Shown here in pieces: positions 1 through 38,548 of a stretch of DNA of 38,548 nt. The position numbers and the translations under genes were made by a program. The DNA is taken from contig JAURGC010000003.1 of the NCBI GenBank assembly GCA_030833985.1, positions 1 to 38,548 of the forward strand. The letters are read 5' to 3'. This DNA comes from Algoriphagus sp. (GTDB lineage Bacteria; Bacteroidota; Bacteroidia; Cytophagales; Cyclobacteriaceae). Below the pieces are notes generated by a model. That model was given only the letters and a program-made list of their open reading frames with translations, ran no database searches and was not told the DNA's origin. The stretch's first letter is position 1. Each line of letters opens with the position of its first letter.

Positions 1-2
1 TT

Positions 3-287
3 AAAATCCCTACGCTACTCGCAGTAGGAACTACTTACTTACCTACCAAAAATTTGGAGCTCCATAGCGAAGTGGAAAAAGAAGTCCAGTCCCCTCCAAT
101 TTTTAAAGTTGGAATTCAGTACCAATTAGAACGCTGGATTTTTCTACGAACAGGCCTAACCTCCTATCCAACTGCCCTTTACTTTGGAATTGGATTGTAT
201 ACAAAAAATTTTGGGCTTGATTATGCCCTAGGTCAATCCTCTCCATTAGGCAACACCCACCACCTCAGCCTTCATTTAAAGCGCTAA
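3..287 (+). CDS. C-terminal fragment of a beta-barrel-like outer membrane protein (5' truncated by the window edge)
   Basis: Frame is open from position 3 to the stop at 285-287. The ORF track's TTG at 54 is internal. Alternating hydrophobic/aromatic strands (YFGIGLYTKNFGLDYAL...HHLSLHLKR). Confidence 0.6.
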   Translation, partial: KIPTLLAVGTTYLPTKNLELHSEVEKEVQSPPIFKVGIQYQLERWIFLRTGLTSYPTALYFGIGLYTKNFGLDYALGQSSPLGNTHHLSLHLKR

Positions 288-290
288 CCC

Positions 291-2372
291 ATGAAAAAGA
301 TAATCACGGTGCTAGTGTTTTGGTTGCTTTGTCATGCCCTTTACGCTCAAGATAAACCTGTAAGAATTCCAGATATCCAAAATGTGATGGAGCATCTATA
401 CCCTTTCCAGGAAGAAGAGTTGGAATACGAATCCTTGTACGAACAATTACTGGAATTGTATCAAAAACCATTGGAAATCAATACAGTTACTATCGAAGAA
501 TTGATAGCCACACATTTACTTACCCCAGTACAAGCACAAACGCTACTAGAGTACCGAGAAACTATTGGTCCTTTTATTTCCACGTACGAACTACAATCTC
601 TCCCAACTTGGGATAGACTTACCCTTCAACTTATTTTACCTTTTTTGACCCTAGAAACTCAGAGATTAACACCGACATCTTTTTTGGAAGGATTAAAGGA
701 AGGAACGTCCAATGTTCTGATGCGACACCGAAAAACCTGGCAACTTCGCGAGGGTTTTCGTTTCAAGGATGCCACTGCTACAAGCACAAGCTACCTAGGA
801 GGACCACATGAATGGGCTATTCGATATAGAAACCAATATCCCAAGGAGCATAGCTTAGGGTTTATGTTAGAAAAAGATGCGGGAGAGGCAGGAATTTGGG
901 ATCCAAAAACCAATCGGTATGGGTTTAATTTTGCTTCTTTTCATTGGGTGAGGTACAATTTCAAAAAATGGAAAACACTAACTCTGGGTGATTATCAAGC
1001 AAGCTTCGGTCAAGGTTTGGTATTTGGAGCTGGCTTTAGTTTGGGAAAAGGAGCTGAAAGTATCACTTCAGTTAGAAGAAGTAGCCGAGGGCTCCTACCC
1101 TATACAGCAAGCCAAGAACAGGGTTTTTTTCGAGGATTAGGGGTTAGTCGTTCTTGGAGAAATTGGCATTGTAGTCTTCTACTTTCCTCAGTAAGCAAGG
1201 ACGGAAGACTTACAAACCCAATGGATTCTTTGGACTTGAATGCCCCTCAAATCAGCAGTCTTCCGATGTCTGGTTTACACCGTACTCCCATCGAACTTTC
1301 TGTTAAAAACCAAGTTCGAGAATCAAATGTAGGAGGAAACATCCACTTCCAACCCAGTACAGCGAAATGGACCCTAGGAGTCAATGGGTTAGTTACCCAA
1401 TTGAGCCTACCTCTCCATCCTTCACCAACGCGTTACAACACTTTTGATTTCTCAGGAAATAAGAATAAGGTTGCTAGCATGTATTTTAATTATTCCTGGA
1501 AAAATTTTATGTTTTTTGGAGAAACAGCACGATCCAGTAGTGCTGGAACAGGCTCAGTAATAGGTGCAATAGGTAGCTTAAGTAAATCGATTGACCTATC
1601 CCTTGCTTGGAGAAAATATGCAAGGAATTTCCATAGCTTCTATGCAACTGCCTTTTCAGAGAGTACACAACCCAGTAATGAACAAGGATTATACCTTGGT
1701 TTTCAACTAAAACCCTCAAACAATCTTAAATTCAACGCCTATTTCGATTTTTTTTCATTTCCATGGCTAAAATTCCGTGTGTACGCACCTAGTAAGGGGC
1801 AAGAATGGCTGGCTCGATGGAGCTATCAACCCAATAAAAATACTAGAGCTACCCTTCAATTTAAACAAGAAAAAAAACTTCGAAACTGGAACGAAGAGGA
1901 AGAAAATAACAGGACCTACCAATTAAAAAATATCCTTAAAAGTCAGGCTCATGCTAGTTTGACAGTCGATTTATCGACCAAATTTTCCTTTCGGTCTCAA
2001 CTGTTTTGGAATGGTGTCAAAATTGAGCATGACCCATCTCGAGGATGGATGCTAGTTCAAGCTTTTTCGTACAAGCAGTCTAATTGGAAGATCACAACTA
2101 GCTTCGGACTTTTTGATACGGAATCCTTTGATAATCGAATCTATGCTTACGAACAAAATGCTTTTGGAACTTTTGCAATTCCGGCTTTCTCTGGAGTTGG
2201 AAGTCGACAATACATCTTAGTTCACTGCCAAATCCACCCAAAACTTACTGTCTATGTTCGTTGGGCCCAAACCTTTTATGCGGATCGGGCATCCATTAGT
2301 TCTGGCACCCAAACCATCCAAGGTCCCAAACAGACCGATACAGTTTTGGTTCTTCGTTACGCACTTCATTAA
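291..2372 (+). CDS. Helix-hairpin-helix domain protein with signal peptide and predicted C-terminal beta-barrel
   Basis: Signal peptide MKKIITVLVFWLLCHALYAQ; HHH-like segments (PLEINTVTIEELIATHLLTPVQAQTLLEYRETIGPFISTYELQSLP), then about 550 aa of beta-strand-rich sequence. Starts 3 nt after the previous stop. Confidence 0.75.
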   Translation: MKKIITVLVFWLLCHALYAQDKPVRIPDIQNVMEHLYPFQEEELEYESLYEQLLELYQKPLEINTVTIEELIATHLLTPVQAQTLLEYRETIGPFISTYELQSLPTWDRLTLQLILPFLTLETQRLTPTSFLEGLKEGTSNVLMRHRKTWQLREGFRFKDATATSTSYLGGPHEWAIRYRNQYPKEHSLGFMLEKDAGEAGIWDPKTNRYGFNFASFHWVRYNFKKWKTLTLGDYQASFGQGLVFGAGFSLGKGAESITSVRRSSRGLLPYTASQEQGFFRGLGVSRSWRNWHCSLLLSSVSKDGRLTNPMDSLDLNAPQISSLPMSGLHRTPIELSVKNQVRESNVGGNIHFQPSTAKWTLGVNGLVTQLSLPLHPSPTRYNTFDFSGNKNKVASMYFNYSWKNFMFFGETARSSSAGTGSVIGAIGSLSKSIDLSLAWRKYARNFHSFYATAFSESTQPSNEQGLYLGFQLKPSNNLKFNAYFDFFSFPWLKFRVYAPSKGQEWLARWSYQPNKNTRATLQFKQEKKLRNWNEEEENNRTYQLKNILKSQAHASLTVDLSTKFSFRSQLFWNGVKIEHDPSRGWMLVQAFSYKQSNWKITTSFGLFDTESFDNRIYAYEQNAFGTFAIPAFSGVGSRQYILVHCQIHPKLTVYVRWAQTFYADRASISSGTQTIQGPKQTDTVLVLRYALH

Positions 2373-2434
2373 TTTTTTCATGAGGAGTAGGATACCAAAC
2401 TTGCTTTTTAATAAATTGACAAAAAAATAAGTCC

Positions 2435-4843
2435 ATGAAAAGAATTGCTCTTTTACTCCTAATCGCCTTGGTACAGCAAAGCTGGAGCCTTGCCCAAGAC
2501 TTTACAAAAATGACTAAAAAGGAAGGGTTTGTTCCCTTCTACCTAGACGAAGAAAAAGGAAAAATTTACTTAGAAATCAATACCCTCAACCAAGAATTGC
2601 TCTATGTCAATACTTTGACTGCGGGTATTGGATCCAACGACATCGGACTGGATAGAGGAAAACTTGGAGATACCCGGGTAGTTGAATTTCGAAAAGCAGG
2701 GAATAAAATCACGATGGTTCATAAGAATTACGACTACCGTGCTTACACCAATAACCCTTATGAAGCCAAATCTATTCAAGATGCCTTTGCGGAATCAACA
2801 CTTTGGGGTTTTGAAATAGTAAAAACAGATGGGGCAACCTTCTTCGTAGATGGAACCAACTTTTTTCTCCAAGATGTACATGGAGTGGGCGAAACTTTAG
2901 CCCGATCTCGACAAGGAAATTACAAAGTAGATGCAAGCCGCTCTACCTTGTATTACCCAACTACCAAAAACTATCCGAAAAACACAGAAGTTGAAGCTAC
3001 AATCACGCTAACTGGAACTGGAGCAGGAGGCAATTTGCGCTCTGTAACTCCTAGTCCTGATGCAGTGACAGTCCGAATGCGGCATTCTTTAATTGAGTTA
3101 CCTCCGCTCTATGCTACGAGGGAATTTGATCCGCGAGCAGGTTACTTTTTCATTAGCTACCAGGATTATACTACACCTATAGATCAACCCTTGATCAAGC
3201 GGTTTATCTCTAGACACCGATTGGAGAAAAAAGACCCAATGGCGGCTGTTTCTGAAGTAATAGAACCCATTGTCTATTACTTAGATCGAGGCACCCCTGA
3301 GCCTGTAGCCAGTGCGCTTATTGAAGGGGGAAATTGGTGGGCACAAGCCTTTGAAGCTGCCGGATTCAAAAATGCATTTCGAGTAGAACTTGCTCCAGAG
3401 GGAATGGACCTAAATGATGTTCGGTACAACGTGATCCAATGGATACATAGATCAACTAGAGGATGGTCTTACGGCTCTAGCATCCGTGATCCACGAACAG
3501 GAGAAATCCTAAAGGGACAAGTATCTTTGGGATCCTTGCGGGTTAGACAGGATTACCTGATTGCACAAGGTCTTTTGCAGCCATTTGAAGGAGAAAATGA
3601 GGCAGATCCCAAGTTAATGGAATTTGCTTTAAATCGATTGAAGCAACTTTCTGCTCACGAAATCGGGCATACCATTGGTTTGGCACATAGCTATGCTACT
3701 TCAGCTGCAGGACGCTCTTCCGTAATGGACTATCCTTATCCCTTGATCAGCCTAGACGAAAAAGGAAATGTAGATTTTGGAGATGCCTATGACCAAAAAA
3801 TCGGTGAATGGGACAAGCTGGCTATCACCTACGGCTATGGGCAACCCGCTGCTAACGAAACGGAGGAAGCGTTTTTAGAGAAAATGCTGCAATCCACCTA
3901 TGCCGCAGGCTATGAATTTATTACCGATTCCGATTCCAGAAATCCAAGTGGAGTTCATCCTCGCTCTCACCTTTGGGACAATGGGGCTTCTGCTTCGGAA
4001 GAACTTAAACGAATGTTGGACTTGCGTCAAAAGCGCATGCAAACTTTCGGACTCAACGCGATCAAATCTGGTGAACCACAAGCCCTTCTCGAAGAGGTAT
4101 TTGTACCGCTCTACCTGATGCACCGCTACCAGTTGGAAGCAACTAGCAAATTGGTTGGAGGACTAGATTATACGTATAAAATCAAGGGAGACAACCAACC
4201 TAATCACCAATGGATCCCTGCAAAAAGTCAACAAGAGGCTTTAGACGCACTGCTCTTGTCCATTAGTACCGCACAACTGGAAATACCTGCTTCTATATTG
4301 GCCCTAATTCCACCGCGACCCTATGGTTATGGAAAAAATAGGGAAACCTTCACTTCTAGAACAGGACCGGTATTTGATCCTATTGCCCCTGCAGAAAATG
4401 TGATTGATGCTACCTTCACTTTTCTTTTTGAGGCTGGAAGAGCAAATCGAATTTACATGCAACAACTTCAAGATAAATCCTTGCCAGGCTTAGAAAGCGT
4501 TTTGGAGAAGGTGAGTAATCAAGTATTCAGTAATGCCCTACCAAAAGGACTTGGTTTAGAAATTAAGCTCGTTACAGAGGCCAAATTGGTAGATAATTTG
4601 ATAGCCTTATCGAAGAATGCAGGTGCTTCTCAAACCGTTCGGGCTCTGGTGAGAAAACATTTGCTCCAACTAAGCAAGTTAACTGGTTCATCCTCGACCT
4701 TAATGCAAGCACATCGTGAGTACTTGACGCAAAAGATTGAGGCCTACCTCAGCCTGCCAGAGGAATTGACTCCACAGCAGGTTCTCAGCATCCCAGATGG
4801 GGCTCCTATCGGTATGGAAGCTATGACTTGTGACTTCCACTAA
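2435..4843 (+). CDS. Secreted zinc-dependent metalloprotease (DUF5117/DUF5118-type metzincin)
   Basis: Signal peptide; HEIGHTIGLAHSY zinc site followed by a Met-turn-like SSVMDYPYP. Confidence 0.9.
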   Translation: MKRIALLLLIALVQQSWSLAQDFTKMTKKEGFVPFYLDEEKGKIYLEINTLNQELLYVNTLTAGIGSNDIGLDRGKLGDTRVVEFRKAGNKITMVHKNYDYRAYTNNPYEAKSIQDAFAESTLWGFEIVKTDGATFFVDGTNFFLQDVHGVGETLARSRQGNYKVDASRSTLYYPTTKNYPKNTEVEATITLTGTGAGGNLRSVTPSPDAVTVRMRHSLIELPPLYATREFDPRAGYFFISYQDYTTPIDQPLIKRFISRHRLEKKDPMAAVSEVIEPIVYYLDRGTPEPVASALIEGGNWWAQAFEAAGFKNAFRVELAPEGMDLNDVRYNVIQWIHRSTRGWSYGSSIRDPRTGEILKGQVSLGSLRVRQDYLIAQGLLQPFEGENEADPKLMEFALNRLKQLSAHEIGHTIGLAHSYATSAAGRSSVMDYPYPLISLDEKGNVDFGDAYDQKIGEWDKLAITYGYGQPAANETEEAFLEKMLQSTYAAGYEFITDSDSRNPSGVHPRSHLWDNGASASEELKRMLDLRQKRMQTFGLNAIKSGEPQALLEEVFVPLYLMHRYQLEATSKLVGGLDYTYKIKGDNQPNHQWIPAKSQQEALDALLLSISTAQLEIPASILALIPPRPYGYGKNRETFTSRTGPVFDPIAPAENVIDATFTFLFEAGRANRIYMQQLQDKSLPGLESVLEKVSNQVFSNALPKGLGLEIKLVTEAKLVDNLIALSKNAGASQTVRALVRKHLLQLSKLTGSSSTLMQAHREYLTQKIEAYLSLPEELTPQQVLSIPDGAPIGMEAMTCDFH

Positions 4844-4878
4844 GTAAAGGCCAGGAATTCCTGGCCTTTACTTTTATT
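4844..4878 (+). terminator. Rho-independent terminator of the metalloprotease gene
   Basis: Perfect 28-nt palindrome GTAAAGGCCAGGAATTCCTGGCCTTTAC (4844-4871) followed by TTTTATT, directly after the stop codon. Confidence 0.85.
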
Positions 4879-4990
4879 AGAGCGACTATTCAATTTGAGA
4901 TCCATTTCAAGGTTAATTCAACTACAAATCGGTAATTTTACAGGCAACAATTCACCAATCTCCAAAACACTCCCACCACAAATCCATTTC

Positions 4991-7030
4991 ATGAGTAATC
5001 CCCTCCTTTCTTCGTTTACCACCCCTTTCAATACAGCCCCTTTTCCAGCAATTTTAAATGAACACTTTCAACCCGCATTTGTCGCTGCAATTCAGGAGGC
5101 AAAAGGAGAAATTGAAGCAATCAAACGGGAATCCTTACCCACCTTTGAAAATACGGTGGAAGCCTTAGAAAAAAGTGGGAAACAACTAGGGGTCCTATCG
5201 GCTTTATTTTTTAACCTAAATTCTGCAGAAACGAATGCTGAACTACAAGGACTTGCCAGAGAGATTTCTCCACTTCTAACTACACATGCGAATGATATTT
5301 TATTAGATAAAGAACTATTTCAACGCATTTCACAGGTTTTTGAGCAAAGAGAACAACTTTCCCTAACTGCTGAGCAAACAACGCTCCTAGAAAAAACATA
5401 CAAATCTTTTGTGCGCAATGGAGCCCAGCTAGGAAAAGAAGCTGCGGATACACTTCGAAAAATTGACCAAGAATTGGCGCAACTTAGTCTTCAATTTGGA
5501 GAAAACGTATTGGCAGAGACCAATAAATTTATTCACTTGGTAGCTAATTTAAGTGAACTTGAAGGCCTTCCTAAGGGTGCGTTGGATGCTGCAGCACAAC
5601 TTGCAGAAGAAAAGGGAAAAACTGGTAGCTGGGCATTTTCCTTGGATTATCCTTCCTACATTCCGGTGATGACCTACGCCAAAAACAGAAACTTGAGAAA
5701 AGCATTGTTTATGGCATTCAATACCAAATGTGCCAAGCAAGATGAGTTAGACAACCAAAACATCATAAAGCAATTGGTATCCTTAAGACACCAACGAGCG
5801 CAACTTCTGGGTTATGAAAACCATGCCCACTTTACTTTGGAAGAACGCATGGCTAAAAGCCCAATCACAGTTTTTGACTTTTTAAATTCTCTTTTAGAAA
5901 AAGCCAAGCCCAAAGCCTTACTTGATGTCCAGGAAGTGGCAGACCTAGCTAAAAAAATAGACCAGTTGACTACTTTGGAAAAATGGGATTTCGCCTACTA
6001 TTCTGAATTACTCAAAAAAGAAAAATATGCTCTAGATGAAGAAGAACTTCGTCCTTACTTCAGTTTAGAAAATGTGATTTCTGGAGTATTTGCTACTGCT
6101 TCGCGTTTATTTGGCCTTCGCTTTGTCCCTAATCGAGAAATTCCAGTCTACCACCCTGAGGTGACTGCTTACGAGGTGTATGACCGAGACAATAGGTTTT
6201 TATCCGTGTTTTACGCAGACTTCTTCCCGAGACCTGGAAAAAGAAATGGGGCTTGGATGACTTCCTATAAAGGACAATATTTTGAACAAGGAATCGATCA
6301 CCGACCCCATATTTCCATTGTTTGCAATTTCACCAAGCCTACCAAAACCAGTCCTAGCCTACTTACTTTCAACGAAGTTACCACCCTCTTCCATGAGTTT
6401 GGACATGCCTTACACGGCATGATGGCTAGAGGAATATACGAAAGTCTATCAGGAACAAGTGTATTCTGGGATTTTGTAGAACTCCCTTCTCAGATCTTTG
6501 AAAACTGGTGTTATGAAAAAGATTGCCTTGACCTGTTTGCGAAGCACTACCAAACGGGAGAGCCCATACCTAGTGATTTAGTAGCTAAAATCAAGAAAGC
6601 TGCTAATTTCCAGCAAGGGTATATGACACTTCGCCAATTGAGTTTTGCCTTATTAGATATGGCTTACCATAGCCAAGACCCAGGTCAAATCCACGATATC
6701 AAAGCCTTTGAATCGCAGGTATTGAAAGGGACCGAGCTGCTGCCAAGCGTTGAAAATACACGCATCAGCACCAGTTTTTCCCATATTTTTCAAGGAGGAT
6801 ATGCTTCGGGGTATTACAGCTACAAATGGGCCGAAGTTCTCGATGCAGATGCCTTTGAATTATTTCAAGAAAAAGGAATATTTGATTCATCTACGGCCAC
6901 TTCCTTCGAAAAAAACATCCTATCTGCCGGAGGTAGTGAACATCCTTCCCTTCTCTATGCGCGATTTAGAGGGAGAGATCCAAAACCAGATGCACTATTA
7001 AAACGTAGTGGACTAGTAACCAGCAAGTAA
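4991..7030 (+). CDS. M3 family metallopeptidase (oligopeptidase A / dipeptidyl carboxypeptidase-like)
   Basis: HEFGHALHGM zinc motif and M3-like architecture. ATG at 4991 (MSNPLLSSFTTPFNTAPFPAI) preferred to the upstream TTG at 4895. Confidence 0.9.
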   Translation: MSNPLLSSFTTPFNTAPFPAILNEHFQPAFVAAIQEAKGEIEAIKRESLPTFENTVEALEKSGKQLGVLSALFFNLNSAETNAELQGLAREISPLLTTHANDILLDKELFQRISQVFEQREQLSLTAEQTTLLEKTYKSFVRNGAQLGKEAADTLRKIDQELAQLSLQFGENVLAETNKFIHLVANLSELEGLPKGALDAAAQLAEEKGKTGSWAFSLDYPSYIPVMTYAKNRNLRKALFMAFNTKCAKQDELDNQNIIKQLVSLRHQRAQLLGYENHAHFTLEERMAKSPITVFDFLNSLLEKAKPKALLDVQEVADLAKKIDQLTTLEKWDFAYYSELLKKEKYALDEEELRPYFSLENVISGVFATASRLFGLRFVPNREIPVYHPEVTAYEVYDRDNRFLSVFYADFFPRPGKRNGAWMTSYKGQYFEQGIDHRPHISIVCNFTKPTKTSPSLLTFNEVTTLFHEFGHALHGMMARGIYESLSGTSVFWDFVELPSQIFENWCYEKDCLDLFAKHYQTGEPIPSDLVAKIKKAANFQQGYMTLRQLSFALLDMAYHSQDPGQIHDIKAFESQVLKGTELLPSVENTRISTSFSHIFQGGYASGYYSYKWAEVLDADAFELFQEKGIFDSSTATSFEKNILSAGGSEHPSLLYARFRGRDPKPDALLKRSGLVTSK

Positions 7031-7069
7031 ATCCCCCCTCTCACCTTTTTCTTACTTAATAATCTTTAC

Positions 7070-8170
7070 ATGAGCTCAAAAACACTCCCACTCCCCCCCT
7101 ATCTTAAGGTATTGGCAGTTTTGGCTTTATTGATTGTGGTGATTTTCGTTTTAATTGTGGGGAAATCTATCCTTATCCCTTTGGCCATGGGAGCATTTTT
7201 CGCAGTACTATTTACTCCGCTATGTTTGTATTTAGAAAAAATTAACTTTTCTAGAATCCTTTCCTGCATAGTATCCCTGCTATGTATGATTGGAATCGGG
7301 TTTGGATTATTGAGTTTTATCGTGAGCAACCTAATTAGTTTTTCTAAAGATTTTGCTAACGTATCTATTCGAATCAGTAGCTTGATAGAACAAGTAGATG
7401 AGTTTACAAGCTCGAAATTGGGTTTTCAGCAAAAACTGGTCGATGAATTGGACCCCAATGCCCTGCTTGCCTTGGTCAATGAAAATAGTGGGAGCATTTC
7501 TAAATTTGCCATCAATGCCATCGGATCCCTGAGTAGTCTTGTTTTGATTCCTGTGTTTATGTTTTTCTTTCTTCTCTACAGGGATCACTTAGTACAAGTC
7601 ATAATTTCCATGTACCAGGATACTAAACCGGAACTAGTTAAATCACAAATTATTAGGTTGCGTAAAGTAGTGTTAAACTATATTTCAGGGGTAGGTAAAG
7701 TAATGGTCATTCTTGCCCTACTTAACATCACTGCCTATACGCTAATTGGTGTAGATCACGCCATTTTTTTCGGACTTATTGGTGCCATTTTAAACATCAT
7801 TCCTTACATAGGCCCATTTATTGGAGCCTTACTTCCAATGAGTTATGCATTTTTGACGATGAACAACCTACTCTCCCCACTGTTGATTCTTGGGGCATAC
7901 CAAGCTATTCAACTCTTGGAGGGGAATATTTTAACCCCAAAGATTGTAGGAAACCAAGTGAATTTGAATGCCTTCATTACCTTTCTAGGTCTATTTTTGG
8001 GCGCCTCTATTTGGGGAGTAGCAGGAATGATTTTGATCATTCCTATGTTAGCTATTTTACGTGAAATATTTGACTTGTCTAATTCCACGAAGCCTTTTGC
8101 TCTGCTACTGGGAGAAGAACCAAAGGCAATAAAATCCAAACCAACTTCTGATGAAAATAAAAATTCCTAA
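7070..8170 (+). CDS. AI-2E family transporter / PerM-like permease (copy 1)
   Basis: Multi-TM protein with family-typical NIIPYIGPFIGALLP and GNILTPKIVGNQVNLNAF segments. Confidence 0.88.
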   Translation: MSSKTLPLPPYLKVLAVLALLIVVIFVLIVGKSILIPLAMGAFFAVLFTPLCLYLEKINFSRILSCIVSLLCMIGIGFGLLSFIVSNLISFSKDFANVSIRISSLIEQVDEFTSSKLGFQQKLVDELDPNALLALVNENSGSISKFAINAIGSLSSLVLIPVFMFFFLLYRDHLVQVIISMYQDTKPELVKSQIIRLRKVVLNYISGVGKVMVILALLNITAYTLIGVDHAIFFGLIGAILNIIPYIGPFIGALLPMSYAFLTMNNLLSPLLILGAYQAIQLLEGNILTPKIVGNQVNLNAFITFLGLFLGASIWGVAGMILIIPMLAILREIFDLSNSTKPFALLLGEEPKAIKSKPTSDENKNS

Positions 8171-9086
8171 ACTCCTACTGATAACTACCCTGATTTTTTG
8201 GATGGGATGCGATAGCATAGATGATAAAAAAGGTAGGTTCTTGCTCAAAGGCAACAAAAAAATGGAAGAAAATGATCCAAAGACAGCGTTGGGATTTTAT
8301 GAGGAAGCAATCGCTCTGGATTCCAATTTTGTGGACGCTTACTACAACAAAGGAATGGCACATATCCGACTAAACCAATTGGAAGCTGCTATTCAAGATT
8401 TCAGTGCTGCATTACAAAAAAAATCAGACTATACAGATGCACTTTTCCAGCGGGGATTAGCTTATTTAGACTTAGGTGCCAGTTACAATGCAAAAGAAGA
8501 TGGAGAACGGATGGTGAACCAAAATCCAAAAGATTGGAGATCCTATTTTTTAAAAGGGCTCACTGAAGAAAAACTAAAAAATTACGAGGAGGCCTTACAA
8601 TCTTTTCAAAAAGCCGTTGAATTAGATCCGAAAAATTCAGACCTCTACGTAAATCAGGCCACCATCCATTTCTACCAAAAAGAATACGAATCCGCCCTAT
8701 CCCTTTTGATTAAGGCAGAAGAAATTAATCCCTTGGAACCCAACTTACATAACCTGAGGTCCATGATCTTGTTTGAGGAAGAAAACTACGAAGAAGCCCT
8801 TCAAGCAGTAGAGAAGGCCATCACTCTTGATAATCGACAAGCGTATTTTTACAACAACCAAGGATTGTATCTCCTCTATTTAAATCAATTAGAGGAAGGC
8901 CTGACATTCATCAACCAAAGTTTGGCAATGGATAACAAAAACCCCTTTGCACTTCGGAACAAAGGAATTTACTATACCCTCACAGAAAAAAAGATTGAAG
9001 CTTTGAGTTTTTTAGAAGAATTGGCAATCAGCTATCCTGAGATGGACTTGGTCCAAGAATACCTAATTAAAGCAAAAGCCTTGTAA
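8151..9086 (+). CDS. Tetratricopeptide-repeat lipoprotein
   Basis: Lipobox-like signal (LLLITTLIFWMGC) and tandem TPRs (ALGFYEEAIALDSNFVDAYYNKGMAHIRLNQ...). Overlaps the upstream gene by 20 nt. Confidence 0.88.
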   Translation: MKIKIPKLLLITTLIFWMGCDSIDDKKGRFLLKGNKKMEENDPKTALGFYEEAIALDSNFVDAYYNKGMAHIRLNQLEAAIQDFSAALQKKSDYTDALFQRGLAYLDLGASYNAKEDGERMVNQNPKDWRSYFLKGLTEEKLKNYEEALQSFQKAVELDPKNSDLYVNQATIHFYQKEYESALSLLIKAEEINPLEPNLHNLRSMILFEEENYEEALQAVEKAITLDNRQAYFYNNQGLYLLYLNQLEEGLTFINQSLAMDNKNPFALRNKGIYYTLTEKKIEALSFLEELAISYPEMDLVQEYLIKAKAL

Positions 9087-9112
9087 TGGGGGATTCAAAG
9101 AAAAGTAGAGGT

Positions 9113-9150
9113 AAAAAAAGCCGTAACGAAAAATCGTTACGGCTTTTTTT
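9113..9150. terminator. Bidirectional terminator between the TPR gene and aconitase
   Basis: AAAAAAAGCCGTAACGA-AAAA-TCGTTACGGCTTTTTTT, a perfect stem with T tracts on both strands, between convergent genes. Confidence 0.92.
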
Positions 9151-9168
9151 ATTTTTCATCACAATAAA

Positions 9169-11433
9169 TTAGGCTTTCGCTTCCTTGATCAAGTTCAGTG
9201 CGCTGCCCGCCTTAAACCATTCAATCTGACCTTCATTGTACGTATGATTTGCCACTACGGTATGTGAAGTTCCGTCTGCATGGTGGAAAATTACTTCCAA
9301 GGACTTTCCTGGAGCAAAAGTAGTCAAGCCATTGATATCAATTACGTCATTTTCTTGAATCAAATCGTAATCTGAAGGATTCGCAAAAGTCAAGGCAAGC
9401 ATACCCTGCTTCTTCAAGTTGGTCTCGTGAATACGAGCAAAAGACTTCACCAAGATTGCACGAACCCCTAGAAATCGAGGCTCCATGGCTGCATGCTCAC
9501 GCGAAGATCCTTCCCCATAATTTTCATCACCTACAACTATAGATCCAATTCCCGCTGCCTTGTAAGCACGTTGCGTTGCTGGTACTTCCCCATATTCTCC
9601 TGTCAACTGGTTTTTAACCGAGTTGGTGGAATCGTTGAAGGCGTTCACAGCTCCAATGAGCATGTTATTGGAAATATTATCCAGATGGCCTCTGTATTTC
9701 AGCCACGGACCTGCCATGGAGATGTGGTCGGTGGTACATTTTCCTTTGGCTTTGATCAACAACTTCATTCCCTTCAAGTCCATCCCTTCCCATGCTGCGA
9801 AGGATTCCAATAATTGCAAACGATCTGAAGTAGGCGCTACAAGCACCTGAACCTTTGAACCGTCTTCTGCTGGAGCTTGATAACCTGCATCTTCGACCGA
9901 AAAACCCTTGGTAGGCAATTCCAAACCTCTAGGTTCTTCCAATCTAACTTGGTTGCCCTCAGAGTTAGTTAAGGTATCGGTAAGTGGGTTAAAAGTAAGG
10001 TTACCAGCTATGGCTAATGCTGTTACAATCTCTGGAGAAGCTACGAATGCGTGTGTATTTGGATTTCCATCCGCTCGCTTCGCAAAATTTCGGTTGAATG
10101 AAGTAATGATGGAGTTCTTTTCCTGCTTTTCAGCGCCATGTCTTGCCCACTGCCCGATACAGGGACCACAGGCATTGGCAAGCACCACACCACCCATTTT
10201 ATCGAAGGTATCCAAAAATCCATCACGAGCCACAGTGAAACGAACTTGTTCCGAACCTGGAGTAATCGTATACTCCGACTTGGCAACTAATTTTTTGTCT
10301 ACTGCCTGCTGTGCTAGGGAAGCTGCTCTAGAAATATCTTCGTAAGAGGAATTGGTACAAGAACCGATCAAACCCACATCCAATTTTGCAGGCCATCCGT
10401 TTTCTTTGACTGCAGCAGCAAATTTAGAGATAGGCCATGCCAAATCAGGAGTGAATGGACCATTTACATGCGGCTCAAGTTCAGAAAGATTGATCTCAAT
10501 CACCTGATCAAAGTACTGCTCTGGATTGGCATAGACTTCAGGGTCACCCGTTAAATGAGCTGCTATGCCATCTGCAAGTGCTGCGATATCGGAACGGCCC
10601 GTACCAGAAAGGTAAGCAGCAGATTTTTCATCGTAACCAAAAATAGAGGTAGTTGCCCCGATTTCAGCTCCCATGTTGCAAATGGTCCCTTTACCTGTTG
10701 CGGATAGCGAACGGGCTCCTTCTCCAAAATATTCTACAATTGCACCAGTTCCTCCTTTGACAGTTAAGATACCTGCAACTTTTAGGATCACGTCTTTTGC
10801 AGAGGTCCATCCGGAAAGCTTCCCTGTCAACTTCACCCCAATCAACTTCGGGAATTTCAATTCCCAAGGCAAACCGGCCATTACATCACAAGCATCCGCA
10901 CCCCCTACACCAATGGCAATCATACCCAAACCACCAGCATTGGGAGTATGAGAATCCGTACCAATCATCATTCCGCCTGGGAAGGCATAATTTTCCAAAA
11001 CTACTTGGTGAATAATTCCAGCCCCAGGTTTCCAAAACCCAATTCCGTATTTATTTGAAACTGAGGCTAAAAAATCATACACCTCTTTGTTTTTATCTTT
11101 TGCTTTGCTCAAATCTTGGTTTGCTCCAATCTCTGCCTGGATTAAGTGATCGCAGTGAACAGTAGAAGGAACGGCTACCTGAGATCGACCTGCCTGCATA
11201 AATTGCAACAAGGCCATCTGTGCAGTAGCATCTTGCATGGCTACTCGATCAGGTTGAAAATCAACGTAAGAGGTTCCTCTTTTATATACCTGACTAGCTG
11301 CCCCTTCAGTTAAATGGGCGTAAAGAATTTTCTCAGTTAATGTTAGGGGGTTGCCTACCACTTTTCTAGCCGCTTCGATGCGACTTGGGATCTGTGCATA
11401 GACCTCTTTGATCATTTCAATGTCAAAAGCCAT
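9169..11433 (-). CDS. acn: Aconitate hydratase (mitochondrial-aconitase-like)
   Basis: 754 aa; [75 protein letters not shown] motifs. Confidence 0.96.
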
Positions 11434-11609
11434 CTTTTTGTTTAGTTTATTGGATTAAAGGTTCGGATTTCCGCTTGCGAATATAGGAAAAAGCGATAAA
11501 AAAGGGAACGCACAATCAGTTATTCAGGTTGCCCTTAAGTGAATATTCTTGGCAATTAAAATTTAAACCATGCAGATTGAGAATTCAACAGGTTTCTGAA
11601 TTCAGTGAC

Positions 11610-12641
11610 TTAGGTAAGTTCTTGGAGAAATTTTAGTGTATCCACTCGATCCGCATAGTCCCAAGGAGCGGGACATTGGGTGTGACCAAAAGGAACCAGG
11701 TCAGGAAGAATAGCACTAGCCCCCCCCACCATACATTGTATTTTTGAATCAAGTAGTTGTAATTTTTCTTTTAAATCCTCTTGGTTGGTATACAATTCGT
11801 AATAAAGAACAGCGATCGGAGAAACCAAATCAACAGATTCTTTTAGAAGTAAAAAACCATTATCCAAATGGGGAGTGCCATTGACCAAATAAATAGACTT
11901 GTTGTACTCGTAATTATTGAAATATTTGTGGTGGTTGGCAACCCATTCAAATGACTGAATTTCATCCAAAAGTGATGTCAATTGCTCCTTATCTCTGACA
12001 TATATCTTGGATATATTTCTGCATCCCAAACCAAAGTAATCAAAAATATCATGCCCCAAAGCTTGTATTTCGGCAGAGGATTCATTCCCTTGAAGAATAG
12101 CCACAGAAGTTCGGTTAGAACGAATTAAATGGGGATACTTTCCAAAATAATAATGAAAATAGCGAGCAGAATTGTCACTTCCTGTAGCAATGTAAGCCTG
12201 CTTATTTTTAATGAGGTCTTCAATAAAAATACGATCAGAAAAACGAGGTTCTATTGCTTTCAGTTGGTTGAGTAGCCAAAGTGGCAGTGCTGTATCTTGA
12301 GAACTAAGCTTAATACACGCTACATGCCCCGAAATCAGGACCGCTAAAATATCGTGGAAGCCTACCCCTGGAATATTTCCTGCAAGCATCAAACCAACTT
12401 GTGAGGGATGACTGGGTTCTACTAAAGAATACCTAGAAACCCACAATTCTAAAGCCTTCTTTTCCAATAGTATTTTTATTCCCTCCAAAGCCTGATTCAA
12501 GGATTGGTAGGTAAACCAAGCATTTTGGTTTTGTGCCTCTTGAAATAAAGTATGCATTTCTTCCTCCTTCAAATCCGAAAGTTGAAAACCTAGGCGAATA
12601 AATGCTGAAATCCGATCAGCAAGGGGGAATTCTGAATTCAT
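11610..12641 (-). CDS. Acyl-CoA reductase (LuxC-like, Bacteroidota type)
   Basis: LuxC-like sequence with candidate active-site segment YFGLGCRNISKIYV and GMxLAGNIPGVGFHD-like region. ATG at 12641 (MNSEFPLADRI) preferred to the extended ORF start. Confidence 0.85.
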   Translation of the reverse strand: MNSEFPLADRISAFIRLGFQLSDLKEEEMHTLFQEAQNQNAWFTYQSLNQALEGIKILLEKKALELWVSRYSLVEPSHPSQVGLMLAGNIPGVGFHDILAVLISGHVACIKLSSQDTALPLWLLNQLKAIEPRFSDRIFIEDLIKNKQAYIATGSDNSARYFHYYFGKYPHLIRSNRTSVAILQGNESSAEIQALGHDIFDYFGLGCRNISKIYVRDKEQLTSLLDEIQSFEWVANHHKYFNNYEYNKSIYLVNGTPHLDNGFLLLKESVDLVSPIAVLYYELYTNQEDLKEKLQLLDSKIQCMVGGASAILPDLVPFGHTQCPAPWDYADRVDTLKFLQELT

Positions 12642-12645
12642 TTTA

Positions 12646-12653
12646 CAAAGGTA
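12646..12653 (-). promoter_or_regulatory. Candidate -7 box (TACCTTTG) for the acyl-CoA reductase gene
   Basis: Minus strand TACCTTTG-TAAA-ATG matches the Bacteroidota TAnnTTTG consensus. No clear -33 TTG. Confidence 0.4.
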
Positions 12654-12711
12654 CCCAAAAAGAAAAAGCACTTGAAAAAAATTAAAATTAATTAGTGTGA
12701 CAACTTTTTTA

Positions 12712-12742
12712 TTGCGAAGGTGTTAAGGAGATTGTAACTTTG
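12712..12742 (+). promoter_or_regulatory. Bacteroidota-type promoter of the ferredoxin gene
   Basis: TTG (12712-12714), 20-nt spacer, TAACTTTG (12735-12742), 19 nt upstream of the ATG. Confidence 0.65.
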
Positions 12743-12761
12743 CATTCAAATTTGTTTACCT

Positions 12762-13109
12762 ATGGCAATAATGATTACCGACGAATGCATCAATTGTGGT
12801 GCATGTGAACCTGAGTGCCCCAATACGGCAATTTATGAAGGGGGAATAGAATGGACCTGGGCTGGGGGCACTAAATTAAATGAAGTAACTCTAGAAGATG
12901 GGACAGTGGTAGCTGGTACAGCAAAACAAAACCCTGTATCGGATGAATTCTACTACATTGTTTCTGACAAATGTACCGAGTGCAATGGCTTCCACGAAGA
13001 ACCACAGTGCGCTGCAGTTTGTCCTGTAGATTGTTGTGTAGATGACCCAGATCATCGAGAAAGTGAGCAGGAATTACTCACAAAAAAAGCATTTCTACAC
13101 GGAGAATAA
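12762..13109 (+). CDS. 4Fe-4S dicluster ferredoxin
   Basis: CINCGACEPECP and CTECNGFHEEPQCAAVCPVDCC cluster-binding motifs. Confidence 0.93.
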   Translation: MAIMITDECINCGACEPECPNTAIYEGGIEWTWAGGTKLNEVTLEDGTVVAGTAKQNPVSDEFYYIVSDKCTECNGFHEEPQCAAVCPVDCCVDDPDHRESEQELLTKKAFLHGE

Positions 13110-13128
13110 TTTAAAGATTAGGTATAGG

Positions 13129-13162
13129 GCTCTTTTTACTTTGTAAAAAGAGCTTATTTTTT
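13129..13162 (+). terminator. Rho-independent terminator of the ferredoxin gene
   Basis: GCTCTTTTTAC-TTT-GTAAAAAGAGC (13129-13153) followed by TTATTTTTT. Confidence 0.85.
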
Positions 13163-13308
13163 GATTACCTCCTTCCCGTCCCGCTTCGTTTTTTAAACAC
13201 TCGTAATGGATTGCAAGCATTACTTTTTGAACACATTACTGACGTGGACTTACAACTTAAGTAATTCATTTTTATGGGCTTAGATAATTAAAATTTGTTT
13301 AACAGTTT

Positions 13309-13316
13309 TAGGTTTG
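13309..13316 (+). promoter_or_regulatory. Candidate -7 box (TAGGTTTG) for the PUR gene
   Basis: TAGGTTTG matches TAnnTTTG. No well-spaced -33 TTG seen. Would imply a roughly 130-nt leader. Confidence 0.35.
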
Positions 13317-13453
13317 TATTCAAATTCACGCTTCTTGTACCCCATTTCTAACATATTTTTAAAAAAAAGAAGAGAATTGCTTTGAATTGTAAACACCTTT
13401 TCACTTATCTTAGAACATTATTTAAACCATTCCAACCACTAATCCCTACAACA

Positions 13454-13783
13454 TTGGAAGATCATCGAGGATACGATAGAGAGGAAATTTTCTCTAAAAA
13501 AGTAAAAGCTGGAAAAAGAACTTATTTTTTTGATATCAAATCAACCCGTGGGAATGATTATTACCTAACGATTACAGAAAGTAAGCGCCGCATAGATGGG
13601 GAAAATTTCAGTTATGAAAAGCATAAAATTTTTCTCTACAAAGAGGACTTTTTCAAATTTGTCAATGCATTGAATGAAGCAGTAGATCATGTTAAAAATG
13701 ATTTATTACCAGATTTTGATTTTGAACAATTTGAAAATGAAGATTCTGAAAACGAAGTAAACAATGAACTTCGTTGGGAATAA
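13454..13783 (+). CDS. PUR family DNA/RNA-binding protein (DUF3276), probable TTG start
   Basis: (L/M)EDHRGYDREEIFSKKVKAGKRTYFFDIKSTRGNDYYLTITESKRR...KHKIFLYKEDFFKFVNALNEAVDHVK is typical of the family. Residues upstream of EDHRGY look non-family, and a TTG lies at 13454. Confidence 0.88.
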   Translation: MEDHRGYDREEIFSKKVKAGKRTYFFDIKSTRGNDYYLTITESKRRIDGENFSYEKHKIFLYKEDFFKFVNALNEAVDHVKNDLLPDFDFEQFENEDSENEVNNELRWE

Positions 13784-13831
13784 ATCCTCTTTAAATCAAT
13801 TAGGGTTACCCCACTTATTCCAATATATTTG

Positions 13832-13860
13832 AGGAGGCAATAGCCTCCTTTTCTTTTTTT
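13832..13860 (+). terminator. Rho-independent terminator of the PUR gene
   Basis: AGGAGGC-AATA-GCCTCCT followed by TTTCTTTTTTT, abutting the next ATG. Confidence 0.8.
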
Positions 13861-14955
13861 ATGCAACGGTTTTTTGTTTACTTGATCCTTTTCGCCCTTA
13901 CCTTCCTCCTATTTGGATGGTATTTTTCGGCTATTTCATTGTACCTGGTAATCGCATTAATTTTTGCTGCATTTTTAAGGCCTATTACCAATAAAATCAA
14001 CGAAGTACATCTTATGGGGCAACATATTCCCAGAGGAATTGCGATTTTATTATCCTATTTAGGAGTGGTGTCCTTGATTTTTCTATTGGGGCTTTTATTT
14101 TTCCCCTTGATTGGTCAGCAAATAAAAATTTTGAGTGAGTTGAATTTAGAGAGCATTTATCTTCAACTGGATACCCCTCTCGAAAAAATTGAGCGTTTCC
14201 TCATTAAATACCAAGTACTAGAAAATAGGTCAGGTATCCTTCTGGAGAAACTTCGTTTTGCAATTCAAGAAACTTTAAAAAAGTTTGATGTGGGAGGATT
14301 TATTACTGGTGCAATTTCAATCACAAGCACCATATTTATCGGCATACTCGCCGTAGCATTTATAACTTTTTTCCTATTAATAGAAAATGGACTCCTGCGG
14401 AGAAACTTGCTCAACATCATTCCAAATGCTTATTTTGAGCTTTCTGTGGCCACCTTTACCAAAGTGGAAAAACTACTTTCGAATTACCTTTTTGGCTTAT
14501 TAATTCAAATTATTGCTATTTTTTTATTGGCTTCCTTGACATTGAGTCTAGCAGGTGTCGAATATGCCTTGACCATCGCTCTTTTTGCAGCTATTGCAAA
14601 CCTAATTCCCTATGCAGGACCCATACTAGGAGCAGTTTTTGGTGTGGTGGTAGGGATTTCAACGGGAAACTTTTCTGCAGACAGTGACTACACTTATTTT
14701 TTAATTAAAGTGATTTCAGCGTTTACAGTAGTTCAAGTAATCGATAACGTACTCCTGCAACCGCTTATTTTTTCCAAATCTGTAAAAGCACATCCCCTTG
14801 AAATATTTGTTATTATCTTTGCTGGAGCAAAAATTGCTGGTATAGCAGGAATGATTTTTGCCATTCCGGTCTACACTATTTTCAGAGTGTCGATTTTGGA
14901 ATTTTTCAATGGTTACAAGTCCTACAAAATATTTAAAATTAAAGCAATAAATTAA
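13861..14955 (+). CDS. AI-2E family transporter / PerM-like permease (copy 2)
   Basis: Multi-TM protein; family-typical ANLIPYAGPILGAVFG and DNVLLQPLIFSKSVKAHPLEIFVIIFAG. Confidence 0.87.
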   Translation: MQRFFVYLILFALTFLLFGWYFSAISLYLVIALIFAAFLRPITNKINEVHLMGQHIPRGIAILLSYLGVVSLIFLLGLLFFPLIGQQIKILSELNLESIYLQLDTPLEKIERFLIKYQVLENRSGILLEKLRFAIQETLKKFDVGGFITGAISITSTIFIGILAVAFITFFLLIENGLLRRNLLNIIPNAYFELSVATFTKVEKLLSNYLFGLLIQIIAIFLLASLTLSLAGVEYALTIALFAAIANLIPYAGPILGAVFGVVVGISTGNFSADSDYTYFLIKVISAFTVVQVIDNVLLQPLIFSKSVKAHPLEIFVIIFAGAKIAGIAGMIFAIPVYTIFRVSILEFFNGYKSYKIFKIKAIN

Positions 14956-16052
14956 TGGCATTACAATGTGGCATAGTAGGTCTTCCCAATGTGGGAAAAT
15001 CTACCTTGTTTAATGCGCTATCGAGCGCCAAAGCAGAAGCAGCTAACTTTCCTTTTTGTACCATAGAGCCCAATGTGGGCGTAGTATCGGTTCCTGATGC
15101 TCGCTTACAGGAATTGGAAGCCTTAGTCAATCCTCAACGCGTAGTTCCAACAATTATTGAATTTGTTGATATTGCTGGTCTTGTAAAAGGAGCCTCCAAA
15201 GGGGAAGGTTTGGGGAATAAATTTTTGGCTAACATACGCGAAGTGGATGCCATCATCCATGTTATCCGTTGCTTTGAAGACAACAATATCGTCCACGTCG
15301 CCGGAGGCGTTGACCCAATATTTGACAAAGAGGTCATCGACACCGAATTGCAATTAAAAGATTTGGAGTCCGTAGAAAAAAAGATTCAACGGATCGAAAA
15401 AATGGCCAAATCTGGAGATGCCAAAGCAAGGCGAGAATTGGAAACTTTGCTCCAATTTAAAGAAGGATTGACTTCGGGCTTAAATGCACGAGCCATCGAA
15501 GTGGAGAAAGAGGAATTAGAAGCCGTTCGTGACCTTCATCTTCTCACCATTAAGCCAGTACTCTATGTGGCTAACGTGGATGAGGCAAGCATTCATACAG
15601 GAAATACCTTTGTAACTAAACTTCGAGAAAAAGTTAAAGAAGAAGACGCAGAAGTTATTGTCCTTTGTGCAGCCATCGAATCTCAAATTGCTGAATTTGA
15701 CGACCCCGAAGAAAAGGCCATGTTTCTTGGGGAATATGGACTCAAAGAAAGTGGTCTTAACCGCTTGATTTATGGAGCCTATACCCTACTCAATTTGATT
15801 ACTTACTTTACTGCAGGTGTTCAGGAAGTTCGGGCTTGGACCATAAGAAAAGGGTGGAAAGCTCCACAAGCAGCTGGTGTAATTCATACGGACTTTGAGC
15901 GAGGTTTTATCAAAGCAGAAGTGATTCGACTGGCAGATTTCAAACAATTTAAAACCGAAGCAGGTTGTAGAGAAAATGGAAAAATAGCTATCGAAGGCAA
16001 GGAATACATTGTTCAAGATGGTGATATTATGCATTTTAGATTTAATGTTTAA
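14955..16052 (+). CDS. ychF: Redox-regulated GTPase/ATPase YchF (Obg family)
   Basis: [69 protein letters not shown]-terminal TGS domain. Overlaps the upstream stop by 1 nt (TAATG). Confidence 0.97.
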
Positions 16053-16071
16053 AAATTGCTGTTTTTTTGTT

Positions 16072-16079
16072 TAGCTTTG
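16072..16079 (+). promoter_or_regulatory. Candidate -7 box (TAGCTTTG) for the Cas6-like gene
   Basis: TAGCTTTG matches TAnnTTTG in the ychF/cas6 gap. No well-spaced TTG at -33. Confidence 0.35.
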
Positions 16080-16098
16080 CAGCACTTATTTAGACTCT

Positions 16099-16119
16099 GA
16101 GTTTTGACATTCAAAACTC
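16099..16119 (+). repeat. Perfect inverted repeat (9-bp stem, 3-nt loop) upstream of the Cas6-like gene
   Basis: GAGTTTTGA-CAT-TCAAAACTC. The following sequence CGTATTGTTTCATT has no terminator-like T tract. Confidence 0.7.
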
Positions 16120-16146
16120 GTATTGTTTCATTATATTTTTAAAACC

Positions 16147-17040
16147 GTGAGAGTACGTCTAATATTTTCGTTAAAAAATAAAGGCTCCTTTTTGCCTTTT
16201 CATCACCAGTATATACTGGCTCAATTCCTGAAAGGACTAATTGTCAAAGGAGGAAAGGAAGAGTTTTACAACTACAATTTCTTTAACTTTTCTGGATTGA
16301 AAGGACAAACTAAGGTAAGTCGTAGTGGGCTTCATTACTACTCTAGTTTGGTCACACTCGTCCTTTCTTCTCAAAGCGAAGAATTCATCGATTACTTGCT
16401 AGAACAAGTATTTGCTACTTCAAAAATTGAGTTGGGTAACTTGATTCTTTCCCCAGAATACACTGAACTCGAAGCTGAGCCTGTCTTGGAAGTGTCCAAC
16501 AAGTTTGTGTGCATCTCCCCCTTAGTCCTGATCACACCCGCTTTCAATGAAGAAGCTGGTAAACGATTCATCAATCCAGACAGTGACGAGTTCTCAGATC
16601 TCTTGTACGAATCTACACTAACTCGAATGGAGAAATCTGGCTGGTATAGTCCAGAGCAAATGGAATCCTTTTTTAAGTTCCAGGTGGTGCCTGATATGGT
16701 TTATGTAAATAAACTGAAAGAGCAACAGAAAAAATTCGCTAGAATCTACGCCGTATACGACCTAGACGTAAAATACGAGGTTCGTGGCTACACACTTCCT
16801 TTTACCTTGTATGCCGCTCCTGAAGTACAAGATTTTGTATTTAAGTGTGGTTTAGGTGCCTTTACCCACAAAGGTTTTGGAATGATGGACTTGGCCACAC
16901 ATCCTGCAGACAACAAAACTACTCCTTACAAATTTAAAAGAGAAGGTTTTGTGCCTTACAAGGCCACAGGAGAACGAGTTCGTCAAAACGTAGCACCTAC
17001 AGAAGAAGAAACTGAAATCACCACGACAGAAGAGTCCTAA
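16147..17040 (+). CDS. Stand-alone Cas6-like RAMP protein (CRISPR-associated endoribonuclease Cas6 family), probable GTG start
   Basis: N-terminus MRVRLIFSLKNKGSFLPFHHQYILAQFLKGLI resembles the Cas6 N-terminal ferredoxin-like fold; C-terminal GLGAFTHKGFGMM fits the Cas6 GhGxxxxxGFGxx loop. GTG at 16147 preferred to TTG at 16123. Confidence 0.75.
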   Translation: MRVRLIFSLKNKGSFLPFHHQYILAQFLKGLIVKGGKEEFYNYNFFNFSGLKGQTKVSRSGLHYYSSLVTLVLSSQSEEFIDYLLEQVFATSKIELGNLILSPEYTELEAEPVLEVSNKFVCISPLVLITPAFNEEAGKRFINPDSDEFSDLLYESTLTRMEKSGWYSPEQMESFFKFQVVPDMVYVNKLKEQQKKFARIYAVYDLDVKYEVRGYTLPFTLYAAPEVQDFVFKCGLGAFTHKGFGMMDLATHPADNKTTPYKFKREGFVPYKATGERVRQNVAPTEEETEITTTEES

Positions 17041-17061
17041 TTCCTTAAAATATTAGTAACT

Positions 17062-17098
17062 AACCCCAAAAAAGCTCATTTTTTTGGGGTTATTTTTT
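17062..17098. terminator. Terminator between the Cas6-like gene and the T9SS plug gene (likely bidirectional)
   Basis: AACCCCAAAAAA-GCTCAT-TTTTTTGGGGTT followed by ATTTTTT, between convergent genes. Confidence 0.85.
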
Positions 17099-17107
17099 AA
17101 ATTAAAG

Positions 17108-18388
17108 TTAGAGTCTTCGCTTATTTGGTTGCAAATATACATACCCTACCAACTGATCGTAGCGAGAACCCAGGCCTCTGTAATACACAAATACCTCGTA
17201 TTCATTCTCAGTTTGAAAGTGACTTCCTTCCAAGGATTCAAAGTCATAGCTCCCGTCTTCATTTATAGATGCAAACTGGTAATCGTACCATCCTTGCTTC
17301 AACAACAAAGAAGTAGCATACAAGCGCTTCTTGCTATCGTAAACCATCGTCGCTTCAGGTGCCTTTCCCCATTGGCTAAGCCCCCCCATCAATTTGATGT
17401 TTTTTCCTGGTACATCATTGAAGTAAAAAGTAGTATATACATACTCACTTTCTACTTCAGCATTCCCACCAGGTCGATCGTTGGTTTGGACTACAAATTG
17501 ACCATTCAGATCTAAATACTGTACATAAGCTCCGCCAGGTCTTGGTACATCTACTCGTGCATCTGCTACCACTAAGGATTCTTCTACCTTAACCGAAGCT
17601 ACATTTACGCCCGTCGCACGGATAAATCGTAAATCTATAAATCGAAACTCATTTCCAGCTCGAAAGGTACTCTCCCCTTCAAAGGGTTCGTACCGAATGA
17701 GTTTTGAGTTCTGATTCAAAAAAGTAGGTATGTTCAATACTTTCGCATTGTCCCAACGCTGGTTTTGTCTGATCACCACTTTGATTTGTACCTGAGGATC
17801 AATTACTTCTAAATTACTGTAGTTGACGGAAGTATTTATTTGTTGTAAGGTCCGACGGTCTTCGGTCTGTGTGGGGGGGACCACTTGAGCTGCTACTACA
17901 GCACTATTCTCTATAACCATAAACCGCTTGGTGAAAACCACAGCATTCTCATCCCGATTTTTATAAACTTTAAGAAGGTAATTCCCTGATTTACTGACCC
18001 GAGGAACATTAAATGCATACCGAATGTAGGGCATTCGTGTATTTACGGAATAGGAGTAATCCATTAAAGTAAATTCATTAAACGATAAGGAAAAATCCGT
18101 GTCTCTCAAACTCGATTTCTTCCAATCTGAATCGCAGTGAATTAGTTTGGCCGTATACAACTCCGGATCATAGGATACGTCGTCAAACCACAGGACAAGG
18201 GATTTCGAATCCGTCAGGGAAATAACTGGGGAATTTAGCTGGTTTTCTAAATCCCCTCCCTGAGGAAAAATCCGAACAGATAAAATATGGTCCGCATATA
18301 CTTTGTCTTCCAATACTTGGGTCTTTCCGAAAAAAGATGGAATTAAGAAGAAATACAAAAAGAGTAAAATCGGCTTTTTAAATCGCAT
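17108..18388 (-). CDS. Type IX secretion system plug protein (DUF5103)
   Basis: Signal peptide MRFKKPILLFLYFFLIPSFFGKTQ; HILSVRIFPQGGDLENQLNSPVISL and conserved beta-sandwich segments of DUF5103. ATG at 18388 chosen over the longer ORF. Confidence 0.85.
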   Translation of the reverse strand: MRFKKPILLFLYFFLIPSFFGKTQVLEDKVYADHILSVRIFPQGGDLENQLNSPVISLTDSKSLVLWFDDVSYDPELYTAKLIHCDSDWKKSSLRDTDFSLSFNEFTLMDYSYSVNTRMPYIRYAFNVPRVSKSGNYLLKVYKNRDENAVVFTKRFMVIENSAVVAAQVVPPTQTEDRRTLQQINTSVNYSNLEVIDPQVQIKVVIRQNQRWDNAKVLNIPTFLNQNSKLIRYEPFEGESTFRAGNEFRFIDLRFIRATGVNVASVKVEESLVVADARVDVPRPGGAYVQYLDLNGQFVVQTNDRPGGNAEVESEYVYTTFYFNDVPGKNIKLMGGLSQWGKAPEATMVYDSKKRLYATSLLLKQGWYDYQFASINEDGSYDFESLEGSHFQTENEYEVFVYYRGLGSRYDQLVGYVYLQPNKRRL

Positions 18389-18396
18389 TTTTTTCT

Positions 18397-20328
18397 TTAA
18401 AATGAAGAAACTTGCTGCTGCAGTAATGAAATTTGATCCACCAACTGCTCCCAATTGGCAGTTACTACAGCAAGAGAAACTTGAATTTGCTGGTAACTTA
18501 CCTGAGTACTCTGAGCTTCCAACTCATCCAAGTATAAGGAAGGCTCTGCCAATTTGGCTTCCAAATCCTGCTTTTGTACTTCCAATTGGTGGATTTCTTT
18601 TTCGACAACTTGCAACTGATCCTCTAATTTCTTCAATTCCCGTTTGGCCTGCTGCGTTTCTTCTTTACTTTTTGTTGGAGTCATTGGTGTTGCCTTAACC
18701 AACTTTTGCACGGGTGCAGTTACTACCTGGTCTACCTGCTGGCTTCTCCAAAACTCATATTCCTCATACGTTCCCGGATATTCCTTGATTTCATTTTGCT
18801 CGATGTACCAAATTTTATTAGCCACCCCTTTGATAAAATGACGGTCGTGGGAAACCGTGATAAAGGTACCCTCATACTGCTGCAAAGCCTGAATAAGTAT
18901 ATTCACAGATTGAAAATCCAAATGATTGGTCGGTTCATCCAGCAACAAGAAATTGGCTTCAGAAATCAGGGTTTTGGCCAAAGCCACTCGCGACTTTTCC
19001 CCTCCTGACAATACTTTGATTTTTTTGTATACCTCTTCGTTGGAAAAAAGGAAACATCCCAAAACACCCCTCAGCTCCATTTCTGTTTTCCCACTTCCTG
19101 CCTGAGACATTTCTTGAATGATCTCGTTATCTAAGGTCAAGGCTTCCAATTGATGCTGGGCAAAAAAGGATTTGATCACATTGTGACCCTCTCCCCGCTT
19201 ACCAGAAATAGTCTCTGTTCCAGCAATGATGCGAAGTAAGGTGGATTTTCCTTTTCCATTTGCTCCAATCAATGCTATTTTATCCCCACGCTCAATCCTG
19301 GCAACAGTGTTTTTCAAAATCGTCAAGTCCCCATATGCTTTGGATACTTGATCCAAGGTTACTACATCACGACCCGATTTTTGTGAAAATTTAAATTTAA
19401 AATTCACAAAGGCTTCGTCATTCACTACCTCGTGCACACGCTCCATGCGATCCAATGCCTTAATTCGGGATTGCACCTGGTTGGACTTGGTGGCCTTTGC
19501 TCGGAAACGTTCGATAAACCGTTCTGTTTGCTTGATTTGTTGCTGCTGATTTTCGTAGGCGTTCTGCTGCAACTCCATCCGTAATTTTTTCTCTTCCTTG
19601 TAAAAGGAGTAATTACCTGGATAGGACGTTAAGGTTTGGTTGGCCACCTCTACGGTAGTACTGATGCAATTGTCTAGAAAGGTCTGGTCGTGAGAAACCA
19701 CTACCACTGCTCCTTCGTAATTTTTAAGGTAATTCTCCACCCATTGGATGGAGGGAAGATCCAGGTGGTTGGTCGGTTCATCCAACATTAGCAAAGCTGG
19801 CTTTTCCAATAACAATTTAGCGAGCATCACCCGCATCCTCCATCCCCCAGAAAACTGGCGTAAAGGCTTTTGCAAATCATTGGTTTGAAATCCAATCCCC
19901 TCCAAAACCTCCTCAGCTTTTGCTTTAATCGTGTAGCCCTCATTAGATTCAAATCGATCCTGAAGGTAAGCCAGTCGGTTAATTACCTCTTCCGAATAAT
20001 CTGTCTCCATCAATTTCAGCACCTGATCTATTTCTTCTTGAATCGCCAAAGTCTCTTTAAATGCAGCCAACGCCACATCCAAAATAGAATCATCCGACTG
20101 ATAGGATAATAAGTCTTGATTCAGAAATCCAATGGTACAATCCTTAGCCTTCTGAACCTCTCCTGTGGTGGGCAGGTAATCCCCATGGATAATTTTGAGC
20201 AAGGTTGATTTTCCCGTTCCATTCTGACCTACTAGGCCAATTTTATCTTTGGGCTTGATATGTAAGTTGGCATTTTCGTACAACGCACGGCCGCCAATAA
20301 AATAAGAAAGGTTACTGATGGATAACAT
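18397..20328 (-). CDS. ABC-F family ATP-binding cassette protein (Uup/YdiF-like, C-terminal coiled coil)
   Basis: Two ABC domains (GQNGTGKST / FSGGWRMRVMLAKLL / LMLDEPTNHLD and GANGKGKST / LSGGEKSRVALAKTL / LLLDEPTNHLDF), no TM segments, C-terminal coiled coil. Confidence 0.94.
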   Translation of the reverse strand: MLSISNLSYFIGGRALYENANLHIKPKDKIGLVGQNGTGKSTLLKIIHGDYLPTTGEVQKAKDCTIGFLNQDLLSYQSDDSILDVALAAFKETLAIQEEIDQVLKLMETDYSEEVINRLAYLQDRFESNEGYTIKAKAEEVLEGIGFQTNDLQKPLRQFSGGWRMRVMLAKLLLEKPALLMLDEPTNHLDLPSIQWVENYLKNYEGAVVVVSHDQTFLDNCISTTVEVANQTLTSYPGNYSFYKEEKKLRMELQQNAYENQQQQIKQTERFIERFRAKATKSNQVQSRIKALDRMERVHEVVNDEAFVNFKFKFSQKSGRDVVTLDQVSKAYGDLTILKNTVARIERGDKIALIGANGKGKSTLLRIIAGTETISGKRGEGHNVIKSFFAQHQLEALTLDNEIIQEMSQAGSGKTEMELRGVLGCFLFSNEEVYKKIKVLSGGEKSRVALAKTLISEANFLLLDEPTNHLDFQSVNILIQALQQYEGTFITVSHDRHFIKGVANKIWYIEQNEIKEYPGTYEEYEFWRSQQVDQVVTAPVQKLVKATPMTPTKSKEETQQAKRELKKLEDQLQVVEKEIHQLEVQKQDLEAKLAEPSLYLDELEAQSTQVSYQQIQVSLAVVTANWEQLVDQISLLQQQVSSF

Positions 20329-20332
20329 GGTG

Positions 20333-20340
20333 CAAAAATA
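20333..20340 (-). promoter_or_regulatory. Candidate -7 box (TATTTTTG) for the ABC-F gene
   Basis: Minus strand TATTTTTG-CACC-ATG. Matches TAnnTTTG; no clear -33 element. Confidence 0.35.
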
Positions 20341-20409
20341 ACCAATACTCCACTCTAATCTGAATCATTCTTAGAACTATTCGTTTAAATTTACTCAAAA
20401 TTCAATCCC

Positions 20410-21600
20410 ATGCCTCGATCTCTTCGCTACTTACCCACTTTTATTTTTTTACTTCTACTCAGCCTATTCGCTTGTAACAATGAAAAGTCAGCCACCTCGA
20501 CTACTCCTATAGGTACAAAAATTTCGATTGGAGAAGCCAAAGCGGATGTACATTTGGAAAAAATCCAACTTCCAGAAGGGTTTAGCATTGAGGTATGGGC
20601 AGCAGATGTCCCAAATGCACGATCAATGGCCCTATCCGAAAGTGGGATTGTATTCGTAGGAAATAGGCAAGAAAAAAATGTCTATGCCCTCGTGGATGAA
20701 AATGGAGATGGAAAAGCAGACAGCAAATACATCCTTGCCAATAACCTTCGAATGCCCAATGGAGTGGCCATTAAGGATGGAGATCTGTATGTGGCGGAAG
20801 TATCTCGGATTCTGCGTTTCAAAGACATCGAGAAAAACCTAGAAAATCCAACCTTTGAAGTAGTGTATGAGAACTATCCAGACGAATCCCACCATGGTTG
20901 GAAGTTTATAGCATTTGGACCCGATGGTTTGCTTTACATTCCTGTCGGTGCACCCTGCAATATCTGCCTCTCTGAGGATCCTATTTTTGCAAGCATCACC
21001 CGTTTAGATGTGAGTACGCCTGGTGCAAAACCTGAAATCTATGCCCATGGGGTTCGTAATTCAGTAGGCATTGATTGGCATCCAATAAGCCAAGAATTAT
21101 GGTTTACTGATAACGGCCGAGATATGCTTGGAGAGGATATGCCAGATTGTGAACTCAATAGAGCCACTGAGGTTGGACAACATTTTGGATACCCCTATTG
21201 GCATGCAGGAACGATTCAAGACCCAGAAGTAGGATCGAAAGGCAAGGATGCTTCATATTATAGTTCACCTGCAGCCAAATTAGGAGCGCATACTGCGCCT
21301 TTGGGAATCCGCTTCTACGAAGGAAATCAATTTCCTGCTAGCTACAAGCACCAATTATTCATTGCCAAGCATGGCAGTTGGAACCGCAGTAAAAAATCTG
21401 GATACGAAGTGGTATTGGCACGAATGGATTCTACTGGAACAGTTATAGGCCAAGAGGCCTTTGCTTCCGGTTGGCTAGATGCCGAAAGCCAGGAAGCCTG
21501 GGGAAGACCAGTAGATGTACAGGAACTGAAGGATGGTAGTTTGCTGATCTCGGATGATGTAGCCAACTGCATTTACCGGGTCACTTACACGCAACACTAA
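20410..21600 (+). CDS. Sorbosone-dehydrogenase-like / PQQ-dependent-sugar-dehydrogenase-fold lipoprotein
   Basis: Lipobox LLLLSLFAC; LPEGFSIEVWAADVPNARSMALSESGIVFVG, DESHHGWKFIAFGPDGLLYIPVGAPCNIC, HGVRNSVGIDWHP. Confidence 0.85.
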   Translation: MPRSLRYLPTFIFLLLLSLFACNNEKSATSTTPIGTKISIGEAKADVHLEKIQLPEGFSIEVWAADVPNARSMALSESGIVFVGNRQEKNVYALVDENGDGKADSKYILANNLRMPNGVAIKDGDLYVAEVSRILRFKDIEKNLENPTFEVVYENYPDESHHGWKFIAFGPDGLLYIPVGAPCNICLSEDPIFASITRLDVSTPGAKPEIYAHGVRNSVGIDWHPISQELWFTDNGRDMLGEDMPDCELNRATEVGQHFGYPYWHAGTIQDPEVGSKGKDASYYSSPAAKLGAHTAPLGIRFYEGNQFPASYKHQLFIAKHGSWNRSKKSGYEVVLARMDSTGTVIGQEAFASGWLDAESQEAWGRPVDVQELKDGSLLISDDVANCIYRVTYTQH

Positions 21601-21710
21601 TCAGAAAATGATTGTGAGCATTCGTTTGAAAACAAACTAAGTGATTATTCGCAAATTAGGCTGAGACTTAAATTAGGTTTGAATTACTGAGGATAATTTA
21701 AGGGGCACCC

Positions 21711-22058
21711 TTATAAGGATTGAATTGCTTCTATAAAGAGATATGCATTCAGTACAAAAAATGAAAATGCTGGTACTATCACCAGCCAAGGATCTTTGAT
21801 CCGTATTCGTACAGCCACACCCATCAACATCAAGAGGGAAAGGCCTCCTGCAGAAAAGACAAGTAAAGGAGGAAAGACCAGGCCGACCAGTAAGCCTAGA
21901 GCACCAAAAATCTCCAGTGTAGCTGTGAGTGCTCCAAATTTGGCAAGACCAAAACGAATAAACTCCTCCTTCATTTTGTTTGAAGAAAAAAATGCAACTC
22001 CATACGCAACAAAAGAAAAACTAGAAAAAATCACTAGCAATTCGCGTATTCCCATCAA
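21711..22058 (-). CDS. DoxX-like small membrane protein (copy A)
   Basis: 115 aa, four predicted TM helices, KFGALTATLEIFGALGLLVGLVFPPLLVFSAGGLSLLMLMGV. Overlaps copy B by 4 nt. Confidence 0.65.
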   Translation of the reverse strand: MMGIRELLVIFSSFSFVAYGVAFFSSNKMKEEFIRFGLAKFGALTATLEIFGALGLLVGLVFPPLLVFSAGGLSLLMLMGVAVRIRIKDPWLVIVPAFSFFVLNAYLFIEAIQSL

Positions 22059-22405
22059 GAAATCCAGTTAAGGGAAACTGCAGCAACAAATAGACAAAGG
22101 GTCAATAATGCTAGCGATGGGATACGTTTTGAAATTGGGTTATTTACTTTGAAGTGAAAATATTGAGCACTAATCATCAGAAAACCCATCAGCAAAGCAG
22201 GAATCAAAACCAAAGAAGGAAACCAAATACCAACAACAAGCAAGGTTGCTAAGACAAGTTTAGTTGAACCAACCACGGATCGAGTAAGCACACTGAGTTC
22301 ATACTGATTAAATTCTTCAACAATATTGTCAAACCTAAAAACCCAAACTACTAATATAGAAATAGCAATAACTAGCTGGGCCAAGAGAGAAAGTGTAAGG
22401 ATCAT
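22055..22405 (-). CDS. DoxX-like small membrane protein (copy B)
   Basis: 116 aa, four predicted TM helices, similar layout (STKLVLATLLVVGIWFPSLVLIPALLMGFLMISAQYFHFK). Translationally coupled to copy A. Confidence 0.6.
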   Translation of the reverse strand: MILTLSLLAQLVIAISILVVWVFRFDNIVEEFNQYELSVLTRSVVGSTKLVLATLLVVGIWFPSLVLIPALLMGFLMISAQYFHFKVNNPISKRIPSLALLTLCLFVAAVSLNWIS

Positions 22406-22633
22406 AAAATAAATTGTTTAGGCCCAAGCTAAATATGTTAGTTAGGTGAATGAAAAATTACAATCAAGTTAGGAATTAAATTGATTTTTACTGGCTGTAT
22501 TATACTTGTATTTACCTAGCCCAAGCATGCACTAATAGAAATTCAAAAACCACTTTTTCATCAAAATATCAGATGATAGTGTATTTTGGTTTACCCCCTT
22601 AGGGGAAGAAATACTTTTGCTGGTAAATAGAAT

Positions 22634-23953
22634 CTAAATTAACCAATCTGGCTTAGTGGTTACTATTTCAGCTTTCAATTGATTAAGTAAATTATATATC
22701 CCAAAATAGGTTCTATTCACATATAATCCGTGTCTTGAACCTCTAGCTTGATTGGATTTTTTAAACATTTTATCATTTGCAATTCGATCGCCAAGCTGAA
22801 AGATTTCATTAAAAAACTCATTGTTAGAAAAATCAAATTTTTCAACATGAAACGGAGTTCCCAACAAAGTGATCATCTCAGAAAAAATTGACTTAAAATA
22901 ATTTTTTTCCTCTTCAGAATCTTTGTCTGATATAAATTCCAAATCATAAAATATCTGATTTAACTCCTCTTCTTTGATGAGCAAATCTTTCTTGATTAAA
23001 GAAAAATATCCCTTGTAAAAGTCCTCTGGAATTACTTTAACACATCCAAAATCAATAATCCCTAAAGTCCCATCCTCTTGAATAATAAAATTTCCTGGAT
23101 GCGGATCTGCATGCACTTGTTTCAAATTATGCACTTGGTGATGGTAAAAATCCCATAAAGCTTGACCTATTCGGTTTCTTTGTACTTGGGAAGGGTTTGT
23201 TTCCATCCACTCTTTTATGTGCTTTCCCTCCAACCAGTCCATGGTAATTATTCGATCCGAACTAAGCGAATCGTAATACTTGGGAAAACGAAGATTGGGG
23301 ATGGTTGAGCAGGATTCAGAAATTTCCCTTGAACGTTTTATTTCCAAGGTATAATCTGTCTCCTCCAGCAATCGCTCCTCCACTTCCTGCATGTAATGAT
23401 TCAGTTCCTGCTCGTTCATATTTAATAAACGCAACGCAATTGGCTTAACAAGTTTCAAATCTGAACTAACTGAATCACCCACTCCTGGATATTGGATTTT
23501 GACAGCAAAGGTCTTAACTCCTTGGGTTGCTTGATGCACCTGACCGATGGATGCCGCATTGATGGCTGACCGGCTGAAAGTGTCAAAGAGTTGTTCGGGG
23601 GTCTTTTGAAAATGCTTCTGGAAGGTCTTCACCACCAAGGGATAGGACAAGGGGGGGGCAGTGTATTGCGCCATCGAAAATTTATCTTGATAAGCCCTTG
23701 GAAGAAGATTTTTATCCATGGACATCATTTGAGCCACCTTGAGTGCAGAGCCCTTGAGTTCACTTAATGAATTATAAATATCAGAGGCATTATTCTGATG
23801 CAATTCCTCGCGATTAAGTGCAGGATTAACCATCTTCTTGGCATAATGCTTGACGTAATTCCCCCCTACTTTCGCTCCTGTAGAAATAAATTTAGCTGCA
23901 CGCTGAACTTTAGAAACAGGAATAGATCCCTGTTCTTTTACCTTGTCAGACAT
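22634..23953 (-). CDS. ABC1/UbiB-family atypical kinase (AarF-like)
   Basis: INAASIGQVHQA, FAVKIQYPGV, VHADPHPGNFIIQEDGTLGIIDFGCVK; the KxGQ-like region reads ALKVAQMMSMD. Confidence 0.9.
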   Translation of the reverse strand: MSDKVKEQGSIPVSKVQRAAKFISTGAKVGGNYVKHYAKKMVNPALNREELHQNNASDIYNSLSELKGSALKVAQMMSMDKNLLPRAYQDKFSMAQYTAPPLSYPLVVKTFQKHFQKTPEQLFDTFSRSAINAASIGQVHQATQGVKTFAVKIQYPGVGDSVSSDLKLVKPIALRLLNMNEQELNHYMQEVEERLLEETDYTLEIKRSREISESCSTIPNLRFPKYYDSLSSDRIITMDWLEGKHIKEWMETNPSQVQRNRIGQALWDFYHHQVHNLKQVHADPHPGNFIIQEDGTLGIIDFGCVKVIPEDFYKGYFSLIKKDLLIKEEELNQIFYDLEFISDKDSEEEKNYFKSIFSEMITLLGTPFHVEKFDFSNNEFFNEIFQLGDRIANDKMFKKSNQARGSRHGLYVNRTYFGIYNLLNQLKAEIVTTKPDWLI

Positions 23954-23956
23954 TTC

Positions 23957-24622
23957 TTATTTGGTTTGGTAAAGAAACTTCGCAAAGTCTAAAAAAGAAT
24001 CTAGGGCACTTTTGCCCATCAGGTCAAATGCGAAATTGACCGACTTTTCGATAGCGGCATCTGTTTTTTCAAATCGTGGACTGGTATCATCTAGCCAATA
24101 ACGAAATACAAAAGCTACTTGTAGCCAAAGCGCCTCATCGTACTTTTCTGTAAGTAAGGGTCGGGTAGCTATTTCCTGGGTTTCTTTACCTTCCATGATT
24201 AATTCAGAGGCAAAGTCAGAAAACTTTTCTTTGAATTCACGAGTATCTCCCGGCAACTTTTTGAAGGTGGCTACTTTATCCCCATACAGGGAGAGTAAGT
24301 AGGATCTGTTTTTTTTGAGCTCCTCCACCCAAGTAAATAAAAAAGAAAGAAATTTTTCGCGTACTGCATACTCCTTGTACACTTCTTGCTCCTCCAATTG
24401 GCGAAGTGTTTCATCAAATAAAGCCACCCAAATCGAGGTCTTTATGGATTCAAAAGAGGTGAAATAATTGTAAAAATCGGATTCTTTGATTTTTAAATCT
24501 TTGGCAAATTTAAAAATGGAAGTAGGTTCTTTCCCATGCTCAAGGACATGCGAAATAAAACCTTCCAAAATCAATTTTTTGTAATCTTTTTTTCCTGTTT
24601 TCTTTTCTACTGCGGTATCCAT
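23957..24622 (-). CDS. TetR-family transcriptional regulator
   Basis: N-terminal HTH (ILEGFISHVLEHGKEPTSIFKFAKDLKIKESDFYNYFTSFESIKTSIW). 3-nt gap to the ABC1 gene. Confidence 0.82.
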   Translation of the reverse strand: MDTAVEKKTGKKDYKKLILEGFISHVLEHGKEPTSIFKFAKDLKIKESDFYNYFTSFESIKTSIWVALFDETLRQLEEQEVYKEYAVREKFLSFLFTWVEELKKNRSYLLSLYGDKVATFKKLPGDTREFKEKFSDFASELIMEGKETQEIATRPLLTEKYDEALWLQVAFVFRYWLDDTSPRFEKTDAAIEKSVNFAFDLMGKSALDSFLDFAKFLYQTK

Positions 24623-24684
24623 CTGTCTTCATGAAGTATGCACTAGTAACTCCAAAACAATACATCTGGTTTGGTTTAAATAAA

Positions 24685-24712
24685 AAAAAGTCGGAATTCT
24701 TTCCGACTTTTT
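24685..24712. terminator. Terminator between hslV and the TetR gene
   Basis: AAAAAGTCGGA-ATTCTT-TCCGACTTTTT. Lies downstream of hslV on the minus strand. Confidence 0.8.
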
Positions 24713-24730
24713 CTTTAGGAATGGAAACAT

Positions 24731-25273
24731 TTAACTAGTTACCTTCTCTAGGACCAAATTGTGGTTGGTGTAGATACACACATCCGCAGCAATGTGCAAA
24801 CTTTCTCGAACCATCTCTTCGGCAGAAAGCTGTGGGGCAAATTTTTTAAGGGCTCTTGCCGCTGATTGTGCATACACACTCCCTGAACCAATAGTCGCAA
24901 TCTCCATATCAGGCTCAATCACATCCCCATTTCCCGAAATAATCAAAATATCGTTTACATCTGCCACAATCATCATGGCTTCCAAGCGGCTAAGCATACG
25001 ATCCATACGCCATTCTTTGGCAAGCTCTACGGCAGCCCGCTTCATGTTATTGCCAAATGCGCCTAGCTTCTCCTCGAACTTATCCAAGAGAGTAAAGGCA
25101 TCTGCGGTGGAACCAGCAAACCCAGTAACGATTTTTCCTCCTTGAAGGACTCTGATCTTCTTTACAGTGCTTTTGGCTACTGTATTGCCTAACGTCGCTT
25201 GACCATCAGCACCAATAACAACCTCTCCATTGTGCCGAATGGCTACCACGGTGGTGGATTTAATTTTTTCCAT
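24731..25273 (-). CDS. hslV: ATP-dependent protease subunit HslV
   Basis: MEKIKSTTVVAIRHNGEVVIGADGQATLGNTVAKSTVKKIR with the expected TT N-terminus after a short propeptide; IATIGSGSVYAQSAARAL. ATG at 25273 preferred to the longer ORF. Confidence 0.95.
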   Translation of the reverse strand: MEKIKSTTVVAIRHNGEVVIGADGQATLGNTVAKSTVKKIRVLQGGKIVTGFAGSTADAFTLLDKFEEKLGAFGNNMKRAAVELAKEWRMDRMLSRLEAMMIVADVNDILIISGNGDVIEPDMEIATIGSGSVYAQSAARALKKFAPQLSAEEMVRESLHIAADVCIYTNHNLVLEKVTS

Positions 25274-25344
25274 GGAAAATTTAAGTTTCTGGAGTTCCAA
25301 TACTACACTCCATTTTGCAGATACATTCAAAAACCATACAAAAG

Positions 25345-25375
25345 CAAAAAGTCCTTGTTACACAGGACTTTTTGA
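25345..25375 (-). terminator. Terminator of the PDH E2 gene
   Basis: CAAAAAGTCCT-TGTTACAC-AGGACTTTTTG, immediately downstream of the E2 stop on the minus strand. Confidence 0.75.
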
Positions 25376-25385
25376 CAGGTAGTTT

Positions 25386-27026
25386 TTAGATTAAGATACG
25401 CACCGGATCTTCCAACAATCCCTTCAGTGTCTGAAGGAATGCCGACCCTACTGCACCATCTACGACGCGGTGGTCGCAGGAAAGCGTTACTTTCATCACG
25501 TTTCCTACTTTCATTTGACCTTCTTTCACAATGACTGTTTCTTTGATTCCTCCCACTGCCAAAATACATGCATCTGGTGGATTGATGATGGCCGTAAATT
25601 CATCTATTCCAAACATTCCCAAATTAGAGATGGTAAACGTATTGCCTTCCCAATCTTTTGGTTGAAGTTCTTTGTTTTTGGCCTTTTGGCCTAAGGATTT
25701 GGCTTGATTCGAAATCTGACTTAAGGACAATTGATCTGCAAAACGGATCACAGGGACTAAAAGTCCTTCCTCCACTGCTACGGCCATTCCGATATGGATA
25801 TGGTCGTTGTAGCGAATCTTATCTCCCAACCAGCTAGAATTTACTTTAGGATTTTGGCGCAATGCCGCTGCAGATGCTTTGATCACCAAATCATTGAATG
25901 AAATCTTTACAGTACCAAACTCATTCATGCTCTTTCTAGCTTCAATTGCTTTATCCATGTTGATTTCCATGGTCAAATAGAAGTGTGGGGCTGAATATTT
26001 ACTTTCAGCCAATCGCTTGGCAATGGTTTTACGCATTTGAGAAACCTTCTCTTCTCTGAAGCTTTCCTGACCCAATACTGCACTGCTCACTGCTTGGGAA
26101 GAAATCACCGGAGAACTCACAGCTGTCGCTGTAGGCACAAAGGTTTCGATATCCCTTTTGACAATTCGTCCACCTTCCCCAGTTCCGGCTACTTGACGAA
26201 TGTCCACACCTTTCTCTGAAGCTATTTTTTTGGCTAATGGAGATGCTTTAACACGCTCGTTCCCAGATAAACTAGTTACAGGAATTGCAACTGACACTTG
26301 ATCAACCTCAGGAGCAGGATTAGTCGCTGCTATGGGTGAAGCAGGACTGGCTACTTCAACTGGGATTGGAGCCTGTCCCCCACCCTGATGGGCTGCCAAA
26401 AGGCTTTGAAAATCGGCTCCTTTTTCTCCAATCACTGCAATGACTCCATCTACTGGAACACTTCCACCTGCTTCCACACCGATATACAATAGTACTCCAT
26501 CATCGTACGATTCCAATTCCATCGTAGCCTTATCTGTTTCTACTTCTGCTATAATTTCACCAGACTTAACAGACTCACCTACTTTTTTCAACCAAGTAGC
26601 GATTGTGCCTTCTTGCATGGTATCGCTCATTTTTGGCATGGTCACCACGGTAGCAGGTATCGAGGAGGTAGAAACAACGGCAGTTTTTGATTCAGCCACA
26701 ACAGGTGCTGGAGATGTGGGTGGATTTACTTCTTCCGCTTTTGTCACTTCTGCAGGTGTGCCTGAGAGCAAATGTTCGAAAGCTTCTCCTTTGTCTCCGA
26801 TTATTGCGATGATTCCATTGACAGGAACCGAATCTTTTTCTTTAATTCCAACATAAAGCAAGACCCCTTCTTCGTAGGATTCCAACTCCATGGTAGCTTT
26901 GTCAGTTTCAACCTCTGCAAGAATGTCACCAGGCTTTACGGAATCACCTACATTTTTCAACCAGGATGCAATCACACCTTCTTCCATGGTGTCACTCATT
27001 TTTGGCATTCTAATTATTTCGGCCAT
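25386..27026 (-). CDS. Pyruvate dehydrogenase complex dihydrolipoamide acetyltransferase (E2) with two lipoyl domains
   Basis: Two lipoyl motifs (EVETDKATMELESYEEG / EVETDKATMELESYDDG), E3/E1-binding domain (VKASPLAKKIASEKGVDIRQVAGTGEGGRIVKRDIE), catalytic SCDHRVVDGAVGSAFL. Confidence 0.95.
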   Translation of the reverse strand: MAEIIRMPKMSDTMEEGVIASWLKNVGDSVKPGDILAEVETDKATMELESYEEGVLLYVGIKEKDSVPVNGIIAIIGDKGEAFEHLLSGTPAEVTKAEEVNPPTSPAPVVAESKTAVVSTSSIPATVVTMPKMSDTMQEGTIATWLKKVGESVKSGEIIAEVETDKATMELESYDDGVLLYIGVEAGGSVPVDGVIAVIGEKGADFQSLLAAHQGGGQAPIPVEVASPASPIAATNPAPEVDQVSVAIPVTSLSGNERVKASPLAKKIASEKGVDIRQVAGTGEGGRIVKRDIETFVPTATAVSSPVISSQAVSSAVLGQESFREEKVSQMRKTIAKRLAESKYSAPHFYLTMEINMDKAIEARKSMNEFGTVKISFNDLVIKASAAALRQNPKVNSSWLGDKIRYNDHIHIGMAVAVEEGLLVPVIRFADQLSLSQISNQAKSLGQKAKNKELQPKDWEGNTFTISNLGMFGIDEFTAIINPPDACILAVGGIKETVIVKEGQMKVGNVMKVTLSCDHRVVDGAVGSAFLQTLKGLLEDPVRILI

Positions 27027-27133
27027 GTTCTGTCTATGCTTGTAGTTTTTAAGTGTCCAAAAATAGTTCTTAAAAACGCTTTATTCAAATTTATATCTTG
27101 TATTTTCCAATCAGTTTTTGACCTTTTCCGAGC

Positions 27134-28093
27134 ATGCCATTACTTCCTTCGCCTAAGTTTAAAAGACCTAACTTCCTGTTTAATGGCCACTTAGAAACCA
27201 TATTTCCTGCCCTTTTTAGAAAAGTAACCCTTTTACCAACCTATCGAGAGAAGGTGGAAACCCCAGATGGAGATTTTTTAGAATTGGATTGGCACCGAAT
27301 TGGAAGTACAAGATTAGTGGTAATTAGCCATGGATTAGAAGGGAGTAGTAATCGATCCTACATGCTAGGCATGGCAAAAGCAATGCTAGCGCAAGGAATG
27401 GATGTATTGGCATGGAATTATAGAGGCTGTGGAAATGAGCTAAATCGAAAAGCAATTTTTTACCATAGCGGTGCAACCTATGATTTAGACACTATCATCA
27501 ACCATGCTGCCCCTGAATTTGAAGAGATTTACCTGATTGGATTTAGTTTGGGGGGTAACCTTACCCTAAAATACCTCGGAGAAAAACGAGAAAGAAATCC
27601 AAAAATCAAAAAAGCAATCGCAATTTCTGTTCCACTTGATCTTGGAAATTCTTGTGATCAAATTTCAAAAACTGCATTTGGTCTATATACACGTCGATTT
27701 TTGAAAAGCCTCCAGAAAAAAATTGAAAAAAAATCATTTCATTTTCCCACCGAATTCTCAATAGATAAATTTTCTTCCATCCAAACCCTTCGGGATTTTG
27801 ACAATACCTTTACGGGTCCCTTACATGGTTTTTGTGATGCGGAGGAATATTACCAAACAAATTCTTCCTTGCAGTTTTTACCCTACATCACCCTTCCAAC
27901 ACTTGTAATTAATTCCAAGAATGATCCTTTCCTCAGTAACTCTTGCTTCCCCGAAGCCTTAGCAAAAAAATTAAACCACGTGTATTTTGAGTTCCCCAAG
28001 CATGGCGGACATGTTGGTTTTAAAGTGAAAGGACGGAGAAAAACCTATTACTCCGAATCGCGAGCTGTTGAATTTATTTGCAAGGATCGCTAA
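27134..28093 (+). CDS. YheT-like alpha/beta hydrolase
   Basis: FLFNGHLETIFPALFR, DFLELDWHRIGSTRLVVISHGLEGSSNRSYMLGMAKAM, LIGFSLGGNLTLKYLGE, HGGHVGF. Confidence 0.9.
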   Translation: MPLLPSPKFKRPNFLFNGHLETIFPALFRKVTLLPTYREKVETPDGDFLELDWHRIGSTRLVVISHGLEGSSNRSYMLGMAKAMLAQGMDVLAWNYRGCGNELNRKAIFYHSGATYDLDTIINHAAPEFEEIYLIGFSLGGNLTLKYLGEKRERNPKIKKAIAISVPLDLGNSCDQISKTAFGLYTRRFLKSLQKKIEKKSFHFPTEFSIDKFSSIQTLRDFDNTFTGPLHGFCDAEEYYQTNSSLQFLPYITLPTLVINSKNDPFLSNSCFPEALAKKLNHVYFEFPKHGGHVGFKVKGRRKTYYSESRAVEFICKDR

Positions 28094-28123
28094 CTTCCAA
28101 AAAATTTAGCCGAACTTAAGTCT

Positions 28124-28822
28124 ATGTGTGGAAGATATTCCCTTGCCAAAAGTAAAATCGAACTAGAAGAACGCTTCCAGGCGGAGATGCTGGCGGACTT
28201 TACCCCGAGATACAACATTGCCCCCACTCAACTAGTACCTGTAATCACCTCTGCAAGTCCCAAGGGATTTTCCTTTTTTTATTGGGGCATTACCCCAGAT
28301 TTTGGGCAAAATAAGCCCGTCTCGGCCAAACTAATCAATGCACGAGCTGAAACTGTACATGAAAAGGCTTCCTTTAAAAATTCATTTCAATCTAGAAGGT
28401 GTATCGTTCCCGCTGATGGATTCTACGAATGGAAGAAAGTAGGAAAGAAAACTAAAATTCCACATCGGTTTACCCACAGAGAAGAGCAAACATTTTCTTT
28501 TGCAGGTATTTGGGAGGAATATGAAACGGTTACAGGAGAGTCACACCACACCTTTTTAATACTTACTACCAGTCCAAACGAATTGGTAGCAGAAGTTCAC
28601 GATAGAATGCCAGTTATTCTAAATCCAGACCAAGAAAAAAAATGGTTGGATAGCTACAGCTCTCTGGAAGATTTAATTTCAATCTTAAACCCCTATTCAG
28701 CTGAACATATGCTCAGCTATCCTGTTTCTCCATTAGTAAATTCGGTTCAAAACGACTCCCAAAACCTACTTCGGAAAACATCTCCTATGGATCAATTTGG
28801 AAATTATACCCTTTTTGGATAA
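28124..28822 (+). CDS. SOS response-associated peptidase (SRAP; YedK/HMCES family)
   Basis: MCGRYSLAK (catalytic Cys2), PRYNIAPTQLVPVI, INARAETVHEKASFKNSFQSRRCIVPADGFYEWKK, VHDRMPVIL. Confidence 0.96.
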   Translation: MCGRYSLAKSKIELEERFQAEMLADFTPRYNIAPTQLVPVITSASPKGFSFFYWGITPDFGQNKPVSAKLINARAETVHEKASFKNSFQSRRCIVPADGFYEWKKVGKKTKIPHRFTHREEQTFSFAGIWEEYETVTGESHHTFLILTTSPNELVAEVHDRMPVILNPDQEKKWLDSYSSLEDLISILNPYSAEHMLSYPVSPLVNSVQNDSQNLLRKTSPMDQFGNYTLFG

Positions 28823-28908
28823 CCATACCAAACCCTTCCAATTCGTTTTTTCCTAATAGTGCGGTTGTTTAGTAATAAAAATTTAACCCTCCCATTTAAC
28901 TTAAAATC

Positions 28909-29907
28909 ATGTATACCTCACGGATTTTAGCGGCAGGCCATTATGTACCTGAACGAATCGTAACAAATGAAGAACTTTCCCAGATGATGAACACCTCCAA
29001 CGAGTGGATCGTCGAGCGTACGGGAATTCAAGAAAGACGATGGTATACTCCTGGAGTGGATACCGTAACCAACATGGCTGCTAAAGCGAGTAAGATGGCT
29101 ATGGAGCGCGCTAAAGTGCAGCAAGATGACATTGATTTCATCCTTTTTGCAACTATTACTCCCGATTATTTTCTACCTGGAAATGGAGTACTACTTCAAC
29201 GAGAGATGGGCTTCAAGACCATCGGTGCCTTAGATATTCGAAATGCTTGTTCTGGGTTTATTTATGCCCTCTCTGTAGCAGATCAGTTTATCAAAACAGG
29301 CATGTATCAAAAAATATTAGTAGTCGGCGCGGAAATTCAATCTTCGGCATTGGATAAAAGTGACGAAGGTAGATCAAGTGCGGTGATTTTTGCAGACGGT
29401 GCTGGTGCCGTAGTGGTGGGAAGAGCGGAAGCGGGACAGGCTGGGATACTCAGCACCCACCTGCATTCGGAGGGGTCCCATGCCGAAGAACTTTATTGCA
29501 TAGCTCCAAGCTCAAGTGGGAAAGAAAGAGTTTCCAAAGAGTTGATTGAACGTGGAGACTTTTTTTTGAAGATGAATGGAAATGCAGTTTTTAGGCATGC
29601 CGTGGTTCGCTTTATGGAAGTGATCCAAGAAGCTTTGGCTTTCAATAAACTTAAAACGGAAGACATTGATCTTCTTGTACCCCACCAGGCAAATTTACGC
29701 ATCTCCCAATACATTCAACAAAAATTAGATTTGCCTGACCAGAAGGTATTCAATAACATCATGCAACTTGGTAATACTACTGCAGGAACGATCCCTATTG
29801 CATTATCACAAGCTTGGGAACAGGGTCGGCTGCAGGAAAATGACCTGATTTGCCTAGCTGCTTTTGGCTCAGGTTTTGCTTGGGCTTCAGCCATGCTTCG
29901 TTGGTAG
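28909..29907 (+). CDS. fabH: 3-oxoacyl-ACP synthase III (ketoacyl-ACP synthase III)
   Basis: ALDIRNACSGFIYAL (Cys), LLVPHQANLRI (His), NNIMQLGNTTAGTIPIAL (Asn). Confidence 0.94.
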   Translation: MYTSRILAAGHYVPERIVTNEELSQMMNTSNEWIVERTGIQERRWYTPGVDTVTNMAAKASKMAMERAKVQQDDIDFILFATITPDYFLPGNGVLLQREMGFKTIGALDIRNACSGFIYALSVADQFIKTGMYQKILVVGAEIQSSALDKSDEGRSSAVIFADGAGAVVVGRAEAGQAGILSTHLHSEGSHAEELYCIAPSSSGKERVSKELIERGDFFLKMNGNAVFRHAVVRFMEVIQEALAFNKLKTEDIDLLVPHQANLRISQYIQQKLDLPDQKVFNNIMQLGNTTAGTIPIALSQAWEQGRLQENDLICLAAFGSGFAWASAMLRW

Positions 29908-29911
29908 GTCT

Positions 29912-30448
29912 ATGGAAAACCATCTAGACTTAGCTCTTTGGTTAGACAATTCGATTGTAATCAGGCAAAACAAATTGAAAGCTGATTTTCTTGATCTTTT
30001 TGAGCAAGTAGGTAACACCTTTTCTAATAAAAAATTAACTTCTTTTTTCGCGAATTCAAAGGGTAAAAAAATCTCAAAAGGAAATCAGCTGCATGGTTTC
30101 CCCTACCTTGTTTTGGACTTTGTACGTGATTTTAATTTGGATTCGGGGTGCAATATCCGGTTGGTAAGTTGGTTTGGACATGGATTATTTTGTTGTGTGT
30201 ATTTTGGCAAAAATGTAAGTCATGCCTCTGATCTATTCCTAGAAAGTGGATTTCAGTTGGGTAGAGAAGACAAACCCTGGGACCTGAAGTTGCAATTGGA
30301 AGTATTGGAAGCAAATAGGTCAATACCTAAAGTAGATTCCAAATCCAAACTCTGGATCAAGCAGATACAGCTACCGATAACCAAAAAGCAATGCCTTCAA
30401 ATTTTGAAAGAGGAAGTGGATTATATTCTGAAGGTTAAAATAAACTAG
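29912..30448 (+). CDS. Uncharacterised 178-aa protein in an apparent operon with fabH
   Basis: ATG 4 nt after the fabH stop (MENHLDLALWLDNSIVIRQNKLKADF...). The longer ORF start at 29864 lies inside fabH. No family recognised. Confidence 0.7.
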   Translation: MENHLDLALWLDNSIVIRQNKLKADFLDLFEQVGNTFSNKKLTSFFANSKGKKISKGNQLHGFPYLVLDFVRDFNLDSGCNIRLVSWFGHGLFCCVYFGKNVSHASDLFLESGFQLGREDKPWDLKLQLEVLEANRSIPKVDSKSKLWIKQIQLPITKKQCLQILKEEVDYILKVKIN

Positions 30449-30449
30449 T

Positions 30450-30480
30450 AAAGTAAATTCTAAGGATTTAGTTTACTTTT
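30450..30480 (+). terminator. Candidate terminator after the fabH operon
   Basis: AAAGTAAA-TT-CTAA-GGAT-TTAG-TTTACTTTT, an imperfect hairpin with a 2-nt bulge. Confidence 0.5.
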
Positions 30481-30573
30481 AAACAGGAATTGATTTTCTA
30501 CGTAGGTATAGGAAAATATTCCAATTGAGCGTACCCAAACAAACGCCAACCTATTTTAAGAACCCGATCTGCC

Positions 30574-32139
30574 ATGAAAAAAGCGTTGATTTTACTGGTA
30601 TCCCTCCTTCATTTTTCATTAGTAGCACAAACTTCAAAAATCGCAGTGGTGTACAGCAGTGATTCATTGATTGTTGGGAGTGGCTTGGTTGAAAATCAGG
30701 TTCAAATAGGGCTTTGGAAATTTTATACCACAAAAACGAACATACTCCTTACAGAGGGGACGTTCAAAAATGGATTACGAGATGGGCAATGGAGCAGCTT
30801 TTACTCAAATGGCAAGCGAAAAGAACTTGCAGCATACCGTGAAGGAAAACTTTTTGGGCCAGCCCGTTATTTTGACACCAATGGATTTCTAATTAAAGAA
30901 ATGATTTTTCAGGATAGCGTTAGGGTGGGCAGGTACACAGAATACTATGGAAATGAGTTAAATGATCCCTATCAAGACCCAAGTCAAATCAAAGTTGAAG
31001 GGAATTATTTAGAAGGAAAAAAGGAAGGACAATGGCTATCCTATTTTCCAAGTGGGGAACTTGCTATACGCGAATTTTTTGTTGCAGGTTTAAGACAAGG
31101 TCCCTACTTTGAATTTGACTTGGAGGGAAATGTACTAGTAGAGGCCACAGCAATGAAAGGCCAATTTGACGGCCCATTTAAGACATTTTCTTATTCCAAT
31201 CTCATTCTTCAATCTGGCACTTATAAAAATGGTGCCAAGATAGGACCCTGGAAATCTTACTTTCCTGGAACAAAAATTGAAGAATCAGAGGAGTATTACG
31301 ACGAAAATGGCAATCGAATAGGCGAATGGATTTATTACTATGAAACAGGTCGAATCGCAAGAAAAGAACGCTACGAAAACAATGTAGCCGTAGGATTATG
31401 GGAGGAATACTTCCCAAATAAAAGCCTTTCCAAACAAAAAACTTATATTTTGGGTGTGCCTGAAGGAGCCTACATCGAATTCCATAGTTCAGGACGTACC
31501 TCTGTTCAAGGAAATTACGAAGGGGGCGCAAAAGTGGGGGTTTGGAAAAACTATTATCCCGATGGGCAACTTTATTCCATTGGAGAGTATAAAAATGACC
31601 TGAAAACCGGGTTATGGAAATATTTTAACAAAATTGGCATCTTAGTAGCAGAAGGAGAATACGTGTTGGGAATGGAAAATGGGCAATGGGTCTATTATTA
31701 CGATGGCGGTCAATTAAAGTCTATAGGATCCTACAATCTGGGTTTCGAAAATGGAATATGGGGGCTTTTTTATGACAACAAACAATTGACACAAGAAGAA
31801 TTTTGGGACAATGGTAAACTTTTGAATGTAGGAGACTATGCAACCTACGAGGGGAAGGAAACAAGAGAAAAAGGAAGTTTAAAAGATGGGAATGGGACAA
31901 GAATTACCTACTACGTCACTGGGCAAAAAGAGTCTGAGGGGAATTACCTTTCAGGCAAACCGTCAGGATTATGGAAATACTACCACGAGTCAGGACGGAT
32001 CGCCTCAGAAGGAATAATGAATGATGGCAAAAAGGAAGGGCCTTGGAAATTTTTCAATTCAGCAGGAAGACTAGAAGATCTACTCCAGTTCAAAGAGGAT
32101 GAAATCCAATACCCCACCGAAAGAGATCGCAATCCATAA
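30574..32139 (+). CDS. Secreted YwqK/MORN-like repeat protein
   Basis: Signal peptide MKKALILLVSLLHFSLVAQ, then many tandem units of about 22-25 aa with G-x-W-x-x-Y-x-x-x-G-x and a linking Y-x-x-G motif (e.g. GQWVYYYDGGQLKSIGSYNLGFENGIWGLFYDNKQL). Confidence 0.9.
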   Translation: MKKALILLVSLLHFSLVAQTSKIAVVYSSDSLIVGSGLVENQVQIGLWKFYTTKTNILLTEGTFKNGLRDGQWSSFYSNGKRKELAAYREGKLFGPARYFDTNGFLIKEMIFQDSVRVGRYTEYYGNELNDPYQDPSQIKVEGNYLEGKKEGQWLSYFPSGELAIREFFVAGLRQGPYFEFDLEGNVLVEATAMKGQFDGPFKTFSYSNLILQSGTYKNGAKIGPWKSYFPGTKIEESEEYYDENGNRIGEWIYYYETGRIARKERYENNVAVGLWEEYFPNKSLSKQKTYILGVPEGAYIEFHSSGRTSVQGNYEGGAKVGVWKNYYPDGQLYSIGEYKNDLKTGLWKYFNKIGILVAEGEYVLGMENGQWVYYYDGGQLKSIGSYNLGFENGIWGLFYDNKQLTQEEFWDNGKLLNVGDYATYEGKETREKGSLKDGNGTRITYYVTGQKESEGNYLSGKPSGLWKYYHESGRIASEGIMNDGKKEGPWKFFNSAGRLEDLLQFKEDEIQYPTERDRNP

Positions 32140-32180
32140 ACAATCCAATCTAATCGCGGTTAGAATGAAAACCGAAACTC

Positions 32181-32351
32181 ATGTTTGGATTATTTAAGAA
32201 GAAAAGCGAAAAAGAAAAACTTCAGGAAACCTACGCGAAAATGATGGCAGATGCGCACAAACTTTCACATAGCAATCGCACTGCAGCAGACAAGTTGATG
32301 GCTGAAGCAGAAGAGGTAGCTAAGAAAATTGACAGCTTGAATCAAGGGTAG
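32181..32351 (+). CDS. Lacal_2735-family small protein (56 aa)
   Basis: MFGLFKKKSEKEKLQETYAKMMADAHKLSHSNRTAADKLMAEAEEVAKKIDSLNQG. Below the ORF-track cutoff; translated by eye; recognised from MFGLFKKKSEKEKL and TAEAEE-like pattern. Confidence 0.8.
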   Translation: MFGLFKKKSEKEKLQETYAKMMADAHKLSHSNRTAADKLMAEAEEVAKKIDSLNQG

Positions 32352-32357
32352 TTTTAC

Positions 32358-32879
32358 TCATTTTCGGGAATAATCGTCCTGCAAGCGGACAATATCGTCT
32401 TCATCGGAGGGATGATTTTCATCAGAATGCATCCAAATTTCCGCAACAATCCCCCAGTCATTTGTACCAATCAATCGATGACGCTCTCCTTGCTGTAGAG
32501 AAACCACTTCACCCACTTCCATAGGTAGTAGCGGTCCTTGGTTATCGTCCATACTTCTACTAATTCCGGCACCTCCTGCTACTAAAGTCCATAACTCTGC
32601 CCGACGGTAGTGGTACTGCCACGAAAGCCGTGCCCCGGGAGCCACCAACAAAAATTTGGGACTCAACTTCTGAGTAAATTGGGCTTCAGGAAGGGATACC
32701 TCAGTGAAAAATGTATCTTTAAATTGTCGAATTTGGCTTTCATCCAGTACAAAAAACCCGCCCCATGGACGCTCAAAATCTTTGTTTGAAATAGAAAACC
32801 CTGATTCGGTTAAATAGCGTTCAACGAGTTCAGCAAGTTGAGATTTATCCAAATTAGGCGAAAAAATAAGTGACTTCAT
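32358..32879 (-). CDS. Cupin protein, mannose-6-phosphate isomerase type II-like
   Basis: DFERPWGGFFVL, FLLVAPGARLSWQYHYRRAELWTLVAGGAGISR, VVSLQQGERHRLIG: family-typical segments. Confidence 0.8.
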   Translation of the reverse strand: MKSLIFSPNLDKSQLAELVERYLTESGFSISNKDFERPWGGFFVLDESQIRQFKDTFFTEVSLPEAQFTQKLSPKFLLVAPGARLSWQYHYRRAELWTLVAGGAGISRSMDDNQGPLLPMEVGEVVSLQQGERHRLIGTNDWGIVAEIWMHSDENHPSDEDDIVRLQDDYSRK

Positions 32880-33101
32880 GGACTAGAATTTAAAAGAAAC
32901 CAAAGTTAATCAATTTTCTAATTTTCAACTTGGTGGAAATCAATTTTGATCTCAGGCAATCGCAAGATCCCAAAAGTGGTATGCAACTCAACTTCATCAT
33001 TTTCTTAAATTAATAGCCTATAGCTTCTTTGATTTTTTTTAAAAAGTATTTTTCAAGCCGTTAACTTTTCACGTATTTGCGTTTACAATTTCCTTACATA
33101 A

Positions 33102-34349
33102 ATGCATCTAATTAATCCCCAAAAGGCACTTTCCAAAATTGAAGGCGTAGTAGAGGCAAAAAACTACCTGCTAAAACTCCGACTAATTAAAAACCTCTAC
33201 CAGAAAGATGCTTCCACTGCAAATGAAATCTGTGGAAGCATGGGGATTTCACTTCCGACCGTCAATACTCTCCTTTTGGATTTAATCCGCTCAGGGGAAG
33301 TTATCAAACAAGGTCGTGCAGCCTCTCAGGGAGGAAGAAAGCCTGACCTGTACCGATTAGCTCCTGATGCCTTTTACGTGGTAGCTGTTGATTTAAGTAA
33401 GTATGCAGTTAATCTGGCTTTGTACAATTGTCAACACCAACAAGTAACCCAAAAGGCTGTCCACAAAATCGTCCTGAACAACGAAGAAGAAAGCTTTGAG
33501 GAATTATGTCAATACTTAGAAACTTACATTTCTGAATCAGGTATCCCAAATCAAAAAATAATTGCTATCGGAATTTCGATGCCTGGTTTGATCGATTCCA
33601 AGGCGGGTATCAACCATACTTATCTCAATTTTGACGACAAAAGTTTACAAGCTCACCTAGAAACTAGATTTCCACAGACTATTTTTCTTGAAAATGACGC
33701 TCGAGCAATGACCCTAGCAGAATTCAAATTTGGAGCTGCAAAATCAGCTCAAAACGTATTGGGAATTTTTGTGGGTTGGGGGATTGGATTAGGAATCGTC
33801 ATCGATGGAAAATTATACCAAGGTAGCTCAGGCTTTGCTGGAGAATTTGCCCACTCACCCCTTTTTGAATCCCAGGAGATCAATTGTACCTGTGGTAAAA
33901 AAGGTTGCTTGGAAGCTATTGCCTCAGGTGCATCCATTGTACGTATGGCAGAACAAGCACTCCAGCTGGATAAGGATAGTATTCTAGCGCGAATGGTCAA
34001 AGCAAACAAAGGGCCACTTCATCCAAGCATGGTAGTCAATGCAGCCAGGGATGGAGATCAGCGAGCCATTACAATTTTATCAGATGTGGGTCTAAATCTT
34101 GGGAGAGGCATTTCCATGCTTATCCAGTTACTCAATCCAGAACTTATCATTTTGGGTGGTGCAGTAGCCGAGGCAAATCAATACATTTTGACTCCTATTC
34201 AGCAAGCGCTTAATGTTTACAGTATGGCCAAATCACGAGAAAAAACACAAATTGCTCTTTACCAACTCGGAAATGAGGTAGGATTGGTCGGAGCCATAGC
34301 GGTAGTGAATGACAATCTATTTGAAGAAGTCCTTTCAAAGCCAAGTTAA
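33102..34349 (+). CDS. ROK-family transcriptional regulator / sugar kinase-like
   Basis: N-terminal winged-helix (NEICGSMGISLPTVNTLLLDLIRSGEVIKQG), ROK domain with CTCGKKGCLEAIASG zinc motif and IGISMPGLID. Confidence 0.92.
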   Translation: MHLINPQKALSKIEGVVEAKNYLLKLRLIKNLYQKDASTANEICGSMGISLPTVNTLLLDLIRSGEVIKQGRAASQGGRKPDLYRLAPDAFYVVAVDLSKYAVNLALYNCQHQQVTQKAVHKIVLNNEEESFEELCQYLETYISESGIPNQKIIAIGISMPGLIDSKAGINHTYLNFDDKSLQAHLETRFPQTIFLENDARAMTLAEFKFGAAKSAQNVLGIFVGWGIGLGIVIDGKLYQGSSGFAGEFAHSPLFESQEINCTCGKKGCLEAIASGASIVRMAEQALQLDKDSILARMVKANKGPLHPSMVVNAARDGDQRAITILSDVGLNLGRGISMLIQLLNPELIILGGAVAEANQYILTPIQQALNVYSMAKSREKTQIALYQLGNEVGLVGAIAVVNDNLFEEVLSKPS

Positions 34350-34371
34350 AATCAACTTTTTTCACAGGTCA

Positions 34372-34731
34372 CTACCCCCTTACAATTAACCAGCAATTTT
34401 CTTTCAATATAACCCATCCCAGTTCGTAGCAAAACTGAACCGATTGTCCATTAGGTAGAAGGCCCTGATGGGTCATGTACCTAACATTAAATCCCATTAT
34501 TAACAATTGTTCCTTGAGAACTTTTGCCTGTTTTTTCTCCTCTGGAAGTTTGGCTAATAAAATCGACCTATTTCGCTTCAAAATCGCATTGATAGTTTGT
34601 ATCCCCTTATTATGAATGGAATTTTGCTGATTGTTGAAGGTATTTCTACAGCCATCGTCACAAAATTTCTTATCTGATCTCCCTTTGAGGCTTAGGCCAC
34701 AACATTGGCAGAATCTCTTTTCTGTATACAT
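34372..34731 (-). CDS. Small zinc-ribbon protein of unknown function
   Basis: MYTEKRFCQCCGLSLKGRSDKKFCDDGCRNTFNNQQN: CxxC...C...C metal-binding pattern and about 80 aa of unrecognised C-terminus. Confidence 0.75.
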   Translation of the reverse strand: MYTEKRFCQCCGLSLKGRSDKKFCDDGCRNTFNNQQNSIHNKGIQTINAILKRNRSILLAKLPEEKKQAKVLKEQLLIMGFNVRYMTHQGLLPNGQSVQFCYELGWVILKENCWLIVRG

Positions 34732-34749
34732 TATTCAAAAAGTTTAGAT

Positions 34750-34775
34750 GGGAAGAAAATTGCTTCCCTTTTATT
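34750..34775 (+). terminator. Weak terminator-like hairpin downstream of the ROK/zinc-ribbon pair
   Basis: GGGAAG-AAAATTG-CTTCCC followed by TTTTATT on the plus strand. Only a 6-bp stem. Confidence 0.4.
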
Positions 34776-34972
34776 AAAAAATATCTGATAATCCGCAATC
34801 TTTCTAATCGCTAAAAAACTGGTTGAATCACGGTGGTAATCGTCGGCAGAATTTATTCCACAGCTCACAGCTAATCTAAATAAATTTCAAGCCTTATTTT
34901 TCTTTGGTCACTGGTTACAAAGCGGATAATCAGAAAATAATATTTTTTATCATAACTAGGAAAAATCTTAGC

Positions 34973-35584
34973 CTACTTTTTAATGCCTACGAGTCGAACC
35001 ACTGCGGATTCTCCTACATGGTAAAGCCCTTCATTCAGCTGAACAGTAGTCTCTTCACTAAAGTGAATTTCAAAATCCGAAAAATCAGATTCAAGTTCTT
35101 CCAATGAAAAAAGCATACTCCATTCTTTTGGACCCCCTGCTCGTTCATTGACTGAATTGTACTCCAAATGGCGCTTAGAAAACCCTTCCACTATTAAATA
35201 CCCTCCAGGCTTTACGAGTCGAGCAAGTTTCTGATGGAAAAATTTTCGGACAGGACCTGGAAAATGAGCATAGATCAATACTAAAGCATCAAAACTTTCT
35301 TCCTTTGCATCAAAGTCATCTAAGCTAGTCACTTCATAATCAATTTCAACTCCCTTATCAGCAGCCAATTGCATCGCTTTTATTCTTGCGGCATCACTTT
35401 GATCGAATGCAACTACTTCCCATCCACAGCATGCTGCAAAAACTGCATTTCTACCCTCCCCCTCAGCAGGAAAAAGTGCTTTACCAGGAGGAATTTTTTT
35501 GAACTCACTACTAAAAAATACGTTCGGAGATGTTCCGTAAGCATAAACTTCGTCCCCATAACGTGCATTCCAAAAATCTTTCAT
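34973..35584 (-). CDS. Class I SAM-dependent methyltransferase (TehB/thiopurine-methyltransferase-like)
   Basis: MKDFWNARYGDEVYAYGTSPNVF, ALFPAEGEGRNAVFAACCGWEVVAFDQSDAA. ATG at 35584 preferred to the longer ORF. Confidence 0.87.
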   Translation of the reverse strand: MKDFWNARYGDEVYAYGTSPNVFFSSEFKKIPPGKALFPAEGEGRNAVFAACCGWEVVAFDQSDAARIKAMQLAADKGVEIDYEVTSLDDFDAKEESFDALVLIYAHFPGPVRKFFHQKLARLVKPGGYLIVEGFSKRHLEYNSVNERAGGPKEWSMLFSLEELESDFSDFEIHFSEETTVQLNEGLYHVGESAVVRLVGIKK

Positions 35585-35651
35585 CTTTTTATTTTTTAAA
35601 AACCCAAGTATCGTCAAATTAATACAAACAGCGACTAATTTTTTAAAAGAC

Positions 35652-35686
35652 AAAAAAAAAGGGAGCAACTAGCACGTGCCCCCTTT
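35652..35686 (-). terminator. Terminator of the Gfo/Idh/MocA gene
   Basis: Minus strand AAAGGGGGCA...TGCTCCCTTTTTTTTT, 10-bp stem with one G-U pair, just after the stop at 35704. Confidence 0.75.
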
Positions 35687-35703
35687 CTTTTGAATCTATC
35701 CAT

Positions 35704-37053
35704 TTAAAATTTGCGGTATTTTCCACCAAGGTATTTATTCGCTTTTCGCTCAGCAAATTTCGCTTTTTTACTATTCCAATGGAGCGTTTCATTAGGAAAA
35801 CGCCCAGCAATCACCCCTAGAAGGATGGTCTCCGTCAAGCGTGCTGCATATGAAAATGGAGCACTACAGTCACCCTTACCTAGGCAAGCATCCACAAATT
35901 GATGGTAATGTTTTTTACTCTCCCCTGCATAATCCTTCACAGGTTCCCCCAAATTGAAAGGAGCCACATCAAATTTTTGATACTCCCCGTTCACGATCCA
36001 TCTTGGTAATTGCTGGAAGTGAGGTAGCAGTAGCCTCCCCTTTTCACCCATAAACATCGCTCCCTGGTCTGGAAGCATATCCCCATTGGGAAGAATCAAA
36101 TCCTCGTGCTGGTCTGGTGCTCCTGGTCCATCGTACCACACCCACTTCAAGGTATCGGTGGTATACGGCGTCGCAGGGAATTCGTAGGTCACTATATTGT
36201 TTTCTGGAAAACCAAAACCTGTCGGTTTTCTACATTGATTAACTATGGTCCGTGGCACATCCAATTGGAGTGCATTGTAAGGTGTATCAAAAATATGAAC
36301 GCCCATATCTCCTAAAGTTCCGCAGCCATAATCCAAGAGTTTTCTCCAGTTACCTGGATGGTACACCCCTTCCTTATAATCACGCACTGGAGCGGTCCCA
36401 AGCCATAAATTCCAGTTCAAGTTGCTGGGTACAGTATCTTTACCATTGGGTTCTTTCCCGTCATATCCCCAGTTTTTAGGAGACCAGGCACGGACCGTAT
36501 GCACTTTACCTATAATTCCAGATTGAATAAGAAGAGTAGCCAGTTTGTAATCGTAAAACGAGTGAACCTGGATACCCATTTGAGTAACCAAATTCTTATC
36601 CTCTGCCATCTTTTTCATAGCTCTTGCTTCTGTCACATGGTGAGTCAGTGGCTTTTGACAATAAACTGCCTTATTCATCTCCATTGCCAATAAGGAAGCA
36701 GGTGCATGCGTATGATCCGGTGTGGATACCACCACCGCATCGATTTGATCTTCCATTTCCTTTAAAAGAAGGCGATAATCACTGTAAGTTTTTGCTTGCG
36801 GATATAAAGCGGTTGCATTACTTAGAGCATTGGAATCCACATCACACAAGGCTACCACATCCACCATGGAATGGCTAGCGATGGCACGAAGATCTTCCAT
36901 GCCCATTCCTCCCAAACCAATATGCGCAGTGCGAAGTTTGCCATTGGCTTGTGCTTTAGCCAAAAGAGTTGGGGCGAGAGATAAGCTGGCAATACCCAGT
37001 GCAGACTTTTTGATAAAGTCTCTACGATCGATTACTTGATATGTTTTTTTCAT
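35704..37053 (-). CDS. Exported Gfo/Idh/MocA-family oxidoreductase (Tat signal)
   Basis: DRRDFIKKSALGIASLSLAPTLLAKAQA Tat-like signal; RTAHIGLGGMGMEDLRAI Rossmann; AVVVSTPDHTHAPASLLAMEMNKAVYCQKPLTH. Confidence 0.93.
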   Translation of the reverse strand: MKKTYQVIDRRDFIKKSALGIASLSLAPTLLAKAQANGKLRTAHIGLGGMGMEDLRAIASHSMVDVVALCDVDSNALSNATALYPQAKTYSDYRLLLKEMEDQIDAVVVSTPDHTHAPASLLAMEMNKAVYCQKPLTHHVTEARAMKKMAEDKNLVTQMGIQVHSFYDYKLATLLIQSGIIGKVHTVRAWSPKNWGYDGKEPNGKDTVPSNLNWNLWLGTAPVRDYKEGVYHPGNWRKLLDYGCGTLGDMGVHIFDTPYNALQLDVPRTIVNQCRKPTGFGFPENNIVTYEFPATPYTTDTLKWVWYDGPGAPDQHEDLILPNGDMLPDQGAMFMGEKGRLLLPHFQQLPRWIVNGEYQKFDVAPFNLGEPVKDYAGESKKHYHQFVDACLGKGDCSAPFSYAARLTETILLGVIAGRFPNETLHWNSKKAKFAERKANKYLGGKYRKF

Positions 37054-37073
37054 AAAAAAAGGATTTCTTGGGT

Positions 37074-37736
37074 TTAAGGTAATTCTTTGATTAGGATATT
37101 TCGGAATCGGACCAGGTCTCCATGGCCCAGAAATCCAATATGTCCTCGACTACGCGCTAGCCCTGGATGCTCTTTCTTATCTAGAGTACCAGATTGGCTC
37201 ACCTCTAGGTAGTTGCCTTCCAATATAACTTCTCCATTCAAAATGACAGTAACAAATGGATGATTGATGCGTACCTCCTGCTGATTCCACTCTCCCGTAG
37301 GGCGTAAGAAACCCCGCTTGGCAGGCATTACCCCGTACAAGGACCCGTGGTACTGGTAGGCCTGGAGCCCTGCATATTTTTCGGCCTCGTTATCCAAGAT
37401 TTGGAATTCCTTGCCCACATAGGCTGCATCACCTTCCAGTGGAGCATGAATTCCTAAGCCATTATTTGCTCCAGGTGTTAGTTGAAATTCAAATTGGAGA
37501 ACAAAATTCCCATATTCTTTCTCGGTATATAAATTTCCTCCTCCCCCTCCTTTTGGTTCGATGACGATCATCCCATCTTTAACAAGATAGGAACTTTTAT
37601 TTCCCACCCATCCATTTAAACTTTTCCCATCAAACAAGGGTACAAACTCGGTTTCCTGGGCTTGTAAAGTAGCTAAACAAAAAATAAAGTAGAACGCAAG
37701 GACTAATCCAATGGTCTGTTGGCGGAATGATTTCAT
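37074..37736 (-). CDS. DUF1080 domain protein (3-keto-disaccharide hydrolase-like)
   Basis: Signal peptide MKSFRQQTIGLVLAFYFIFCLATLQAQ; FVPLFDGKSLNGWVGNKSSYLVKDGMIVIEPKGGGGGNLYTEKEYGNFVLQFEFQLTPGANNGLGI. ATG at 37736 favoured; 37784 possible. Confidence 0.88.
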   Translation of the reverse strand: MKSFRQQTIGLVLAFYFIFCLATLQAQETEFVPLFDGKSLNGWVGNKSSYLVKDGMIVIEPKGGGGGNLYTEKEYGNFVLQFEFQLTPGANNGLGIHAPLEGDAAYVGKEFQILDNEAEKYAGLQAYQYHGSLYGVMPAKRGFLRPTGEWNQQEVRINHPFVTVILNGEVILEGNYLEVSQSGTLDKKEHPGLARSRGHIGFLGHGDLVRFRNILIKELP

Positions 37737-37824
37737 AGCAAAATATGCCAAATGGTTAATTACAAATCTAAAAGAGTTCTTCATTTTTTCACCCCTTTTT
37801 ATCAAAAATCAGGGACATTCTTAA

Positions 37825-37938
37825 CTAATTACAAGTAGAATCCTTCTTGCCTAAGTGATGGCGCCAAAATTTATCTGCTATTTTTAAAACAGCATCGTCT
37901 TCAAAAGCGTTAATACAAAGTCTATCAGGTAGCTCCAT
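37825..37938 (-). CDS. Candidate 37-aa small ORF
   Basis: By-eye translation MELPDRLCINAFEDDAVLKIADKFWRHHLGKKDSTCN in the DUF1080/msrA intergenic gap. No family recognised. Confidence 0.3.
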   Translation of the reverse strand: MELPDRLCINAFEDDAVLKIADKFWRHHLGKKDSTCN

Positions 37939-37959
37939 GTTGGAACGAAACCCTTTGTT

Positions 37960-38548
37960 ATGAAAGTTAACTCCTACTTAAATTATCCCATGTTTGCTTT
38001 AATCACCATGCTTTTCCTTGCCTGTGGCGGGGAAAAAACAACCACTTCAGATTCGAAATACACAAACGGAAAAGTAGCAGAGAAAAAAGAAATTTATTCA
38101 GCATCACAGCAGATTGCCACTTTCGCGGGAGGTTGTTTCTGGTGTGTAGAAGCTCCTTTTGAAGATTTAGATGGGGTTATTTCGGTTGTTTCTGGCTATG
38201 CAGGAGGAAAAGAAAAGAATCCAACTTATGGAGATGTCTCGGCAGGCAAAACATCCCACCGGGAATCTGTTCAAATCACTTTTGATCCTGAAGTAATCAG
38301 TTATGCGGAATTAGTTGATATTTTCTGGCAAACCTATGACCCTACAGATGTTGGTGGGTCATTTTTTGACCGAGGTAGTCAATACGAATCTGCCATCTTC
38401 TACCACAACGACCTACAAAAAAAAGTTGCAGAAGAAAGCAAAAAGCGCCTAGATCAATCCAAGCGATTTTCTAAACCTGTGGCTACGCCTATCATTAAGT
38501 TTACCAATTTTTATCCTGCCGAAGACTACCATCAGGATTATTACAAAA
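37960..38548 (+). CDS. msrA: Peptide-methionine (S)-S-oxide reductase MsrA, putative lipoprotein (3' truncated by the window edge)
   Basis: Lipobox-like ITMLFLAC; FAGGCFWCVEAPFEDLDGVISVVSGYAGG, PTDVGGSFFDRGSQYESAIFY, YPAEDYHQDYY. Missing from the ORF track because it has no stop in the window. Confidence 0.93.
   Translation, partial: MKVNSYLNYPMFALITMLFLACGGEKTTTSDSKYTNGKVAEKKEIYSASQQIATFAGGCFWCVEAPFEDLDGVISVVSGYAGGKEKNPTYGDVSAGKTSHRESVQITFDPEVISYAELVDIFWQTYDPTDVGGSFFDRGSQYESAIFYHNDLQKKVAEESKKRLDQSKRFSKPVATPIIKFTNFYPAEDYHQDYYK

Follow-up and report, generated by a model that had tools for sequence, protein, structure and literature searches.

A Cas6-family core protein encoded beside ychF in Algoriphagus and related Bacteroidia, retained independently of CRISPR and probably binding a cellular RNA

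Why does a bacterium keep a Cas6-like gene where no CRISPR array is seen? The question is raised by a 38,548-nucleotide stretch of Algoriphagus sp. DNA (the window), the full length of contig C6 in a MAG of 2.6 Mb and 229 contigs that is 82% complete. A sequence-only reading had described a stand-alone Cas6-like RAMP protein there, chromosomally settled as an orphan, and had proposed that it acts in trans on a distant array or has been repurposed to process or bind a cellular RNA.

The gene (16147..17040, forward strand) has a GTG start and a product of 297 aa. An alternative TTG start lies at 16123; the alignment of relatives begins at M/V-R-x-R, the same point as the GTG at 16147. The product matched PF01881 (Cas_Cas6_C) with E 4.9e-21 and 76.3 bits (cut-off 23) and the NCBIfam model TIGR01877 (cas_cas6) with 68.3 bits (cut-off 58.65). 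All of its PADLOC matches were Cas6 models. The AlphaFold model, built from an alignment of 66 natural homologues, had a mean pLDDT of 84.8 and a pTM of 0.82. Its best PDB matches were all Cas6: 5yi6, 3qjj (PH0350, which we take to be PhCas6nc) and 3ufc, followed by PfuCas6 (3i4h/3pkm). Compared with solved two-domain Cas6 proteins, the best E was 3e-17, and the TM-score on the target was 0.81–0.84 for the first six matches. The Cas6 signature, a glycine-rich loop (GLGAFTHKGFGM, residues 235–246, 16849..16884, forward strand), precedes the last strand. Its residues 235–245, GLGAFTHKGFG, fit G-Phi-G-X5-G-Phi-G, the published consensus of the Cas6 glycine loop (PMC3727216). The product is a true Cas6-fold protein of the Cas6/RAMP superfamily; the proposed family and the GhGxxxxxGFG-type loop were both confirmed. 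Residues 266–297 (16942–17037) form an acidic C-terminal tail of low model confidence and variable length. Long tails occur mainly in the window's family, and the tail is probably disordered.

Neither CRISPR-like repeats nor other cas genes were found in the 38.5 kb of the window, as the sequence-only reading had stated. The genome-wide search that it suggested covered cas genes in the gene's own genome (82% complete), where no Cas1, no Cas10, no Cas3 over the cut-off and no Cas6b were found, and arrays in 24% of that genome, where none was found. The gene was located neither in a CRISPR-Cas locus nor in a genome with detected class 1 effectors. No array was present within 131 loci of the gene (1.5 Mb); as a positive control, the array script detected the 81-repeat array of locus L213. 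PF10040 Cas6 was absent from 12 selected genomes.

Among the 76 genomes of the genus, Cas1 was found in 22, Cas10 over the cut-off in 5 and Cas3 over the cut-off in 9. The Cas10 and Cas3 genome sets were disjoint, so that 14 of 76 genomes carried a class 1 effector. Thirteen of these 14 had a Cas6 of their own, which was Cas6b in seven and a second PF01881-type Cas6 in six; the Cas6b genomes G046, G016, G065 and G021 were checked in detail, and the assembly of the 14th carrier (G032) is in 680 contigs. In at least 61 genomes of the genus, the Cas6-like protein occurred with no class 1 effector found, and the single-contig genomes G033 and G064 carried the gene with no Cas1, Cas3 or Cas10. Over 149 relatives, Cas1 occurred in 51 of 120 genomes with the protein and in 7 of 29 without it (counts read by hand from presence lists; p = 0.09, not significant). 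As class 1 systems were present in only 14 of 76 genomes and 13 of these supplied their own Cas6 or Cas6b, service to an array in trans is not the reason for retention. The gene is retained independently of CRISPR in the genus.

The CRISPR systems of the genus were themselves recorded. A type III operon of Algoriphagus runs from position 16739 of L231 into L213 to position 13853 (G046), and it also occurs in L233/L214 (G016) and L232/L216 (G065). It contains Cas6b, Cas10, several RAMP-like genes, Cas1 and a BT4734-like protein, together with two similar genes of 360–380 aa and a probable helicase; in G046 it includes the 81-repeat array. L213, L214 and L216 were considered as Cas6-less type III loci that the window's protein might serve, and this was rejected because they carry their own Cas6b upstream. 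In type I-bearing Algoriphagus genomes, a second, CRISPR-type PF01881 Cas6 was found near cas genes or arrays (L073, L074, L075, L077, L078 and L219), with about 22% identity to the window's protein. Cas6_I-A was over the cut-off in L074 and L219, the two scanned.

The distribution of the protein was analyzed with a profile (A1) built from 30 diverse members. Core proteins scored 264–428 bits and a divergent branch 179–248 bits, and all other Cas6 in the phylum sample scored below 90. The core protein was present in 75 of the 76 genus genomes at 86–99% identity (among the 149 relatives), and the single genome without it was an 81% complete MAG. At 40–66% identity it also occurred in many families of the order and in most members of its own family, one of which reached 86%; about 132 of 243 genomes drawn evenly from the order were carriers. 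The gene was full-length in sampled genomes and single-copy even in relatives of 2.2–2.8 Mb. Several families of the order had no core gene, some with genomes of 1.1–1.6 Mb and some with 5–7 Mb, indicating that it is not strictly or universally essential. The divergent branch came from three families (f88, f103 and f121) that belong to other orders. In f88, all 25 genomes had exactly one match each, even at 79–85% completeness. Divergent-branch proteins from other orders of the class (L113–L122) were 244–256 aa long in those scanned; where the core has KGQTK they had KGTSK or KGFSK, and the loop lysine was exchanged for E or Q. GTDB species genomes yielded 406 relatives, and the best 80 of 406 were mostly labelled as Cytophagales taxa; among these 80, the closest named relatives were Algoriphagus (88.5–88.9% identity), and other genera reached at most 87%. 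Named carriers were Algoriphagus, Cyclobacterium, Echinicola, Marivirga and Sporocytophaga. The stand-alone orphan of the earlier description is thus chromosomally settled and has no CRISPR neighbourhood, but it is not isolated, being a core gene of a large group.

A maximum-likelihood tree was calculated from 74 proteins (42 core, 10 of the divergent class branch and 22 CRISPR-linked). Core and divergent proteins fell on one side and CRISPR-linked Cas6 on the other, and the three sets of rows each needed one label change only. Support for the splits was moderate, with ultrafast bootstrap values of 83–87 from a bootstrap that had not settled. The ancestry of the core clade is separate from that of CRISPR-linked Cas6. 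Core rows grouped by family. Pairwise distances of the core protein and of YchF, encoded next to it, were correlated (Pearson 0.81 over 4186 pairs; median ratio 1.5). The median dN/dS of 62 close pairs was 0.020 (range 0–0.046), indicating strong purifying selection. With near-universal presence in the genus, purifying selection and a tree following taxonomy, the gene behaves as a vertically inherited core gene. One long CRISPR row, L076, was placed at the base of the core side. This locus (6638–8130, G129) holds a tandem pair of Cas6 genes and a CRISPR array; the second Cas6 is short, without the canonical catalytic segment, and has a very long branch.

Residues were counted in 161 core proteins, 10 divergent homologues and 35 CRISPR-linked Cas6. 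The archetypal active site of PfuCas6 has Tyr31, His46 and Lys52 (residue numbers in part from PMC3652601). In the alignment with PfuCas6, the Tyr31 position corresponded to K29 of the window's protein and the Lys52 position to N44, and the His46 segment was absent. At the Tyr31 position, 31 of 35 CRISPR-linked Cas6 had Tyr, and 133 of 161 core proteins had Lys. The stretch holding His46 included a His in 34 of 35 versus 17 of 161, and its median length was 39 residues in CRISPR-linked Cas6 versus 27 in core proteins, which makes it about 12 residues shorter in the core. The Lys52 position was Lys or Arg in 32 of 35 CRISPR-linked Cas6, and Lys in 5 of 161 core proteins. The core protein does not have the PfuCas6-type Tyr/His/Lys set.

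Other positions were kept. The four loop glycines were present in all 161 core proteins; the loop lysine was not kept in the divergent branch. New residues were essentially invariant in the core: H20, Q21, K52-G53-Q54, S66, D183, Y186, K195, K196, R199 and D248. H19-H20-Q21 (16201..16209, forward strand) starts helix alpha1 in the model, with H20 in 160 of 161 core and 10 of 10 divergent proteins. K52-G53-Q54 (16300..16308, forward strand) was found in 161 of 161 core proteins and was absent as a shared feature from CRISPR-linked Cas6. KKFAR (residues 195–199, 16729..16743, forward strand) leads into strand beta2' of the C-terminal domain according to the alignment and the model, and its K195, K196 and R199 were invariant or nearly so. 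The AlphaFold model places the beta2'-beta3' hairpin at strands 198–205 and 208–215. In Cas6, this hairpin has a role in RNA positioning, and active sites sit between alpha1 and the glycine loop (PMC3727216), with residues that differ among subfamilies (PMC3727216, PMC3652601). SsoCas6 of Sulfolobus cleaves without a catalytic His, so loss of the triad is no proof that cleavage is lost, and since the Tyr/His/Lys triad is not universal in active Cas6, its absence is not decisive (PMC3652601).

The nearest solved relatives included PhCas6nc (3qjj) and the Cas6-related protein of P. furiosus (3ufc), which were among the best sequence and structure matches at about 20% identity and have the same two-RAMP fold and glycine loop. 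PhCas6nc is described as inactive, as a homologue of the CRISPR enzyme PfuCas6 and as binding repeat RNA, with a wrap-around cleft for RNA (PMC3727216). Judged from fold and residue loss, the core protein may be a non-catalytic Cas6 of the PhCas6nc kind. Unlike PhCas6nc, the core family has its own invariant residues and occurs mostly in genomes without class 1 CRISPR. The archetypal endoribonuclease PfuCas6 (3i4h, 3pkm) has in common with the core protein the fold, the glycine loop and an N-terminal P-[FY]-x-H-Q, whereas its Tyr31, His46 and Lys52 positions are missing from the core protein along with the His46 segment. In Algoriphagus and other Cytophagales, the Cas6 and Cas6b proteins linked to CRISPR belong to the Cas6 family and are encoded in the same genomes; they are about 22% identical to the core protein, form a separate clade and lie beside cas genes or arrays. 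Those of the PF01881 type keep the canonical Tyr and His positions, and the core protein does not. Solo-Cas4 is a precedent, as it is also a Cas-family protein encoded outside CRISPR loci, but it belongs to another protein family, that of an adaptation-module nuclease (PMC5704561).

The neighbours in the window were identified as the earlier reading had named them. ychF, encoding the redox-regulated ATPase YchF (14955..16052, forward strand; TIGR00092, E 9e-151), is directly upstream with a gap of 94 nt, and a T9SS plug gene (17108..18454, reverse strand; NF052315, E 1e-112) is convergent with the cas6-like gene. In 73 of 76 named loci, a set biased to close relatives, ychF was the immediate upstream gene and had the same orientation; this was also the case in 21 of 48 deliberately diverse loci. 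The median gap in the latter was 106 nt, which is not that of a tight operon. The pair was conserved across much of Cytophagales, although lost in several families, and occurred outside the order in L116 (f88) and L120–L122 (f103). Adjacency over such distances is suggestive of a functional link; an inherited ancestral gene order without function is possible. YchF is a ribosome-associated ATPase, which suggests a link to translation. Other operon partners were considered and rejected: a PUR-like DUF3276 gene, an AI-2E-type transporter, the T9SS plug gene and an ABC-F gene recurred only with the ychF synteny. The T9SS plug gene is not part of the system; it is a neighbour kept in many relatives.

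Taken together, these results favor a domesticated Cas6-family protein, core and CRISPR-independent, that most likely binds one cellular RNA. On this view, a Cas6-like ancestor would have taken up its chromosomal place next to ychF before the Bacteroidia lineages carrying the gene diverged, and vertical inheritance as a CRISPR-independent core gene would have followed. The protein would have retained the two-domain RAMP fold, the glycine loop and the basic C-terminal hairpin region, with which Cas6 proteins hold RNA, and lost the archetypal Tyr/His/Lys cutting residues. As the cutting residues are lost and the RNA-binding fold is kept, the core protein probably handles the cell's own RNA. It most likely acts as a sequence- or structure-specific binder, a chaperone or protector, of one particular RNA. 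Rfam gave no match in the window; the ychF linkage makes an RNA involved in translation or in ribosome handling the first candidate. The repurposing proposed by the sequence-only reading is accordingly favored by core status, the family's own residue signature and catalytic loss, and its cellular RNA is our inference. More tentatively, Cytophagales and related Bacteroidia could have a housekeeping RNA pathway not recognised before, with a Cas6-derived protein, genetically linked to YchF, that binds or matures a specific cellular RNA required for normal translation.

The main rival to a purely RNA-binding role is an active housekeeping endoribonuclease that cuts a defined cellular precursor RNA; H20, K52 and basic residues close to the beta2'-beta3' hairpin would make up its rebuilt site. 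We regard this as rather unlikely. H20 stands at the start of alpha1 in nearly all core and divergent proteins, there is hardly any variation at K52, K195 and R199, Cas6 sites between alpha1 and the glycine loop differ in their residues among subfamilies, and SsoCas6 cuts without His (PMC3727216, PMC3652601). Against it, PfuCas6 also has a His at the place of H20 and yet uses other catalytic residues, the canonical triad positions are lost, and an inactive Cas6 is among the nearest solved relatives.

The remaining explanations are much less likely. Type III loci often rely on a Cas6 from other loci (PMC12669027), and arrays exist in some carriers, so an ordinary Cas6 serving resident or incoming arrays in trans was considered. 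This reading is strongly disfavored and seems very improbable, given that most genus carriers have no class 1 effectors, that 13 of the 14 with effectors are self-supplied, that the 131 core loci hold no array, that the Cas1 association has a p of 0.09 and that the catalytic positions are lost. A chromosomal factor against mobile elements, binding foreign RNA such as crRNA or phage RNA, would agree with the RAMP fold and with PADLOC matches that are all Cas6 models. We give it little credence: defence genes are usually patchy and mobile, but this core gene is slow-evolving, sits beside ychF and has no relative in viral contigs. A viral origin was likewise rejected, with no viral contig relative and no significant viral fold match. 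Least credible of all is the idea that the gene is either a degenerating remnant of a former CRISPR system or a passenger of the genome. The missing cas partners and canonical catalytic residues would suit a relic, but it is contradicted by selection (dN/dS about 0.02), full-length frames, invariant motifs and a single copy in relatives of 2.2–2.8 Mb.

In the literature searched, with subscription papers outside its scope, no CRISPR-independent core Cas6 was reported in this group. Known CRISPR exaptations mostly involve whole or reduced systems, transposons or repeat RNAs (PMC8730458). In the 2025 CRISPR classification, hits beyond CRISPR loci counted as false positives when the profiles were built, and such a family could escape notice there (PMC12669027). 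Because the core protein scores above the NCBIfam Cas6 cut-off, annotation may assign a Cas6 to genomes that have no class 1 CRISPR. A lone Cas6-family protein fixed in the core genome of a large bacterial group, with conserved residues of its own, would be a clear example of the CRISPR RNA-processing fold in normal cell life; alternatively, the core protein may be an ancestor-like, non-CRISPR RAMP. The five named carrier genera make the question testable.

Two small structures flank the gene. A terminator-like hairpin with a T run lies 3' of it (17061..17092, forward strand), and similar ones were found in most genus members. On the 5' side, a 10-bp hairpin at 16098–16120, 26 nt before the Cas6 start, is a candidate ychF terminator or regulatory element. 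A family-wide autoregulatory role for this 5' hairpin was rejected, as most other genus members had weak or displaced hairpins. In the close relatives L003–L010, hairpins occurred at about the same 5' place with different stem sequences, so that structure was kept and sequence was not.
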